From Blastocatellia bacterium (GTDB taxonomy: Bacteria > Acidobacteriota > Blastocatellia > Chloracidobacteriales > JADJPF01), in NCBI GenBank assembly GCA_025057015.1, contig JANWYG010000017.1:257071-321070 (forward strand): a stretch of 64,000 bases of DNA, in the 5' to 3' direction. A program made the position numbers and the translations under genes. The notes beneath the pieces are model-generated. The model was not told where the DNA came from. It was given only the letters and a program-made list of their open reading frames with translations, and made no database searches. The stretch's first letter is position 1. Every line of letters begins with the position of its first letter. Below are positions 1-64,000 of the stretch, piece after piece.

Positions 1-1
1 G

Positions 2-517
2 CGTACGATTTACGCTGAGGCTAGGCCTAACCTAGCACATCGAATCCTGGCAGCGTGGCAACGTGAAGCATTGCGAAGGCGTTATGTCAAGTTTTATCTC
101 TTGACCACCAATGTAGACGGCTTGCTAGAACAAGCTGGAGCCATAGCTTGCGAGCTACATGGAAGGATAGACCGGAACATCTGCTCAAATTGTGGCGGGA
201 TAGGCTCTGGCGATACTTGTAGCTGTGGCGGGAAAATACGGCCGGATGTAGTCCTTCTAGGCGAACACGTTCCAGAAAAAGCCTACGAAGGAGCTATTAC
301 GGCAACTCGTGGCTGTGAGTTATATTTCGCTATTGGCACATCCGGCGTGCAAAGTCATTCCATGGGGCTTGTACAACTAGTAAAAGCAAGACCTAGAGCA
401 ACAATAATAGAGATAAACGAACGACCTTCATACTTAACCAGCCATTGCCACTACGTCCTGCGTGGTAAGGCTGAGGAAATACTGGCCGAGTTTGGCTATG
501 GAAATAGGTTTCTCTAA
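2..517 (+). CDS. Sir2-family NAD-dependent deacylase, C-terminal part (cut by left window edge)
   Basis: The reading frame is open from base 2 to the TAA at 515-517, so the gene begins before the window; an internal TTG at 71 is not a credible start. The visible part has the sirtuin PNxxH-like segment, the NVDGL nucleotide-binding motif, the ELHGRI motif carrying the catalytic His, and a zinc knuckle with paired cysteines (CSNC then CSC). Later come a GTSGVQ loop and an IEINE strand. Sirtuins remove acyl groups from lysines using NAD+. The usual V-x-FGE after the second cysteine pair reads VVLLGE here, so it is a divergent member. A second sirtuin lies at 60625-61353. Confidence 0.85.
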   Translation, partial: RTIYAEARPNLAHRILAAWQREALRRRYVKFYLLTTNVDGLLEQAGAIACELHGRIDRNICSNCGGIGSGDTCSCGGKIRPDVVLLGEHVPEKAYEGAITATRGCELYFAIGTSGVQSHSMGLVQLVKARPRATIIEINERPSYLTSHCHYVLRGKAEEILAEFGYGNRFL

Positions 518-558
518 GCTACCCTAGTAGCTACTCGAAATATAAGGAAACTGGGCTG

Positions 559-3549
559 ATGATTACAGGCAGATGGGTAATGCTTGGTTCAGACTTGTCA
601 GAAAAGCTCGCTGCCGGCAGAACAGCTCTTAGCAGCGGTGACAGCGAAAGAGCTATCGCACTACTCAGTGAAGTGCTAGTAACCGAGCAGCTTAGTCACG
701 AACAAGAAGTAGAAGTCCGTTGTCAACTTGCTGAGCTACTAGAAAATACAGGACGCTATCAAGAAGCACTTAAGACCATATCCAAATATGAACTGAGCAA
801 CACACAAAGCCAGATCTCTCGAGCCGCAATGGCACAAGTCTGGCTTAGGTTAGCCAGCATCTATAGATGGCTAAATGAACCACCAAAAGCTATTTCCTAC
901 GCAAACAATGCCCTGCGAATCTTTTCCGAGTCCAAGTCATATAAGTATATAGGCGTAGCTCATGCCCTGCTAGGATACATCTACTGGATGATAGATGAGT
1001 ACGCTATCTCGCGTGACTATCTGCTATCAGCACTCGAGGCCCAGCGTAGCATTGATGACAAAAGAGCATTAGCCCAAACCTACTGGAACCTTTCCTTAGT
1101 AGACAACATAGAAGGCCGCCGCGAAGAGTCGAAAAATGACTGCCTATCAGGACTAGAGTTACTACGTGACTGTCAGAGACTAGATGTACAAGACAGACTT
1201 ATACTCGGTAAACTTCTTACCAACCTCGCATTTATCGATATAGAAGAAGGTAATATACACAGCGCCGTAAGAAACTATGAGCTCGCTATAGAGCACTGGT
1301 CATACGTAGAAGACAAAAACTTTCTAGCGATGGCATATACCAATCTTGCCGACGCTTTGCTGTTTACCGGCGATTGGGCTCGAGCTGAATCTGCCCTAGG
1401 TTCGGCAATGCGACTTTTGCGTTCAGGCCAAAACAAGCGCGACGAAAGCGCCGTACTCAGTACCTTAGGCAGACTTTACTGCCTACAGGGACGCTTCGAG
1501 CAAGCCGAAGAAAGTCTAATGCGAGGCCTACGTCTTGCAGTAGAAAGCGGTGCAAAATCTCTTGAGGCAACCCTATGGCTACTCCTAAGCACCGTTTATG
1601 CCGCCCAAAATCAGTACCAAGAAGCAGTACAGCATGCCGAGCATTGCCTAGCGATAGAGACTAAGATAGGGCGAGTCATAGATATGGCAGAAACCTATAG
1701 CCTGCTAGGAGCCTACTATCTTGCCCTACTCGATACAACTGCCGCCAAAGACTGCCTTAAGCAAGGTCTCAAGTTACTACAGTCTAACCCTAATCTCTAT
1801 CACAGCGGACTGATAAGTCGGCTAGAGGGTAAAATCAACGCATACAATAAGGATCACGAAGCTGCTATCTCTGCTCTAGCTCAAAGTATCTCGATATTTG
1901 AATCGATCAGCTACGTGTACGAAGCTGCTGTCTCGCATTACGAAATGGGGCTTGTGCTATCTGAGACTGCCGAGCGGCATCGTTCCCTAGGACATATGGA
2001 AAAGGCACTCAAGTTCTTCTCAGATCTACGTGCTGAGCCAGCTAAAAAACGCACAGTTGCAGCTATAGAACAAATCCGCAGCAGCTCACCCTCAGGCCGG
2101 CTCTACTTGCCAGTGCTTACGCTAGATGCTCTCATAGTGGAACGACTTATAGCAGCCTCGACTTCACACGAATTGCTGCTCAGGGAACTTGCAACGATAA
2201 TACGTGATGAACTAAACGAACAAGCAATATGCTTTGAGCTGAAAAAAGATGGCCTGAAGCTCATAACAGCCCGTGGCGCAGACCAGAATGACGTTGATCG
2301 AGTAAGCGAGGTAGTTAAGAAATTTCTCGACGATGGAAAACAGCTACCCGAAGGTGCAAAAATCAGGTTATTGTCTGACAAGGGAAACGAATCTAGCTGC
2401 CGTAAGTTCTTGCTATACACTACGATAGATCGGTCAGCAAATACTGCCCGCATAGGACACTTTGAGTCGTTACTCAAACTCGTAGAGCTAGGTCTTGAAA
2501 ACTGTACTCTGCGCAAGATGGTACGTCCAAACGGCAGCATGCCGGCAAAAGCAGCGTCACAGCGCGCCTTTGGCCGCTTTATAACCGAATCTTCCGCTAT
2601 GCGTAAGTTGCTGGAACGCATCCAGAAAATACGTTCCTCAGACGTAACCGTGCTAATTACGGGTGAATCCGGTACAGGTAAAGAACTTGTCGCACGTAGT
2701 ATACACTACAACAGCAACCGCGCTGACAAGCCCTTCCTGCCCTTTAACTGTGCCGCCGTGCCAGCAGAGCTTGTAGAAAGTCGACTTTTCGGACATAAAC
2801 GCGGCGCCTTCACAGGAGCAGATAAAGACAATCCAGGCATAGTACGTGCCGCAGCCGGCGGAACTTTGTTCCTTGATGAAATAGGAGAACTTGCACTCGA
2901 TGTGCAGCCTAAACTCCTCAGATTCCTACAGGAAAAAGAAATCCACCCCGTAGGAGAAGATCGCCCTATTCGGGTAGACGTAAGAATAGTTGCCGCAACA
3001 AACCGAGACCTAGAACAGTCAGTTGCAGAAGGGACCTTCCGCGAGGATCTCTTTCACAGACTTAACGTAATACGTCTACATGTACCAGCACTCAGAGAGC
3101 GCAAAGAAGATATACCGCTCATGGTAGAACATTTCCTGCAAGAACTTGCAAAAAAGGCTAACAAGCATGTCTCAATCTCCCAAAAAGCTATGGAGGCCAT
3201 GCTAGCATACTCTTGGCCAGGGAACGTCCGCCAGCTCAAAAACGAGCTAGAACGACTCGTAGTCATGGCTGAAGACGGTTCGGTAATCCTACCTGAACAC
3301 CTCTCACCAGAGATTCTCAGACAGAAAACTCGTAGCGGTATACAATTAGGCCCTCAGGCAAAGCTCGATCTTTCGGCCCATACCACACTTGCAGAAGCCG
3401 TGGACGCTCTAGAACGATACATGATAGAACAATCACTCAAGCGTAACGAGTGGAATATCACACGTACAGCCCGTGAGTTGGGACTGACACGGCAAGGGTT
3501 GCTACTGAAAAAACGACGATTGGGTATAGAAGGTGATGAAAGAGAATAA
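559..3549 (+). CDS. Sigma-54-dependent transcriptional activator with long TPR sensor region
   Basis: This 996-residue protein has three parts. Residues about 20-480 are tandem TPR-like helical repeats. Residues about 520-650 look like a GAF-type sensor. Residues about 680-920 form the AAA+ sigma-54 interaction domain, with Walker A GESGTGKE near 702, the GAFTGA loop near 749 and Walker B LFLDEIGE near 770. A Fis-type helix-turn-helix near 965-990 ends the protein. Such proteins hydrolyse ATP to open sigma-54 promoters; here the signal is probably sensed by the TPR/GAF part rather than by a phospho-receiver. ATG 559 follows AAGGAA; ATG 580 is an alternative. The 3' end overlaps the next gene. 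I found no convincing -24/-12 promoter nearby, so its targets are unknown. Confidence 0.88.
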   Translation: MITGRWVMLGSDLSEKLAAGRTALSSGDSERAIALLSEVLVTEQLSHEQEVEVRCQLAELLENTGRYQEALKTISKYELSNTQSQISRAAMAQVWLRLASIYRWLNEPPKAISYANNALRIFSESKSYKYIGVAHALLGYIYWMIDEYAISRDYLLSALEAQRSIDDKRALAQTYWNLSLVDNIEGRREESKNDCLSGLELLRDCQRLDVQDRLILGKLLTNLAFIDIEEGNIHSAVRNYELAIEHWSYVEDKNFLAMAYTNLADALLFTGDWARAESALGSAMRLLRSGQNKRDESAVLSTLGRLYCLQGRFEQAEESLMRGLRLAVESGAKSLEATLWLLLSTVYAAQNQYQEAVQHAEHCLAIETKIGRVIDMAETYSLLGAYYLALLDTTAAKDCLKQGLKLLQSNPNLYHSGLISRLEGKINAYNKDHEAAISALAQSISIFESISYVYEAAVSHYEMGLVLSETAERHRSLGHMEKALKFFSDLRAEPAKKRTVAAIEQIRSSSPSGRLYLPVLTLDALIVERLIAASTSHELLLRELATIIRDELNEQAICFELKKDGLKLITARGADQNDVDRVSEVVKKFLDDGKQLPEGAKIRLLSDKGNESSCRKFLLYTTIDRSANTARIGHFESLLKLVELGLENCTLRKMVRPNGSMPAKAASQRAFGRFITESSAMRKLLERIQKIRSSDVTVLITGESGTGKELVARSIHYNSNRADKPFLPFNCAAVPAELVESRLFGHKRGAFTGADKDNPGIVRAAAGGTLFLDEIGELALDVQPKLLRFLQEKEIHPVGEDRPIRVDVRIVAATNRDLEQSVAEGTFREDLFHRLNVIRLHVPALRERKEDIPLMVEHFLQELAKKANKHVSISQKAMEAMLAYSWPGNVRQLKNELERLVVMAEDGSVILPEHLSPEILRQKTRSGIQLGPQAKLDLSAHTTLAEAVDALERYMIEQSLKRNEWNITRTARELGLTRQGLLLKKRRLGIEGDERE

Positions 3550-4120
3550 GCGCAAAGCACTGGTGCAACTGAGGCGAACTAAGCAAAGGTTCGCTGCCTA
3601 CATTTCACAAAACTATGCCCACAAGGCCCGTGACTGCCGAACTTGCTCAGAGCAGTGCTGTAATGATGCAGAATTCGTAAACGTCAATATTACTAGGCTA
3701 GAAGCAGTAGCAATGCTACTTACACTGCTGCGCAGCCCACGCATCGGAAAAGAGAAATATGAGCAAATAATCACCCGTGCACGTAGCTGTGTTGCTAAAT
3801 ATCAGCTTAGTAAATATGGCGACACTTTTTCTCGTACCTACGCTTGTCCTCTCTTCGAGCCAAAACAAGGCTGCCTTGTGCACTGGAAAGCTAAACCTGC
3901 TGCCTGTATACAACACGGCTGCTATGAAGATTGGCGTGACTTGCCAGATGAAATCGAAATGCGTCGCGTCGAAGCTTTTGTAGCTCGCCTTAACCGAGCT
4001 ATATATGGCGAAACTCAGTGGGCACCCATACCCGTCTGGCTTACCAGTATCGTGGACGAATTTCCCGAAGAACTCGCCGAAGCTCCTCTTTACGAATTAT
4101 CAATCCCGGAGGCAAAGTGA
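3536..4120 (+). CDS. YkgJ-like cysteine-cluster protein
   Basis: This small, probably cytoplasmic protein of about 194 residues carries the clustered cysteines of the YkgJ/UPF0153 zinc- or iron-chelating family: CRTCSEQCC near residue 35, then ACPLF, GCLVH and PAACIQHGC. The substrate and metal are unknown, and the function of the family is not settled. The start is GTG 3533 or ATG 3536 (they are adjacent); ATG is used here. It overlaps the sigma-54 activator upstream and nadK downstream (GTGA), so the three genes are probably one transcript. A second cysteine-cluster protein is encoded at 62942-63556. Confidence 0.65.
   Translation: MKENKRKALVQLRRTKQRFAAYISQNYAHKARDCRTCSEQCCNDAEFVNVNITRLEAVAMLLTLLRSPRIGKEKYEQIITRARSCVAKYQLSKYGDTFSRTYACPLFEPKQGCLVHWKAKPAACIQHGCYEDWRDLPDEIEMRRVEAFVARLNRAIYGETQWAPIPVWLTSIVDEFPEELAEAPLYELSIPEAK
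4108..4112 (+). promoter_or_regulatory. Shine-Dalgarno that fixes the nadK start
   Basis: GGAGG lies four bases before GTG 4117. The open frame runs upstream to 4018, but that 33-residue extension is rich in Arg and Ser and lies inside the preceding gene. GTG 4117 also overlaps the previous stop codon as GTGA, which is typical of translational coupling. Confidence 0.7.
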
Positions 4121-4965
4121 ATATAGGAGTAGCTCTAAAGCCAGGCATTACTGAAGCGTGGTCTACAGTTGAACTCCTGGCTAGATGGGCAGCAAATAAA
4201 AACATAAAAATCTGGACTGAAGTTCGCAGCAAACCCTATCTGCATGAGCAAGTGTCCTTTGCTAGCCGTGCCGAAATGGCCCTTAAATGCGATTTGATAA
4301 TAGTCCTCGGTGGCGACGGTACAATGCTCTCTGTCGCTCGCGAAATCGAACGCAACATACCAGTTTTAGGCGTCAACTTCGGCAGATTAGGCTACCTAAC
4401 CGAGTTTCCAGTAGAAGAGCTGCTGCCTACTCTTGAGCGATTCTTGATAGGTGACTATTGCCTAGATCGAAGAATGCGCCTCCAAGCTGAACTAGTCCGC
4501 CATAATTCTACAGCAGCAACTTACTGCGTCCTGAACGATGTGGTAGTCAATAAAGCTGCCTTAGCAAGAATGATAGAGCTTGAGTGCCGAATAGACGATA
4601 AACTGGTAAATCACTTCAGAGCCGATGGCCTAATAGTTTCTACCCCAACGGGTTCAACAGCTTATTCGCTTTCAGCTGGCGGCCCGATAATACACCCCGC
4701 TATAAACGCCGTAGTTATCACTCCTATCTGCCCACACACTCTTACAAATAGGCCTATCGTCGCCGACAGCAACCTGACCATAGAGCTACTCCTACTTAGC
4801 CCTTCCGATGAAGTAACGCTAACACTTGATGGGCAAATGGGTATTCCTCTGCAAGCCGGCGACCGCATAAGAGTCACTAAAAGCAAGAACTATTTCAACC
4901 TGCTAAGACCAGCAAACAAGAACTTTTTCGACATTCTAAGAGAGAAACTTAACTGGGGTCGATAG
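4117..4965 (+). CDS. nadK: NAD kinase
   Basis: NAD kinase phosphorylates NAD+ to NADP+ in the cytoplasm. The 282-residue product has the GGDGT motif at about residues 65-69, the NFGRLGYL segment, LNDVVVNK and the TPTGSTAYSLSAGGPI motif, in the normal order for the family. Length is typical (about 280-300). The start was set at GTG 4117 because of GGAGG at 4108-4112 and the GTGA overlap with the cysteine-cluster gene. It is the last gene of a probable three-gene unit; the 80 bases after it separate it from a convergent gene, and I saw no clear intrinsic terminator there. Confidence 0.95.
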   Translation: MNIGVALKPGITEAWSTVELLARWAANKNIKIWTEVRSKPYLHEQVSFASRAEMALKCDLIIVLGGDGTMLSVAREIERNIPVLGVNFGRLGYLTEFPVEELLPTLERFLIGDYCLDRRMRLQAELVRHNSTAATYCVLNDVVVNKAALARMIELECRIDDKLVNHFRADGLIVSTPTGSTAYSLSAGGPIIHPAINAVVITPICPHTLTNRPIVADSNLTIELLLLSPSDEVTLTLDGQMGIPLQAGDRIRVTKSKNYFNLLRPANKNFFDILREKLNWGR

Positions 4966-5045
4966 ACAATGAACTGCCGCGCGCAAGAACTGAGACAGAC
5001 TCGCAAGCTACCAGTGCCTGGCCAGTTTCCAAGAAACCTAAGTCG

Positions 5046-5648
5046 TCAGCGTTTCAGCAACTTGTCCTTGAGATGCATTCCCAAGTGCCGAGAGTACTTC
5101 TCAGCAAGGATCTCCCTTTCGGCAAGACCAAACACATACTCTCGGAAGTTGCGCCGCATTAGCTCGTCTATCACCATATCTGCCTGCCCCGAAGAATATA
5201 CCCTGCAGGGATCACCAATAACGATATGATGCAAAGGAACTACCGTTTCAGCCGGTATTCGTGTCTGTATGTGCACTATAGATCCTACCGTCACAGCAGC
5301 ATTGCGCTCGACCGTCGCTCCATTTAAGACGACCGCTCCCGTACCTACATAGGCTCGGTACTCAAGCGTAGCACCAGAGATGTGAGCATTTGGAGCTATA
5401 AACACATAGTCACCTATGGTAGTAGGAAAAGAGCGCTTCCTACCACCAGAAGCACGTACTACGGCATTCTCCATAATGATCACTCCCTTGCCTATCCTAA
5501 TAGGCGCGCCTTCAGCAGTAATTACTGCGCCAAATAGCACCCTACTGTCTTCCCCTATCTCCACATCACCACAAACTACAGCATTCGGTGCTACATACGC
5601 CGTAGGATGTATTACCGGCCTCTTGCCGGCATGCTCTACTATGATCAT
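5046..5648 (-). CDS. Left-handed beta-helix (hexapeptide repeat) protein, gamma-carbonic-anhydrase-like
   Basis: Residues about 10-160 are a run of hexapeptide turns (for example VVCGDVEIGEDSRV, AVVLNGATVERNAAV), the left-handed beta-helix of gamma-carbonic-anhydrase and acetyltransferase proteins, followed by a C-terminal helix. In gamma-carbonic anhydrases zinc is held by three His; here the equivalent of the first reads VVRAS, and only one His remains in the APNAHISGA turn. True carbonic anhydrase activity is therefore doubtful; an acyltransferase-like or structural role is possible. ATG 5648 is preferred over GTG 5657 because AGAGG sits eight bases upstream. It follows the PLP enzyme by about 50 bases on the same strand. 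Confidence 0.75.
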   Translation of the reverse strand: MIIVEHAGKRPVIHPTAYVAPNAVVCGDVEIGEDSRVLFGAVITAEGAPIRIGKGVIIMENAVVRASGGRKRSFPTTIGDYVFIAPNAHISGATLEYRAYVGTGAVVLNGATVERNAAVTVGSIVHIQTRIPAETVVPLHHIVIGDPCRVYSSGQADMVIDELMRRNFREYVFGLAEREILAEKYSRHLGMHLKDKLLKR

Positions 5649-5696
5649 ACTCAGCACCTCTTGAGAAAAGGCCTCAGTGTAAGCCTTGAGAAAAAG

Positions 5697-6596
5697 CTAT
5701 GCTGGGCAAAGAGCCACAGACCGTGCTTCAAGAGGATCCCCTCGACGCAAGATTCCTCCTGTATGCAGCAGCACGATCGTAGAGCCCCGTTTGAACGCTC
5801 CCTGTCTTACTAAGTCATAAACGGCATAAAACAGCTTTCCAGTATACACCGGCTCGAGGGGTATACCATGCCGGAAAACAAACTCCTCAATAAAGTTCTG
5901 CAAGGGTGGCTTGGTCTTTGCATAGCCACCAAAATGGTAATCCAGTAGTACACAGTAGTTGTCGTGCGAAGTAAAACGCCGCACTTCATCCAACAAAAAA
6001 CCTCCCCCCTTAAGCACTGAAACTCCAATGCAATAGCGACGCCCAGCAAGACCAGAAACTAGCCCAGCTAGCGTTCCGCCAGTCCCGCAAGCACAGCAGA
6101 TGTAATCGTAGTCAAAGTTGAGCTCTGCTATCAGCTCGCTTACACCCTCTACGGCCAAATGGTTCGTTCCACCCTCAGGCAACACGTAACACGGAGAATA
6201 ACGTTCCAATAACCTTAGTGCCTCCGGAGAGTCTTTCCTCCTATATTCCCTTCTGGAAAGATACTCGAGCTTCATTCCAAAGGCCACCGCCTTTGACAAC
6301 ACATGGTTAAACGGACGTTCTTCACCACGTATTATCGCCACGGTCTCAAACCCCAGCAACCAGCCTGCAGCCGAAACCGCATAGACATGGTTCGAATAAG
6401 CTCCCCCAAAAGTAACTATTCTCTTATAGCCCAGCTCCTTTGCTCGCAAAAGGTTATACTTTAGCTTGCGCCACTTGTTGCCTTGTACTTGCTCGTGAAC
6501 CAGATCATCCCGCTTGACAAGCACCCGCACACCGCAACGCTTAAATACAGGGTCGAAAATCTCGATCACGGGAGTAGGTAACTTCCCAAATAACAT
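5697..6596 (-). CDS. PLP-dependent D-cysteine desulfhydrase / ACC deaminase family protein
   Basis: This 299-residue fold-type II PLP enzyme has the family signature QGNKWRKLKYNL, which contains the Schiff-base Lys, followed by TFGGAYSNH for substrate and PLP binding and the CGTGGTLAGL phosphate-binding loop. Members open D-cysteine to pyruvate, sulfide and ammonia, or deaminate 1-aminocyclopropane-1-carboxylate; sequence alone does not separate the two. It is slightly short against the usual 320-340 residues. It reads toward the hexapeptide-repeat gene in a two-gene unit and is divergent from nth with only 36 bases between the starts, so the two promoters must be compact or overlapping. Confidence 0.82.
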   Translation of the reverse strand: MLFGKLPTPVIEIFDPVFKRCGVRVLVKRDDLVHEQVQGNKWRKLKYNLLRAKELGYKRIVTFGGAYSNHVYAVSAAGWLLGFETVAIIRGEERPFNHVLSKAVAFGMKLEYLSRREYRRKDSPEALRLLERYSPCYVLPEGGTNHLAVEGVSELIAELNFDYDYICCACGTGGTLAGLVSGLAGRRYCIGVSVLKGGGFLLDEVRRFTSHDNYCVLLDYHFGGYAKTKPPLQNFIEEFVFRHGIPLEPVYTGKLFYAVYDLVRQGAFKRGSTIVLLHTGGILRRGDPLEARSVALCPA

Positions 6597-6632
6597 CTAG
6601 ACTTGAAGCCCCACCTATCTTAAGCTTACTTT

Positions 6633-7271
6633 ATGCACGAAACTAAACGAGACGAAAGAATACACGAAATAATAGCACGACTGCGCCAACGTTATCCCGA
6701 TGCCCGGTGCTCCTTGGAATACAACTCGGTCTTTGAGCTGCTTATAGCTACCATGCTCTCGGCACAGTGTACCGACGAACGAGTAAATATGGTAACTGCC
6801 ACACTCTTTAAAAAGTACAGAACCATCGAAGACTATGCTAAAGCAGACCCTGCCGAACTTGAACAAGATATCTACTCAACTGGCTTCTATCGAACTAAGG
6901 CAAAGAACATCCAAGCCGCAGCACGCAGAATCTTGGAAGCTTACAACGGCCAAGTTCCAAAAACCATGGAGGAGTTGCTAACCTTGCCCGGCGTAGCACG
7001 CAAAACAGCCAATCTTATACTTGGAACAGGCTACGGTATCACCTCAGGCATAGTTGTTGATACTCACGTTAAGCGTGTAAGCAAACGCCTAGGCCTTGCT
7101 ACCTCTGAAAATCCAGAAAAAATAGAACGCGAACTCTGTGAACTTATCCCTCGTAAAGACTGGATCGACTTTTCTCACCTGCTTGTTTTCCACGGCCGAG
7201 CCGAGTGCAAACCCCGTCCCCTTTGCTCAAACTGCTGCATATCCGAGCTCTGTCCCTCAAAGCTCCACTAG
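6633..7271 (+). CDS. nth: Endonuclease III (DNA glycosylase/AP lyase)
   Basis: Nth excises oxidised pyrimidines and nicks the abasic site in base-excision repair. The 212-residue protein shows the helix-hairpin-helix LPGVARKTANLIL with its catalytic Lys, the catalytic Asp in VVDTHVKR, and a C-terminal four-cysteine [4Fe-4S] loop. The loop spacing is C-x5-C-x2-C-x5-C, one residue shorter in the first interval than the common C-x6-C. No strong ribosome-binding site precedes ATG 6633. It is followed by the gene-poor CRISPR region. Confidence 0.95.
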   Translation: MHETKRDERIHEIIARLRQRYPDARCSLEYNSVFELLIATMLSAQCTDERVNMVTATLFKKYRTIEDYAKADPAELEQDIYSTGFYRTKAKNIQAAARRILEAYNGQVPKTMEELLTLPGVARKTANLILGTGYGITSGIVVDTHVKRVSKRLGLATSENPEKIERELCELIPRKDWIDFSHLLVFHGRAECKPRPLCSNCCISELCPSKLH

Positions 7272-7657
7272 CCAGTAGCTCATAACTACGATGATACTAG
7301 TAAGTATTAGAAACTAGCTTTGTCCATTTTTGAAACTTAAGTTTACTTTTGAAAACAAACGCTACAGTGTTTGGAGGTTAGCCAAACACGATCGTTACTT
7401 TCTTAGATTTTATAAGACTTGTTTTATCAATACTTTACGACAAGTTTGTTACTTTTTGTAACATCATGGCTAACCTCCTCAAACCCCAAAAACCCCTTAG
7501 GTTAGCCGCTTTCCCCTATCTTATTCCTTTGCCTACCTTTGCTGCTTTTTTCACTTCTTCCCCCAGTTAGACATCTGACAGACCTTTACAGTAAAAAAGT
7601 AGGTTAGCTAAAATCGAATTTTTGCCCCTTGACTACCAATAACTTATAGGCTATACT
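7272..7657 (+). promoter_or_regulatory. Putative CRISPR leader with AGGTTAGC repeats and a 12-bp inverted repeat
   Basis: These 386 non-coding bases are visibly A/T-rich and lie on the side of the array with perfect repeats, where a leader is expected. The octamer AGGTTAGC occurs at 7375, 7499 and 7601, and its complement GCTAACCT at 7469. The first and the inverted copy sit in a perfect 12-bp inverted repeat, GGAGGTTAGCCA (7373-7384) and TGGCTAACCTCC (7467-7478), with 82 bases between. This arrangement suggests a protein-binding or DNA-bending site for spacer acquisition or array transcription. That role is inference; no gene is visible here. Confidence 0.55.
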
Positions 7658-8552
7658 CTCTAAACCCTAGACGCGCCTATTAGCGGATTACGACAGGTGT
7701 TGGAATGAAAGCCTCTTCGATCCAACCCATCTCTAAACCCTAGACGCGCCTATTAGCGGATTACGACTCGAATAGAGAGAAAAACCTCCCTTTAGGGGTT
7801 TTACTCTAAACCCTAGACGCGCCTATTAGCGGATTACGACATCAATTCGCAATGTTCGTATGGCAGGCGTTTGCGGCTCTAAACCCTAGACGCGCCTATT
7901 AGCGGATTACGACCCAAAATTTCCGTCGTGGTGGTTTCAGCTAGGCCCCCTCTAAACCCTAGACGCGCCTATTAGCGGATTACGACTCCGACACTAGAAT
8001 TTTTTTTAAAAAAAAAGCTTCTCTAAACCCTAGACGCGCCTATTAGCGGATTACGACCCACCAGGGACGCGCGGGCAGCCGCTGCGTTGCCTCTAAACCC
8101 TAGACGCGCCTATTAGCGGATTACGACTTTTCATATATAGGGAAAGCATTTGGGCAAACGACCTCTAAACCCTAGACGCGCCTATTAGCGGATTACGACT
8201 GATACGACTTAGCTGCCTTATAGGCTGCCGACACTCTAAACCCTAGACGCGCCTATTAGCGGATTACGACCCCCTATTATTGGCGGCACGAACATACCAA
8301 TCTGGCAGCTCTAAACCCTAGACGCGCCTATTAGCGGATTACGACAGCCCAAGGCCGGAATCTTGCTGCTCGCTTGTCGACTCTAAACCCTAGACGCGCC
8401 TATTAGCGGATTACGACATAGGTCTGCCCCTTTGCAGATGTCAGCTGTGTGACTCTAAACTCTAGACGCGCCTATTAGCGGATTACGACGGCCTGGCTAC
8501 CGAGCCGGGGTCAGTGTCAAGAACTACTAGGCTCTAAATTCTAGACGTACCT
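7658..8552 (+). CRISPR. Orphan CRISPR array: 12 intact 37-bp repeats plus a decayed terminal repeat
   Basis: The 37-base repeat starts CTCTAAACCC and ends GGATTACGAC. Intact copies start at 7658, 7731, 7804, 7877, 7950, 8021, 8091, 8163, 8234, 8309, 8381 and 8453. Spacers are unique and 33-38 bases long, except the last at 42. The twelfth repeat has one C-to-T change, and a partial copy at 8532-8552 has several changes. Decay at the right end places the leader on the left, so transcription is inferred left to right. The repeat has only a weak potential stem (CGC with GCG). No cas1, cas2, cas6 or effector gene is in the window: neighbours are nth and larC. The subtype cannot be assigned from this. 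Confidence 0.96.
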
Positions 8553-8958
8553 CTGCAGGCTTTCCCGCTACATGCTTGTGCCGCTGCTGAGTGCTTTGCT
8601 TGAACACAAAAGTAGCGACGCCTTCAATACTCTCTCGACGCCAACAACACAGATTGACTGCAACTTCTGGAAATATAATGACTCTGTGAATGTATCTGTC
8701 CCGATGAGCAAGCAACTGTGAAAATTCGGTAGCCAAAGATGGCACAAACAGAAAGTAGCGCAAGTACCGGCTGTGTCGCTTGCAACAAAGTCGCTGAGTA
8801 CCTAATCCACGGAGGCAGGGATGCAAGACTTCATCACGCTTAAACGACTGCTCAGCTATACCTAATTCACGGAGGCAGAGATGCAAGGCATAATCGACAA
8901 ACCTGCTGGAGTTTTTGTATCCTCTGAATAATTTCTGGTCAGGAGCTAATTAATATTG
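8553..8958. other. Gene-poor region between CRISPR array and larC
   Basis: About 400 bases lie between the last repeat and larC. A 119-residue open frame exists on the minus strand (8886-8527, TTG start), but it runs into the CRISPR array, contains the two-copy direct repeat described separately and resembles no family I know, so I do not call it a gene. The right part contains AGGAG at 8941-8945, near the larC start. I see no cas gene fragment that I can support. Confidence 0.4.
8799..8889. repeat. Two-copy direct repeat, 31 bp with 29-bp spacing
   Basis: Copies at 8799-8829 and 8859-8889 share TACCTAAT, CACGGAGGCAG and GATGCAAG with three mismatches. The unit length of 60 bases and the unrelated intervening 29 bases resemble a minimal repeat-spacer-repeat. 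The sequence is unrelated to the 37-bp CRISPR repeat next door. No third copy was seen at the expected positions on either side. It may be the remnant of a second array or a simple local duplication. Confidence 0.6.
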
Positions 8959-10167
8959 ATGTCAGGAGAAAACACTATCTATTTCGACTGCTTTTCCGGC
9001 ATAAGCGGCGACATGACGCTAGGCGCTTTAATCGGCTTAGGCGTAGACGTACAAATCCTCAGGGCAGAGTTAGCGAAGCTAGGTCTAAGCGGCTACGAGC
9101 TGGAGGTATCGTATGTAGACCGTTGTGGAATAAGGGCAGTAAGATGTGAGGTAAAAGTGGATGCTGACGAGCAGGCCGACCATCACGAGCATCATCATGG
9201 CAGGCGGCTCGATGAAATCTGCAAACTGATATCAGATTCAACGTTACCGCAACGAGTAAAGGAGAGAGCCACTGCGATATTCAGTAAGCTAGCTGTTGCT
9301 GAAGGCAAGGTACATGGTGTTTCTCCGCAAGAGGTACACTTCCACGAAGTAGGAGCAGTTGACGCCATAGTTGACATAGTAGGTGCTTGTATAGGGTTCG
9401 AGCTACTCGGAATAAGCAACTTTATCTGTTCACCACTACGGGTAGGTTTTGGGCAGATACGCTGTGCTCATGGTGTATATCCTATTCCAGCGCCGGGCAC
9501 TGCTGAGCTACTCAATGGAATTCCTATCTATGCTGGAAATCTAGAAGGGGAATTTGTCACGCCTACGGGTGCAAGCATTGTTAGTACTCTCTGCAGCGAG
9601 TTTGGCGAGGTAGATTTCGTGCCGCAGCGCATAGGCTATGGTGCTGGCAGCCGCACTTACGATGGCTTTCCCAACGTGCTGCGACTCATCTTAGGCCGAA
9701 AGCGCACAGGTTGTACTAACAGCACGGTAATAGTCATCGAGGCCAACATTGACGATTGTAACCCGCAAGTTTTCGGGTACTTGATGGAACAGCTCTTTGA
9801 AGTAGGTGCGCTGGATGTTTACTACACTCCTATACAAATGAAAAAATCCAGACCGGCGGTTTTGTTGACAGCTCTGGTAGAAGCTAGTAACTTTGACCGG
9901 GTAGCAAACTGCATACTGAGTGAGACAACGACTATTGGTCTACGCTATTATGAAGCGAAGCGCCGTGTCTTGGAAAGACACGTAGAGACCGTAGAGACTA
10001 AGTATGGGGCGATAAACTTCAAACTAGCCACAGAAGGCGGCCGGATATTGAACTCGATGCCTGAGTACAGGGACTGCCTTGTAGCTGCCAAGAGGCACGG
10101 CGTAACGCTTACCGAGGTTCAAAAAGAGGCGCTTGTGGCATTTGAAGAGTCAAGGAAGAAAAAATGA
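8959..10167 (+). CDS. larC: Nickel-pincer cofactor biosynthesis protein LarC
   Basis: LarC inserts nickel into the pincer cofactor of lactate racemase-type enzymes, using CTP. The N-terminal FDCFSGISGDMTLGAL motif, the His-rich loop DHHEHHHG near residue 76, VHFHEVGAVDAIVDI and the C-terminal IEANIDDCNPQ motif are all family hallmarks. Length (about 402 residues) is normal. ATG 8959 is preferred to the TTG just before it. No larA, larB or larE is in the window, so the cofactor's user is elsewhere or unknown. The stop overlaps the folE start as ATGA, opening a seven-gene run. Confidence 0.92.
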   Translation: MSGENTIYFDCFSGISGDMTLGALIGLGVDVQILRAELAKLGLSGYELEVSYVDRCGIRAVRCEVKVDADEQADHHEHHHGRRLDEICKLISDSTLPQRVKERATAIFSKLAVAEGKVHGVSPQEVHFHEVGAVDAIVDIVGACIGFELLGISNFICSPLRVGFGQIRCAHGVYPIPAPGTAELLNGIPIYAGNLEGEFVTPTGASIVSTLCSEFGEVDFVPQRIGYGAGSRTYDGFPNVLRLILGRKRTGCTNSTVIVIEANIDDCNPQVFGYLMEQLFEVGALDVYYTPIQMKKSRPAVLLTALVEASNFDRVANCILSETTTIGLRYYEAKRRVLERHVETVETKYGAINFKLATEGGRILNSMPEYRDCLVAAKRHGVTLTEVQKEALVAFEESRKKK

Positions 10168-10826
10168 AAAACAACTGTATCACCATAAATCGAATATACG
10201 ACACCTATGCTGAAACGACCTGCATAGCTGAAGAGGAAAGCACTTCGTCGATACCCACGAAGTTTGACCTAGAAAAGATAGAAGCGGGCGTAAAGATGAT
10301 CCTTGAAGGACTAGGTGAGGACATCTCCAGGCCAGGCATAGAAGCTACTCCGGCGAGAGTGGCTAAAATGTATGCAGAAATTTGTGCAGGGCTACACACT
10401 GACCCTCAGCAATACATAAAGATTGTCCCTGCTGAAACTCACGAAGAAATCATAATCGTAAGAGACATAGCTATATTTAGCCTCTGTGAGCACCACCTTG
10501 TACCCTTTTTTGGCGTAGCACATATCGCTTACATCCCAAATGAAGGGCGCATAGTAGGGTTATCCAAGCTTGCTCGTGTAGCGGATATGTTTGCTCGCAG
10601 ACCACAAATTCAGGAACGATTGACTACACAGATAGCAGATCTTATTTTCGAAGGGCTGCAAGCACGCGCCGTAATGGTCATAGTTGAATGTGAGCACCTA
10701 TGTATGGCAATGCGTGGCATAAGAAAACCAGGAGCGAAGACTATAACTTCGGCCGTACGTGGGGCATTTCGCGATGATCAAAAGTTGCGTGCAGAGGCTC
10801 TAGCACTGATACACGCAGGATCATAA
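10164..10826 (+). CDS. folE: GTP cyclohydrolase I
   Basis: FolE converts GTP to dihydroneopterin triphosphate, the first step of folate and related pterin synthesis. The zinc ligands are visible in SLCEHHL and CEHLCM, with the substrate-binding segment VGLSKLAR between them. The N-terminal roughly 30 residues before FDLEKIE are variable, as usual for the family. The start overlaps the larC stop (ATGA) and the stop abuts the metG start, so it should be translated as part of the larC-archease unit. Confidence 0.95.
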   Translation: MKNNCITINRIYDTYAETTCIAEEESTSSIPTKFDLEKIEAGVKMILEGLGEDISRPGIEATPARVAKMYAEICAGLHTDPQQYIKIVPAETHEEIIIVRDIAIFSLCEHHLVPFFGVAHIAYIPNEGRIVGLSKLARVADMFARRPQIQERLTTQIADLIFEGLQARAVMVIVECEHLCMAMRGIRKPGAKTITSAVRGAFRDDQKLRAEALALIHAGS

Positions 10827-12734
10827 ATGGGCAAATTCTACGTCACAACTCCCATCTATTACGTCAATTCTCGACCGCATCTCGGACATGCATACACGAC
10901 AATGGTAGCCGACCTCGTAGCTCGTTATCGGCGACAACGCGGCGATGAGGTCTTCTTTCTAACTGGTACGGACGAGCACGGCCAGAACATCGAGCGAGCG
11001 GCCAGCGCATCCTCGCTACCGGTACGAGAGCACGTTGACCGCATAGTAGCTGAGTACAAGCAAACATTTTCACAGTTGGGCTTTACTTACGACTACTGGA
11101 TTCGCACCACTGATGATTACCATAAACAAGGAGTGCAGCAGCTTTTCCGCAAGGTCAAAGAAAACGGCTATGTTTATCTCGGACACTATGAAGGTTGGTA
11201 CTGTGTAGGTTGTGCAGAGTTCAAAGAAGAGACTGTTGATGGCAGTGCACCTTACTGCGAACTGCATGACCGCCTTGCTGAACGGCTCTCGGAAGAAAGC
11301 TATTTCTTTCGCTTGTCCGAGTTCCAAGAAAAACTCCTCGACTATTATGAACGTAATCCTAAGTTCATCCGTCCTGAAGCTCGTCGCAACGAAGTCATAG
11401 CGTTTGTCAAAGCAGGACTGAAGGATCTTTCGATAAGTCGTGTCTCTGTCAAATGGGGTATACCCGTACCTGACGATCCAAAACACACGCTGTATGTCTG
11501 GTTTGACGCCTTATCAAACTACATAACCGCTCTCGGTTATGGTAACTACCTCGAAAATCGGTTTGACAAATTCTGGCCGGCAGATTTGCATCTAGTTGGC
11601 AAAGACATCCTCCGGTTCCACGCTGTCTACTGGCCAGCATTCCTGATGGCAGCAGGTATTGAGCCACCGCGTACCGTCTTTGCGCATGGAATGTGGCTAT
11701 CAGGTGGCAGAAAGATGAGCAAAACGGTCGGTAACGTTATAGACCTCAACACGCTTATGCGCCACTTCTCGAACGACCAGGTACGCTACTTTTGCTACCG
11801 AGAGATGTCCTTCGGTCAAGATGGCGACTTCACGTACGAAGCACTCATCGACCGAGTGAATGCCGACTTGGCTAAGGGCTTGGGCAATCTGTACAGTCGG
11901 ACGATGAAGATGATAGAAAAGTATTGTGACGGCAAGCTACCTTCGATAGATGCTAGTAAAACAGCATTAGGAGATGTCATCCTCGCGGCAAAAGAACGCT
12001 TCGAGAGAGAAATGCAAGATTACAACTTCAGCCGTGCTCTCGAGGTCGTTTGGGAGGCAATTTCGGCAGTAGACAAGTATATATCTGACAGCGCACCCTG
12101 GAAACTAGCCAAAGATCCCGCTGCACAAAGCGAACTACAGACGGTACTTTATAGCTCCGCAGAAGCCATCAGGCATCTGACGCTGCTACTTGCTCCTATC
12201 TTGCCAACCAGCGCTGAGACTATGTGGAAGGGCATGGGGCTAGAAGGAACTCCTCTCAATATTGTCCCAGCAACAGTGCCTTGGGCTAGCCTTCCTCAAA
12301 CCATCATAAGTCCTCCCGTACAGCTATTTCCTACTATAGATAAGGAGAAATTGATGGCAGAAATAGCTAAAAGTTCTGACATTCAAACCGAACAAAAAAC
12401 TCCTACTGTAACTATAGAAGATTTTGCCAAAATAGATCTTCGTGTGGCGCTAGTTCTAGAAGCTGAACGCGTGCCAAAAGCAGACAAATTGCTACGCCTG
12501 ATTGTAGACCTTGGAGAAGATAAACCGCGTCAGATCGTAGCCGGCATAGCACAGTACTATGCACCAGAACAACTGATCGGACGTAAAATAATAGTCGTAG
12601 CAAATCTTGAACCCCGCAAATTACGCGGGCTGGAATCACAAGGTATGTTATTAGCCGCACAGCACAGCAAAGAGGGACGCCCCATTCTTGCTGGCTTTCT
12701 GGAAGATGTCCCTGTTGGTGCAAAGCTCAAATGA
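10827..12734 (+). CDS. metG: Methionyl-tRNA synthetase with C-terminal tRNA-binding domain
   Basis: MetG charges tRNA-Met. The class I motifs are PHLGHAYTT near residue 17 and KMSKT at about 296-300. A zinc-knuckle insertion begins WYCVGC, with a further Cys in APYCELH, the form with a single incomplete knuckle. Residues about 530-635 form an EMAP/Trbp111-type OB-fold (DFAKIDLRVALVL) that aids tRNA binding and dimerisation. Length 635 is normal. The ATG lies directly after the folE stop and the end overlaps tatD by ATGA. Confidence 0.96.
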   Translation: MGKFYVTTPIYYVNSRPHLGHAYTTMVADLVARYRRQRGDEVFFLTGTDEHGQNIERAASASSLPVREHVDRIVAEYKQTFSQLGFTYDYWIRTTDDYHKQGVQQLFRKVKENGYVYLGHYEGWYCVGCAEFKEETVDGSAPYCELHDRLAERLSEESYFFRLSEFQEKLLDYYERNPKFIRPEARRNEVIAFVKAGLKDLSISRVSVKWGIPVPDDPKHTLYVWFDALSNYITALGYGNYLENRFDKFWPADLHLVGKDILRFHAVYWPAFLMAAGIEPPRTVFAHGMWLSGGRKMSKTVGNVIDLNTLMRHFSNDQVRYFCYREMSFGQDGDFTYEALIDRVNADLAKGLGNLYSRTMKMIEKYCDGKLPSIDASKTALGDVILAAKERFEREMQDYNFSRALEVVWEAISAVDKYISDSAPWKLAKDPAAQSELQTVLYSSAEAIRHLTLLLAPILPTSAETMWKGMGLEGTPLNIVPATVPWASLPQTIISPPVQLFPTIDKEKLMAEIAKSSDIQTEQKTPTVTIEDFAKIDLRVALVLEAERVPKADKLLRLIVDLGEDKPRQIVAGIAQYYAPEQLIGRKIIVVANLEPRKLRGLESQGMLLAAQHSKEGRPILAGFLEDVPVGAKLK

Positions 12735-13552
12735 TAATCGACTCGCATGCACATATAGATTTTACAGGCTATGACGATGATAGAGACGAAGTAATAGCTA
12801 GAGCACGCTCTGCCGGTGTCGACCTGATAGTTGCCGTAGGCAATGGCGATATAATCGAAGGCTCACACGAACGCGCTCAGCAGATTGCTGAATCTTACCC
12901 ATTCATCTACACTACTGTAGGCCTGCATCCACATGATGCCAAGCTATACAACGAGCAAATCGAGGCGTACTTGCTCAAGCTGTGCAAACATCGCAAAGTT
13001 ATTGCCTGGGGTGAATGCGGGCTCGACTACTACTATATGCATTCACCACAAGAAACGCAGCGCCGAGCATTCATCCGACAACTGGAACTAGCTAAAGAGC
13101 TCCGCCTGCCTGTAATTATTCACACTCGTGATGCCGAAGCAGATACAATAGATATACTACATACCTATTGGGCAGCTACAGGCCTAAGAGGTATAATGCA
13201 TTGCTTTACCGGCAGCTATGAATTAGCAAAAGCAGCTATTGATATTGGAATGCTGATATCTTTCTCTGGTATCATCACTTTCAAAAAATCTGCCGAACTG
13301 CGAAGTGTAGCTGCAAAGCTACCGCTGGACACCCTGCTAGTAGAAACCGACTGTCCTTTCTTATCGCCAGAACCACACAGAGGTCGACGTAACGAACCTG
13401 TTCGAGTAATAGATGTCGCTCAAGTTTTGGCCAAAGTCTTGTCTGTGGACTTGCTAGAATTGGCTGCAGCTACCACGGCAAACTTTTCTAAACTTTTTCC
13501 AAAAGCAGTTCAGCAACCGGAGCTAAATTATGGCACAACAAAACAGCTTTGA
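12731..13552 (+). CDS. tatD: TatD-family metal-dependent hydrolase/DNase
   Basis: TatD-family proteins are TIM-barrel metal-dependent nucleases or phosphoesterases. The protein has the opening metal-binding DSHAHIDF, WGECGLDYY, VIIHTRDA, IMHCFTGS and the closing ETDCPFLSPEPHRGRRNEP motif. Length 273 is normal. It overlaps metG (ATGA) upstream and yajQ by 23 bases downstream. MetG-TatD adjacency is a widespread bacterial arrangement, so context supports the call. Confidence 0.93.
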   Translation: MIIDSHAHIDFTGYDDDRDEVIARARSAGVDLIVAVGNGDIIEGSHERAQQIAESYPFIYTTVGLHPHDAKLYNEQIEAYLLKLCKHRKVIAWGECGLDYYYMHSPQETQRRAFIRQLELAKELRLPVIIHTRDAEADTIDILHTYWAATGLRGIMHCFTGSYELAKAAIDIGMLISFSGIITFKKSAELRSVAAKLPLDTLLVETDCPFLSPEPHRGRRNEPVRVIDVAQVLAKVLSVDLLELAAATTANFSKLFPKAVQQPELNYGTTKQL

Positions 13553-14033
13553 TATAGTGTCTAAGATAGACCTGAGCGAAGTGGCAAACGCTATAAACCA
13601 AGCGATGAAAGAAGTAAAGACCCGGTTCGATTTCAAAGGCAGCAAAAGCGATATCATATTCGATCAGAAAGAAGCAACTATAACGCTCATCTCCGATGAT
13701 GATTTTAAACTTAAAAGTTTAATAGACATACTGCAACAACGACTAGTCAAACGCAATGTACCTCTCAAGGGCTTGATATACGGCAAGGTTGAGCAAGCAG
13801 CAGGCAACACTGTCAGGCAAAAGATCACGCTGCAGCAAGGCATACCAGCTGATAAGGCCAAAGAAATAGTCAAGATAATCAAAGAGTCTAAACTTAAAGT
13901 GCAATCAAGCATCAACGGTGATATAGTTCGCGTAGCAGGAAAAGATCGCGACACGCTACAACAAGTAATCCAGCTACTGCGCAACCAAGACTTGGGCATA
14001 CATATGGAGTTTACTAACTATAGATCTAACTGA
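13530..14033 (+). CDS. YajQ-family nucleotide-binding protein
   Basis: The 167-residue protein begins NSFDIVSKIDLSEV and continues with TRFDFKGSKSDI, the strongly conserved N-terminus of the YajQ/UPF0234 family; it has two ferredoxin-like halves. Some members bind cyclic di-GMP and act with transcription factors, and others have been linked to RNA, so the role here is open. It overlaps tatD by 23 bases, which suggests coupled translation. Confidence 0.9.
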   Translation: MAQQNSFDIVSKIDLSEVANAINQAMKEVKTRFDFKGSKSDIIFDQKEATITLISDDDFKLKSLIDILQQRLVKRNVPLKGLIYGKVEQAAGNTVRQKITLQQGIPADKAKEIVKIIKESKLKVQSSINGDIVRVAGKDRDTLQQVIQLLRNQDLGIHMEFTNYRSN

Positions 14034-14050
14034 CCCGATAAATTTCACAA

Positions 14051-14935
14051 ATGCTGCTACTTGCCTGCTTTCTGCTTATACAAGACAAATCCTTAGTGTT
14101 ACGAATAGACACCGAGCTTGTCGCTATCGATGCCGTCGTGACAGACAGCAAGGGCAACTATGTTACGGATTTGCAGAAAGAGGATTTTGAGATACTAGAA
14201 GATGGTCAGATAGTACCTATAGAGCTGTTTCAGACTTTTACCTCTCTCCGAGAACTCCCTCTGGCCGTAGTTTTTGCCATCGACCTTTCTGGCAGCATCT
14301 CTCCAGAAGAAGGTTCCCTCGGACGACTTTCCATAGACAGCTTCTTGGCAAAACTCAATTACAAAGCAGCCGTTGGTCTCATAGCTTTTAACAACCAGGT
14401 AAAAGTACTTGTACCACTTACCAAAGATCACAAAAAACTACTTCACCAACTTGATAAGAAGGCCGACTATGGCGGCTCGACGCGGATATATGATGCTATA
14501 GATAGAGCCGTGACTATGCTAAACAGCTACAAATCCCATAACCCAATCCGTAAAATAGTCATCGTCATTACGGATGGATTTGATAGCGCCAGCCGTATCG
14601 ATAAAAAAGAACTTATACGCAGAGCAAACCAAGCAAGAGTGACTGTCTATAGCATCACCCTGCCATCATACTTACCACAGCTTGGTCGCAGTATAAGAGT
14701 GCCAACGCTACTTGATATTTCCAGAATAACCGAGTTAACTGGCGGTAGAGGTTTTACAGCTGAAGCTGACAACTACGACTATATCTATGATTCGATAGCT
14801 AGAGAACTCGTCTCTGGTTACACTTTGGGTTTTTATCCCAAAGCAACCTCTTCTGCAGGTATGCACCGGCTTGAAATAAGACTTAAACGGGCAGATTTAA
14901 ACATACGAACCAACAGAAACAGCTACTCAAGATAG
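14051..14935 (+). CDS. VWFA-related domain protein, exported
   Basis: A short hydrophobic N-terminus (MLLLACFLLI) suggests export. Residues about 20-70 carry the pre-domain common in acidobacterial VWFA-related proteins (DAVVTDSKGNYVTDLQKEDF). The von Willebrand A domain follows, with the MIDAS motif DLSGS near residue 80, a Thr in GGSTRIYDAI and the ITDGFDS Asp loop. Such domains bind metal-dependent protein partners; the partner here is unknown. It sits in the larC-archease run, 17 bases after yajQ and one base before archease. Confidence 0.82.
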   Translation: MLLLACFLLIQDKSLVLRIDTELVAIDAVVTDSKGNYVTDLQKEDFEILEDGQIVPIELFQTFTSLRELPLAVVFAIDLSGSISPEEGSLGRLSIDSFLAKLNYKAAVGLIAFNNQVKVLVPLTKDHKKLLHQLDKKADYGGSTRIYDAIDRAVTMLNSYKSHNPIRKIVIVITDGFDSASRIDKKELIRRANQARVTVYSITLPSYLPQLGRSIRVPTLLDISRITELTGGRGFTAEADNYDYIYDSIARELVSGYTLGFYPKATSSAGMHRLEIRLKRADLNIRTNRNSYSR

Positions 14936-14936
14936 A

Positions 14937-15347
14937 ATGTACGAACCATTTGAACACACAGCAGATATAGGACTAAAGATCACGGCTAAAAACAAAAGCG
15001 AACTCTTTATCGAGGCCTGCAAAGGTTTCTACTCATTGCTCATAGACGACCCTACTTCAGTAGAGCCAAAGCTAGCAGTAAGTCTCGAAGTACAAGGCGA
15101 ACATCCCGAACTTCTGCTGCGAGACCTGCTCGCCGAGTTACTATACTTGTTTGACACAGAAAAGCTTTGCCTACGAGACTTCGAAGTGACTTTTACTCCC
15201 TCTGGCCTACATCTAGACGCAAAAGGCGAACACATCGACTTGGCTCGACATAAGTTAATGCATGAAGTTAAAGCCGTTACTTACCACAATCTGCAGGTTA
15301 CAGAAACCCCTCATGGTTGGTTAGCCGAGGTCATATTTGATATCTGA
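14937..15347 (+). CDS. Archease
   Basis: Archease activates the RtcB-type RNA ligase used in tRNA splicing and RNA repair. The 136-residue protein has the FEHTADIGLKI opening, an internal LLLRDLLAELLYLFDTE helix and the conserved ending KGEHIDLARHKLMHEVKAVT. No rtcB is in this window. It is the last gene of the plus-strand run and its end overlaps the convergent penicillin-acylase gene by 37 bases, leaving no room for a conventional terminator. Confidence 0.93.
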   Translation: MYEPFEHTADIGLKITAKNKSELFIEACKGFYSLLIDDPTSVEPKLAVSLEVQGEHPELLLRDLLAELLYLFDTEKLCLRDFEVTFTPSGLHLDAKGEHIDLARHKLMHEVKAVTYHNLQVTETPHGWLAEVIFDI

Positions 15348-17635
15348 GGTCGAAAAATCGTCCGAGATTTTTTGTCTGCCTCAATAGCTGCAGCGGTCCA
15401 TGGCATAGACCTAGTCTTACACATCAACCAGTCGTCAAACTGGTCCGTCCAGTGCGGCGACGAGGCCGTACCAACCACACCCAAGGCTATTCCATGCACC
15501 GATCTATCCCAATTAGACAAGTCTGCTACAAAACGCATAGAAACGTAATCACCTACATTAACCGTGACAAGATGTCCGTAACTACCTCGCATAGGAGCGT
15601 TCTTTATCTCGAAAAGCTGGCCTGTGCCGGGCACTTCAGCCAACGGATGTTTGAACCTAGTCACATATTGCTTGCCCCAAAGCCAAGGGTATTCAAGCCG
15701 GCTACCGAGTTCTTGCCTTGCCTGCTTGTAACAGTCCGCAATCAAACTACCATAGTTAGGGTATCCAGCCGGCAAATACTCCTGCTTACCGCTGCTAAGT
15801 ACTTGCCATAGAAAAGTACCGCTCATAGGCCAGACATATTTATCGGCTCGTTCCGGTCCAACAAGGTGCACCAGCAGCTTTTTTTCCAGCCTCGAAAGCG
15901 TCTCTTCTAATATTAGTGGCGCGCTTTCATTAGGCTCGACCATACCGTCCCAGCCTTCTAAATCTTTTATGAAATCGTCGAGTAAATTACCAGATTCTCT
16001 AGCTATTTGGCGTAGTCGAGGCAGTAGTATCTCAGCAAAGAAAGAACGCGTATCACATTGTATAAGCGTCATATCCTCGACGCTCAAGCGCCCTTTTTGC
16101 TGCAACAACTGAAATATTCGCCGGCTTCTAAACGGATCTGCCCAAGCTCTTGTGAGAACTCGTCGGTATGAGTCGCCGACCACACGGCTATTAGCGGTAA
16201 CTATAATTCCAGAAGGCGGATTGTATAACCTTGGCAAATCATCAAAAGCCACCCAGCCAGTCCATTCTCCTTTACCGCTACTGCCATCAACGACGAAGGA
16301 GCCATCACCGTCGCTTCTGATGGGTATCTTACCGGCAGCTTGATAGCCTATGTTGCCAGCCAAATCGGCATAGACAAAGTTCTGTGCTGCGCCGTCGTAT
16401 CGAGCTAGCGCAGCGCGAAACTCTCGCCAATTTCGAGCGCGATTAAGCAGTAAGAAGGCTTCCATAGCGCTCTCTTCGGCATCTAGTGCATGCCAACGTA
16501 GCGCATATGCCCTATTATCAGCACGTAGCACGACTGGCCCATGACGGGTCTTTACTACCTCCAAAGTAACTGGCTTCGTTGCGGTCGATATCATTGACTC
16601 GCGAACCCGTATTTGCTCGACAAACACTTCGGCATCTTTCCATCCAAAAGGCGTTTTATAACGCTTACCAGTTGAATCGAACTGTTCGCTATAGAGATCT
16701 TGCTGATCGGCCGTAAGATTTGTACAACCCCAAGCTATATAGTCGTTATGGCCTATGATAACGCCTGGTACGCCGGGAAAAGTCACGCCGGCAACATTTA
16801 TTCTGCCAGCTTTGAGGTGTATCATATGCCATACGGAAGGTACCGTAGGCCGAAGGTGGGGATCGTTAGCTAAAATAGGCTTGCCAGTCACAGTTCGCTT
16901 CCCACTGACCACCCAGTTATTACTTGCTTCAAAGTAACCGAAATTCTGCTCTGCCCCATAGACCAAAGCCAAATCACTTGTCGGTACGGTAACAGCGGGC
17001 AGGGTTGGCCTGCGTTTTGATTCCTTTGTGTCATAGCCTACTATCAACACATCGAAGTCCGAACTTTCGGGAAAAAGCAACTGAAAACGACTTGCTGGCA
17101 AGTCAGAGAACGCCGTCCGCAGCAGATCGTATTGCCAACTACTAGCCAAAGCCTCAGCAAGATTCTTACCTACTAACAAACAGTCCTGAGGTTTCCAAGG
17201 TTCCGGTCGATAGCCCAAGAGTTTAAATTCTAACGGCAGTGCCTCATCGCTCAATGATGCTATGTAGGCGTTGACGCCTTGTGAGTACCGTTCGAGCACG
17301 CGCAGCACCCAACCGTCCAACCGCTTAACGGCTTGCTCGACAGCTCTCGAATAGCCAAGCGTGCGTCTCCTTTCATCTTCCTTTAGCGTACGGTCGCCAA
17401 AGAGCTCGGAAAGCCTTCCTGCAGCCGCTCGCCTTAATAGATCCATCTGCCAGAGCCGGTCTGCCGCCGTTATATACCCCTGAACGTAATACAAGTCTTC
17501 TTCGCTCGATGCCTCGATATGAGCAACACCTCGACTGTCACGTACTACCACAACCTGAGCTTTTAGCCCTGGTAGCTCGATCTGCTGAGTTGGCACAATC
17601 AGCAACAAAAATATCCAACTTAGGCTCACTTCCAC
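15311..17635 (-). CDS. Penicillin-acylase-family Ntn hydrolase, exported
   Basis: This 774-residue protein starts with a hydrophobic signal-like segment (LSWIFLLLIVP). Residues about 25-237 would form the alpha chain and spacer. The catalytic Ser at about 238, in EASNNWVVSG, becomes the N-terminus of the beta chain after self-cleavage, the hallmark of penicillin G acylase relatives. WGCTNLTADQQDLY and VTANSRV also fit. Substrates range from beta-lactam side chains to acyl-homoserine lactones; which applies is unknown. The start is GTG 17635, or GTG 17629. It is divergent from the WD40 gene. Confidence 0.88.
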   Translation of the reverse strand: MEVSLSWIFLLLIVPTQQIELPGLKAQVVVVRDSRGVAHIEASSEEDLYYVQGYITAADRLWQMDLLRRAAAGRLSELFGDRTLKEDERRRTLGYSRAVEQAVKRLDGWVLRVLERYSQGVNAYIASLSDEALPLEFKLLGYRPEPWKPQDCLLVGKNLAEALASSWQYDLLRTAFSDLPASRFQLLFPESSDFDVLIVGYDTKESKRRPTLPAVTVPTSDLALVYGAEQNFGYFEASNNWVVSGKRTVTGKPILANDPHLRPTVPSVWHMIHLKAGRINVAGVTFPGVPGVIIGHNDYIAWGCTNLTADQQDLYSEQFDSTGKRYKTPFGWKDAEVFVEQIRVRESMISTATKPVTLEVVKTRHGPVVLRADNRAYALRWHALDAEESAMEAFLLLNRARNWREFRAALARYDGAAQNFVYADLAGNIGYQAAGKIPIRSDGDGSFVVDGSSGKGEWTGWVAFDDLPRLYNPPSGIIVTANSRVVGDSYRRVLTRAWADPFRSRRIFQLLQQKGRLSVEDMTLIQCDTRSFFAEILLPRLRQIARESGNLLDDFIKDLEGWDGMVEPNESAPLILEETLSRLEKKLLVHLVGPERADKYVWPMSGTFLWQVLSSGKQEYLPAGYPNYGSLIADCYKQARQELGSRLEYPWLWGKQYVTRFKHPLAEVPGTGQLFEIKNAPMRGSYGHLVTVNVGDYVSMRFVADLSNWDRSVHGIALGVVGTASSPHWTDQFDDWLMCKTRSMPWTAAAIEADKKSRTIFRPQISNMTSANQP

Positions 17636-17708
17636 CTCGTCAAATTGAATCTTTTAAGAGAATGCTATATATACAGACATTTTACAACCTTTGCCAAGGA
17701 GAATGACT

Positions 17709-18632
17709 GTGGAGCAAGCAGCTATTAAAAGGGAGGGTAAACTATTTAAGGGTCACGATGCAGCAATTAGTTCACTACTGTTTCATCCGGATGGAAAACA
17801 CTTTCTTTCCGGCAGCTATGACGATACGGTCAAGCTTTGGGACATAGCCAATGCAGCGATAGTACGCGAGTTTAAGGGTCACACAAGCTGGATAAGACAG
17901 GTTTGCCTTTCACCTGACGGTACTCAGATACTTACTTGCAGCATCGACATGACGTTCCGCGTATGGGACTTTCACAGCGGCAAGGAGGAATACAAACACA
18001 CTGGCCAAAGCAGTGTCCAATCGGTTGCATATGACCCTGCCACGGGAAACATACTAGTTGGATACGAGAACGGCCGCGTGAGCCTTTGGAACCTTGAATC
18101 TCGTAAAGAAATCATCGTCTACGGCGAGCACATGACCGGTGCAATTTATGTTGCAGTGTCACCTTCAGGACAATATACGGCAGCAGCTATACACAACGTA
18201 GTGCATGTCTGGGAAAAGTCTTCAGGTGAACAAGTAATGCGAATAGAGAATCGTGCAAGGATCAGAGCTCTACATTTTCTTAAAAACGATTCACAAATAC
18301 TCGTCTCAGGCGAGGATGGTACGGTTAAATTGTGGAACTTCATCGATAAACGTGAAGATGCAAGATTTGCCGCTAAGAACAAATGGATCAACGGCTTCAC
18401 CCTAGCACAAGATGAACAAACTCTCGCACTTGTTTCTGACGAATGGAAAGACCAAAAGGAGACTCTCATGACGGTCAGAATCTATTCTTTCGGCAACCCT
18501 GATAAGCCGATAAAGGAATGCTATTTAGCTGGTGGTCATAAAACCTCTATCTCTACTGCCACGTTCTCATCAGACCTTACTAGCTTGCTTACGGGTGGTA
18601 ATGATCACAACATCTATCTATGGCAGCTATAA
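17709..18632 (+). CDS. WD40-repeat protein, single seven-bladed propeller
   Basis: Seven WD40 blades are visible, each closing with a WD/WN/WE-like pair: KLWD, RVWD, SLWN, HVWE, KLWN, RIYS and YLWQ. They fill the whole 307 residues, with no extra domain or signal peptide, so this is a cytoplasmic protein-interaction scaffold with unknown partners. The start is set at GTG 17709 because AGGAG at 17697-17701 is seven bases upstream; ATG 17703 would be only one base from it. It stands alone, divergent from the acylase gene and convergent with the pseudouridine synthase. Confidence 0.85.
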   Translation: MEQAAIKREGKLFKGHDAAISSLLFHPDGKHFLSGSYDDTVKLWDIANAAIVREFKGHTSWIRQVCLSPDGTQILTCSIDMTFRVWDFHSGKEEYKHTGQSSVQSVAYDPATGNILVGYENGRVSLWNLESRKEIIVYGEHMTGAIYVAVSPSGQYTAAAIHNVVHVWEKSSGEQVMRIENRARIRALHFLKNDSQILVSGEDGTVKLWNFIDKREDARFAAKNKWINGFTLAQDEQTLALVSDEWKDQKETLMTVRIYSFGNPDKPIKECYLAGGHKTSISTATFSSDLTSLLTGGNDHNIYLWQL

Positions 18633-18670
18633 CAAGGTTGCAAATCCACGAGCAAGAAATTCACAACTTT

Positions 18671-18691
18671 TGTGGAAAAGTCTGTGGAAAA
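18671..18691 (-). other. Pair of DnaA-box-like sequences
   Basis: On the minus strand, TTTTCCACA occurs twice (18691-18683 and 18679-18671), one helical turn apart. Both match the TTWTNCACA consensus. They lie in the 126-base gap between two convergent genes. No dnaA, dnaN or other origin gene is near, so a titration or regulatory site, or coincidence, is as likely as an origin. Confidence 0.3.
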
Positions 18692-18758
18692 GTAAAGATC
18701 AAAGCTGTTACGTCTTTGTAAAATGTAAAGTTATAGCATTTTGCACAAAATCTATGCG

Positions 18759-19676
18759 CTACCACATGTCCTCTGGCAAAGGAGCAACTATGGTAAGGTT
18801 TTCGTTTGTCACCGGATGATGAAACTGTAGGCTGTATGAATGAAGCTTATGATGAGTTGTTCTACGTGCTGAGGCTTTCTCCCAAGCGACATTTGCAGCC
18901 CTACCATAGGTATGATCGCCAAGCAGAGGATGACCTATATGAGCCATATGTATTCTTATCTGATGGGTACGACCGGTCAGTGGTTCAGCTTCTATAAGAG
19001 ACAAGCCTTCTCTACTATCTATAACACGGTAGAGAGTAACAGCAGGTTTAGAGTTTTTATCTGCAACGCGCCACTTTGGCCAAAGTGTGGGATGCCAGCC
19101 TATTGGAGCTTCTATGCGTCCCTCAGCAGGTTGTGGCATACCCAAGACGACGGCTCGATAGAGTTTCTTTACCTGTCCAGCCTTGAACTGCTTTGCAAGG
19201 TTTTCTACCGCCCGTTCGTTCTTAGCTATCAGCACTGCTCCAGAAGTACCTTTGTCAAGGCGATGCACCAGCAATGGACGCGAGATTCTGTCTCCAGTCC
19301 GGGCGAAATATCCAAGCAGAGCATTGATAAGAGTGGCGTTACGTTGCTTTGCAGACGGATGTGACAGCATTCCGGCTGATTTACTAACAGCTATCAAGTA
19401 TTCGTCTTCATAGAGCACTTCTAAATCGACTTGTTCTGCAACAAGCCCATAATTTTGTCTAGTTCTCAAGTCGATAGTAACGCTATCACCTTTACGCACG
19501 CGCCACCCACAGCTACGTCTTTGGCCATTTACCAGTATTTCGCCTGCTTGGATTGCCTGCCGGATCGCCGCTGTAGGTATTATCAATTCACCTGCGCAGC
19601 ATCGCCTTACTAGTTCATCTAACCTTAAGAAGTGAGCATCTTCACCCACTATGACAGTAATAGGATATTGCAGCAT
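18759..19676 (-). CDS. RluA-family rRNA/tRNA pseudouridine synthase
   Basis: Residues about 10-75 form an S4 RNA-binding domain (AIQAGEILVNGQ). The catalytic domain has HRLDKGTSGAVLIAKN with the catalytic Asp, LYRAVVLG and LTGRTHQIRIHMAHIGHPLLGD. It converts specific uridines in rRNA or tRNA to pseudouridine; RluD-like large-subunit specificity is plausible but not proven. The start is three bases after the sucC stop, so the two are probably co-translated, an unusual pairing. Confidence 0.9.
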   Translation of the reverse strand: MLQYPITVIVGEDAHFLRLDELVRRCCAGELIIPTAAIRQAIQAGEILVNGQRRSCGWRVRKGDSVTIDLRTRQNYGLVAEQVDLEVLYEDEYLIAVSKSAGMLSHPSAKQRNATLINALLGYFARTGDRISRPLLVHRLDKGTSGAVLIAKNERAVENLAKQFKAGQVKKLYRAVVLGMPQPAEGRIEAPIGWHPTLWPKWRVADKNSKPAVTLYRVIDSREGLSLIEAEPLTGRTHQIRIHMAHIGHPLLGDHTYGRAANVAWEKASARRTTHHKLHSYSLQFHHPVTNENLTIVAPLPEDMW

Positions 19677-19679
19677 CTT

Positions 19680-20840
19680 TCAACGTATAGCAGCGACTAC
19701 TTTCTCGGCGGCATCCTTCATCCCATCAGCAGAGATTACATTCAGGCCGGTCTGTCGTATCAACTCCTTGGCAGCTTCGACGTTAGTACCTTCAAGGCGC
19801 ACCACTATCGGCACGTTTACTCCTATTTTCTTGGCAGCTTCGATGACACCTGCTGCTACCATATCACAGCGGACTATACCCCCGAAGATATTGATCAACA
19901 CAGCCTTAACGTTCGGATCGGCAAGTAGTATCCGAAAGGCATTCTCCACTCGCTCTTGACTAGCACCACCGCCTACATCTAAAAAGTTCGCTGGTTCGGC
20001 GCCGGCCAGTTTAATTATGTCCATCGTAGCCATAGCCAAGCCCGCACCGTTTACCATACAGCCTATTTGCCCATCGAGCTTAATGTAGTTAAGGTCGAAC
20101 TTTGAGGCCTCTATTTCAAGCGGTTCTTCCTCATTAAGGTCGCGCAAACTCGCATACTCCTTGTGCCTAAAGAGCGCGTTATCATCAAAATTTACCTTTG
20201 CATCGAGAGCGTAAAGTTTTTTGTCTTCGGTGAGCAAAAACGGGTTAATCTCGACTAACGATGCGTCCATATCTACGAAGGCTTGATAGAGTGCCAACAT
20301 GAAGCGCACCGCCTGTGAAACTAGTTCTGCTGGCAGACCCAAGCCAAAAGCTAGTTTCCGCGCTTGAAACGGCTGAAATCCCACTGTCGGGTCAACATAC
20401 TCTTTCAGTATCGCTTCGGGACGTGATGAGGCCACCTCTTCAATATCCATTCCACCAGCAGCAGAAGCCATAAAGACAGGACGCGAAGCAGCTCTATCTA
20501 CCACTATTCCCAAATAGAACTCCTGTTTTATAGCCAAACCTTCTTCTATCAAGAGAGCGCGTACCTCTCGTCCTGCCGGTCCTGTTTGATGAGTGACAAG
20601 CTTCATCCCTAGCATTTTAGAAGCCAGCTCGCTTACTTCATCCAGACTGTTCGCTAGCTTCACACCTCCTCCCTTGCCACGTCCGCCAGCGTGTATCTGC
20701 GCCTTGACCACTACGGGGAATGTTGCCAATTGTCGTGCTGCTTCCAAAGCTTCCTGCACCGTATGCGCCACAAACCCGCGTGGTATGTTAACACCGTACT
20801 TCGCTAGTAGCTGCTTTGCTTGGTACTCATGGATCTTCAT
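19680..20840 (-). CDS. sucC: Succinyl-CoA synthetase beta subunit
   Basis: SucC binds the nucleotide and CoA in the reversible conversion of succinyl-CoA to succinate in the TCA cycle. It has the ATP-grasp domain with [19 protein letters not shown], the metal-binding LVEINPF and the C-terminal [14 protein letters not shown]. The frame is open to 20993, but MKIHEYQAK at 20840 is the family start, with AGGGAG ten bases upstream and the normal length of 386 residues. The alpha subunit gene sucD, usually next door, is absent: a pseudouridine synthase follows instead. Confidence 0.95.
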
Positions 20841-20875
20841 TGCTTCGGTACTCCCTGTCGAGAAATCTAGCGGCC

Positions 20876-20905
20876 AAAATAAGTGAAGACCTGCTGTAAA
20901 GTCAA
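20876..20905 (-). promoter_or_regulatory. Putative sigma-70 promoter of sucC
   Basis: Reading the minus strand, TTGACT (20905-20900) is followed by 18 bases and TATTTT (20881-20876). The match is five of six and four of six to the consensus. Transcription would begin about 30 bases before the sucC start codon. Confidence 0.35.
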
Positions 20906-20957
20906 GTACTGTCACCTTTTGCGTACGGCTTGAGGCTAGGAGCCTGTCAGACAATAG

Positions 20958-20986
20958 TGGAAATTTTGTCCAGGGCAAGATACAAT
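20958..20986 (+). promoter_or_regulatory. Putative sigma-70 promoter of the DinB-family gene
   Basis: TGGAAA (20958-20963) is followed by 17 bases and TACAAT (20981-20986), four and five matches of six. It lies in the 178-base divergent region shared with sucC and points to the gene at 21019, which also has GGGAGG ahead of its start. Confidence 0.4.
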
Positions 20987-21018
20987 ATGCCAACTTCTTA
21001 AGGCACAGGGAGGTCAGA

Positions 21019-21504
21019 ATGGCTAATGCTCAAGAACTCAAGGAGTTGCTCGATAGATTCCGCTCCGGGCCCGGCAATCTAGAACGCAGCATTGATGGAC
21101 TGTCCGAGGCACAGTTAGAGTACCGGCCTGCACCCGGAAAGTGGTCTATAAGAGAAATAATACTCCATCTATGCGACAGCGAGATAGCTGCTGCTTATCG
21201 TATACGCTGTGCCATAGGCGACGACAATCCTACGTTAACCACTTATGACCAAGACAAATGGGCAGCAAGGCTCAACTACGGCAAGCGTAGCATACACAAC
21301 GCCGTAGAGCTCTTCAGGATGCTACGCAAGTCGACGGCAGAATTATTTGTAGACATGGACGACTCTATATGGGATCGTTCAGCAATACATCCCGAACGAG
21401 GACAAATAACAGTAGCAGAACTCATCCGTCTTTACAGCGAGCATTGTGATAACTACGTGGCCCAAATAAGGAAAATCAAGCTACTACTTAGTCAACAGGA
21501 GTAA
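21019..21504 (+). CDS. DinB-family (four-helix metal-dependent) protein
   Basis: The 161-residue protein matches the DinB/YfiT-like four-helix fold: [23 protein letters not shown] is the typical first segment, followed by the metal-ligand helix [10 protein letters not shown] and a final [12 protein letters not shown] helix with another His. Family members bind a divalent metal, and some act as thiol-dependent transferases; the substrate here is unknown. GGGAGG precedes the ATG. The 3' end overlaps the convergent miaA by 21 bases. Confidence 0.8.
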
Positions 21505-22416
21505 TTTCAACACCTCTTCCACAGCACGCACGTCATCTCCAAAGGCGTATATCCAGTTGACACGAGCTCTACTGCGCCACCAACTCAGCTGTCGTTTAGC
21601 ATAATGTCTTGTATCAGCTTTGGTCTGTTCTACACAGGAAGCATAGTCTCGCTGACCAAGTAGGTACTCTACTACACGTCTATAACCGTGCGCCATCAGC
21701 GACTTAGCATTAGGCGATAGACCAGCTGCAAGCAACTGCTGTACCTCTTCAACTAGTCCAGCGGCAAACATCTCATCTACTCTACGGTTAATCCTGGCGT
21801 ACAGCTCAGACCGAGGAGGTGACAGTGCAAAAACCTCTATCCTGGACGCCAACTCTGCTGCCTGAGGGTGATGATTGCCTTGCCAGTAAGTAATCGAGCG
21901 CCCTGTCTGAAACAGCACTTCTAAGGCACGTGTGGTACGTGCCCAGTCATTTACATTTATGCGTGCTGCGGCTGCTGGATCGAGACGCGCAAGCATCTTG
22001 TGCAAATGCGCTGCTCCCCGGCGCTCCATTATCTGTTTTAATCTTCTACGTAACTGCTGGTCGGTTTTCACAGGCTGCTCGAACAAGCTACCTTCTAAAG
22101 CACTAAGATAAAAGCCTGTACCACCAACAAGCAGTACTTGCTTACCTGATTGCTCGATCTGAGAAATCACTCGACGGGCATCACGTGCATAGTCGCCAGC
22201 CGTGTATTCTTGGTCGGGATCGATTATGTCTATCAAGTGGTGAGGTATGCCGCACCTTTGTTGCAAAGGCACTTTCGCCGTCGCAACATATAACCCTCGG
22301 TAGACCTGCACAGAGTCTAAGCTTACTATTTCTGCATTCAAGCGCACAGCTAGCTCTATTCCTAGAACGCTCTTACCCGAAGCTGTAGGGCCTACTATAG
22401 CAACTATAGGTCTCAC
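21484..22416 (-). CDS. miaA: tRNA dimethylallyltransferase
   Basis: MiaA adds a dimethylallyl group to A37 of tRNAs that read UNN codons. The P-loop IVGPTASGKS, the substrate motif LDSVQVYRGL, GGTGFYL and the C-terminal RHYAKRQLSWWR are conserved; length 310 is typical. The start is GTG 22416, with GGGAAG six bases upstream. That start overlaps the stop of a small upstream ORF as GTGA, suggesting coupling. Its tail overlaps the DinB-family gene. Confidence 0.96.
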   Translation of the reverse strand: MRPIVAIVGPTASGKSVLGIELAVRLNAEIVSLDSVQVYRGLYVATAKVPLQQRCGIPHHLIDIIDPDQEYTAGDYARDARRVISQIEQSGKQVLLVGGTGFYLSALEGSLFEQPVKTDQQLRRRLKQIMERRGAAHLHKMLARLDPAAAARINVNDWARTTRALEVLFQTGRSITYWQGNHHPQAAELASRIEVFALSPPRSELYARINRRVDEMFAAGLVEEVQQLLAAGLSPNAKSLMAHGYRRVVEYLLGQRDYASCVEQTKADTRHYAKRQLSWWRSRARVNWIYAFGDDVRAVEEVLKLLLLTK

Positions 22417-22523
22417 TGTCCGCTTCCCACTGCTAGCTTATACAAAACCACCAGAATAATTATAACTAGCAGTAACATAGCTCCTACCTGCTCTACTCTG
22501 TCTAACCTCATTTCTACTGCCAA
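22413..22523 (-). CDS. Small single-pass membrane protein upstream of miaA (36 or 32 residues)
   Basis: An open frame on the minus strand begins at TTG 22523, four bases after AAGGAAG, or at ATG 22511, and stops at 22413-22415, overlapping the miaA GTG as GTGA. The peptide begins MRLDRVEQVGAM from the ATG, has a hydrophobic run of about 15 residues (LLLVIIILVVLY), and ends KLAVGSGQ. The GTGA overlap and the single membrane segment argue for a real gene. I recognise no family. Coding could be coincidental in so short a frame. Confidence 0.45.
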   Translation of the reverse strand: MAVEMRLDRVEQVGAMLLLVIIILVVLYKLAVGSGQ

Positions 22524-22563
22524 CTAACTTCCTTCTCTTCACCTAAAAACAACGCAAATCTAT

Positions 22564-22577
22564 TGCCCGATCGGGCA
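22564..22577. promoter_or_regulatory. 14-bp perfect palindrome upstream of lptFG
   Basis: TGCCCGATCGGGCA reads the same on both strands. It lies 32 bases before the lptFG start and about 40 bases upstream of the small ORF/miaA unit on the other strand, where a regulator of a divergent promoter would bind. No regulator gene is adjacent. Confidence 0.4.
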
Positions 22578-22609
22578 TCAGTAGCTTAAATTTTCCTGAA
22601 ACTTCAAAA

Positions 22610-26398
<3,789 letters not shown>

Positions 26399-26454
26399 CT
26401 CCTCAGTTGGTAGTTATGATAGCAATCACTTGTCCGACTTTGCAAACGCAGCCG

Positions 26455-28614
26455 TCAAGTAGTACCCTTAGTCCAACTTTGCATCTTCAGCAACAGCGCA
26501 AGCGGTCCTTGCAATTGTTTTATCAACTCTTTAAGCTCCTCTATACTAAGCAAGAAACTCTGCTCAGAGTTACCACCACTAGCGCCTGTCCGGCTGATTT
26601 TAAACTCTATGGCAGGACTAAGCTCTATATAGTCAGGCAGCCTCCTGGCAACTAGCTCTGCAGGCGCTACTTCTACAAAGTCATGTAAATCTTTGTCACC
26701 TAACACCGGAATCCTTGTAGAAACAGCCTTTATCAGCGCCTTGAACTCTTGTCCACAATAACAACACTTACCGTCCCAGTTACTATTCCACACGTAGATA
26801 TCCATCACCGATAGCCGCTGCTTTTGAGCCCACTCAACTACAGGTTTACCACACATCGGACAAGGTGGAGCTAGACGCTCTACACCACAAAGAGGACAGA
26901 GCGAATCGGTATGACGCAATAGCCCACCACAAGCAAAACACTTTATCACCTTGATCTTCGGCGGAAAATCCTGTTCCTTCTCACCTGCAACTGGTAGAAA
27001 TACAAGTCTAGCCTCCTCAGCAGGCCACATAGGCCGCTTCTGCTGATCCCGTAGCAGGCAATTTAGTGCCGTGTTCATCTCGCTTAAAGCAAGCGTACGC
27101 ACCACAGTTCTGTCAAGAACCTTAACGACTACCGCAGTAGTGCTCTCTGGCACTGCTAGTACGCAATACTGCCCATCATCGCCAATAAACAAGCGCAGTA
27201 TGGAGCATTCCATAGACGCCGAAGTTATAGGATGCACCAAATTGACCGTGTTAGTCTCAGCCGAATAGTCGCTAACTTGAACCCATAGATCGGGTAGGAC
27301 TTGCCCATCAAAATATAGCTCGCCACCTACTATAAAGCCTGATTCCAGAACTTGTGGTATTTCCTCGCTTTTCTCCAAAAAAGGTCCAAAGATGGCTTCC
27401 AGTTCATCTTTGCTAGTCCAAAAACGATTGCAAGCCTCTATGCACGCTTCTCTCAGGTGCTTGACCTCTTCAGGCGTAAGTACCTGCAGTGTGTCGGCAT
27501 CGACAACACGCAAGACTATACGAGTCTGCATCCTCCAATCGTCCATCTTCCGACCCGACTCGCTAACTATCAGATAATTAGAGCTAGCCTGCCTAAACAA
27601 CCAATAAACATTGAAGTCGTGGACATCATTCCCTTGAGGGCTTTTTACGCTAATAATAGGCAGTCCCATTTCTATTCGCTTCTCAGTAATCTGTACCTTA
27701 TCTCCAGCTGTCACGGGAGAAAAATTAAACGACAGATAATGCGTGAAGATAACGCGAGAAAGATCTGCTGGTTGTGGATGCCGTAACCCTACTGTCTTCT
27801 CAAATAACTCAGCTGCTGCAGGCAACAAGCTCATTTGTAACTCGTTTAAAAAATCAGATATGTCTATATACCGCTCTGGCTTGCGTGCAAAAGCCTTCCG
27901 AAATACTCTGTCTAAAGACTCTTTAAACTGCCCACCGTGTTCAGAAATGCTTCTGAACTGCCCAGCCAACTGCCGCTCTACTACCTCACCAGCAAGCATT
28001 CCTTCCGCAAAAAAAGGATTTCTACCGGTAAGCATTTCATAGACGATCGCCGCAAGTGAGTATATGTCTGTCGTGTAGTCTACAGCTTTGCCTTCTATCT
28101 GTTCAGGCGACATGTAGCCGGGGCTGCCAACTACTACCCCTTCAGGAACATTCGACTTAAACCCAGTCAGTATGACATGCTCCTGCTGCCCGGTCAGGAG
28201 CACCCGCACAGGGCACAGATCAGCATGGTAGACTCCTTTACTATGCGCATAACGCAAAGCCCGACCAATCTGCTTAGTTATATGGATGACACGAGCAATG
28301 TCGAGCCTGCCTTCCTTCGCCAGCACTTCCTTCAATGTCAGGCCATCAATAAACGCACTGACATAGTACGGTGTCCCGTTCTCGGTGCCAGTGTCATAGA
28401 TAGCAACAATGTTTGGATGTACAAGCTTACTCATAGCCAATACCTCTGAATGAAACTGCTCTGCAGCATCAGAGGTGCTGTCTATAAGTGCTTTTATCGC
28501 TACTCGCCTGTTTGCAAGATCACGCTGTAGGGCTTCATACAACACGCCACTACGGCTACGTGCAACTACACGCCCTAACAAAAATCGACCGAACACGGTG
28601 TTCTTACCCATCAT
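26455..28614 (-). CDS. Kinase-like protein (predicted pseudokinase) with DUF1292-like modules and zinc ribbons
   Basis: Residues about 8-270 are a Ser/Thr-kinase fold with VAIK Lys41 and an alpha-C Glu57. The catalytic loop reads HADLCPVRV (130-138): Asp132 remains, but the loop Lys is Cys134 and the metal-binding Asn is Arg137. The DFG motif is TGF (150-152). Loss of both metal ligands predicts no normal phosphotransfer. Residues about 320-530 contain two segments resembling DUF1292. From about 559 come zinc-binding pairs: CFAC, CPLC, CPMC and CCYC. It has no membrane segment. It is divergent from the related gene at 28693 and lies upstream of guaB on the same strand. Its role is unknown; it may be an ATP-binding scaffold. 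Confidence 0.8.
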   Translation of the reverse strand: MMGKNTVFGRFLLGRVVARSRSGVLYEALQRDLANRRVAIKALIDSTSDAAEQFHSEVLAMSKLVHPNIVAIYDTGTENGTPYYVSAFIDGLTLKEVLAKEGRLDIARVIHITKQIGRALRYAHSKGVYHADLCPVRVLLTGQQEHVILTGFKSNVPEGVVVGSPGYMSPEQIEGKAVDYTTDIYSLAAIVYEMLTGRNPFFAEGMLAGEVVERQLAGQFRSISEHGGQFKESLDRVFRKAFARKPERYIDISDFLNELQMSLLPAAAELFEKTVGLRHPQPADLSRVIFTHYLSFNFSPVTAGDKVQITEKRIEMGLPIISVKSPQGNDVHDFNVYWLFRQASSNYLIVSESGRKMDDWRMQTRIVLRVVDADTLQVLTPEEVKHLREACIEACNRFWTSKDELEAIFGPFLEKSEEIPQVLESGFIVGGELYFDGQVLPDLWVQVSDYSAETNTVNLVHPITSASMECSILRLFIGDDGQYCVLAVPESTTAVVVKVLDRTVVRTLALSEMNTALNCLLRDQQKRPMWPAEEARLVFLPVAGEKEQDFPPKIKVIKCFACGGLLRHTDSLCPLCGVERLAPPCPMCGKPVVEWAQKQRLSVMDIYVWNSNWDGKCCYCGQEFKALIKAVSTRIPVLGDKDLHDFVEVAPAELVARRLPDYIELSPAIEFKISRTGASGGNSEQSFLLSIEELKELIKQLQGPLALLLKMQSWTKGTT

Positions 28615-28657
28615 TCACCTCTTGGCAAATATGTTCTTCTAATCGGTCTAGAAGGTG

Positions 28658-28665
28658 ATTATAAT
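28658..28665. promoter_or_regulatory. Palindromic -10 candidate between divergent pseudokinase genes
   Basis: ATTATAAT is self-complementary and supplies TATAAT on both strands within the 78-base gap between the starts at 28614 and 28693. No good -35 hexamer is seen on either side, so any promoter would probably depend on an activator. Shared use would make the two genes mutually exclusive or co-regulated. Confidence 0.35.
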
Positions 28666-28692
28666 TCTGTTCTCCTAGTTTGAGATAGAAAC

Positions 28693-30921
28693 ATGCTCCT
28701 ATCACTAGAAGGCTTAGCCTTTCCACATAGTCAGGCACCACACAAGAAACGCACTCTCGTTCCAGGCTTGCCGTTCCTTCCGGCTGAGCTGGGCAGCTTC
28801 GAAGCTAATGTAAAACTTATCAGAGTATGGAGCGAAGCAGACCGATTCTACTGTAGGCTCAAACCACCACATTTCGCAGATTTTATACAGCACATACCAT
28901 ACCTCTCGCCAGTAGCATACGAGAGGATTACAAGTCTTCGACCAGATCTAGAGATACTCTGGATAGGCTCATTTGATTCAAGTACTTGGATGCTGCTCGA
29001 ACGTGAACCCAACGCCGACTCTGAAGAGTACCTACAATACCTCGTAGAGTTGAGAGCACCTGCTGAAGTTCATACGGTTCGCTCTCTGCGTCTAGTAGAT
29101 CTCAAACAAAAATTAGATTCGATAGCTACAAATCAAATTTCGCGAGATGACTGCCAAAGGCACCTAGGCCCTATACACGAACGTGGCAGCCTAGAATACT
29201 ATAAGGATTGTATAAAAGAACGAAGTATCACCCAACACTTATGCATCAAGACCAGCATAGTCACTCAACATTTACAGCCCAACACAGCTAATCCACAAAC
29301 TGAAGTAAAGATATTACGTCACATCAGATCAGCAAGCGACCGTCTAGATATAGAACTTCAATCTCCCTCTTCTCCAGACCTCAAAGAGCACTTTAGAGTT
29401 ATTCAGGTAGTTGAAAGAGAAGGACTTTATCTTCTTCTGTATCCGTATGACCGTACGGAGCAAACAGATATAACCCCACCAAATTACTTGGTAAGACTCA
29501 AAAATTACACCGTCCATACCCTTTCTGATGACGAATTTGACACCGTAGCAGCAGCACTAATAGACTTGCTAGAGACAATTACTCCAGGCAGGCCCTACCA
29601 TCCAACCGACGCCATCGAACCTACTTTACTAGATATCGTCAAAGACGTCCTAGAACAAAGAACACGTACAGGAAGTTTATTGGTTAGCCCAAATAACTTA
29701 CTTAGCTGTCAGGCACCATACGGGCTAACGAATTCAGTACCTGTCAGAAAAAATCTTGCCGATGATAAACCTGGCTCAGGCCTGCAGCACTTGAAGATAA
29801 TTTCCCAGCCTGGCCAGCAGCTGATAGTGCATACAGCAGATACTTCTCCCGAAGGCCCTTTCCTTAGCCTCACAGAACCAAATCAAACGATCGTAGCTTC
29901 AAAAAACGAAAGCTCCTCAGTTCTCTTCGTAGAGCTTATCTTCGAGCATGCTGGGGTAAAATACATAGTCCTTAAGCCACCTTCTTCTCTGAGCGAGCCT
30001 TCAGCCTCTCCGCGCTTTCTACTCAAGCTACATCCAGACGGTATGCTAGAAACGATCACCAACAGCGAGCTTGCTGCAATCAGACCATTGTATGCTGCTA
30101 AGAAAAACTCTTACCCACCTGCAAAGCTACTTGCACAACTGAAGAAACTCTACCCCAAATATTTCGCTAAGGAGCAAGATACACAAGAAATTGACAAAAG
30201 CACTCCGCCTATACGCAAGTATCATCTCAAAAGACTGCTAATTAAAGGTATATCGAGCAGCATATATGAAGCTGAACAGAAAGGCTTAGTTGAACGTAGC
30301 GTAGCTATAAAGCTGCTTGATAAAGACAAAGACTCCGCAATCTTTCAGCTAGAGGTCGCTTTGACAGCAACCTTGTCACACCCACACATAGTAAGCATCT
30401 ATGACTTTGGCGAGCTTGACGGACAACAGTTTTGCGCTATGCCCCTGCTAGAAGGCCAAACCTTGGCCGAGCTGCAAGAAATACCTTTGCGCGCACTAAT
30501 AAAGATAATAGACCAGCTAGCCTCCGCACTTGACTACATACACGAACGAGGAGTGACACACCGCCAAGTGAACCTGCATAAGATAATAGTCGATGAAGAA
30601 TATAATGCTACTTTGCTTGGAGTCAAACTTACGCCACCTGAACAAATCCTGAAAGACAGCCTTCGTCCAGTAGAACGTCACCGACTGCTCGTACTTTCCG
30701 ACATCTTTAACTTAGGTTTTACAGCTTGGATAGCCGTTCTTAAGCATATCAAGCGTCAAGGTAAGTACAGCTGCATATCAGAACTTCCCCTTCCAAGTAA
30801 AATTTGTGCGCTACCTGTGAAACTAGACGAAGTTCTGACCAAAGCCACTGCACCAGTGCCAACGGAAAGGTATCAAACTGCCGGCGAGTTTGCCACAGAC
30901 TTCAAGGATGCCCTCATATGA
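28693..30921 (+). CDS. Protein with three DUF1292-like modules and a C-terminal pseudokinase domain
   Basis: The first roughly 500 of 742 residues contain three similar units (about 30-150, 210-300 and 360-480), each with a 'G-x-Y-x-L-L-x-P' core followed by an Arg/Leu-rich strand and an acidic helix, resembling DUF1292. Residues about 510-735 have a kinase fold with VAIK Lys540, but the catalytic loop is HRQVNLHK (623-630) and the DFG position reads LGV (642-644). Catalytic Asp, loop Lys, Asn and the DFG Asp are all lost, so phosphotransfer is very unlikely. There is no signal peptide. The end overlaps the quinone oxidoreductase (ATGA). Homology between the N-terminal modules and those of the divergent neighbour is my reading, not a computed result. 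Confidence 0.75.
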   Translation: MLLSLEGLAFPHSQAPHKKRTLVPGLPFLPAELGSFEANVKLIRVWSEADRFYCRLKPPHFADFIQHIPYLSPVAYERITSLRPDLEILWIGSFDSSTWMLLEREPNADSEEYLQYLVELRAPAEVHTVRSLRLVDLKQKLDSIATNQISRDDCQRHLGPIHERGSLEYYKDCIKERSITQHLCIKTSIVTQHLQPNTANPQTEVKILRHIRSASDRLDIELQSPSSPDLKEHFRVIQVVEREGLYLLLYPYDRTEQTDITPPNYLVRLKNYTVHTLSDDEFDTVAAALIDLLETITPGRPYHPTDAIEPTLLDIVKDVLEQRTRTGSLLVSPNNLLSCQAPYGLTNSVPVRKNLADDKPGSGLQHLKIISQPGQQLIVHTADTSPEGPFLSLTEPNQTIVASKNESSSVLFVELIFEHAGVKYIVLKPPSSLSEPSASPRFLLKLHPDGMLETITNSELAAIRPLYAAKKNSYPPAKLLAQLKKLYPKYFAKEQDTQEIDKSTPPIRKYHLKRLLIKGISSSIYEAEQKGLVERSVAIKLLDKDKDSAIFQLEVALTATLSHPHIVSIYDFGELDGQQFCAMPLLEGQTLAELQEIPLRALIKIIDQLASALDYIHERGVTHRQVNLHKIIVDEEYNATLLGVKLTPPEQILKDSLRPVERHRLLVLSDIFNLGFTAWIAVLKHIKRQGKYSCISELPLPSKICALPVKLDEVLTKATAPVPTERYQTAGEFATDFKDALI

Positions 30922-31892
30922 AAGCCCTACTCGTAGATGATTCAACTAGACAACTATATGAAGGCGACGTTGATATGCCGGAAGTAGGTCCTGACGATCT
31001 GCTGGTAAAAGTGAAAGCTACGGCAGTAAACCGCGCCGATCTATTACAGAAGCGAGGCCTATACCCTCCGCCTAAAGGTGCCTCGCCTGTGTTAGGACTA
31101 GAATGTGCTGGAACGATAGAAAAACTGGGAGCTAATGTCGATTGCTATAGCTACAAACAAGGAGACCGTATCTGTGCCCTACTGCCTGGCGGAGGATACG
31201 CTCAGTATGTAGCTGTGCCAGCTAAGATGGCAATGCGCGTGCCGGATAACCTAAGCATAGAAGAAGCAGCCGCTATACCAGAAGTGTTCCTAACTGCATA
31301 CCTTGCCGTAGTCTACTACGGCAAGCTCAAACCTTCCCAAACGGCTCTCATACATGCTGGAGCAAGTGGCGTTGGAACAGCAGCTATACAAATAGTAAAC
31401 GAACTAGGAGCGCAGGCTATCGTCACTACGAGCAAAGAAAAGCAGCCTGCCTGCCTAAAGCTTGGCGCCTCTGCCGCTTACGATAGAGGTAATTTCAGAA
31501 AACAAGTAGAAGAGTTTACCGCAAGACGGGGAGTCGACCTAATAATTGACCCCGTAGGAGCTGCATATTGGGAAGACAACCTGTCTCTACTGGCTACAGA
31601 TGGCAAACTAATTCTGCTAGCTACCATGGGCGGCAGAAAAGCTCCCAGCACTGATCTTGCTGTGTTGCTTACAAAGCGACTACAGATAATAGCAACGACG
31701 CTAAGACATAGACCTCTCGAAGAAAAGATATTATTTACAAGAGCTTTTTGGGAATTCGCCGAAGAACGCTTTACCAACGGTCGATTCAGACCCGTCATAG
31801 ACAGCATTTACGAATGGCACGAAGCAAACTCCGCTCATCAACGCATGGAAGCCAATCTGAACATAGGTAAGATAGTCATCCGCGTTCCCTAA
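30918..31892 (+). CDS. PIG3-type NAD(P)H quinone oxidoreductase
   Basis: This zinc-free medium-chain dehydrogenase has 324 residues. The N-terminal segment AVNRADLLQKRGLYPPPKGAS is characteristic of the PIG3/TP53I3 group, and the Rossmann motif is HAGASGVGTAAIQ. It would reduce quinones or enones with NADPH. The frame is open from 30804, but ATG 30918 overlaps the preceding stop as ATGA and gives the family N-terminus MKALLVDD. It is probably co-transcribed with the pseudokinase gene; its tail overlaps the P450 gene by 17 bases. Confidence 0.9.
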   Translation: MKALLVDDSTRQLYEGDVDMPEVGPDDLLVKVKATAVNRADLLQKRGLYPPPKGASPVLGLECAGTIEKLGANVDCYSYKQGDRICALLPGGGYAQYVAVPAKMAMRVPDNLSIEEAAAIPEVFLTAYLAVVYYGKLKPSQTALIHAGASGVGTAAIQIVNELGAQAIVTTSKEKQPACLKLGASAAYDRGNFRKQVEEFTARRGVDLIIDPVGAAYWEDNLSLLATDGKLILLATMGGRKAPSTDLAVLLTKRLQIIATTLRHRPLEEKILFTRAFWEFAEERFTNGRFRPVIDSIYEWHEANSAHQRMEANLNIGKIVIRVP

Positions 31893-33216
31893 CAAGCATC
31901 CTACAGCCATTTTTAGGCCTCAGCGTAACTACAGCCTCCGGTTCTACATGCTCATCAACTAGCTCAAAGCGCCATCGCGAGGCAATCGTAGCAAGCAGTA
32001 ACACTCCTTCAGTCCAAGCGAAAGATTCACCTATGCACTGCCGCACGCCACCACCAAACGGGAAGTAAGCATACTTTGGCCGAGCTGCCTGTGCCTGCGC
32101 AGTGAACCTTTCTGGATCAAACTTTTCAGGCTCGGGATAATAGCGAGCGTCACGGTGCATTACGTATTGACTAACTATGATTAGCGAACCAGCAGGTATG
32201 AGATAGTCTCCAAGAGTAACGTCAACAAGCGTACGTCGTCCTACTGCCCAAGCTGGTGGATAGAGTCGCATCGACTCAGCAAGAACCATCTCAGCGTACT
32301 TCAAACGCTTCACATCGTCAAAAGATGGTCTTCGACCCGAAAGTACGCTGTCGATCTCTTCGTGCAACTTCCTCTCTATCTCAGGATGCTTTGCTAATAA
32401 GTACCAGGTCCAAGTTAAAGCGTTTGCTGTCGTCTCATGCCCGGCTAAAAAGAGTGTCATCACCTCATCGCGTAGCTGTTGATCAGTCATACCACCGCTG
32501 CCCTCTTCATCTTGTGCGATTATTAACATCGACAGCAAGTCGCCTCGATCAACTCCCTTAGCTCGTCGCTCGCTTATTATTCCATAGATGATCTCATCAA
32601 GTAGGCCACAAGCTCTGCGGAACCTATTTACCCCTGGCAGAGGTATTTTCTGTACTAAGTCAGCAAAAGGCAAAATCATTAGGTTAAACGCACGAACTAG
32701 CTCCGTAAGCGCTCGACCTATCTGCCCAGATTCATCTTCGACATCGGCATCAAACAACGTCTTTGCCACTATTGACATAGTAAGCGAAGTCATCTCTTGC
32801 GCCATATCTACTTGCTGTCCGTCTACCAAACGCTGCCTATAGCGAAAAGCAAGCTCCACCATCGTATCAGCATAAGTAGCTATCCGTTGGCGATGAAAGG
32901 CTGGCTGTGCAAGTCTGCGCTGACGCCGATGTAGTTCGCCTTCACTAGTCAAAAGCCCTTCACCAAGAAACGCCTTTGCCCGCTGCAGAGCTCTGCCCTT
33001 AATCATATATTGGTTGAGTGTAGTAAATACCTCCTTTATCAGTTCGGGATGATTTACTAAAAAGACCTGCTCTGGCGGAGTATTCAGCGAGCATACATCT
33101 CCATATTCACGAGCCACACGTAGCAAGTAGCCAGTCGGATCATTGCGAAAATCCCAAAAATTCGCCAGAAACGGCCTTGACGGTGGTCCGGGCGGAACTT
33201 TATTCAGCATCGTCAT
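31876..33216 (-). CDS. Cytochrome P450
   Basis: This 446-residue soluble P450 has the oxygen-activating I-helix AGHETTANAL, the ExxR motif in LAESMRLYPPAWAVGR and the haem loop FPFGGGVRQCIGESFA, with the thiolate Cys at about 394. The pattern is closest to fatty-acid or terpenoid hydroxylase-type bacterial P450s, but the substrate cannot be told. No fused reductase or ferredoxin gene is adjacent. The start overlaps the end of the exported TPR gene, so it appears to be the last gene of the rsbW-like/STAS/TPR/P450 run. Confidence 0.94.
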   Translation of the reverse strand: MTMLNKVPPGPPSRPFLANFWDFRNDPTGYLLRVAREYGDVCSLNTPPEQVFLVNHPELIKEVFTTLNQYMIKGRALQRAKAFLGEGLLTSEGELHRRQRRLAQPAFHRQRIATYADTMVELAFRYRQRLVDGQQVDMAQEMTSLTMSIVAKTLFDADVEDESGQIGRALTELVRAFNLMILPFADLVQKIPLPGVNRFRRACGLLDEIIYGIISERRAKGVDRGDLLSMLIIAQDEEGSGGMTDQQLRDEVMTLFLAGHETTANALTWTWYLLAKHPEIERKLHEEIDSVLSGRRPSFDDVKRLKYAEMVLAESMRLYPPAWAVGRRTLVDVTLGDYLIPAGSLIIVSQYVMHRDARYYPEPEKFDPERFTAQAQAARPKYAYFPFGGGVRQCIGESFAWTEGVLLLATIASRWRFELVDEHVEPEAVVTLRPKNGCRMLVRERG

Positions 33217-34777
33217 CTGCTTTTCCTCCCTTCAATCTGTATGCGCCAGCCTTACCATTTACTGCCTCAGGGTAAGCTCCCCGGGGTATGTTCCCAAGCT
33301 TAATCGCGCTCTCATACTCGACAGAGGCGGCTTCGCTCAAACCCATAAAGTCTAATATTTGACCTATATAGACGTGAGATTGCGATACCATCCACTTTTC
33401 TTGCTCCGTAGCATTCGCTATGCTACGCCGATAGAGCTCCACAGCACGAGCAAGGCGCTGCTGCTGAGCAGCTATTTTGTCCTCTTCATCAGCCGACTCA
33501 TCTAGCTCAACTGAAGTAAGTTGATTGTTGTAGATCCTTGCAAGAGCAAATAGCGCACGGGCATTTTTCGGATCGCTTTCAAGCAAACCTTCAAGCAGTC
33601 TGCGTGCTTGGTCGTACTGACGCTCTGAAATAAGCGAATCTATCTCAAGCAGTAATTTTGCGCTATTACGTAGCTCTGCACGTCGTAGCTCAGCGCGCCT
33701 GCGTGCTGCAGCTGTTTGCTCCAGCCTGCGGGATTCCCTTTCGAAGTCTATCTGTCTCAAGCTCGGTGCTAGATACTCGCCTACATCTATTCCAACACGC
33801 TCAAGCTGCGCTAGAGCTTCGTAGAAGTGAAAAACGAGCACTGCTCCCTGCTCATAGTAAGTCCCTAGCCGATACATCGCTTCGTCTTGATCTTGGCGCA
33901 ACGTCATTCTAACTTCAGCTGCTCTTGCCAGCGACTCTCCTACTACCTCATAGACATTTCGGCGCATGTCCTCGTGAGCGGTCGGTACACGCTCTACCAG
34001 GGCAGCAATCTTGTCCCGTAGCATAGCCACTTCTACTGCCTTCTTAGCAACTATCGGATCCAAAATAAACCTCAGAAGTGCATAACGCACGGCGTCTTCT
34101 GAAATCGTTTCAGACATCACACAAAAATACTCGTCTCCAACACGACGGCTGCTTGACGAGCTCGCCCCGTCTATCATGTCGTTTCGCTGAAAGACTACAC
34201 CTTCAGGCAACAAGGGGTTTATATAGAACTTTAGGCTACGACTGCGCGCTTCTTCAGAACTGCCAGAGGGAAGATACAGCTGTGGTTTCGTATGTAGATA
34301 GTTAATGGTCTCGTAAAGCAACCTTGTGACGACTTCCCTATGGTGCTGTACCGGCACCGAGCGATGTTCTAGCAGCGCTGCAAGTCGACATCTTGCATAG
34401 AAATCACGCAGCAGAGGTAGAAAACTTCTCACTTCTGCTACATCATCAGGCAGTTCTGTAGAGTCTGAAAGAGCAAAGTCAGGCGGCAAACCTGCTGACA
34501 AAGCCAACCCCATATAAGAACTCAGCTTGTTACCCTTACGAGCCTGCAGCGAGTAATAGACTCGCATCTGGGAGACTAGCGCAACATCTGCCTGCAGCGC
34601 TCTGCTACCTAAATAGTCGCTTGCCTTGCTACGAGCCCCATCGTAGCCTGCAGCATCAAGAGCAAGCGACATCACCACCAAACGCTCGTCGGGTTTGACT
34701 GTAACGTTATACTCTTCCAGCCTGATGATCTGACTTTGACAGAATACCAGAAACAAGAGCCACAAGGGCATATTCAC
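33200..34777 (-). CDS. Exported protein with C-terminal TPR repeats, function unknown
   Basis: A hydrophobic start ([14 protein letters not shown]) is a likely signal peptide. Residues about 20-330 match no family I know. A charged, Arg/Glu-rich helix (about 350-385) probably forms a coiled coil, and residues about 390-510 are TPR-like ([20 protein letters not shown]). The ATG overlaps the STAS stop by four bases, and the 3' end overlaps the P450 start, so it is translationally tied to both a regulatory and an oxidative gene. It may be an outer-envelope scaffold or sensor; this is inference. Confidence 0.65.
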
Positions 34778-35118
34778 TTGAAGCTTGCCACGGCTTCGTC
34801 TTCATTTGAGAAGGTCTCGAACACCGTAAGCAATTTGGTAATAGCTAGCAGGTCCTGTATTTTTTTCGTCAGGTTAAGCAGCTTTAGCGTTCCTCCAGCG
34901 TTACTCGTCGTGGTAAAACTGTGTACCAGTTCACCTATACCAGAACTGTCGACATAGCTTACGTCTGCTAGATTCAGCAGTATCTTCTTATTACCAGCTT
35001 CGAGAAGCTTCTTTATCGCTTCGCGCAGCTGCACATTCCCTACACCTATAGTAATCTTGCCGCTGAGATCTAATATCGTTACCTCGCCTATAGTTCTTTG
35101 ATTGATAACAAGTGACAT
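34774..35118 (-). CDS. STAS-domain anti-sigma factor antagonist (RsbV/SpoIIAA-like)
   Basis: The 114-residue single-domain protein has the STAS core with [11 protein letters not shown]; the first Ser of the pair is the phosphorylation site in SpoIIAA and RsbV. In such systems the unphosphorylated antagonist frees a sigma factor, or another target, from the partner kinase. It lies 19 bases after the RsbW-like gene, the expected partner. No cognate sigma factor gene is adjacent, so the output may not be transcriptional. Confidence 0.9.
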
Positions 35119-35137
35119 TAGAATTACCTTCCTAAGA

Positions 35138-35578
35138 TTATAGCCCTGTTGTCTTAGCTGTCTTGCGTTTACGCATCACTACAACTGTACCACCTGAGGA
35201 AGGAGTTTGAAAGTCCACCTCGTCCATGAAGGTGCGCATGTAGAAAATTCCTCGACCGTTAGGATTAAGCAAGTTGACCGGATCGAGCGGATTCGGAACA
35301 CAAGACGGGTCAAAACCTTCACCAAAATCTTTTACATAGATAACTATCTGATCATCACTGATTACGAACTTTACTTCTACCGGCTTCTTTACATCAAGCT
35401 TATTGCCATGCTTTATCGCATTTATAACCGACTCCCTTACCGACAGCCCTATCCAATAAGCCTCTTCCGGCCCAAACCCTACAAGCTGCGTTATACTATC
35501 AGTCACAGACGCAACCAGCTCTACGAACTGAAAATCGCTGTCTATAGACAGCTCTATGGTGCTACCAGTAGGATCCAT
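35138..35578 (-). CDS. RsbW/SpoIIAB-like serine kinase (anti-sigma regulatory factor)
   Basis: The 146-residue protein is a GHKL ATPase with the N box [14 protein letters not shown], the G1 box VKDFGEGFD and the G2 box [14 protein letters not shown]. Such kinases phosphorylate the STAS antagonist and bind the released target in partner switching. It is divergent from the kinase-AAA-TPR gene (109 bases between starts) and is the first gene of a four-gene minus-strand unit ending in the P450. Confidence 0.9.
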
Positions 35579-35687
35579 CCCTTGATATCCTTTCAGTTAG
35601 GGAAGTCAACTGGTTTATAATTTAGACATCCTGGCTTCTAATATAGCCCATAAGCTATACTCAAGCAAGGTATTTACTGGTAGCAAC

Positions 35688-38300
35688 ATGAAAGAATGCA
35701 TATCCTGCTTCTGCTGCTATGACGACGAGGCAAGCATTTGCCTAATTGATGGAGGAGAGCTACGCATAGGACTCCCAGGTAAACGCCTGCTTGACGAACG
35801 CTACCGAGTAGACAAACTCATAGCTCGTGGGCGACTGGGCAACATTTACAAAGCAACACAAGTAGAACTAGACCGCACGATAGCCATAAAAGTGTTGCAT
35901 CCCGCTTTAGTGCAGAGCGAAATCGCGCGAGAACGCTTTCGACGCGAAGCCCTAGCAACAGCAGCCCTCAATCATCCTGCAATCATCACCGTGCTTGACT
36001 TCGGCATAACAACCACAGGCCTCGTCTACCTGGTGACGGAATTCTTAGAAGGTGAGAGTCTAGATATCAAACTCTTACGCTTTAAGCGACTTGATATCCC
36101 TGAAGCCGTGCGCATAGCGATAGAAGTATGCGAAGCCCTACAGCACGCCCACGACAATAACGCCATACATAGAAACCTAAAACCTTCAAATGTCTTCCTG
36201 CTCGAAGGTAAACCCGTAGAGAAAGTAAAACTAATCGACTTCGGACTAGTCAAGTTGACCACAGATTCGCTACGTAGCATCACATCCGGGGCACTGATAG
36301 GCTCGCTTGAGTATTGCGCTCCAGAACAGTGTGAACCAGAAGCAAATGTTGACCACCGCAGCGATATCTACTCACTAGGAACGATACTTTACCAAATGTT
36401 GACCGGAACGCTGCCCTACAAAGCTGCAAACAAAACCGAACTTATCCGCAAAAAGCTTAGCCAAAAACCTCCACCACCACATTTGATAGTCTTCGATATC
36501 CCGCCAGAGCTAGAGAAGATAGTGCTCAAAAGTCTGGAGATCGATCCAGAACAGCGTTACAGCAGCGCTATGCAGATGGCCGAAGCACTAAGCCAAGTAC
36601 CCCGCAAAGCTACGCGACCAACTATAGGCCTATTTACTGATAGCGCCAAACTCGCTGAACAGTTACGTGCACGGCTACAAGCCCGCTTGCAACCCCAACT
36701 GAGAAACTCACCACTCCTCTCACGCAGACGAGAACTCGACCGGCTAGAATTCTACTTCGAGCAAGTAAATGAAGGACGCTCGGTCGCAGTAGCCATCATA
36801 GGTTCTCCTGGCATAGGCAAGTCGCGGCTGCTCGAGGAATTTCGTAAAACTAAACTCAACGAGCAGTGTTGTCTACTCAGCGGTGAATTTGACGGTAAAT
36901 CTGACCTGCTTGAAATAGGACAACCGAAAAAGCTCAAAGAGTTTTTCTCCGACGATACAGAACTCACTGCAAAGCTAAACGAACCGTTTTCTGAAGCAAT
37001 TTTTTCTGCACTTTCGACAAAACTGCTTGACTTATCTCAACGTCTCCCCGTCGTCTTACTTTTGGATAAAATTGAGCTTGCTGACCCGGTAAGTCTAGAA
37101 TTTTTGCTCTACCTGGTTGGCAAAGCATCCTCCGATAGATTGCTGCTCGTGCTTGCAGCTGACCTACAGGAAGTAGTTTCCTACAGCTCGAAAATTTCCA
37201 GATGGCTTGCTAGGCTCTCATCGCTAAGACCACTACAAACTATCGAGCTACAGCCAATTTCTGACGTCGACTTTCCCGAATTCATACAGCATATTTGTGG
37301 TAGCTTGGAGATGCCTGATCCAGCAACCGAGCTTGAAAAGTTATATTACGCTACAGAAGGTAATCCGGCACAGGTTTACAACCTGCTCAGCGAGCTGATA
37401 AGCCGACAGAGCCTGATTTGGAATGGACAAAGCTGGATTTACAAAGCCGAAAAGCTGCCTATACCACGTGCTACTACTCAGCTCCTAGAACGCCAGCTAA
37501 AGTATTTGTCTACTTTTACGCGCAGAATTCTAGAACTAGCTTCCGTGCTAGGTAACAAGTTTGGTTTCGAAGCACTATCAAGGTTCGCGCAAGTGAGCGA
37601 GTCCAACCTCATAGATGCTATAGACGAGCTGTTATCATACCGGCTGATAGAAGAAAGCGACAAGATAGGCGGTGACGAAGGCTACAAACTAAGCAATACG
37701 ATGCTACAACAGTACTTGTATGAAAGCTTCTCAGAAGAACGAAGGCAACAGCTACACCTGGAAGCAGCCCGTGTATACCAAGAGATAGACGAAGCCGGCG
37801 AGCTATACGATTTCATAGCGCGTCACCTGGAACTTGCAGGAAAATACGCAGAAAGTTTCAGCAGCTACGTTGCTGCAACAAAATCCTCTTGGCGAGAAGG
37901 TGAGCTACAGCGCGCACGCTCATACTTGCTCAAAGCCAAAACCATACTTGCCAGGCTCGATATCCTCAAAGCGGACGTAGGCAGCAAAGTAGATTTGATA
38001 GACGTCTACTGTGATTATCTAATGCTTGCCGTCGAACTGAAGGCCTACGAACACCACTACGAGGCAGAGCAACTACTCGAACAGGCTCTTCAGTTGGCTC
38101 ACTCTTACAACGAACCTTATCTCGTAGCTCGTTCGCTGGTAGCTCTTGGACACTACCAGCAGACTAGAGGTGAGCTCGATCGCGCCATCGGTTACTTTGA
38201 GCACGCTCTTGAATTATATCAACAGATCGGCAACACGCAGCGTACCCAAGTACTGATCGAAAAACTAGACTTCCTACGTAAACGCCTACCACCTAAGTAA
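35688..38300 (+). CDS. Kinase-like (HRN) / ATPase / TPR signalling protein
   Basis: The N-terminus (MKECISCFCC, then SIC) is a degenerate zinc ribbon of the type that opens many acidobacterial kinases. Residues about 38-300 are a Ser/Thr-kinase domain with AIK Lys68, Asn168 and an intact DFG (184-186), but the catalytic loop is HRNLKPSN (161-168): Asn163 replaces the catalytic Asp, as in human HER3. ATP and metal binding may be kept while phosphotransfer is weak or absent. An AAA_16-type ATPase follows, with Walker A GSPGIGKS at 372-379 and LLLDKIE as Walker B. The last 170 residues are TPR-like. The architecture resembles PknK-type regulators. It is divergent from the RsbW-like gene. Confidence 0.85.
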   Translation: MKECISCFCCYDDEASICLIDGGELRIGLPGKRLLDERYRVDKLIARGRLGNIYKATQVELDRTIAIKVLHPALVQSEIARERFRREALATAALNHPAIITVLDFGITTTGLVYLVTEFLEGESLDIKLLRFKRLDIPEAVRIAIEVCEALQHAHDNNAIHRNLKPSNVFLLEGKPVEKVKLIDFGLVKLTTDSLRSITSGALIGSLEYCAPEQCEPEANVDHRSDIYSLGTILYQMLTGTLPYKAANKTELIRKKLSQKPPPPHLIVFDIPPELEKIVLKSLEIDPEQRYSSAMQMAEALSQVPRKATRPTIGLFTDSAKLAEQLRARLQARLQPQLRNSPLLSRRRELDRLEFYFEQVNEGRSVAVAIIGSPGIGKSRLLEEFRKTKLNEQCCLLSGEFDGKSDLLEIGQPKKLKEFFSDDTELTAKLNEPFSEAIFSALSTKLLDLSQRLPVVLLLDKIELADPVSLEFLLYLVGKASSDRLLLVLAADLQEVVSYSSKISRWLARLSSLRPLQTIELQPISDVDFPEFIQHICGSLEMPDPATELEKLYYATEGNPAQVYNLLSELISRQSLIWNGQSWIYKAEKLPIPRATTQLLERQLKYLSTFTRRILELASVLGNKFGFEALSRFAQVSESNLIDAIDELLSYRLIEESDKIGGDEGYKLSNTMLQQYLYESFSEERRQQLHLEAARVYQEIDEAGELYDFIARHLELAGKYAESFSSYVAATKSSWREGELQRARSYLLKAKTILARLDILKADVGSKVDLIDVYCDYLMLAVELKAYEHHYEAEQLLEQALQLAHSYNEPYLVARSLVALGHYQQTRGELDRAIGYFEHALELYQQIGNTQRTQVLIEKLDFLRKRLPPK

Positions 38301-38436
38301 ACTTGTAATTGACCGATGCTTCTTCCAAAAGTCTTCTGGTGCCTACTTATTAGAACTTCTCCCATCGACCTCTTTAAGAACCTGCTCGAAGCATTACAAG
38401 CCCAGATAAGAACACACACTCCAGGTATGGCAAAGT

Positions 38437-38445
38437 TGCTATAAT
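38437..38445 (+). promoter_or_regulatory. Extended -10 promoter of the HtrA-type protease gene
   Basis: TGCTATAAT is a perfect TG-N-TATAAT extended -10 element, 21 bases before the start codon at 38467. Transcripts would have a short leader containing GAGGCGA. No good -35 is present, as is usual for extended -10 promoters. Confidence 0.5.
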
Positions 38446-38466
38446 AACTGTGGTGAGGCGACTGTT

Positions 38467-39942
38467 ATGAAGAGTGTCTTAGCGCTAACGTCTGCAGCGT
38501 TGCTTGGTGGGCTAGCCACGATAGTGTTCCTACAGCTTGTACCGAAAGCTCGCAGTTCTCAACTGGAAGTTCGTACAGAACAAGCAGATGTCACACCGGC
38601 AAGACTTTCGGCAGCCTTCAATCGTGCTGCCCGCATAGTTGAACCCGCGGTTGTCCATTTAACTACGCTAGACGTAGATGAAATAGGCGACGCATACGGA
38701 CAGACAAGCGGCTCAGGCGTGATAATTGATCCTGAAGGGTACATCCTGACAAACTACCATGTGGTAGGTCTAGCCAACAAAATCAAAGTCAGACTAAGTG
38801 ATGGAACCTTGCTTTCTGGCGAAATAGTAGGCGTCGATGAAGAAATTGACCTGGCAGTAGTAAAAGTCAACCATCAACGTCAACTACCAGTAGCAAAAGT
38901 AGGGGATTCTGAAAAAGTCATAGTAGGCGAATGGGTACTCGCAATAGGTTCTCCTTTTGGACTACAACAGACCGTTACTGCAGGAATAATCAGCGCCAAG
39001 GAACGTATAACCGATAGCAACAGATCCTTTCAGCAGATGCTACAGACAGATGCCTCGATCAATCCGGGAAACTCCGGAGGACCGCTCGTCAATATGGCAG
39101 GCGAAGTCATAGGCATAAACACACAGATAGCAACTAAGACTGGCGGCTTTCAGGGCATAGGGTTCGCTATCCCTTCAGCAATCTTTATGGATGCCTATCA
39201 TCAGATAGTAACCACGGGCCGCGTAGCTCGAGGTTATCTTGGCATCTACCCCGACAAAATCAGTCCACAATTCAGAGAAGTCTACGAGCTGGGTGATATA
39301 GAAGGAGCCCTCGTACACGACGTAACAGAGACCGACGGGCCAGCAGCTCAAGCTGGGCTTAAAAGCGGCGACGTGATAGTAGAGTTCAACGGGCAAAAGA
39401 TAAGAGACGACCGAGATCTAATACGTCGAGTAACACTCAGCAGACCTAATACGGACATACCTGTGAAGTACATGCGTGACGGCAAACTGTATAGTTGCAC
39501 GATCAAGCTGGCCGAGCGCGAAATACCCCAAACGTCAGCCAGAATGCGTTTGCCACCAGTAGATACCATCCTAGGGCGGCGACCACGGCTCGAGCGTAGT
39601 CCTAACCCTAAAGAGTCCTCCGAAGCTACAGCAGAGCGTATTAACGATAAGTTGGGCATCTCGATAGCTCCATTATCCCCACTTAGAGCCCGCTCTCTTG
39701 GCTATACTACAACGGCCGGAGTCATTATCCGCTCAGTACAAAATAACAGCATAGCCCATGATGCAGGCTTGCGCGACGGCGATCTCATCCTACAAGTAAA
39801 CCGCAAAGCAATTAACTCGCAAGAAGACTATTTCGCAGCAGTTAAACAGCTCAAACCTGGAGATTCTGTGGTATTCTTCGTTGAACAGCGCTCACGAGGA
39901 GTCGTCACAAAACGCTTTCGGTCACTTACCATACCGCTATGA
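38467..39942 (+). CDS. HtrA/DegP-type serine protease with two PDZ domains
   Basis: Periplasmic HtrA proteases degrade misfolded envelope proteins. A signal or anchor helix covers residues about 3-24. The trypsin-like triad is His98 (TNYHVV), Asp128 (EIDLAVV) and Ser203 (INPGNSGGPL). The first PDZ spans about 250-350 and the second about 385-490 (GISIAPLSPLRA). Length 491 is typical of DegP and DegQ. A 166-base gap with an extended -10 precedes it, so it has its own promoter. The stop overlaps the next gene as ATGA. Confidence 0.94.
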   Translation: MKSVLALTSAALLGGLATIVFLQLVPKARSSQLEVRTEQADVTPARLSAAFNRAARIVEPAVVHLTTLDVDEIGDAYGQTSGSGVIIDPEGYILTNYHVVGLANKIKVRLSDGTLLSGEIVGVDEEIDLAVVKVNHQRQLPVAKVGDSEKVIVGEWVLAIGSPFGLQQTVTAGIISAKERITDSNRSFQQMLQTDASINPGNSGGPLVNMAGEVIGINTQIATKTGGFQGIGFAIPSAIFMDAYHQIVTTGRVARGYLGIYPDKISPQFREVYELGDIEGALVHDVTETDGPAAQAGLKSGDVIVEFNGQKIRDDRDLIRRVTLSRPNTDIPVKYMRDGKLYSCTIKLAEREIPQTSARMRLPPVDTILGRRPRLERSPNPKESSEATAERINDKLGISIAPLSPLRARSLGYTTTAGVIIRSVQNNSIAHDAGLRDGDLILQVNRKAINSQEDYFAAVKQLKPGDSVVFFVEQRSRGVVTKRFRSLTIPL

Positions 39943-40883
39943 AACTTCATCAGATAGTGCTTCCAACACCTTTCTACGTAGGCCCTGTAAACGTCTACGT
40001 CATCCGACAAGACCCAATAACTTTGATAGACATAGGCCCAAATACCGAAGAAGCGTTCAATGCTCTTGTCAATGGACTAGCTAAACTTGGTCTTTCACCA
40101 GAGTCTATCCGACGCATAATAATTAGCCATGGCCATTCCGACCACTGCGGTCTTGCTTCAAGAATACAACTGCTGTCAGGTTGCAAAGTATATGTCCATT
40201 CGTGGGAGGCTGATTTTGTATCTCGACGACTCGATTATGACGAACATAGTAACCTTCTCAAGCGAGCAGGTGTGCCACAGGCGGTTATCGACGCCTTTGA
40301 ACAAGGTTATATGAAAATCAGTCCATACGCCGGCAATCAGTTTAAGTTTGAAATCATTGGTGACGGTGACGAAATCGAGTTTGAGAAGGAATCACTCCGA
40401 GTGATACATACGCCAGGACATACACCAGGCAGCATCTGCCTGTTACGCGAAAGCAACCGCGAGCTACTTGCTGCAGACACCGTAATTAAACATATTACTC
40501 CTAACCCTATGCTCAACTGTGATCCAATAGACCGGCGGCGACGATTTCCCTCCTTAAGCCAATATATCTGCTCAGTACGCCGTATCAAAGAACTAGCACC
40601 AACATACATACACTCTGGGCATGGCCAGCCAATAACCGACTACGGTGAGCATTTTAACAATCTCCTCAAACACACACATCAACGACAAGAAAAACTGCTA
40701 AAGCTAATACCTGCGAAAGGAATTACTGCTTGGGAAGCTTCGCTGCTACTGTTTCCCGACGCTCGTAATGAACAGCGTTACTTAGCCGTCTCAGAAACTC
40801 AGGCTCACTTAGATATGGCCGTTGCTGAAGGCAAGCTTTCTACAGACAAACGTGATGACGGAAGTGATGTATACAAGTTTTAA
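39939..40883 (+). CDS. Metallo-beta-lactamase-fold hydrolase (LACTB2-like)
   Basis: The 314-residue protein has the dinuclear zinc site SHGHSDHCG, TPGHTPGSICLL, the bridging Asp in LAADTVI and a last His in HSGHGQP. The C-terminal roughly 60 residues (GITAWEASLLLF to the end) form the winged-helix-like tail seen in LACTB2-type proteins, some of which are endoribonucleases. The substrate is unknown. It is coupled to the htrA-type gene by ATGA and overlaps the next gene. Confidence 0.87.
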   Translation: MKLHQIVLPTPFYVGPVNVYVIRQDPITLIDIGPNTEEAFNALVNGLAKLGLSPESIRRIIISHGHSDHCGLASRIQLLSGCKVYVHSWEADFVSRRLDYDEHSNLLKRAGVPQAVIDAFEQGYMKISPYAGNQFKFEIIGDGDEIEFEKESLRVIHTPGHTPGSICLLRESNRELLAADTVIKHITPNPMLNCDPIDRRRRFPSLSQYICSVRRIKELAPTYIHSGHGQPITDYGEHFNNLLKHTHQRQEKLLKLIPAKGITAWEASLLLFPDARNEQRYLAVSETQAHLDMAVAEGKLSTDKRDDGSDVYKF

Positions 40884-42111
40884 AGCCATACCCTTAGGCT
40901 ACTTGATGAATCTAGACGTAAGCTACACCGATGAAGAAGGTCGCCCGTTAAGCGAAGGTAAAACCCCAGCGCACCTACTTCAAGGTGTTCCCATGGAAAA
41001 GGTCGAATGCCCGTATTCGGATAGCAGATACAAGCATATCTTTCCCATGAATGTCTCTGCGTTGAAACAAATGACCAAGCATTGGAAATCTGTCCTTTCT
41101 GGACTCAACGCAATAGCAGCGAAGTTTTATACCGGCAACCCTACGCTTCGACAGTTACACACCTGTCTAGTGGGTTGCTCAATGTTGCCATCTTATCTTT
41201 TCTATCGTTCTTGGTCTCCGTATCCGAATGGCCGACTGCCAGCTCCGGTTGCGGCAATCTACAAAGTAGCAATCGGTATGATAGGAGCGCTGGAAGTAAT
41301 GCTCGTAAGAGGCCTTATAACCAGCGAGTTTGACGAAAACACAGTAGTTAATCCTGAACTAATAATAGACTTTGCCGACCGCGAAGGTATGTTCATAGGC
41401 GCAACCGAAGTCTGTGCCGGCCCACCTTCTATGATGCGCGAAGCTATAAACGCAATGTGTAGCCCGAGACCATCTGCCGAGTGGGACGCAGTTGTAGGGG
41501 ACTTTACAACCTATACGGATTACGTAGCATTAGCTGAACAGGTGACCTATCTTGACTTTCTGATGCCAGTTGTACTTTACACAGCTGTAAACGAGAAGCG
41601 TCTACTCACTTCGGTGTTTCAAACAATCAGACGTCACAGTAAGGAACCAGCAGAAATATCGATGGAGGTACAGCTTATAGACATTACTTCTGCAATACTG
41701 GACTCCTTTCGAAAAGACGAGCTGAGAAAACTTTTCGAGAGTGTCCATAGTCTGTTTTCATCTATTGGCCTTGGTCAAGAAGCTTCCGAGATGTTCACCG
41801 CCTGCAAGGAGCACCAAGAGAAGTTCAACCAGCTAGCAGAAGAGATAGTAAAAGTTGCAAGGGCAAGAGTTCAAAACCTGAGGATGTTAGCAAGAGTGCT
41901 TGCTGCATATTTGCTTATCGAGGAACTCCGCTGCTGCTATCTGAGCAAGATAGCCGAAAAGATGAACCGCTTGCTGGGACGCTTGGGCAGAGTACCTGAG
42001 GTTACAAACGAAGAGATATCGGCTATGTTTGGTCCGCGACTACGCGATGTGTTAACAGACTTTCTCGAAGTAGCGAACCCAAGCCTACAACCGAGATTTT
42101 CACAACCATAA
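40855..42111 (+). CDS. Uncharacterised protein, about 418 residues
   Basis: I do not recognise this protein. It has no signal peptide; residues about 110-160 contain CLVGCSMLPSYLFYRSW and a moderately hydrophobic helix. The C-terminal half is predicted by eye to be helical, with Cys-Cys in EELRCCYLSK. The frame opens at 40822, but ATG 40855 (MTEVMYTSFK) or ATG 40867 fit better, overlapping the MBL-fold gene by 29 or 17 bases. The length, coding-like composition and overlap support a real gene. It ends five bases from the convergent SBBP gene. Confidence 0.6.
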   Translation: MTEVMYTSFKAIPLGYLMNLDVSYTDEEGRPLSEGKTPAHLLQGVPMEKVECPYSDSRYKHIFPMNVSALKQMTKHWKSVLSGLNAIAAKFYTGNPTLRQLHTCLVGCSMLPSYLFYRSWSPYPNGRLPAPVAAIYKVAIGMIGALEVMLVRGLITSEFDENTVVNPELIIDFADREGMFIGATEVCAGPPSMMREAINAMCSPRPSAEWDAVVGDFTTYTDYVALAEQVTYLDFLMPVVLYTAVNEKRLLTSVFQTIRRHSKEPAEISMEVQLIDITSAILDSFRKDELRKLFESVHSLFSSIGLGQEASEMFTACKEHQEKFNQLAEEIVKVARARVQNLRMLARVLAAYLLIEELRCCYLSKIAEKMNRLLGRLGRVPEVTNEEISAMFGPRLRDVLTDFLEVANPSLQPRFSQP

Positions 42112-42116
42112 AGTTC

Positions 42117-45050
42117 TTATTTGCGAGTAAACTCCTTAGTTATCGACCTTGTCCCATTAGGATTAAATACCATCAAGGTAGAAGTTGTATTCTTCTTGAT
42201 AGCCTTCTTAATCTTCATTCCCTTGCCAGGCGAAGAAAGTTCTTTCTTTGAAACAGTAAACTTCATGCCTGAGCTATCTGGCACTAGCGAGTACATCTCT
42301 GTATGATTTACGACCAGTTTCGCTCCAGAAGTTGATATGAAAGAGCCGGCAAGATCAAGAAAGATGGTACCTTTGTCAAACATGGGATTGATTATTTGCG
42401 GCACATTTGTACCTGCCGGAGGCGACCCAGGACTTTCTTGTCCACTGCCAAAGGTGCTCGTAAGCGAGTATGCGTAGTTGCCCGACGCCGTTGCTGTAGG
42501 TACGGCAATCTCCTCCCAGCTAGTCAAACCTCTTGGAACAAAAGCTAGGAGGTTTTCCGGTTTTACTATCTCTTGAGCTGTAGGAAGCGAGTTGCTACCT
42601 GCAGGTACAGCCAAGCGGTAGATTCTATAACCTGTAGGCCAGTTGCCAGTCTGCTGAGCTATTGCTGAGACTTCCGTCATCAGCAGCGGAGTTTCTGGCG
42701 ACAGAGGAGGCTTATCGCCTAAAATAACGACGCTTACACGCACGTTCTGTGGTGGCAGGAAGCTTGCCGCCGGAGGCGGATCGAACTCTACGCGCACTTT
42801 GTACGCAGGCCCTTGTACCTGTACGGGGACTATTCTGAACCGGTCACTTACTCCTACACCCACGTTACCTGCTGAATCTACTACCTCTATTTTCACACGC
42901 CCGGCTTCAGAAAAGATTTCGGGAACGCGCCAAGCTACCGCTCTCACGCTTCCAGAAAAAACGCCTATCGGAGTAAATGTAGCTCCATCATCTACAGAAA
43001 ACGATGCTGCTACCGAGGAAACTTCCTTTCCTCCGTCGTCTACTTCAAAAGCAATGTTTGCTTGTAAACCAATAGTCAAAGCTGCATTTTCTGCTGGTCT
43101 GAGAACGTTCACAGTTGGAGCGCGATCAGGAATGCGAAACTTCATCACCACTGCGTCTCTGTTACCACCAAGAGCAGGTTGTTCTGCGTTAACTACAGGA
43201 AAATTACCAGAGCTGCTTAAGCCACCTATGCTTACTGCTCCATCTTTGTGAAAGGCAACTGCACGAATCAGATCGTTGTCAGCACCGCCGATAAAAGTAG
43301 AGAATTCAAGCCGCCTATTGTCAACCGATGTGGCTAAGAAGAATCCTTCTTCTAGACCTGCCTTTTCACTCTGAAACGGATTTATAAGCGGAAAGTCACT
43401 TGAAAAGGTGCTACCGACAATAGCGATCCCCACAGCTGGGTTCGAATCCAAAGCAAAAGGATAATCGCTTGAACTTCCGCCCAAAACAGTAGAGTAGACC
43501 AAAGTTCCAGAAGTATCGTAAGCCTGTATGAGTACATCTCCCTGGCCACCTGCCGAAGCTAGGACTCGAGTAATAGGTATATCTAGAGAAGCAGTGCTTC
43601 CACAGACATAAGTCGTACCATCAGAGGCAAGTTTGACAGCTGTTAGTTCGTCGCATCCGCTACCGCCAACATAAGCTGCAAACGCCCTTGTTCCAGTAGC
43701 ACTAAATCTTGCCAAAAAGCCGTTACAATCATCCAAACTAGAGGTAGGCGAAGCGGTCACAGGAAAGTTGTTTGACCTAGTAAACCCAACTATTGCCGCT
43801 TGTCCTTGCGCGTCTACCGAAACCGAGTTTGCTTCATCTATATCTCTACCACCTAAGTACGTAGAATAGACCGTAGAACGTCCGTCAGTTGAAAGCGCAA
43901 ACAGAAAAGCATCAACGTTACCAGCTATGCTAGCTTGAAAAGGATTATTCAAAGGAAAATCAGCAGAAGCTGTAAAACCAGTCACGTAAATCCTTCCATC
44001 AGGCGCAACATCTAGTCCTCTAGCAAAGTCTGCTTGGCTACCTCCATAGTAAGTAGAGTATAACAATTTGCCATCGCTGGATAACTTTGCTATGAACAGA
44101 TCGCTCAGACCGCTTCTACGTTCTCGCAGCGAATTGACTACAGGAAACCTGTCCGAAGAAGTTTCACCTACTATTATAAGATTTCCTTGCTGATCGATAC
44201 GAATCCTGCGCCCTTCGTCAAGAGCCTCACCACCAAAATACGTAGAAAAAACAAGTCTGCCTTTAGCATCATACTTAGAGACAAAAGCGTCTCCCGAGCC
44301 CATATGCTTAGACTGTAGCGCTAAACGCATCGGGAAGTTGTCGGAACGTGTAACCCCAACTACATAAGTAGCTCCCTCAGTGTCAACGATGACATCGTAG
44401 CTAAGATCTATGTCGCTACCGCCAAGATGAGTAGAAAAGCTGATCTCAGGATCTATGATCAGTGTCTTGGTAGGATCGTAAGTTCCCAAATCGAATCCTA
44501 TTCCGCCTTCACGAAAAACGTACTTGCAGCTAACCGGAATGGTTCTGCCATTAACAACCTGATAAGCATACGGCTCTTGATGCAAGAATTTGCCTACTGA
44601 AGTCTCAACCCGCAGCTTTTCACCAACCTTAACCGTGACAGCATCAAAACTAAGCACTATTTGGCGAGGATCAGCACCTGCTGCTATGATAAAATCATAC
44701 TTTAAACGCCGATGAACATCAGAGACGTAAAAGATCAAATCTACACCTTTGTATAGTTGCTCGTACTTAACCCGTGCGTAGCTCTTAAGACCCACCTGCC
44801 ACTTGCTCGGATCACTGCCTAGAAAAAGATTTATCTTCGCCGTCTGTTCGTCAATTCCTATAGGTGCTATCGGCCTTGCTCCAAGCAGACGCATCGTAGC
44901 ATTCTCGGATAGCAGAACTTCAGATTTTCCGAAGTAGTGTCCCCAAGAAGGGTAGTAAAACCCGCCCCCTCTTTGCTCAAAGTGACCCTGACCAAATGCC
45001 GCTCTTATCATAAGTAAGTAAAAGATCAAAAAAATAAAACGTATTTTCAT
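42117..45050 (-). CDS. Exported SBBP beta-propeller repeat protein
   Basis: A signal peptide (IFLIFYLLMIRAAFGQ) is followed by an N-terminal region of the DUF7948 type (about 25-205, ending LIIDPEISFSTHLGG). SBBP repeats follow to about residue 650, each of the form 'FSTYFGG...D....VD..GN..I.G.T.S..FP'. An Ig-like segment (about 655-745) and further beta-rich C-terminal domains complete the 977 residues. It should be secreted or on the cell surface; a function cannot be given. A stem-loop (45062-45107) sits directly upstream and may mask its ribosome-binding site. Confidence 0.88.
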   Translation of the reverse strand: MKIRFIFLIFYLLMIRAAFGQGHFEQRGGGFYYPSWGHYFGKSEVLLSENATMRLLGARPIAPIGIDEQTAKINLFLGSDPSKWQVGLKSYARVKYEQLYKGVDLIFYVSDVHRRLKYDFIIAAGADPRQIVLSFDAVTVKVGEKLRVETSVGKFLHQEPYAYQVVNGRTIPVSCKYVFREGGIGFDLGTYDPTKTLIIDPEISFSTHLGGSDIDLSYDVIVDTEGATYVVGVTRSDNFPMRLALQSKHMGSGDAFVSKYDAKGRLVFSTYFGGEALDEGRRIRIDQQGNLIIVGETSSDRFPVVNSLRERRSGLSDLFIAKLSSDGKLLYSTYYGGSQADFARGLDVAPDGRIYVTGFTASADFPLNNPFQASIAGNVDAFLFALSTDGRSTVYSTYLGGRDIDEANSVSVDAQGQAAIVGFTRSNNFPVTASPTSSLDDCNGFLARFSATGTRAFAAYVGGSGCDELTAVKLASDGTTYVCGSTASLDIPITRVLASAGGQGDVLIQAYDTSGTLVYSTVLGGSSSDYPFALDSNPAVGIAIVGSTFSSDFPLINPFQSEKAGLEEGFFLATSVDNRRLEFSTFIGGADNDLIRAVAFHKDGAVSIGGLSSSGNFPVVNAEQPALGGNRDAVVMKFRIPDRAPTVNVLRPAENAALTIGLQANIAFEVDDGGKEVSSVAASFSVDDGATFTPIGVFSGSVRAVAWRVPEIFSEAGRVKIEVVDSAGNVGVGVSDRFRIVPVQVQGPAYKVRVEFDPPPAASFLPPQNVRVSVVILGDKPPLSPETPLLMTEVSAIAQQTGNWPTGYRIYRLAVPAGSNSLPTAQEIVKPENLLAFVPRGLTSWEEIAVPTATASGNYAYSLTSTFGSGQESPGSPPAGTNVPQIINPMFDKGTIFLDLAGSFISTSGAKLVVNHTEMYSLVPDSSGMKFTVSKKELSSPGKGMKIKKAIKKNTTSTLMVFNPNGTRSITKEFTRK

Positions 45051-45379
45051 AGTTTAATCTCGTCCTACCCTGGGGATGCGCAATTAGTTTAGCGCATTTA
45101 GTAGGACATAGTGTTCAAATTTCATTTATAAAGTAAGTTTGTCTGTTTCATATAAAACCTGTACTTCCTCCAGCTGCTTCAATGTCCTCATAAAACAGAC
45201 ATTTGGCCATCCTCGACTCTGATGACGACTTAAGACGAATATTAGTCGTTTCTTGACAAGTCATCAGGTTTATGTAAGAAATACTTTCTCAAGCCAAGAA
45301 TCAATTTGAACAAAGCGGTACAACCTCGTTCAGATTGAGAAGTATCAATATATAGTAAGCCTAGCTTAGGAGGACACAA
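45051..45379. other. 329-bp divergent intergenic region rich in inverted repeats
   Basis: This gap between the divergent SBBP and TPR genes holds no open frame I can support. It contains a nested stem-loop (45062-45107) and two further inverted repeats: 9 bp at 45140-45148/45193-45201 and 6 bp at 45225-45230/45244-45249. A TTGACA hexamer lies at 45253-45258 facing the TPR gene, but the best -10 at 16-17 bases (TAAGAA) is poor. A small RNA or regulated leader is possible. Confidence 0.45.
45062..45107 (-). promoter_or_regulatory. Nested stem-loop in the SBBP gene leader
   Basis: The outer stem is seven pairs (GTCCTAC 45062-45068 with GTAGGAC 45101-45107). After an internal loop of seven and three bases, an inner stem of six pairs (ATGCGC 45076-45081 with GCGCAT 45092-45097) closes a ten-base loop. 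On the minus strand the arm nearest the gene reads GTAGGAC, whose AGGA is the only Shine-Dalgarno-like sequence before ATG 45050. Pairing would hide it. Whether this acts as a translational switch is inference. Confidence 0.5.
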
Positions 45380-46294
45380 ATGAATAAAATCCTTTTAGTC
45401 TGCTTCATAATGATTTGTGCAATCAGTGCCCTCGCACAAGACAGCCCTAACCCCGTAGACGAAAGAAAGGCGTATGATGCACTACAGAACTGTAGCAAAG
45501 AAGTAGATTTAAACAAGAAGCTCGCCATGGCGAAAGAAGCTATAGCCGCATATCCAAACAGCCAGTACTTGCCATACTTCAAGCAGCAAATACTAGCCGC
45601 TCGCGGCGGATTATTCCAGCAAGCAATGCAACAGAATAAACCCGAAGAAGCGTTCGCCATAGGCAGCGAAGTAATAGCCGAAGATCCAGAAAATCTGAAT
45701 TTCCTACTCACTTTAGCAGACTACGGTGCCCGACTAGCTAAGGCCAAAAACTACAACTTCGCTGGCAAAAGTACCGAGTATGCAAGAAAATCTGTGGAAC
45801 TGATAAATAACGGCAAGATCCCAACAGGAATTAATGAAGAGCAATGGGCAAAAAGTAAGAACAATGTCCTAGCCACATTACATCAGTCGCTCGGCCTGTA
45901 TGCTATGAACGCAAACAAAGAAGACGAAGCAGTCGCTTCTTTCAACGAAGCCCTTAAACATAACTGTAGCGATCCATATACCTACATACAGCTTTCTAAG
46001 ATATACAACAACAGATACCAAGCAGCAGCTGAAGCCTATCAGAAGATGTCTGACGAAGAAAAGACCTCCGACGCCGGTAAGGAAGCCCTAGAAAAGATTA
46101 ACTCTGCCGCAGATCAGTTGATAGAAACATACGCCAAAGTAATAGCCTTCAGCGAGGGAAATAAGAGCTACGATTCAGCCCGCAATCAAATAATGCCCGT
46201 ACTCGAAGGCTTATATAAGTTCAGACATGACGGTAAAACTGATGGACTCAGGGAATACATAGAAAGCATGAAGGCAACCTGTCAGCAGAAATAA
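45380..46294 (+). CDS. Exported TPR-like protein, function unknown
   Basis: A clear signal peptide (NKILLVCFIMICAISALA) precedes a 280-residue helical repeat protein. TPR-like units are visible around EAIAAYPNSQYLPYFKQ, EVIAEDPENLNFLLTLAD and EAVASFNEALKHNCSDPYTY. AGGAGG at 45368-45373, six bases before ATG, is one of the strongest ribosome-binding sites in the window, suggesting high expression. It is followed after 74 bases by rnc. Such proteins usually act as periplasmic or lipid-linked interaction scaffolds; the specific role is unknown. Confidence 0.75.
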   Translation: MNKILLVCFIMICAISALAQDSPNPVDERKAYDALQNCSKEVDLNKKLAMAKEAIAAYPNSQYLPYFKQQILAARGGLFQQAMQQNKPEEAFAIGSEVIAEDPENLNFLLTLADYGARLAKAKNYNFAGKSTEYARKSVELINNGKIPTGINEEQWAKSKNNVLATLHQSLGLYAMNANKEDEAVASFNEALKHNCSDPYTYIQLSKIYNNRYQAAAEAYQKMSDEEKTSDAGKEALEKINSAADQLIETYAKVIAFSEGNKSYDSARNQIMPVLEGLYKFRHDGKTDGLREYIESMKATCQQK

Positions 46295-46368
46295 CTACTT
46301 CTTTCAGCTTGCACCAAGAGCACCGGCCCCAGTCTCGGTGCTCCTACCTTCCCAAACATTGCTCACCA

Positions 46369-47058
46369 ATGGAAGATTACTCAGAGCTAGAACGAAAGCT
46401 AGGGTACAGTTTTCAACTACAGGAACTGCTCGAACGAGCACTCCTACACCGCTCATGGACGTACGAAAATGGCGGTACGAGCAACGAAACACTAGAGTTC
46501 CTAGGTGATGCAACACTCGGTTTTATCGTCAGCAAGTGGCTGTTTGAAACTTATCCTTCTCTCGACGAAGGCAAACTCTCCAAGATAAAAGCTTACCTAG
46601 TCAGTGCACGAGTGCTCGCAAGAAGAGCCGAAGCACTCTCCATAGGTAAGTTTGTCAAACTAAGTAAAGGCGAGGAAAAAACAGGCGGTCGAAACAAGCG
46701 CACTATACTATCTGACACCTATGAAGCTATCATAGCAGCTATATACCTCGATGGCGGACTAGAAGCAGCCACAAAGTTTGTGCGTAGCGAGCTACAGCAA
46801 GAACTACTGAACTTGAAAGTCGAAGATCTCTCAGTAACTGACTTCAAATCAGCCTTACAAGAATATCTGCAAGCCCAGGGTCTGCCTCCACCTGAATACG
46901 CCGTAGTAGAAAAAAAAGGCCCTGACCACAACCGAACTTTCTACGTAGAGCTGCGCGTCAAAGATGAGCGTATCGCCTTAGGCCACGGGTCTTCTATCAA
47001 ACTAGCCCAAGAAGAAGCTGCACGCGAAGCACTTACAAAATTAAAATCGACAGGATAA
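46369..47058 (+). CDS. rnc: Ribonuclease III
   Basis: RNase III cuts double-stranded RNA in rRNA precursors and mRNAs. The catalytic domain has NETLEFLGDATL (39-50) with the key Glu and Asp, and SDTYEAIIAAIYLDGG; a dsRNA-binding domain covers about 155-229. The open frame starts at 46309, but the extra 20 residues look non-coding, and MEDYSELERKLGYSF at 46369 is the family start. It is followed seven bases later by lepB, a common rnc-lepB neighbourhood. Confidence 0.95.
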   Translation: MEDYSELERKLGYSFQLQELLERALLHRSWTYENGGTSNETLEFLGDATLGFIVSKWLFETYPSLDEGKLSKIKAYLVSARVLARRAEALSIGKFVKLSKGEEKTGGRNKRTILSDTYEAIIAAIYLDGGLEAATKFVRSELQQELLNLKVEDLSVTDFKSALQEYLQAQGLPPPEYAVVEKKGPDHNRTFYVELRVKDERIALGHGSSIKLAQEEAAREALTKLKSTG

Positions 47059-47064
47059 ATATCG

Positions 47065-47937
47065 ATGCCACCAAAAAAACATGACGTTAAAGACATCTTA
47101 TTGAACATATTAAGGTTCATACTTATCGGCAGTAAGAAGAAAAAAGTAGAACTGCCACCACATCTACGCAAAAGTTGGATAAGAGAATACTTCGAGTCTG
47201 CCGTAATAACCGTAATTATGGCGCTCTTCGGAATGACCTTCGTGGTACAAGCTGTCAAAGTACCAACTGGCTCGATGCTCAATACGATTCTGATAGGCGA
47301 CCATCTGCTAGTCAATAAGTTCATCTTCGGAATGGACGGTCTCGGCCTATCCCAAATATTGCCTCAACGCCCAATCCGCAGAGGCGATATCATAGTCTTC
47401 AAATATCCTAAAGACCCAAACACTAACTACGTCAAACGAGTAATAGGTCTGCCCGGCGAAACTATCGAGATAAAAGGACATAAGGTCTTTATCAACGGTA
47501 ACGAACTTCCAGAAAACCGCTTCGCAGCCGAAGTGCACCTAGGAGCACAATCCCTGCCCGATACAAACGCTCCTCTAGACGTGACCTCTGTAGAAACTAC
47601 CCCTCAGGCCACATACAACGTCTACTACTCAAGCCAGACACTCAGCAGCGAGGAAGATGAAGAAGAACCTCTACTTTCAGGACAACTCTACGGCGTTAAA
47701 GAGCCTTTTAAAATCCCGCAAGGTCATTATTTCGTCATGGGTGATAATCGCGAAAATAGCCAAGATAGCCGCTACTGGGGTAGCGTGCCCAGAGAAAACG
47801 TCGTCGGTCGCGCACTTTTTGTCTACTGGTCACTCGATACCTCCAGAGATGAAAACGGCAATAATTCTTCGGGGAATTTCATAGTGGACTTCATTACCCG
47901 GACACGATGGAAGCGCATGGGTACACTCATCAGATAA
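47065..47937 (+). CDS. lepB: Signal peptidase I
   Basis: LepB cleaves signal peptides from exported proteins at the outer face of the inner membrane. A basic N-terminal region is followed by one membrane helix (about 46-63), the catalytic Ser70 in PTGSML, the general-base Lys124 in NYVKRVIGLPGE, and the conserved GDNRENSQDSRYWG. An acidic insertion (SSEEDEEEPLL) lies at about 193-205. Length 290 is normal for a single-anchor enzyme. It overlaps the ubiB-like gene by 31 bases. Confidence 0.95.
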   Translation: MPPKKHDVKDILLNILRFILIGSKKKKVELPPHLRKSWIREYFESAVITVIMALFGMTFVVQAVKVPTGSMLNTILIGDHLLVNKFIFGMDGLGLSQILPQRPIRRGDIIVFKYPKDPNTNYVKRVIGLPGETIEIKGHKVFINGNELPENRFAAEVHLGAQSLPDTNAPLDVTSVETTPQATYNVYYSSQTLSSEEDEEEPLLSGQLYGVKEPFKIPQGHYFVMGDNRENSQDSRYWGSVPRENVVGRALFVYWSLDTSRDENGNNSSGNFIVDFITRTRWKRMGTLIR

Positions 47938-49325
47938 CTAAAACCTTTAGCCACGGCCTGCGAATAGCCCGCGTATTCCTAACAGCAGCACCAATAGTGC
48001 TCAGCTTGATACGAGATTGGCGCCGCTATATATCCTTCGGCCCTCGACGCATTCTCTCCCAACCGCAACATCTCCAGCGCGCTAAACATATCCGCCATAG
48101 CCTAGAATCGCTAGGCCTAGTATTTATCAAACTCGGCCAAGTAATTAGCTCTCGCGGAGACTTGTTACCAAAAATCTATATCGATGAGCTATCTAAACTG
48201 CAAGATAGCATCCGCCCTATAGAAGACCGCATAGTACGCAAACTGCTCGAAGCCGAATACCATAGACCGATAGAACAGATCTTCGACGAGTTCGTCTTTC
48301 TGCCTCTAGCAACAGGTTCCATAGGCCAAGTACATAAAGCACGCTATAAAGGAAAGCAAGTAGTAGTCAAATTCAGACGCCCAAACATCAGACAACAGCT
48401 CACACAAGATTCGCAAATTGCCCTCTACCTGCTCGAATGGGTAGTAAGGCTGTGCCGTAGCTTGAAGCTTAGCGAGCTTGCAGCTGTAGCATCAATCTAC
48501 AGGCAAGCCGTGCGCGAGATCTCGCTCGGTATGATGGAAGAAACTGACCTAGAGCAAGAACGGAAGAATTTAGAACTACTGCTAGAAACATCAAAAGACA
48601 TAAAAGATCTAGTCATACCACAGGTAATAAGTGAACTATGCCGTCCAAATGTGCTCGTACTCAAATATCTCCAAGGAACTAAAGTCTCCGATATACAAGC
48701 ACTTGCTAAACAAGGACATGACTTTGCCGAGGTAATGAACCGTATAGTCTCCGTTTATATGCAAATGATCCTGATAAAAGGCGTCTACCATGCCGATCCT
48801 CACCCAGGCAACATCGCCGTACTGGACGACGGAAAAATCCTGCTCTACGACTTCGGCATAGTCCGTAGATTGTCACAAACTACCCGCGAAAGCCTCTTCC
48901 GGCTGGTACTAGCAGCTATACGAAAAGACCTAAACTCGGTAATTGATGAACTATACCGTATAGGCATCATCCAACCACAAGCAGATAGGACAAAAGTACT
49001 AGAAGTAGCAAATAAGTTCATCAACTCACACTTCAAAGGCCTCCCTTCACGAGAGCGCATAAGAGAAATCGCTGAAACTATTTACAACAACTTCCGAGGG
49101 TTTCCCCTACACTTGCCCCAAGAACTGGTCTATGTTTTCCGCTGCCTATCCCTCATAGAAGGCCTCGGTACCCGCTACCGCCCAGGCTGGAACTTTCTCG
49201 CCGATGGACACCAAGGTATCCGTAGCGCCCTTATCAACTACCTAACTACAGAACACACCTTCTGGTCACTACTCGGCAACCTTCTTCAAGGCGTTTTAGC
49301 AAAACTTAAAAACTTTCATTTCTAA
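47907..49325 (+). CDS. ABC1/UbiB-family atypical kinase
   Basis: UbiB-family proteins are protein-kinase-like ATPases linked to quinone and lipid biology. The diagnostic motifs are FIKLGQVISSRGDLLP (KxGQ), the A-rich-type loop LATGSIGQVH, KFRRP, the catalytic YHADPHPGNI and LYDFGIVR, all intact. This contrasts with the three degenerate kinases at 26455-38300. Length 472 is short of the two-helix E. coli form, and no clear C-terminal membrane pair is seen. ATG 47907 lies inside the end of lepB. Confidence 0.9.
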   Translation: MEAHGYTHQITKTFSHGLRIARVFLTAAPIVLSLIRDWRRYISFGPRRILSQPQHLQRAKHIRHSLESLGLVFIKLGQVISSRGDLLPKIYIDELSKLQDSIRPIEDRIVRKLLEAEYHRPIEQIFDEFVFLPLATGSIGQVHKARYKGKQVVVKFRRPNIRQQLTQDSQIALYLLEWVVRLCRSLKLSELAAVASIYRQAVREISLGMMEETDLEQERKNLELLLETSKDIKDLVIPQVISELCRPNVLVLKYLQGTKVSDIQALAKQGHDFAEVMNRIVSVYMQMILIKGVYHADPHPGNIAVLDDGKILLYDFGIVRRLSQTTRESLFRLVLAAIRKDLNSVIDELYRIGIIQPQADRTKVLEVANKFINSHFKGLPSRERIREIAETIYNNFRGFPLHLPQELVYVFRCLSLIEGLGTRYRPGWNFLADGHQGIRSALINYLTTEHTFWSLLGNLLQGVLAKLKNFHF

Positions 49326-49469
49326 ATATGTAGAATCTATCATCTCAATAACTGAACATATATAGCATCACTATTTTGAACATTTATACAAATTTATTAT
49401 TGTTATTTATTGCATACTTTTCTTGATTTTTTTAGATCATTAGTTAGAATAGCTAGAAAGCGAGGTCGT

Positions 49470-50567
49470 ATGAATCAGTTACTTCCAGTTACGGTAATTT
49501 CAGGTTTTCTAGGTGCTGGTAAGACAACACTTCTTAATCACGTTCTCAATAATCGCCAAGGGCTCAGAGTAGCCGTCATAGTAAACGACATGAGTGAGAT
49601 CAATATAGATGCCGCTTTGGTGCAACAAAATGTTAGCCTCAGCCGTACTGAAGAAAAGCTTATAGAAATGAGTAATGGCTGCATATGTTGCACGCTTCGA
49701 GAAGACCTGTTGATAGAAGTAAATCGTCTAGCTCGCGAGCAAAGATTCGACTACTTGTTAATAGAATCAACCGGCATTTCAGAACCACTCTCAGTAGCAG
49801 AAACTTTCACTTTTGACATAGAAGGATTTTCCGGCTTCCTCAAAGACATCGCTCGGCTAGACACTATGGTGACCGTAGTCGACTCTCACAACTTCTTAAA
49901 GCAAGTGGCAGAAACTCACCTTCTAGCAGACCTAAATTTAGCCGTCGATGAACAAGACGAGCGGAGTGTGGCCGAGCTGCTTATCGATCAAGTAGAGTTT
50001 GCCGATGTAGTACTGCTCAACAAGTCTGACCTTGTCTCGAAAGAGTCCTTAAAACAACTAGAGGCGCTAATACGCAAATTAAATCCTCAAGCTCGTATTC
50101 TCCACAGCCGCTTCGGACAGATCGATCCATCACAAATACTCAACACGGGTCTGTTTAGTTTTGAGCATGCAGAGGAGTTTGACAACTGGCTCATTGAACC
50201 CCGTAGCTCACCTACGCCAGAAACTGCCGAATACGGAATCTCGAGCTTCGTCTACAAACGCGAGAAACCTTTCGACCCACAAAAGCTGTACAAGCTTGTC
50301 TCTGGAGGCCTGAAAGGTATTCTGCGAGCCAAAGGCTTCTTTTGGCTTGTTACCCGCCCAAACACCGCGGGTCTGTGGTCACAAGCCGGAGAGCTTCTTA
50401 CAGTACAAAGCGCAGGCGATTGGGCAAATCTTGGGCAGCCGAGACAAGAATTGGTGTTCATCGGTATAGAAATCGACAAAGAACGCATAACAAAAGAACT
50501 AGACTCCTGCCTAGTCACAGAAAAAAGTCGCCAACGCAAGTTCAAAGATCCCTTTCCCGAATTCTAA
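49470..50567 (+). CDS. CobW/COG0523-family GTPase, putative zinc metallochaperone
   Basis: COG0523 GTPases deliver metals to client proteins. The P-loop is GFLGAGKTT, the metal-binding CxCC motif is [12 protein letters not shown], and NKSDLV is the guanine-specificity motif; a CobW C-terminal domain follows ([16 protein letters not shown]). The frame opens at 49410, but ATG 49470 ([13 protein letters not shown]) is the family start, with GAGGT just ahead. The 144 bases upstream are very A/T-rich and likely hold its promoter; I could not define a Zur box. A flavoprotein gene follows 18 bases later. Confidence 0.88.
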
Positions 50568-50585
50568 CTCTATCGGAGGAAAGCC

Positions 50586-51692
50586 GTGCCCGGTAAAAAA
50601 GCAACCGCAAAAGACGTTATAATAGTAGGAGCGGGCGCTGCTGGCATCGGTGTCGGCGCAATACTTAAGCAGCTAGGTATAGACTTTGTGATACTTGAAC
50701 GTTCACAAATAGGTGCATCCTTCTTGAGCTGGCCTGAGGAAATGCGTTTCATTACCCCATCTTTTACCTCAAATAGCTTCGGTTTGCTAGACCTAAACGC
50801 AATAGCCCTATCTACATCTCCAGCTTACACCCTAGGTACAGAACACCCTTCAGGCAAAGAATATGCCCGTTACTTGCAAAGCGTAGCCCTCCACTTTAAA
50901 CTACCCATACGCACTCAAGTCAATGTAGAGAAAATAGAACCAACTGGAAACGGCTTCTTAGTACACTCAGCTACTGGACAGATGCAGTGCAAGTTCGTCA
51001 TCTGGGCCGCCGGTGAGTTCCAATATCCAAACACCACCTCCTTCGAAGGTAGTACTCTTTGCCGTCATAGCTCTACTGTGTCATCCTGGAAAGAATTTGT
51101 TGGCGAAGATTTTACCGTTATCGGTGGTGGCGAAAGCGGAATAGATGCAGCAATCAATCTCGCTCTGAAGGGTAAAAAGGTAAGAGTCCTCGACGGAGCT
51201 GCTACTTGGAACATACGCGACCCAGATCCGAGCTTGACACTCTCACCTAATACTAAGGATCGCCTAAAACACGTAAACATAGAACTCATAGCAAAAGACG
51301 TAAAACGAGTTAAGCACAACGGTAGCGAGTATATAATCTATTGTCAAGACGGACAACAGCTATACTCACCTACACAACCAATCCTCGCTACGGGCTTTAG
51401 TACTAGCCTCGTGATAGTAAAAGAACTCTTCGAGTTTGACTCAGCAGGACGCCTGCTTCTTACTGAAAATGACGAATCCTCACGCACTCCAGGGCTATTT
51501 CTCGTAGGTCCGCAAGTACAGCACGAAGGCATTATTTTCTGCTTTATATACAAGTTCCGACAACGATTTGCCATCGTAGCAAATGCTATAGCGCAGCGTC
51601 TGGGTACAGATACTTCCCTGCTTGCAGAATACAAAAAACACAACATGTATCTAGACGATCTGAGCTGTTGCGATGACGGTTGCGCCTGCTAA
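50586..51692 (+). CDS. FAD/NAD(P)-dependent oxidoreductase with C-terminal cysteine tail
   Basis: The N-terminal VGAGAAGIGVGAIL binds FAD and VIGGGESGIDAAINLAL binds NAD(P), as in CzcO/flavin-monooxygenase-like proteins; ATGFSTS is the usual third motif. The last residues read CCDDGCAC (361-368), a compact metal- or disulfide-forming tail. Being next to a COG0523 metallochaperone suggests a role in metal homeostasis or thiol redox, with the tail as a possible metal-loading site. The start is GTG 50586, with GGAGGA five bases upstream. It ends three bases from convergent lptD. Confidence 0.85.
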   Translation: MPGKKATAKDVIIVGAGAAGIGVGAILKQLGIDFVILERSQIGASFLSWPEEMRFITPSFTSNSFGLLDLNAIALSTSPAYTLGTEHPSGKEYARYLQSVALHFKLPIRTQVNVEKIEPTGNGFLVHSATGQMQCKFVIWAAGEFQYPNTTSFEGSTLCRHSSTVSSWKEFVGEDFTVIGGGESGIDAAINLALKGKKVRVLDGAATWNIRDPDPSLTLSPNTKDRLKHVNIELIAKDVKRVKHNGSEYIIYCQDGQQLYSPTQPILATGFSTSLVIVKELFEFDSAGRLLLTENDESSRTPGLFLVGPQVQHEGIIFCFIYKFRQRFAIVANAIAQRLGTDTSLLAEYKKHNMYLDDLSCCDDGCAC

Positions 51693-51695
51693 CTG

Positions 51696-54095
51696 TCACT
51701 GTTGAAGGCGTTCTGTACCAAAACTACCTACGCCGGAAAGGGTAAAAGAGATGTTGAGACGGTTATCGCGAAAGCCTCCGACATTTACCCGAGAATAGCT
51801 CACTTCCAGCGAACCACAATCGCAAGCGTATCCAAAGTAAGCCGAGAAACGCCTTAGACCTGACCCCGAACGAAAGCTATCCATAATGTCACTGCGATCA
51901 CCAAAGTCGTAAGTAAAGCTAGTGCCACCATAGTAACCACGCCGCTCGTTACCTACGTTCATCGTGGTTACCAGCAGGCTTCCAGGAAAAGTACCAGGTT
52001 CTATCTCCATAGGTGAGAGCTGAAGCCGTGCTGTTCGAGAATAGCGGCTAGTGACACTGAAATATCGGCCCTGAAATTGACCAGAGACAAGCAGATTACG
52101 AATTCTATTGTCCAGCGGATCGTAGTCAAACCTTAAATCCGCTGAAACAGCCTGCTGCAACGGCCGGTATCTAAGGTTGAAGTTGAGTGGAGAGAAGCGA
52201 CGTCTTCTGCCACCAAAGGTAAATCCAGAAAGCGTATTTATAGGGAAAAACTGATTCCGAGCACCCACCTTCAGAGCCTCACCAAAACTAGGGTCGAAGA
52301 AGAGTTTCTGCTGTAGAGTCACCGTCAGTAGCTCGTGGGCAGCCGTTTGCTCGCCCTGTCTTGCAACAAATATCCTGTTACTTACCCCGTACTCTATCTC
52401 GTTAGTATCAGCGACGGCGTCGCGGTAGTCAAACTTGACGTTGCGATCGAACTCACCCACTCCCTCTATCTTCCTATAAGTCAGGAAAGGTTCACACAAG
52501 TGCTTAAACTTTGTCTGCCCAAATTCATCCCTGTAAGTCTTAGCTACTGACGGCGGTCGTATGTCCAAAGTAAACTCGCCATAGGCACGAGCCACTGCTG
52601 CAGGATCAACCTGCCTTTTAAACATACCATCTATTGCTATAACCTTCTGTCCACTGCTGTAGTAAGTAGCACGGCCCTGAATCTGCGGTCTTATCACCCA
52701 ACCGGCAATGTCTGGCACTATCCAAAGCACTCGCAAAGCAGTATCAAAACGCTGCACTAAAGTCGGTGTGTTGAAATCTAGACGCCTACCTAGCCTATCT
52801 TCACGTGAAAGCGCCTCTACGGCAAGGTCGAAGCCGTAATAAATCGGCAGTCGACCTAGCTGGCGATCGTATCCAACAAGTTCTACTGAGGGCAAATGGC
52901 TGATCTTGATGACTACATTAGGATCGTCAAGGTTTACGTCGCTCTTTGTAAAAAACAAAGTTTCCGTCTTGCGCTCAGCACGTAGGTATAAGCTATAGTT
53001 ACCAGCCTTCGTAGAAATATGATTCATGAGGTAAAACTGCGAGCGATTTTCAGGGTTAAATATCTGTTCGGCATCGTTGGCAAACGTTCGCCTAAAGGCT
53101 AGGTCAGAAGTATAATCAACGTCCACTATGGCGACAAAACCAGCCGGCAACTGCTGCAGTCCTTTAGCAAAAAGAAGTGTACCGCTTTCGTTCGGGCCCC
53201 CGTCTTCGCCAAACAAGCGATCAAACACAGTGTAATGCCCTACTCTGACATAAGATATCTCGTCGGTCTTAAATCGAAACGTCGTGCCAACGCCTATTCC
53301 TCGTTTGGAATATAAGTCGGTACGCAATAGCAGATCCGCACTCTGTCCTAACGTCTGATAGTAGGAACTAAGCAGACTAAAACCTCGTTGTTTAGAGCTA
53401 CCAGCAGTAGGGATCAAAAATCCCGACTTTCGCCTCTGCCTACCGATAGGTACCTTCAATGCTGGTAAATAGATAAGCGGCCTGTCTCTGAATCGAAATA
53501 CTGCTCGCTTAACAGTCGCCGTCTTGTTTATCCTCAATTCCACTTCTTCGGCCTCGAATTCCCATATCGGTATGGCCTGACTACACGAAGTTAGCTTGAC
53601 ACGATAAAGTAAATAGCTATCAATACCAGTCTTTTCTGCACGCTCTGCAGTGAAATGTAGTGTCTCGCCATCAGGTGTCTGATCAGTAAAACCTGTAGCA
53701 TCATAAAATACACCACGTTTAGTCAAAATATTTACCGTAGCGCGCTTTGCCGTGATCCGCTGAAAGGGGTCAGGATCGTAGATAACATTGCCCTCAGCAC
53801 TAAGTTCACCGGTTACGCTGTCGTATATCACCTTGTCAGCTTGCAACTTACTCATACCGTAAGTGATGACTACATACCCTGAGGCTACTAGCACATCGCC
53901 ATCCTTGCGCTGCTCGTCTGCCTCTATCCTAACCTGTGATGGCGCTTTAGTCGATTCTACTGATTCCTGTTTGCCAGAAGTAGATCCGTCTACCGCTACT
54001 GCCTGCGTCAAAAAGTAATTACTTTCCTGACCCACAGCTACATAACTAAAAAGCACACACACTACCAGATGCCGCAGGTTCACAAATAGCTCCAT
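51696..54095 (-). CDS. lptD: LPS-assembly outer-membrane protein LptD
   Basis: LptD inserts LPS into the outer leaflet of the outer membrane. ATG 54095 gives a signal peptide (LRHLVVCVLFSYVAVG), an N-terminal OstA/LptA-like jellyroll (about 55-200, with VASGYVVITYGMSKLQADKV) and a beta-barrel to the end (GGTSFTYDFGDRSD). The frame runs on to 54260, but the extra 55 residues lack sense and the barrel length is then normal (799 residues). Cys residues in LTSCSQ, HLCEPF and YACDCG could form disulfides. The partner LptE is not visible here. Confidence 0.9.
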   Translation of the reverse strand: MELFVNLRHLVVCVLFSYVAVGQESNYFLTQAVAVDGSTSGKQESVESTKAPSQVRIEADEQRKDGDVLVASGYVVITYGMSKLQADKVIYDSVTGELSAEGNVIYDPDPFQRITAKRATVNILTKRGVFYDATGFTDQTPDGETLHFTAERAEKTGIDSYLLYRVKLTSCSQAIPIWEFEAEEVELRINKTATVKRAVFRFRDRPLIYLPALKVPIGRQRRKSGFLIPTAGSSKQRGFSLLSSYYQTLGQSADLLLRTDLYSKRGIGVGTTFRFKTDEISYVRVGHYTVFDRLFGEDGGPNESGTLLFAKGLQQLPAGFVAIVDVDYTSDLAFRRTFANDAEQIFNPENRSQFYLMNHISTKAGNYSLYLRAERKTETLFFTKSDVNLDDPNVVIKISHLPSVELVGYDRQLGRLPIYYGFDLAVEALSREDRLGRRLDFNTPTLVQRFDTALRVLWIVPDIAGWVIRPQIQGRATYYSSGQKVIAIDGMFKRQVDPAAVARAYGEFTLDIRPPSVAKTYRDEFGQTKFKHLCEPFLTYRKIEGVGEFDRNVKFDYRDAVADTNEIEYGVSNRIFVARQGEQTAAHELLTVTLQQKLFFDPSFGEALKVGARNQFFPINTLSGFTFGGRRRRFSPLNFNLRYRPLQQAVSADLRFDYDPLDNRIRNLLVSGQFQGRYFSVTSRYSRTARLQLSPMEIEPGTFPGSLLVTTMNVGNERRGYYGGTSFTYDFGDRSDIMDSFRSGSGLRRFSAYFGYACDCGSLEVSYSRVNVGGFRDNRLNISFTLSGVGSFGTERLQQ

Positions 54096-54175
54096 TCTCA
54101 CTTCTTGATGAAAGCAGTAGCGTAACTCAAGAGCGATACTGGATTCAATTTGACCTAACCAAGTCAGTAACGTAA

Positions 54176-54204
54176 TTGAAAAGCCTGATAGGTTTGAATA
54201 AAAT
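54176..54204 (+). promoter_or_regulatory. Sigma-70-type promoter of the DUF1015 gene
   Basis: TTGAAA (54176-54181), 17 bases, then TAAAAT (54199-54204): five of six matches in each box at ideal spacing. Transcription would start about 43 bases before ATG 54254, which is preceded by AAGGAG. Confidence 0.55.
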
Positions 54205-54253
54205 CCTGCCGCACTTTGAACTTCAAGGAGTTTGAACATCACAAGGAGTGTGT

Positions 54254-55474
54254 ATGGCAATAGTAAGACCGTTTAGAGCACTCAGACCGACACCTGAGCG
54301 TGTAGAGCAAGTAGCCGCTGTTCCTTATGACGTCATCAACACCGAAGAAGCGGCCGCTCTAGCTGAAGGCAATCCTTATAGTTTTCTCCACGTATCTCGC
54401 CCCGAAATAGACCTAGAGCCAGGTATAGATCTTTATGATGATAGAGTCTATGCAAAAGCAGTAGAAAACTTCGCTAAACTACGTGAAATCTGTCCCTTCG
54501 TCGAAGAAAGTTCACCAGTACTGTATGTCTATAAGCTAGTGATGGGTGAGCACTCGCAAGTTGGCGTCGTGGGCTGTTGTTCAGTAGATGAGTACGACCA
54601 AGACTTAATAAAGAAGCACGAAAAGACCCGCAAAGACAAAGAGGATGACCGAACGCGGCATACTATCGAACTACGGGCCCATGCAGAACCCGTATTTTTG
54701 ACTTACCGTCCCGTATCTGAAATCGACTCGATAGTAGAAAGTGTTATGAAATCAGAACCCCTGTTTGACTTTACTGCAGCTGACGGCATAAGGCACACGC
54801 TCTGGACAGTCAACGAACCCCGACAGCTTTCCGAAGCGTTCGAGAAAGTACCCCACATGTACGTCGCCGACGGCCATCATCGCTCAGCTAGCGCAAGTCG
54901 TGCCCGAGCAGTTATGCAACAGCAGAATCCTACACATACAGGTAACGAAGAATATAACTACTTTCTAGCAGTAATCTTTCCCTCCGATCAGCTGCGCATC
55001 TTGCCCTACAATCGCGTAGTCAAAGACCTAAATGAACGCAGCGAAGAAGAGTTCTTACAGGAGCTATCCAAGAGTTTTAAAGTAGAGCCTGGAACCGATA
55101 GTCCTTCGGCAAAAGGCGAGTTTGCCATGTATCTAAACAAGAAGTGGTATCGCCTTTGTCCTCTGGACGAAATAGATTACTCTAACCCTATAGCTTCGCT
55201 GGATGTTAGCATACTACAGGATCGACTGCTTGCTCCTTTGCTCGCAATACAAGATCCACGTACAGATAAACGGATAGACTTTGTGGGCGGTATTAGAGGC
55301 ACAACTGAACTGATCAAGCTAGTAGACGCCGGCAAAGCTGCAGTGGCCTTTTCGATGTATCCAACCACGGTGGACGACCTGATGCGCATCTCCGATGCCG
55401 GTCAGATTATGCCGCCAAAGTCTACCTGGTTTGAACCGAAACTACGCTCAGGCTTGTTCATTCATACCTTCTAG
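54254..55474 (+). CDS. DUF1015-family protein
   Basis: The 406-residue protein matches DUF1015 in its opening (IVRPFRALRPTPERVEQVAAVPYDV), NPYSFLHVSRPEIDL, the KKHEKTRKDKEDDRTRH segment and the signature YVADGHHRSASASR. The family is widespread in bacteria and archaea, with no agreed reaction. ATG 54254 was chosen over GTG 54248 because AAGGAG ends at 54248. It has its own promoter candidate and stands alone, convergent with the anti-sigma gene. Confidence 0.9.
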   Translation: MAIVRPFRALRPTPERVEQVAAVPYDVINTEEAAALAEGNPYSFLHVSRPEIDLEPGIDLYDDRVYAKAVENFAKLREICPFVEESSPVLYVYKLVMGEHSQVGVVGCCSVDEYDQDLIKKHEKTRKDKEDDRTRHTIELRAHAEPVFLTYRPVSEIDSIVESVMKSEPLFDFTAADGIRHTLWTVNEPRQLSEAFEKVPHMYVADGHHRSASASRARAVMQQQNPTHTGNEEYNYFLAVIFPSDQLRILPYNRVVKDLNERSEEEFLQELSKSFKVEPGTDSPSAKGEFAMYLNKKWYRLCPLDEIDYSNPIASLDVSILQDRLLAPLLAIQDPRTDKRIDFVGGIRGTTELIKLVDAGKAAVAFSMYPTTVDDLMRISDAGQIMPPKSTWFEPKLRSGLFIHTF

Positions 55475-55487
55475 TCCAAACTGGATT

Positions 55488-56336
55488 TTAAGGTGTGAAA
55501 GGCATAATTTCAGATAAATCCTTGTGACACACGGCACAAGAACGCCACTGTCGTTCGGTGTCAGACACTAATGCATAAGCCAAACCGTTGTCTACCCAAG
55601 TGATAACCCTGAGGCCGTCTACTGCCGTCTGGTAGAAGCTGAGCCTGCCGCGGTCAACCCTACTGCCTGCGGCAAGCTCTACCTCACCAGCAGAAGCTAT
55701 TAGCAAAGTAACCGGCTGCTCTCCCGTATAGGCTATACAGGCGGCATAGCTTCTACCTAGGTTAACCAATCTGCCACCTTGTAGGGAATATCCAGCGCTT
55801 ACCGGCAGTTCAAACCGAAAATTGAGCCTCTTGCCAAACCATTCGTTAACTTCCGAAGGTGAAGTAGTAACTATATCCAGCGGAAGGCGATCGCTCAGTC
55901 TATGCCTATGAGCATCTACCGCTAGAGCTTCAAAACTACTTGCTGGCGAGATCTTTTCATTTCCAGTTCTACCCCAAAACCAGCTTAAGCCAATCAAGGT
56001 AGCCAGCAGAATCGACGTAACTAGCTTGTATGCTGGCCCGTAAGTCCGCCGTAAGCCAAGCTGACGTTCTATTCTCCGCTTTAAACTAGTAGGTACGGAA
56101 ACTTCCGATTCGGCCTGTGCAAACGCTTCCTCTACTTGCGATCGTAGCTGTGCGGAAGCAGTGCACAAAGGCCTTGCGGCTCGTAGTAGACTTAGGAAAC
56201 GCCGTTGCTCTTCACAGTAAGCTTTACAGTCAGAGCATAGCAGAAAATGCTTTTCGAGCTGTTGAACTTCAGGCAGTAGCAGCTCGCCATCTAAATAGTA
56301 CTGAATGTCTTTTCTATACTGCTCGCAGCGGTTCAT
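55488..56336 (-). CDS. Membrane anti-sigma factor with zinc-binding N-terminus and C-terminal CxxCH
   Basis: Residues about 1-50 carry the zinc anti-sigma motif His30-x3-Cys34-x2-Cys37. One membrane helix follows (about 103-120, LVTSILLATLIGLSWFW), leaving residues about 125-282 outside the inner membrane. That part has a beta-rich segment (LLIASAGEVELAAG) and ends with Cys267-x2-Cys270-His271, the attachment motif of c-type haem, which also occurs in zinc or disulfide sites. The gene starts one base into the stop of the ECF sigma gene, its likely target. Confidence 0.85.
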   Translation of the reverse strand: MNRCEQYRKDIQYYLDGELLLPEVQQLEKHFLLCSDCKAYCEEQRRFLSLLRAARPLCTASAQLRSQVEEAFAQAESEVSVPTSLKRRIERQLGLRRTYGPAYKLVTSILLATLIGLSWFWGRTGNEKISPASSFEALAVDAHRHRLSDRLPLDIVTTSPSEVNEWFGKRLNFRFELPVSAGYSLQGGRLVNLGRSYAACIAYTGEQPVTLLIASAGEVELAAGSRVDRGRLSFYQTAVDGLRVITWVDNGLAYALVSDTERQWRSCAVCHKDLSEIMPFTP

Positions 56337-56845
56337 CAGTGAGTCTCCGAGTACAAGTAGTAGAGCATAGCTCTTAGTTGTTCACGAGCCCGTCCGAGTC
56401 GCGACATAACAGTACCTATAGGACAACCTAGCAAATTAGCTATCTGTTGATAGCTAAATCCTTCTATATCGCGCAGCAGTACTACCTCGCGATGGTGCTC
56501 GCTGAGCCGTTCGATAGCTGCCAGCAAGTGTTCACGCTCTATCTTCTGCACCAAAAGTCGATAAGGATCGCAGTCATTAGCCTCAAACTGTCCTTGCTCA
56601 AGCTTTACAAACTGCGGCCCGCTGCTAGTACGTCTGCGCTGGTTTATCCATATGTTGCGCATTATTGCAAACAGCCAAGCTTTGAGGTTACTATCGTGCA
56701 CTAGCCCACCAAAGGCTCGTACTGCACGCAGATACGTCTCTTGAACCAAATCTTCTGCCTCAGTTTGGTTGCGAGTAAGTATCCAAGCATAACCATACAG
56801 CGAGTCCAGATACTCTAAGGCTAACTTTGCGAAATCCTTTTCCAT
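56336..56845 (-). CDS. ECF-type RNA polymerase sigma factor
   Basis: The 169-residue protein has sigma region 2 (EAEDLVQETYLRAVRAF, with WLFAIMRNIWINQRRR) and region 4 (EVVLLRDIEGFSYQQIANLL, GTVMSRLGRAREQLR). It would direct a stress or envelope regulon and be held by the membrane anti-sigma factor encoded next. ATG 56845 is preferred to 56860 because GAGGG lies five bases upstream. The stop and the anti-sigma start share one base. Confidence 0.93.
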   Translation of the reverse strand: MEKDFAKLALEYLDSLYGYAWILTRNQTEAEDLVQETYLRAVRAFGGLVHDSNLKAWLFAIMRNIWINQRRRTSSGPQFVKLEQGQFEANDCDPYRLLVQKIEREHLLAAIERLSEHHREVVLLRDIEGFSYQQIANLLGCPIGTVMSRLGRAREQLRAMLYYLYSETH

Positions 56846-56888
56846 AACCGCCCTCTGCATGAATTAAAAACAGTCATTACATTGCTAC

Positions 56889-59800
56889 TTACTTTTTCTT
56901 TATCCTAAAGTTCGCCCTGCTTTGGTCAATAAAGACTCGACCATCAGAGGTTCTGCCGACGACCTGTACTCTAGCTGCATTAGTTTTCACCGACGGCACG
57001 GTCCAAGTGAAGCTCCTGCTGAAGCTTGGCAAGCCTGAAACTATCGCAGTGAAGGTCTTTCCTCCATCTACGGACAATGACAAGTCATAGGTCATATCGC
57101 CTTCAGCTTCCCACTGTATAACATATAGCTGACCCGCCTTGAGACGCTCACCTCCGCTAGGCGATTTGAGCCGTAGTGCTACACCGGTAGTCTCACCTCG
57201 AAGACGCACTCTGACAACCGGCTGTGCTGAGTCGTCGCTAGTTATTTTTAAACTGCCCTCAGCTAAGGTCGAAGTTGGTAAAAACACAAGCTGTAGTGGA
57301 AGTGTGCCACCCGGCGAAACGCTGGTAGGCAAAGTGGGCAGCGCATCGAAGATAAAATCAGAGCCTTCAAGCTGAAGCTCAGAAATTCTAAGAGCCGTTT
57401 GACCCAAATTACGTATCCAAACAGTCCTACGCAGTCTTTCTCCTGTAACCCCTTTTCCAAAGTCTACAACTGCCGGAGAGACGGTTATCTTGGATGAGAG
57501 CTTAAACTCTACGGGCTCGGCACTCTGACCTGAGGTGTTCCTCACTGTTAGGTTTCCACCCTTGCTGCCTGCTATCGCACTCAGAGTGTCATATGACACA
57601 AGAAAGTGCTGTACAGCTTGACCACCTATAGAGACTTCTACAGCGGACAACAGTTCCTTACCGCGAACCGTAATAACAGTACCAGGAGGCCCAACTTCGG
57701 GGTCTAGGTCGCTGACTTGTGGCGCTCGTTCTTGACCGTCGAGACGCACAGCATAAATTTCTTCGTTGCCTTCTATTTCATCCTCTAGCAACAGGAGAAG
57801 CTCTGACAAGCCAGCCACAAGTTGCGGTGATTGTGAGACTGTGATGTTGTTACTCAGATTAACTGCCAAGCTGAAGGTTGTACCTCCGTCGGAGGACTCC
57901 GACAAAAAGATCTCAGAATTACCCGGCGTCTTATCTACCCACGCCAAATACAGTTTCCCGGCAAAAGCTACAAGCGAAGGATTATTCGATTGCTCTTGCG
58001 TGTTTGATACATTGCGCGCAGCAGAGAAGCTTTCACCGAAATCGCTCGATGAAGAATAGAATATTTCAAACCGGCTGTCTGTACTTGACAAAGCTGTAGT
58101 CATAGCTACGTGTACCTGGCCGTCGGCTGTAGCAACTATGCTTGGTTTTATAGAAAAGAACTGCCCTCGCGAAGCACTACCTACATGTTTAAAAGTCTTG
58201 AAATCATCTTGTGAGCGGAGGACTTCTATCTGACAATCGCCTGACTCGCAGCTTTCATAAGCTAGATACGTCCTGCCAGCTCCGTCACTTGCCGCTGCTG
58301 TAGTAAACAGATTCCTAGAGCCGCCGCTTTCTATCAAGAAGGGTAGCCCGAAGCTGGCACCGCCATCGGTTGACCTAACGGCATAGACTTCAAACTTAAT
58401 GTTAGAAAACGACTTGACACCGTCCCAAAACACAAGCACATTGTCGCCATTAACTACTATCGAAGGTAGTTCTGCAAATTCGAAACCAACGCTGAGCAAT
58501 TTTGGAGCAGCAAAGCCCGCTTCTAAATCACCTTTGACGTAGAATATCCTGCAGCTACCAGATGAATCGCATTCTTGCCAGACAACATGAACTGCGCTAC
58601 TGATTGCAAGCTGTGGATTGATACAATTAGCCATCGTACGGGAGATTTCGATTGCAGAAGTCAAGCTGCCTAGCACAGCTGAAGATCTTGCGTAATAGAC
58701 GTTGAAATTGCCTGACTTATCATCGCTCCAGACCAGATGTAGCCGACCGTTTGTATCAAAAGCACCGTGGGGATGCACGCTACGTCCCACTGTTGTCGAC
58801 AAGTTCAAAGCCACTTTACCGACGGCTGATGGCGGCAATACGTTAAGTCTCAGCGTCGTCGTACGCGTTATTCCACCTAAAGTAGCACTTACAAATACTG
58901 GGTGAGTGCCTACCTTGGTAGTAGTCGTCGTTCGAGCTAGGATTCTCAAACGTTCAATGCTACCTTCATCGAAAGACTCAAGAGAAAGTTGTATATTATC
59001 GGAACTAACAGCATACTCGAGCTTACCGCTTAGCCCGACCTTGAATAGAGTAACTTCCAGTTGCGCTCCCTGACCTGCGACGACTGTCTGTGAAGGCTTT
59101 GCGGGGCTAAAAATTATGTCCGGACCACCTTGAACGAGAGCAGCCGTAGTATAGACAGCCGAATACACATCTGCATCCTGACCACTGCGATCATCTCCCC
59201 AAGCAAACACAAAACCAGCAGTATCGCTCAAAGCTGCTATCTGGTTATAGTCGCCGTGATAGTTTGCTCGTATACCTGGAGGAGTTGGCAGAAGCAACCA
59301 ATTTCCAGTAGAGATTCTGCGAGTGTTGAAACTGATACCTCCATCGGTAGAAACGCCGGCATAGACGTCTATCATAGAGTTGTAGATAGGATCATTTCTT
59401 CTGTCGTACCACATCACGGCGACTGCGCCATTGCGATCTACGGCTACTGAAGGCATGAACTGATCGGTAGCTAAAGTTGAACTATCGACCTTGCGAGGAG
59501 CCGACCATGTAGCGCCTTTATCGGTAGAGCTAACTATGAAGACGTCGGATTTATCTTCTTGGCGCTCTATGGATCGTCCATTATAAACCAAGTATATCTT
59601 ACCGCGTGTCGGGCTTTGCGAATTGTCGACAGCCATCGAAGGCAACCCGTTTGCGGCAAAGCGGCCGTTTAGCAGCGGTCCAAGCAGTTCATAGCCTTTT
59701 GGCGATACCACGTTAAAAATTTGACTAAACTGCCGTCCGCCGTTCGTACCTCTTATAAATCTTATCCCCCTTGTACGAGTATCACCCCAAGCAACATATA

Positions 59801-60614
59801 TATCGCTGTCGGGTGCTACGGCAAGAAACGCACCTTGCACGCTAAAAGAGCCGTCAAACTGCGTCAGAGCATACACATCTTGAAACGTCGTCGCTTCATC
59901 TCGTGACACAGCCAGAACGATTCTGCTACCGCCATTGCTCCTAATCTCTGTCCAAGCGACATAGACAAGACCCGTAGCAGAGTCTACAGCTATCCAAGGC
60001 TTTTCTTGGGCTACGCCCACGACGTTTTGTGGGAAAACATATTTCGGTTCCGCCCAACTACGGCCTCCGTCAGAGGAACGAGACAGGCTCACCAACGTAC
60101 GGTTATTAGAGGCTAAAGCCATTCCTACGTAATAGAAGGTGCCACTAGAAGAAGCAGCAACGGCACCGTTACCAAAGTTACGCCCCTCAGGCGGTGACGG
60201 TATGTGTGTCTGCCGCCAAGTCTTACCGCTATCGCTGGAGTAAGAAACGGCCGAATACTTCGTTCCAATGTCGTTGTAGGCCACAACTATGTTATTGCCG
60301 CTTACAGCACTACAGGTACTGCTTTGTACTCGCGGTGGTTCTTCCAGCATCGGATCGTTCACACGAACATTTTCAGAAGAAGAGAGGATTACGCTGCTCA
60401 ACTCGTACGAGGTTACCTTAGTTTCATCCAACTTTACCGAAGGAGGAACTCTACTAGGCCAGTTCCTAAGGAGTCTCGGATCTGCTGAACTATCTAGATG
60501 CAACCTCACGCGCTCGCGTAGTAACTCGCTGATTTTGTTTTTACTATCGCTACTTACAGACAGGGATAGATATGCTGGCACTGCAAAGATAATTAATAAC
60601 CGTAGCAATTTCAC
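56889..60614 (-). CDS. Large exported BNR/Asp-box repeat protein
   Basis: A signal peptide (LLRLLIIFAVPAYLSLSV) leads into a 1241-residue beta-propeller protein with many Asp boxes of the SxDxGxxW/F type (SSDSGKTW, SSDGGRSW, STDKGATW, STDGGISF). Near residues 955-1030 lies an IPT/TIG-like domain (LDPEVGPPGTVITVRGKEL). Next comes an ASPM-SPD2-hydin-type 'choice-of-anchor' domain (VSPAVVDFGKGVTG), and the last 90 residues form an Ig-like domain. It lacks clear sialidase catalytic residues. It lies 10 bases after the sirtuin gene and 43 bases before the sigma factor start, so may be in their operon or regulon. Confidence 0.82.
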   Translation of the reverse strand: MKLLRLLIIFAVPAYLSLSVSSDSKNKISELLRERVRLHLDSSADPRLLRNWPSRVPPSVKLDETKVTSYELSSVILSSSENVRVNDPMLEEPPRVQSSTCSAVSGNNIVVAYNDIGTKYSAVSYSSDSGKTWRQTHIPSPPEGRNFGNGAVAASSSGTFYYVGMALASNNRTLVSLSRSSDGGRSWAEPKYVFPQNVVGVAQEKPWIAVDSATGLVYVAWTEIRSNGGSRIVLAVSRDEATTFQDVYALTQFDGSFSVQGAFLAVAPDSDIYVAWGDTRTRGIRFIRGTNGGRQFSQIFNVVSPKGYELLGPLLNGRFAANGLPSMAVDNSQSPTRGKIYLVYNGRSIERQEDKSDVFIVSSTDKGATWSAPRKVDSSTLATDQFMPSVAVDRNGAVAVMWYDRRNDPIYNSMIDVYAGVSTDGGISFNTRRISTGNWLLLPTPPGIRANYHGDYNQIAALSDTAGFVFAWGDDRSGQDADVYSAVYTTAALVQGGPDIIFSPAKPSQTVVAGQGAQLEVTLFKVGLSGKLEYAVSSDNIQLSLESFDEGSIERLRILARTTTTTKVGTHPVFVSATLGGITRTTTLRLNVLPPSAVGKVALNLSTTVGRSVHPHGAFDTNGRLHLVWSDDKSGNFNVYYARSSAVLGSLTSAIEISRTMANCINPQLAISSAVHVVWQECDSSGSCRIFYVKGDLEAGFAAPKLLSVGFEFAELPSIVVNGDNVLVFWDGVKSFSNIKFEVYAVRSTDGGASFGLPFLIESGGSRNLFTTAAASDGAGRTYLAYESCESGDCQIEVLRSQDDFKTFKHVGSASRGQFFSIKPSIVATADGQVHVAMTTALSSTDSRFEIFYSSSSDFGESFSAARNVSNTQEQSNNPSLVAFAGKLYLAWVDKTPGNSEIFLSESSDGGTTFSLAVNLSNNITVSQSPQLVAGLSELLLLLEDEIEGNEEIYAVRLDGQERAPQVSDLDPEVGPPGTVITVRGKELLSAVEVSIGGQAVQHFLVSYDTLSAIAGSKGGNLTVRNTSGQSAEPVEFKLSSKITVSPAVVDFGKGVTGERLRRTVWIRNLGQTALRISELQLEGSDFIFDALPTLPTSVSPGGTLPLQLVFLPTSTLAEGSLKITSDDSAQPVVRVRLRGETTGVALRLKSPSGGERLKAGQLYVIQWEAEGDMTYDLSLSVDGGKTFTAIVSGLPSFSRSFTWTVPSVKTNAARVQVVGRTSDGRVFIDQSRANFRIKKK

Positions 60615-60624
60615 TTGTTTTCCT

Positions 60625-61353
60625 CTAGCTTACTAAAGACACCAATTTTGGCATCATGACGGCGAAATTACTGCGCAGCGAAATATGCGCTATAGGCGTT
60701 AAGGCAGATTCTTGATTATTTATCTCTATGATTCTTGCTCCTCGCTCTGCAGCCAGCAACGGCAACGAAGCTGCTGGTTGTACGACGCCAGAAGTGCCTG
60801 CAATCAGAAACACGTCGGCGTGCCTGGATGCAGAGATAGCAGCTTCGAGGACATCTTCCGGCAAGAATTCGCCAAACCAAACTACGGCCGGTCTGGCATA
60901 AGAACCACAAGGGCATTTAGGCGGCACGCTTGCTGTATCTAGCTCATCATCTCTGAGCAATTTTCCTTCGATAAAACAAGAGTTTCTCATGATATTGCCA
61001 TGTAGCTCTAACACTCGCTTGCTGCCTGCTTGGGAATGTAGTCCATCGACATTTTGAGTAATGACGGTAACCGGCTTTTTTGCCTCTAGTTCCGCCAGTG
61101 CTATATGGCCGCTATTGGGACGACAGCGTTTTATAGTAGCTCGACGCTCCTCATACCACTGCCAAACAAGCTTCGGATCAGCCATAAAACCCTGTCTAGA
61201 TGCCAAGCGTTCTGGTTCAAACTGCGCCCAGAGGCCATCCATAGCATCTCTAAAAGTAGGTATACCGCTTTCAGCAGAAACTCCGGCACCGGTAAGCACA
61301 GCTATTGACTTTGCGTTACTTAACCAAGTAGCTGCTTTTTCCACATCCAACAT
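60625..61353 (-). CDS. Sir2-family NAD-dependent protein deacylase
   Basis: Hallmarks are VLTGAGVSAESGIPTFRD, ITQNVDGLHSQAG, the catalytic His in LELHGNI and IAGTSGVVQPA. WYEERR contains the Tyr-x2-Arg pair that marks class III, CobB/SIRT5-like enzymes able to remove succinyl groups. The first zinc pair is incomplete (SCFIE has one Cys), and the second is CPC, so structural zinc binding is doubtful. Length 242 is normal. It heads a minus-strand block with the BNR protein and the sigma/anti-sigma pair. Confidence 0.92.
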   Translation of the reverse strand: MLDVEKAATWLSNAKSIAVLTGAGVSAESGIPTFRDAMDGLWAQFEPERLASRQGFMADPKLVWQWYEERRATIKRCRPNSGHIALAELEAKKPVTVITQNVDGLHSQAGSKRVLELHGNIMRNSCFIEGKLLRDDELDTASVPPKCPCGSYARPAVVWFGEFLPEDVLEAAISASRHADVFLIAGTSGVVQPAASLPLLAAERGARIIEINNQESALTPIAHISLRSNFAVMMPKLVSLVS

Positions 61354-61412
61354 ATGATAAAATACCCCCTCAGGTATCTAAACTAATCCTGCAGCATTCA
61401 TTAAGGTAACCT

Positions 61413-62942
61413 ATGAGGCTTACTTTACAAATCCAAACCGGCTCTCTCGCAGGACGACAGTACTTCCTCGAACAAGGATCCCTGACTCTAGGTCGAGGGG
61501 CAGATCGTACGGTCTGTTTCTCTAGTGCTTTAGACCCTACTGTTTCCACAAACCATGCTACTATAGAACGCCGTCCTGACGGATTTTATCTGATAGACAA
61601 CCGCAGCACAAACGGCACGATTCATAATAATAGACTCATTTCAGAGACAAAACTACAGCATGGAGATGTTATTCAGTTAGGCAGTAACGGACCAGTACTA
61701 CGCGTCTTTATAGAGGCAGTCCGCCAGCCGCAGGCTGCATTTCCTCAGCAGTCACTAGCTGCTCGACAACAAGCAGCCTTCAACCCTGCAGCTCAACAAG
61801 GATTCCGGCACACGGTAACCAATCTAGGCTTCTATAATCCTGATAAACATACCTCTCCCGAAAGACAAAATTATGTAGGTATAGCCCTAGGCATAGGTCT
61901 TGCTTTCATAATGACGCTCATAGTTGCATTAATTATGCTCTCTTCGATAGGGCTTGTCGGAGCATTCATTGGAACAATTATGGCCTTCCTTCCTGCACCA
62001 TTTTACCTATTTCTCTTCCTCTGGCTTGACAGATATGATCCAGAACCAGCTTGGGCACTGATCGCTTCGTTCGCCTGGGGTGGGCTTTTTGCTGTCATAG
62101 TTTCTTTCATAGTGAACACTATTTTTGGCACTGTCGCTATAGGTATGATGGGAGAAGCTGGCGACGCATTAAGCGCCATTATCTCTGCACCAATCATAGA
62201 AGAAGCCACTAAAGGCTTAGGTGTCGTCGCCGCTCTCTTGCTGCTTAGGAAAGAATTCGATGATATCCTAGATGGCATCGTCTATGCCGGTGTCATAGCT
62301 TTGGGGTTCGCCACTGTAGAAAACGTTCTCTACTACGGTCGAGCTTTCCTCTCTGGAGGCGGCGTAGGGCTTTTCTTTGTCATGTTCCTTAGGGGTGTAC
62401 TATCGCCATTTTCGCATTCGTTGTTTACTTCTATGACGGGTATAGGATGCGGTATAGCTCGCGAGACACACAACAAGGCTCTCAAGTTCATAGCTCCTTT
62501 GGGAGGCTATCTGGCTGCTGTCTTTTTACATGCTCTCTGGAACACCATAGCATCGCTTGTAGGTCTCGTCGGGTTCATCGTCCTTTATCTGGTCATTTGG
62601 CTACCTCTATTTCTTATCTTCATTGGAGTCATCATTTATCTTGCACGCCGCGAGGCTAAACTCATACGGGAGATGCTCGCAATAGAAGTAGCTCGAGGTC
62701 TGATTTCGCAAAGTGACGTCGAGCTGGTAAGCTCCTACGTGAACCGTACGAAGTGGCTGTTGTCTTCACTGAGCAACACGACGAAACTTCAAGCCAGAAG
62801 GCGCTTCTTACGAGCCGTCAGCAAACTTGCTCTATGTCATTGGCACGTAGCTCGAGCCAGCGCAGCGAATAATCAGACCCGCAGTTTACCGCTAATACCG
62901 CAATTTCAAGCACAAATACTTGAACTCAAGGGCCAGATATAG
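61413..62942 (+). CDS. FHA domain fused to a PrsW-type membrane protease
   Basis: Residues about 1-105 are an FHA domain (LTLGRGADRTVCF, STNHATIERR, DNRSTNGTIHNNRL), which binds phosphothreonine peptides. A linker rich in Gln and Ala follows. Residues about 150-420 are a multi-pass PrsW-like protease with its membrane motifs: IIEEATKGLG, TVENVLYYG, FSHSLFTSM and LHALWNTIA. PrsW family members cut membrane anti-sigma factors in other bacteria. The C-terminal 90 residues are cytoplasmic and unassigned. Joining phosphopeptide recognition to intramembrane proteolysis suggests kinase-controlled cleavage; this is inference. Confidence 0.87.
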   Translation: MRLTLQIQTGSLAGRQYFLEQGSLTLGRGADRTVCFSSALDPTVSTNHATIERRPDGFYLIDNRSTNGTIHNNRLISETKLQHGDVIQLGSNGPVLRVFIEAVRQPQAAFPQQSLAARQQAAFNPAAQQGFRHTVTNLGFYNPDKHTSPERQNYVGIALGIGLAFIMTLIVALIMLSSIGLVGAFIGTIMAFLPAPFYLFLFLWLDRYDPEPAWALIASFAWGGLFAVIVSFIVNTIFGTVAIGMMGEAGDALSAIISAPIIEEATKGLGVVAALLLLRKEFDDILDGIVYAGVIALGFATVENVLYYGRAFLSGGGVGLFFVMFLRGVLSPFSHSLFTSMTGIGCGIARETHNKALKFIAPLGGYLAAVFLHALWNTIASLVGLVGFIVLYLVIWLPLFLIFIGVIIYLARREAKLIREMLAIEVARGLISQSDVELVSSYVNRTKWLLSSLSNTTKLQARRRFLRAVSKLALCHWHVARASAANNQTRSLPLIPQFQAQILELKGQI

Positions 62943-63556
62943 TGTTTAGAACGAAAGACTTTGCTGCACTTTACGAACTACTATCAGCAGATTTTTTGAA
63001 CGAAGATTGTGGCCTTCGCTGTGGCAAATTTTGCTGTGTCGGTGATGGTCAACAGGATAATGCGTTCAAGTACCTGCTGCCCAACGAAATACATGTATTC
63101 GTCGCAAATGGTTTACACCATGAGGCCGTCCTAGAAGACTACGGCTTCGTGATCCACTTCCGATCAACGCAGCCTAACACGTGCGTCTGCCAAAACAAGA
63201 GAGCAGCAAGACCTTTCTGTTGCCGTATCTTTCCGTTCAGACCTGTAATCCAAAATGGCATGGTCGTCAGTCTCGCCAAAACCACCAACCCGCATTTCGC
63301 CCCCTGCTGGATTGAAACACCACTCTCTCAGTGGTACCAGCGCGCCGTAAGAGCATGGCAGTTTGTACTAAACGACATCGACAACTTAATCTTTTTTTGT
63401 AGGTTGTTTTATTGCCTGGAATACTCTAAATTTAATGACTGTTCGTTCAGTGAGGCTATGCAAGACAGAGCTTTCAGCTCGAAGTACGAGTCATTCTCCA
63501 GGCGATCCAGAATAGAGCTACTAACTTACAGCAAGATTTTTTTTGAGAGTTTCTAA
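62942..63556 (+). CDS. Cysteine-cluster protein, YkgJ-like
   Basis: The 204-residue protein has cysteines in CGLRCGKFCCVG near residue 23, then NTCVCQNKRAARPFCCRIFPFRP and FAPCW, the layout of YkgJ-like metal-chelating proteins that bind zinc or an Fe-S cluster. Its substrate is unknown. The start is GTG 62942, sharing one base with the FHA-PrsW stop, so the two are tightly coupled. It resembles the product of 3536-4120 in style, though the rest of the sequence differs. Confidence 0.65.
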   Translation: MFRTKDFAALYELLSADFLNEDCGLRCGKFCCVGDGQQDNAFKYLLPNEIHVFVANGLHHEAVLEDYGFVIHFRSTQPNTCVCQNKRAARPFCCRIFPFRPVIQNGMVVSLAKTTNPHFAPCWIETPLSQWYQRAVRAWQFVLNDIDNLIFFCRLFYCLEYSKFNDCSFSEAMQDRAFSSKYESFSRRSRIELLTYSKIFFESF

Positions 63557-63564
63557 GGAGTCAT

Positions 63565-64000
63565 ATGTCAATCCTGAGCAGATTTACTACCGGCAATCTA
63601 GATGTCAAAGTAGCTAGAGAGATCGAGAGATTAAGACAACTACTAGCACAAAGGCCAAATGATCAAGAAGCCCTTCGCCAACTTGGATCAGCATATGAAA
63701 GCATCGGCATGGCCAACGAAGCCATAGAAGCCTTTTCTACGCTTGCTCGAACATACCAACAAAGCAACATGATGCAACTTGCGATAGCTTATTACCGCAA
63801 GGCTGAAAAGCTAGCTTCTGGCGAAGTAAAGGCTTCTATCCTCAAAAACATAGAAGCCATATACCGAAGCATGGGCAATTTCGATGAAGCATATAAGATT
63901 TCTAGGCAAATAGTAGAGTACTACTTATCTATCGGACAGAAGGAGGCTGCCCGCGGCTACGTCAACTCGTTGCCACCTTATGGTCTTAAGGACGCCATTT
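63565..64000 (+). CDS. TPR-repeat protein (cut by right window edge)
   Basis: The frame opens at ATG 63565, four bases after AAGGAG (63555-63560), and stays open for 145 codons to the window end. It starts MSILSRFTTGNLDVKVAREI and shows TPR-like pairs (NDQEALRQLGSAYESIG, MANEAIEAFSTLARTY, AIAYYRKAEKL). It has no signal peptide. It begins eight bases after the cysteine-cluster gene and probably belongs to the same unit. The rest of the protein, and any catalytic domain, lies outside the window. Confidence 0.8.
   Translation, partial: MSILSRFTTGNLDVKVAREIERLRQLLAQRPNDQEALRQLGSAYESIGMANEAIEAFSTLARTYQQSNMMQLAIAYYRKAEKLASGEVKASILKNIEAIYRSMGNFDEAYKISRQIVEYYLSIGQKEAARGYVNSLPPYGLKDAI

Follow-up and report, generated by a model that had tools for sequence, protein, structure and literature searches.

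Bacterial pseudokinases are largely unexplored experimentally, according to a 2025 review (PMC12599244). Five of the families described there, namely ActPs3/MviN, GLW, CP1, DYD and DLHK, share degenerate catalytic motifs with the two proteins presented here, A and B; the short activation loop of ActPs3 also recurs, and the positive charge in the pocket is reminiscent of the DLHK pseudokinases, for which metal-independent nucleotide binding, reported for ULK4, has been proposed. The VAIK lysine, replaced in the review's descriptions of ActPs3, GLW, DYD and DLHK, is kept in A and B, where the DFG position reads GFK and GVK and the accessory domains are different. The COG3899-linked CP1 family was set aside as well, there being no AAA-type match in either protein at E up to 1 in libraries that do not include COG3899. 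On these stated features A and B fit none of the five families, and the available text of the review makes no mention of Acidobacteria. Among solved structures, the best matches are Ser/Thr kinases of the PknB/StkP type (PknB, StkP and PknA for A; PknE and StkP for B), which share the kinase fold; A and B differ from them in lacking the metal-binding Asn and the DFG Asp, in their short activation segments, and in that no PASTA domain was matched. PADLOC/NCBIfam matches to the anti-phage kinases PD-T4-6 and MADS MAD6 cover the kinase domain, the MAD6 score being far below its cut-off.

A and B are encoded in a 64,000-nucleotide stretch of contig JANWYG010000017.1 (hereafter the window) from a Blastocatellia bacterium whose genome spans 3.33 Mb and whose family-level relative is an acidobacterium. 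The only two of 54 compared kinase loci in this kinase-rich genome to lack the metal-binding residues are related neighbours that share a private module. Our most likely reading, which we hold with roughly even confidence, is that A and B are lineage-specific paralogous pseudokinases that act jointly as a non-catalytic regulatory scaffold; if so, they would offer a compact, testable case of bacterial pseudokinase regulation, as well as a new domain family to name. Both have a homologue (A2 and B2) in one other genome, JACQZQ01, which belongs to the same family and a different genus. The genes diverge from a 78-bp gap, and the open reading frames and coordinates given by an earlier sequence-only reading of the window were verified:

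26455..28614, minus strand: gene A, 719 aa; predicted pseudokinase, two modules, zinc-ribbon-like region and conserved C-terminal segment (open reading frame, Pfam Pkinase, homologue A2)
27826..28614, minus strand: A kinase domain, residues 1-263 (alignment; K41, HADLCPVR 130-137, GFK 151-153)
27415..27768, minus strand: A module 1, about residues 283-400 (profile comparisons and module search)
26980..27348, minus strand: A module 2, about residues 423-545, the faintest of the five copies (phmmer against the A2 module; nine-row profile)
26740..26946, minus strand: A zinc-ribbon-like region, residues 557-625 (Cys pairs CFAC, CPLC, CPMC, CCYC)
26458..26727, minus strand: A C-terminal segment, residues 630-719 (conservation in A2)
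28615..28692, no strand: 78-bp divergent intergenic region (sequence between the A and B reading frames)
28693..30921, plus strand: gene B, 742 aa; a predicted pseudokinase preceded by three modules (open reading frame, homologue B2)
28750..29142, plus strand: B module 1, about residues 20-150 (profile comparisons)
29233..29607, plus strand: B module 2, about residues 181-305 (profile comparisons; sub-threshold DUF1292 match)
29758..30132, plus strand: B module 3, about residues 356-480 (profile comparisons; structure model)
30211..30918, plus strand: B kinase domain, residues 507-742 (alignment; K540, HRQVNLHK 623-630, GVK 643-645)

The kinase fold is N-terminal in A (Pfam Pkinase E=3.5e-31, 109 bits) and C-terminal in B (E=2.6e-13, 50.4 bits; cut-off 31.7). 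Both domains were aligned with 52 other loci of the host genome picked by similarity to A, which limits the set to kinase loci close enough to match A. The VAIK Lys, the catalytic-loop Asn and the DFG Asp are kept in all 52, and the HRD Asp in 51. The VAIK Lys is likewise present in A and B, and their catalytic loops do read HADLCPVR and HRQVNLHK, as had been proposed. The earlier claim of destroyed catalysis stands for the Asn and the DFG Asp, which are lost from both proteins, and has to be tempered for A, which retains the HRD Asp (D132) while losing the catalytic-loop Lys; only in B is the HRD Asp gone too. Loss of DFG had been read as TGF and LGV, which is one residue off: the GFK of A2 aligns with DFG free of gaps, and together with the profile alignment this fixes the register, giving A a GFK and B a GVK at that position. 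The glycine loop is degraded in both. From DFG to APE there are 21 residues in A, compared with a median of 33 in the 52 other loci, and the activation segment of B is almost deleted (16 residues as aligned, APE itself being doubtful); in A, B, A2 and the first kinase of B2 these segments all come to 16-21 residues as aligned. Basic residues take the place of the metal-binding Asn and of the DFG glycine, R137 and K153 in A and K630 and K645 in B.

Neither protein thus has the HRD Asp, catalytic-loop Asn and DFG Asp that together mark an active kinase, and on sequence grounds both are pseudokinases. The degeneracy is no sequencing artefact, since it is seen again in the homologues of another genus: A2 has GFK, a catalytic-loop Lys changed to Asn and an alpha-C Glu changed to Gln, and the first kinase of B2 has HADISPLK and DFE. 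Some kinases without the canonical residues are nevertheless active, and as A keeps its HRD Asp and Lys, some catalysis by A may remain. More broadly, A, B or both could be unconventional active enzymes, with another metal arrangement or as pseudokinase-fold transferases. The VAIK Lys of both proteins, the HRD Asp of A, and the HRD Asp, catalytic-loop Asn and glycine loop that A2 keeps would all fit such an activity, as would the precedents of SelO, which AMPylates, and SidJ, which glutamylates, reviewed in PMC12599244; we consider it unlikely, however, given the loss of both metal ligands in A and B, of the HRD Asp in B, the short activation segments and the degraded glycine loops.

Beyond the kinase domain, the two proteins are built from the same repeated module, two copies following the kinase in A and three preceding it in B. 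When profiles of the A modules and of the B modules were built separately and compared, hhalign gave a probability of 95.8 and a score of 49.5, against 6.7 for the best of 100 column shuffles and about 1 for reversed profiles; the pairwise signal comes mostly from A module 1 compared with B module 3. The repeated segments claimed earlier are therefore real, and by sequence comparison homologous between the two proteins. A profile of nine rows finds all five A and B copies at E values of 4e-25 to 3e-35, those rows being in the query. A module 2 is the faintest: against the B modules its single-sequence hhalign score was not above shuffles, it matches the A2 module at 1.5e-3 (phmmer, among 11 sequences), and the nine-row profile that recovers it includes it as a row. 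Used as queries against 58 related genomes, the nine modules returned the five copies in A and B, four in A2 and B2, and two marginal matches in other genomes (E 0.03 and 0.09), so that, among the 58, confident matches are confined to the A and B proteins of two genomes.

An AlphaFold model of the nine-row alignment, for B module 3, consists of six strands plus one helix (pLDDT 70, pTM 0.67); since pooling the modules presupposes their homology, it is no independent proof of it. The predicted fold of B residues 1-479, made from two sequences, is poor (pLDDT 39.7), and a strand-strand-strand-strand-helix pattern that seems to recur three times within it is only suggestive. Foldseek of the module model against PDB and viral models gave no match at E<=0.001, and when the model was compared for likeness to an SH3/Tudor-like barrel the best VIA-align hit (Z 3.3) was an unrelated carbohydrate-binding module, with Tudor entries at Z of about 2.0-2.4; searches of this kind without a match do not show that the fold is new. 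The top viral structural match, a protein of Bacillus phage SP-15, was discarded, there being no DUF1292 match in that phage. The modules had been described as DUF1292-like, and their order of motifs is similar to that of DUF1292 (PF06949, Bacillus YrzB type), which leaves a suggestive resemblance, while membership of the family is not established. B module 2 reaches 16.7 bits (E=0.013) against a Pfam cut-off of 24, two of the nine modules match at best with E 0.028, and in a scan of the whole genome B module 2 was the only match at E up to 10 (15.5 bits), every one of these below the cut-off. Compared with DUF1292 proteins of other acidobacteria, the module profile scored 11.65 over 87 columns in hhalign, with a probability of 0.93% and a best shuffle of 4.9.

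The zinc ribbons ascribed to A hold up as zinc-ribbon-like Cys motifs, with a pattern conserved in A2 and sub-threshold matches to DZR and DZR_2. The C-terminal segment that follows (residues 630-719) matched no known family, and its similarity to that of the JACQZQ01 homologue is 4e-10 among 11 sequences.

A kinase tree (FastTree, 100 bootstraps) was built from the kinases of the host genome and chosen domains of JACQZQ01, most kinases of which were left out. A, A2, B and the first kinase of B2 form a clade within the kinases of the host genome in 83 of 100 bootstraps, with SH-like support of 0.93-0.99 in three samplings, which supports a common origin of the A and B kinase domains. Within the clade the branches are long, and the pairing of A with A2 is not recovered (2/100) and that of B with the first kinase of B2 only weakly (26/100), so the orthology of A with A2 and of B with B2 rests on architecture and full-length similarity. 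Probably, a kinase fold and a small, private beta-plus-helix module were fused in a single ancestor, and both A and B would descend from it.

In a sample of 396 genomes of the phylum, the N-terminal half of B was found in two, the host genome and JACQZQ01, and the C-terminal half of A has strong matches in the same two only; four further genomes match the latter at E of about 0.005-0.008, over a zinc-ribbon stretch of 30-40 residues only. The other 394 genomes hold no confident homologue of A or B, and the family's two further genomes, both incomplete, yielded neither protein. A search of genome contigs returned no match for A and only the already known relative for B. In the genomes searched, A and B were thus found or missed jointly. 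A2 (600 aa) is a full-length homologue of A at 32% identity, with one module instead of two; B2 (1123 aa) is a full-length homologue of B at about 32% identity and has the same order of domains followed by a second, C-terminal kinase that looks intact (AFK, HGDLKPEN, DLG).

This same pattern bears on whether A and B could be decaying kinase genes, functionless and on the way to loss. They are lineage-restricted and fast-evolving, and their absence from the two incomplete genomes of the family would agree with decay; against this, the reading frames are long and intact in both genera although identity is only about 32%, and the modules and the zinc-ribbon cysteines are conserved, which implies selection and makes decay highly improbable.

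The neighbours of A and B, as far as the adjoining genes were inspected, are metabolic. An IMP dehydrogenase gene (24928-26379, minus strand) follows A on the same strand after 75 bp. At the end of B (30915-30925), its stop codon and the first codon of a quinone oxidoreductase-like gene overlap as ATGA, which suggests translational coupling. A consensus scan listed no promoter-like site in the 78-bp gap. Just one other searched genome carries both proteins, and there A2 and B2 lie on different contigs among neighbours that differ from those of the host genome; the divergent arrangement is thus not conserved, and a shared promoter is weak evidence of partnership. The two might instead be independent pseudokinases that share a module and serve separate pathways, their adjacency being accidental or left over from a tandem duplication. 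The separate contigs and differing neighbours in JACQZQ01 fit this explanation, as do the IMP dehydrogenase gene after A and the oxidoreductase-like gene overlapping B, with which each could have its own operon. We nonetheless find it rather doubtful, because A and B occur in the same two genomes only, share a private module and have kinase domains that group together.

Co-occurrence and the private module argue for shared work of A and B, and the joint scaffold that we prefer also accommodates differently ordered products of the same parts, which the sequence-only reading had rightly recognised. Its suggestion of a co-evolved signalling or scaffolding pair fits as well, resting as it does on two genomes and on comparisons of sequence. 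In such a scaffold, the modules may bind one another or a ligand that they have in common, the zinc-ribbon tail of A may contact the output, and the kinase folds would act as docking domains that can be switched. These might hold nucleotide without Mg2+, as the basic residues at the Asn and DFG-glycine positions would suit the metal-independent binding proposed for DLHK pseudokinases and reported for ULK4 in PMC12599244. The pseudokinase of B2 directly precedes the intact-looking kinase, which suggests that the B pseudokinase regulates a kinase, in cis in JACQZQ01 and perhaps in trans, on the many other kinases, in the host genome. In eukaryotic JAK kinases, too, a pseudokinase is followed by a kinase; the likeness to B2 is an analogy, with no homology implied beyond the kinase fold. 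Taken with all of its parts, namely a two-protein complex of duplicated pseudokinases with a private domain, nucleotide held free of metal and a kinase regulated by B in cis or in trans, the proposal is a long shot.

Some further observations concern the kinases of the two genomes. In the 6.4 Mb genome of JACQZQ01, protein A has 157 matches, nearly all of them in the kinase domain, which amounts to a very large set of Ser/Thr kinases. A2 is preceded there, about 110 bp away and on the same strand, by a sigma-70 family factor gene (L016:7552-8136). In the window itself, the gene at 35688-38300 (plus strand) encodes the sole kinase with a changed HRD Asp among the 52 compared loci; HRN replaces HRD, an AAA_16 ATPase domain and TPR repeats follow, and the layout resembles that of the COG3899-linked CP1 pseudokinase family as described in PMC12599244.
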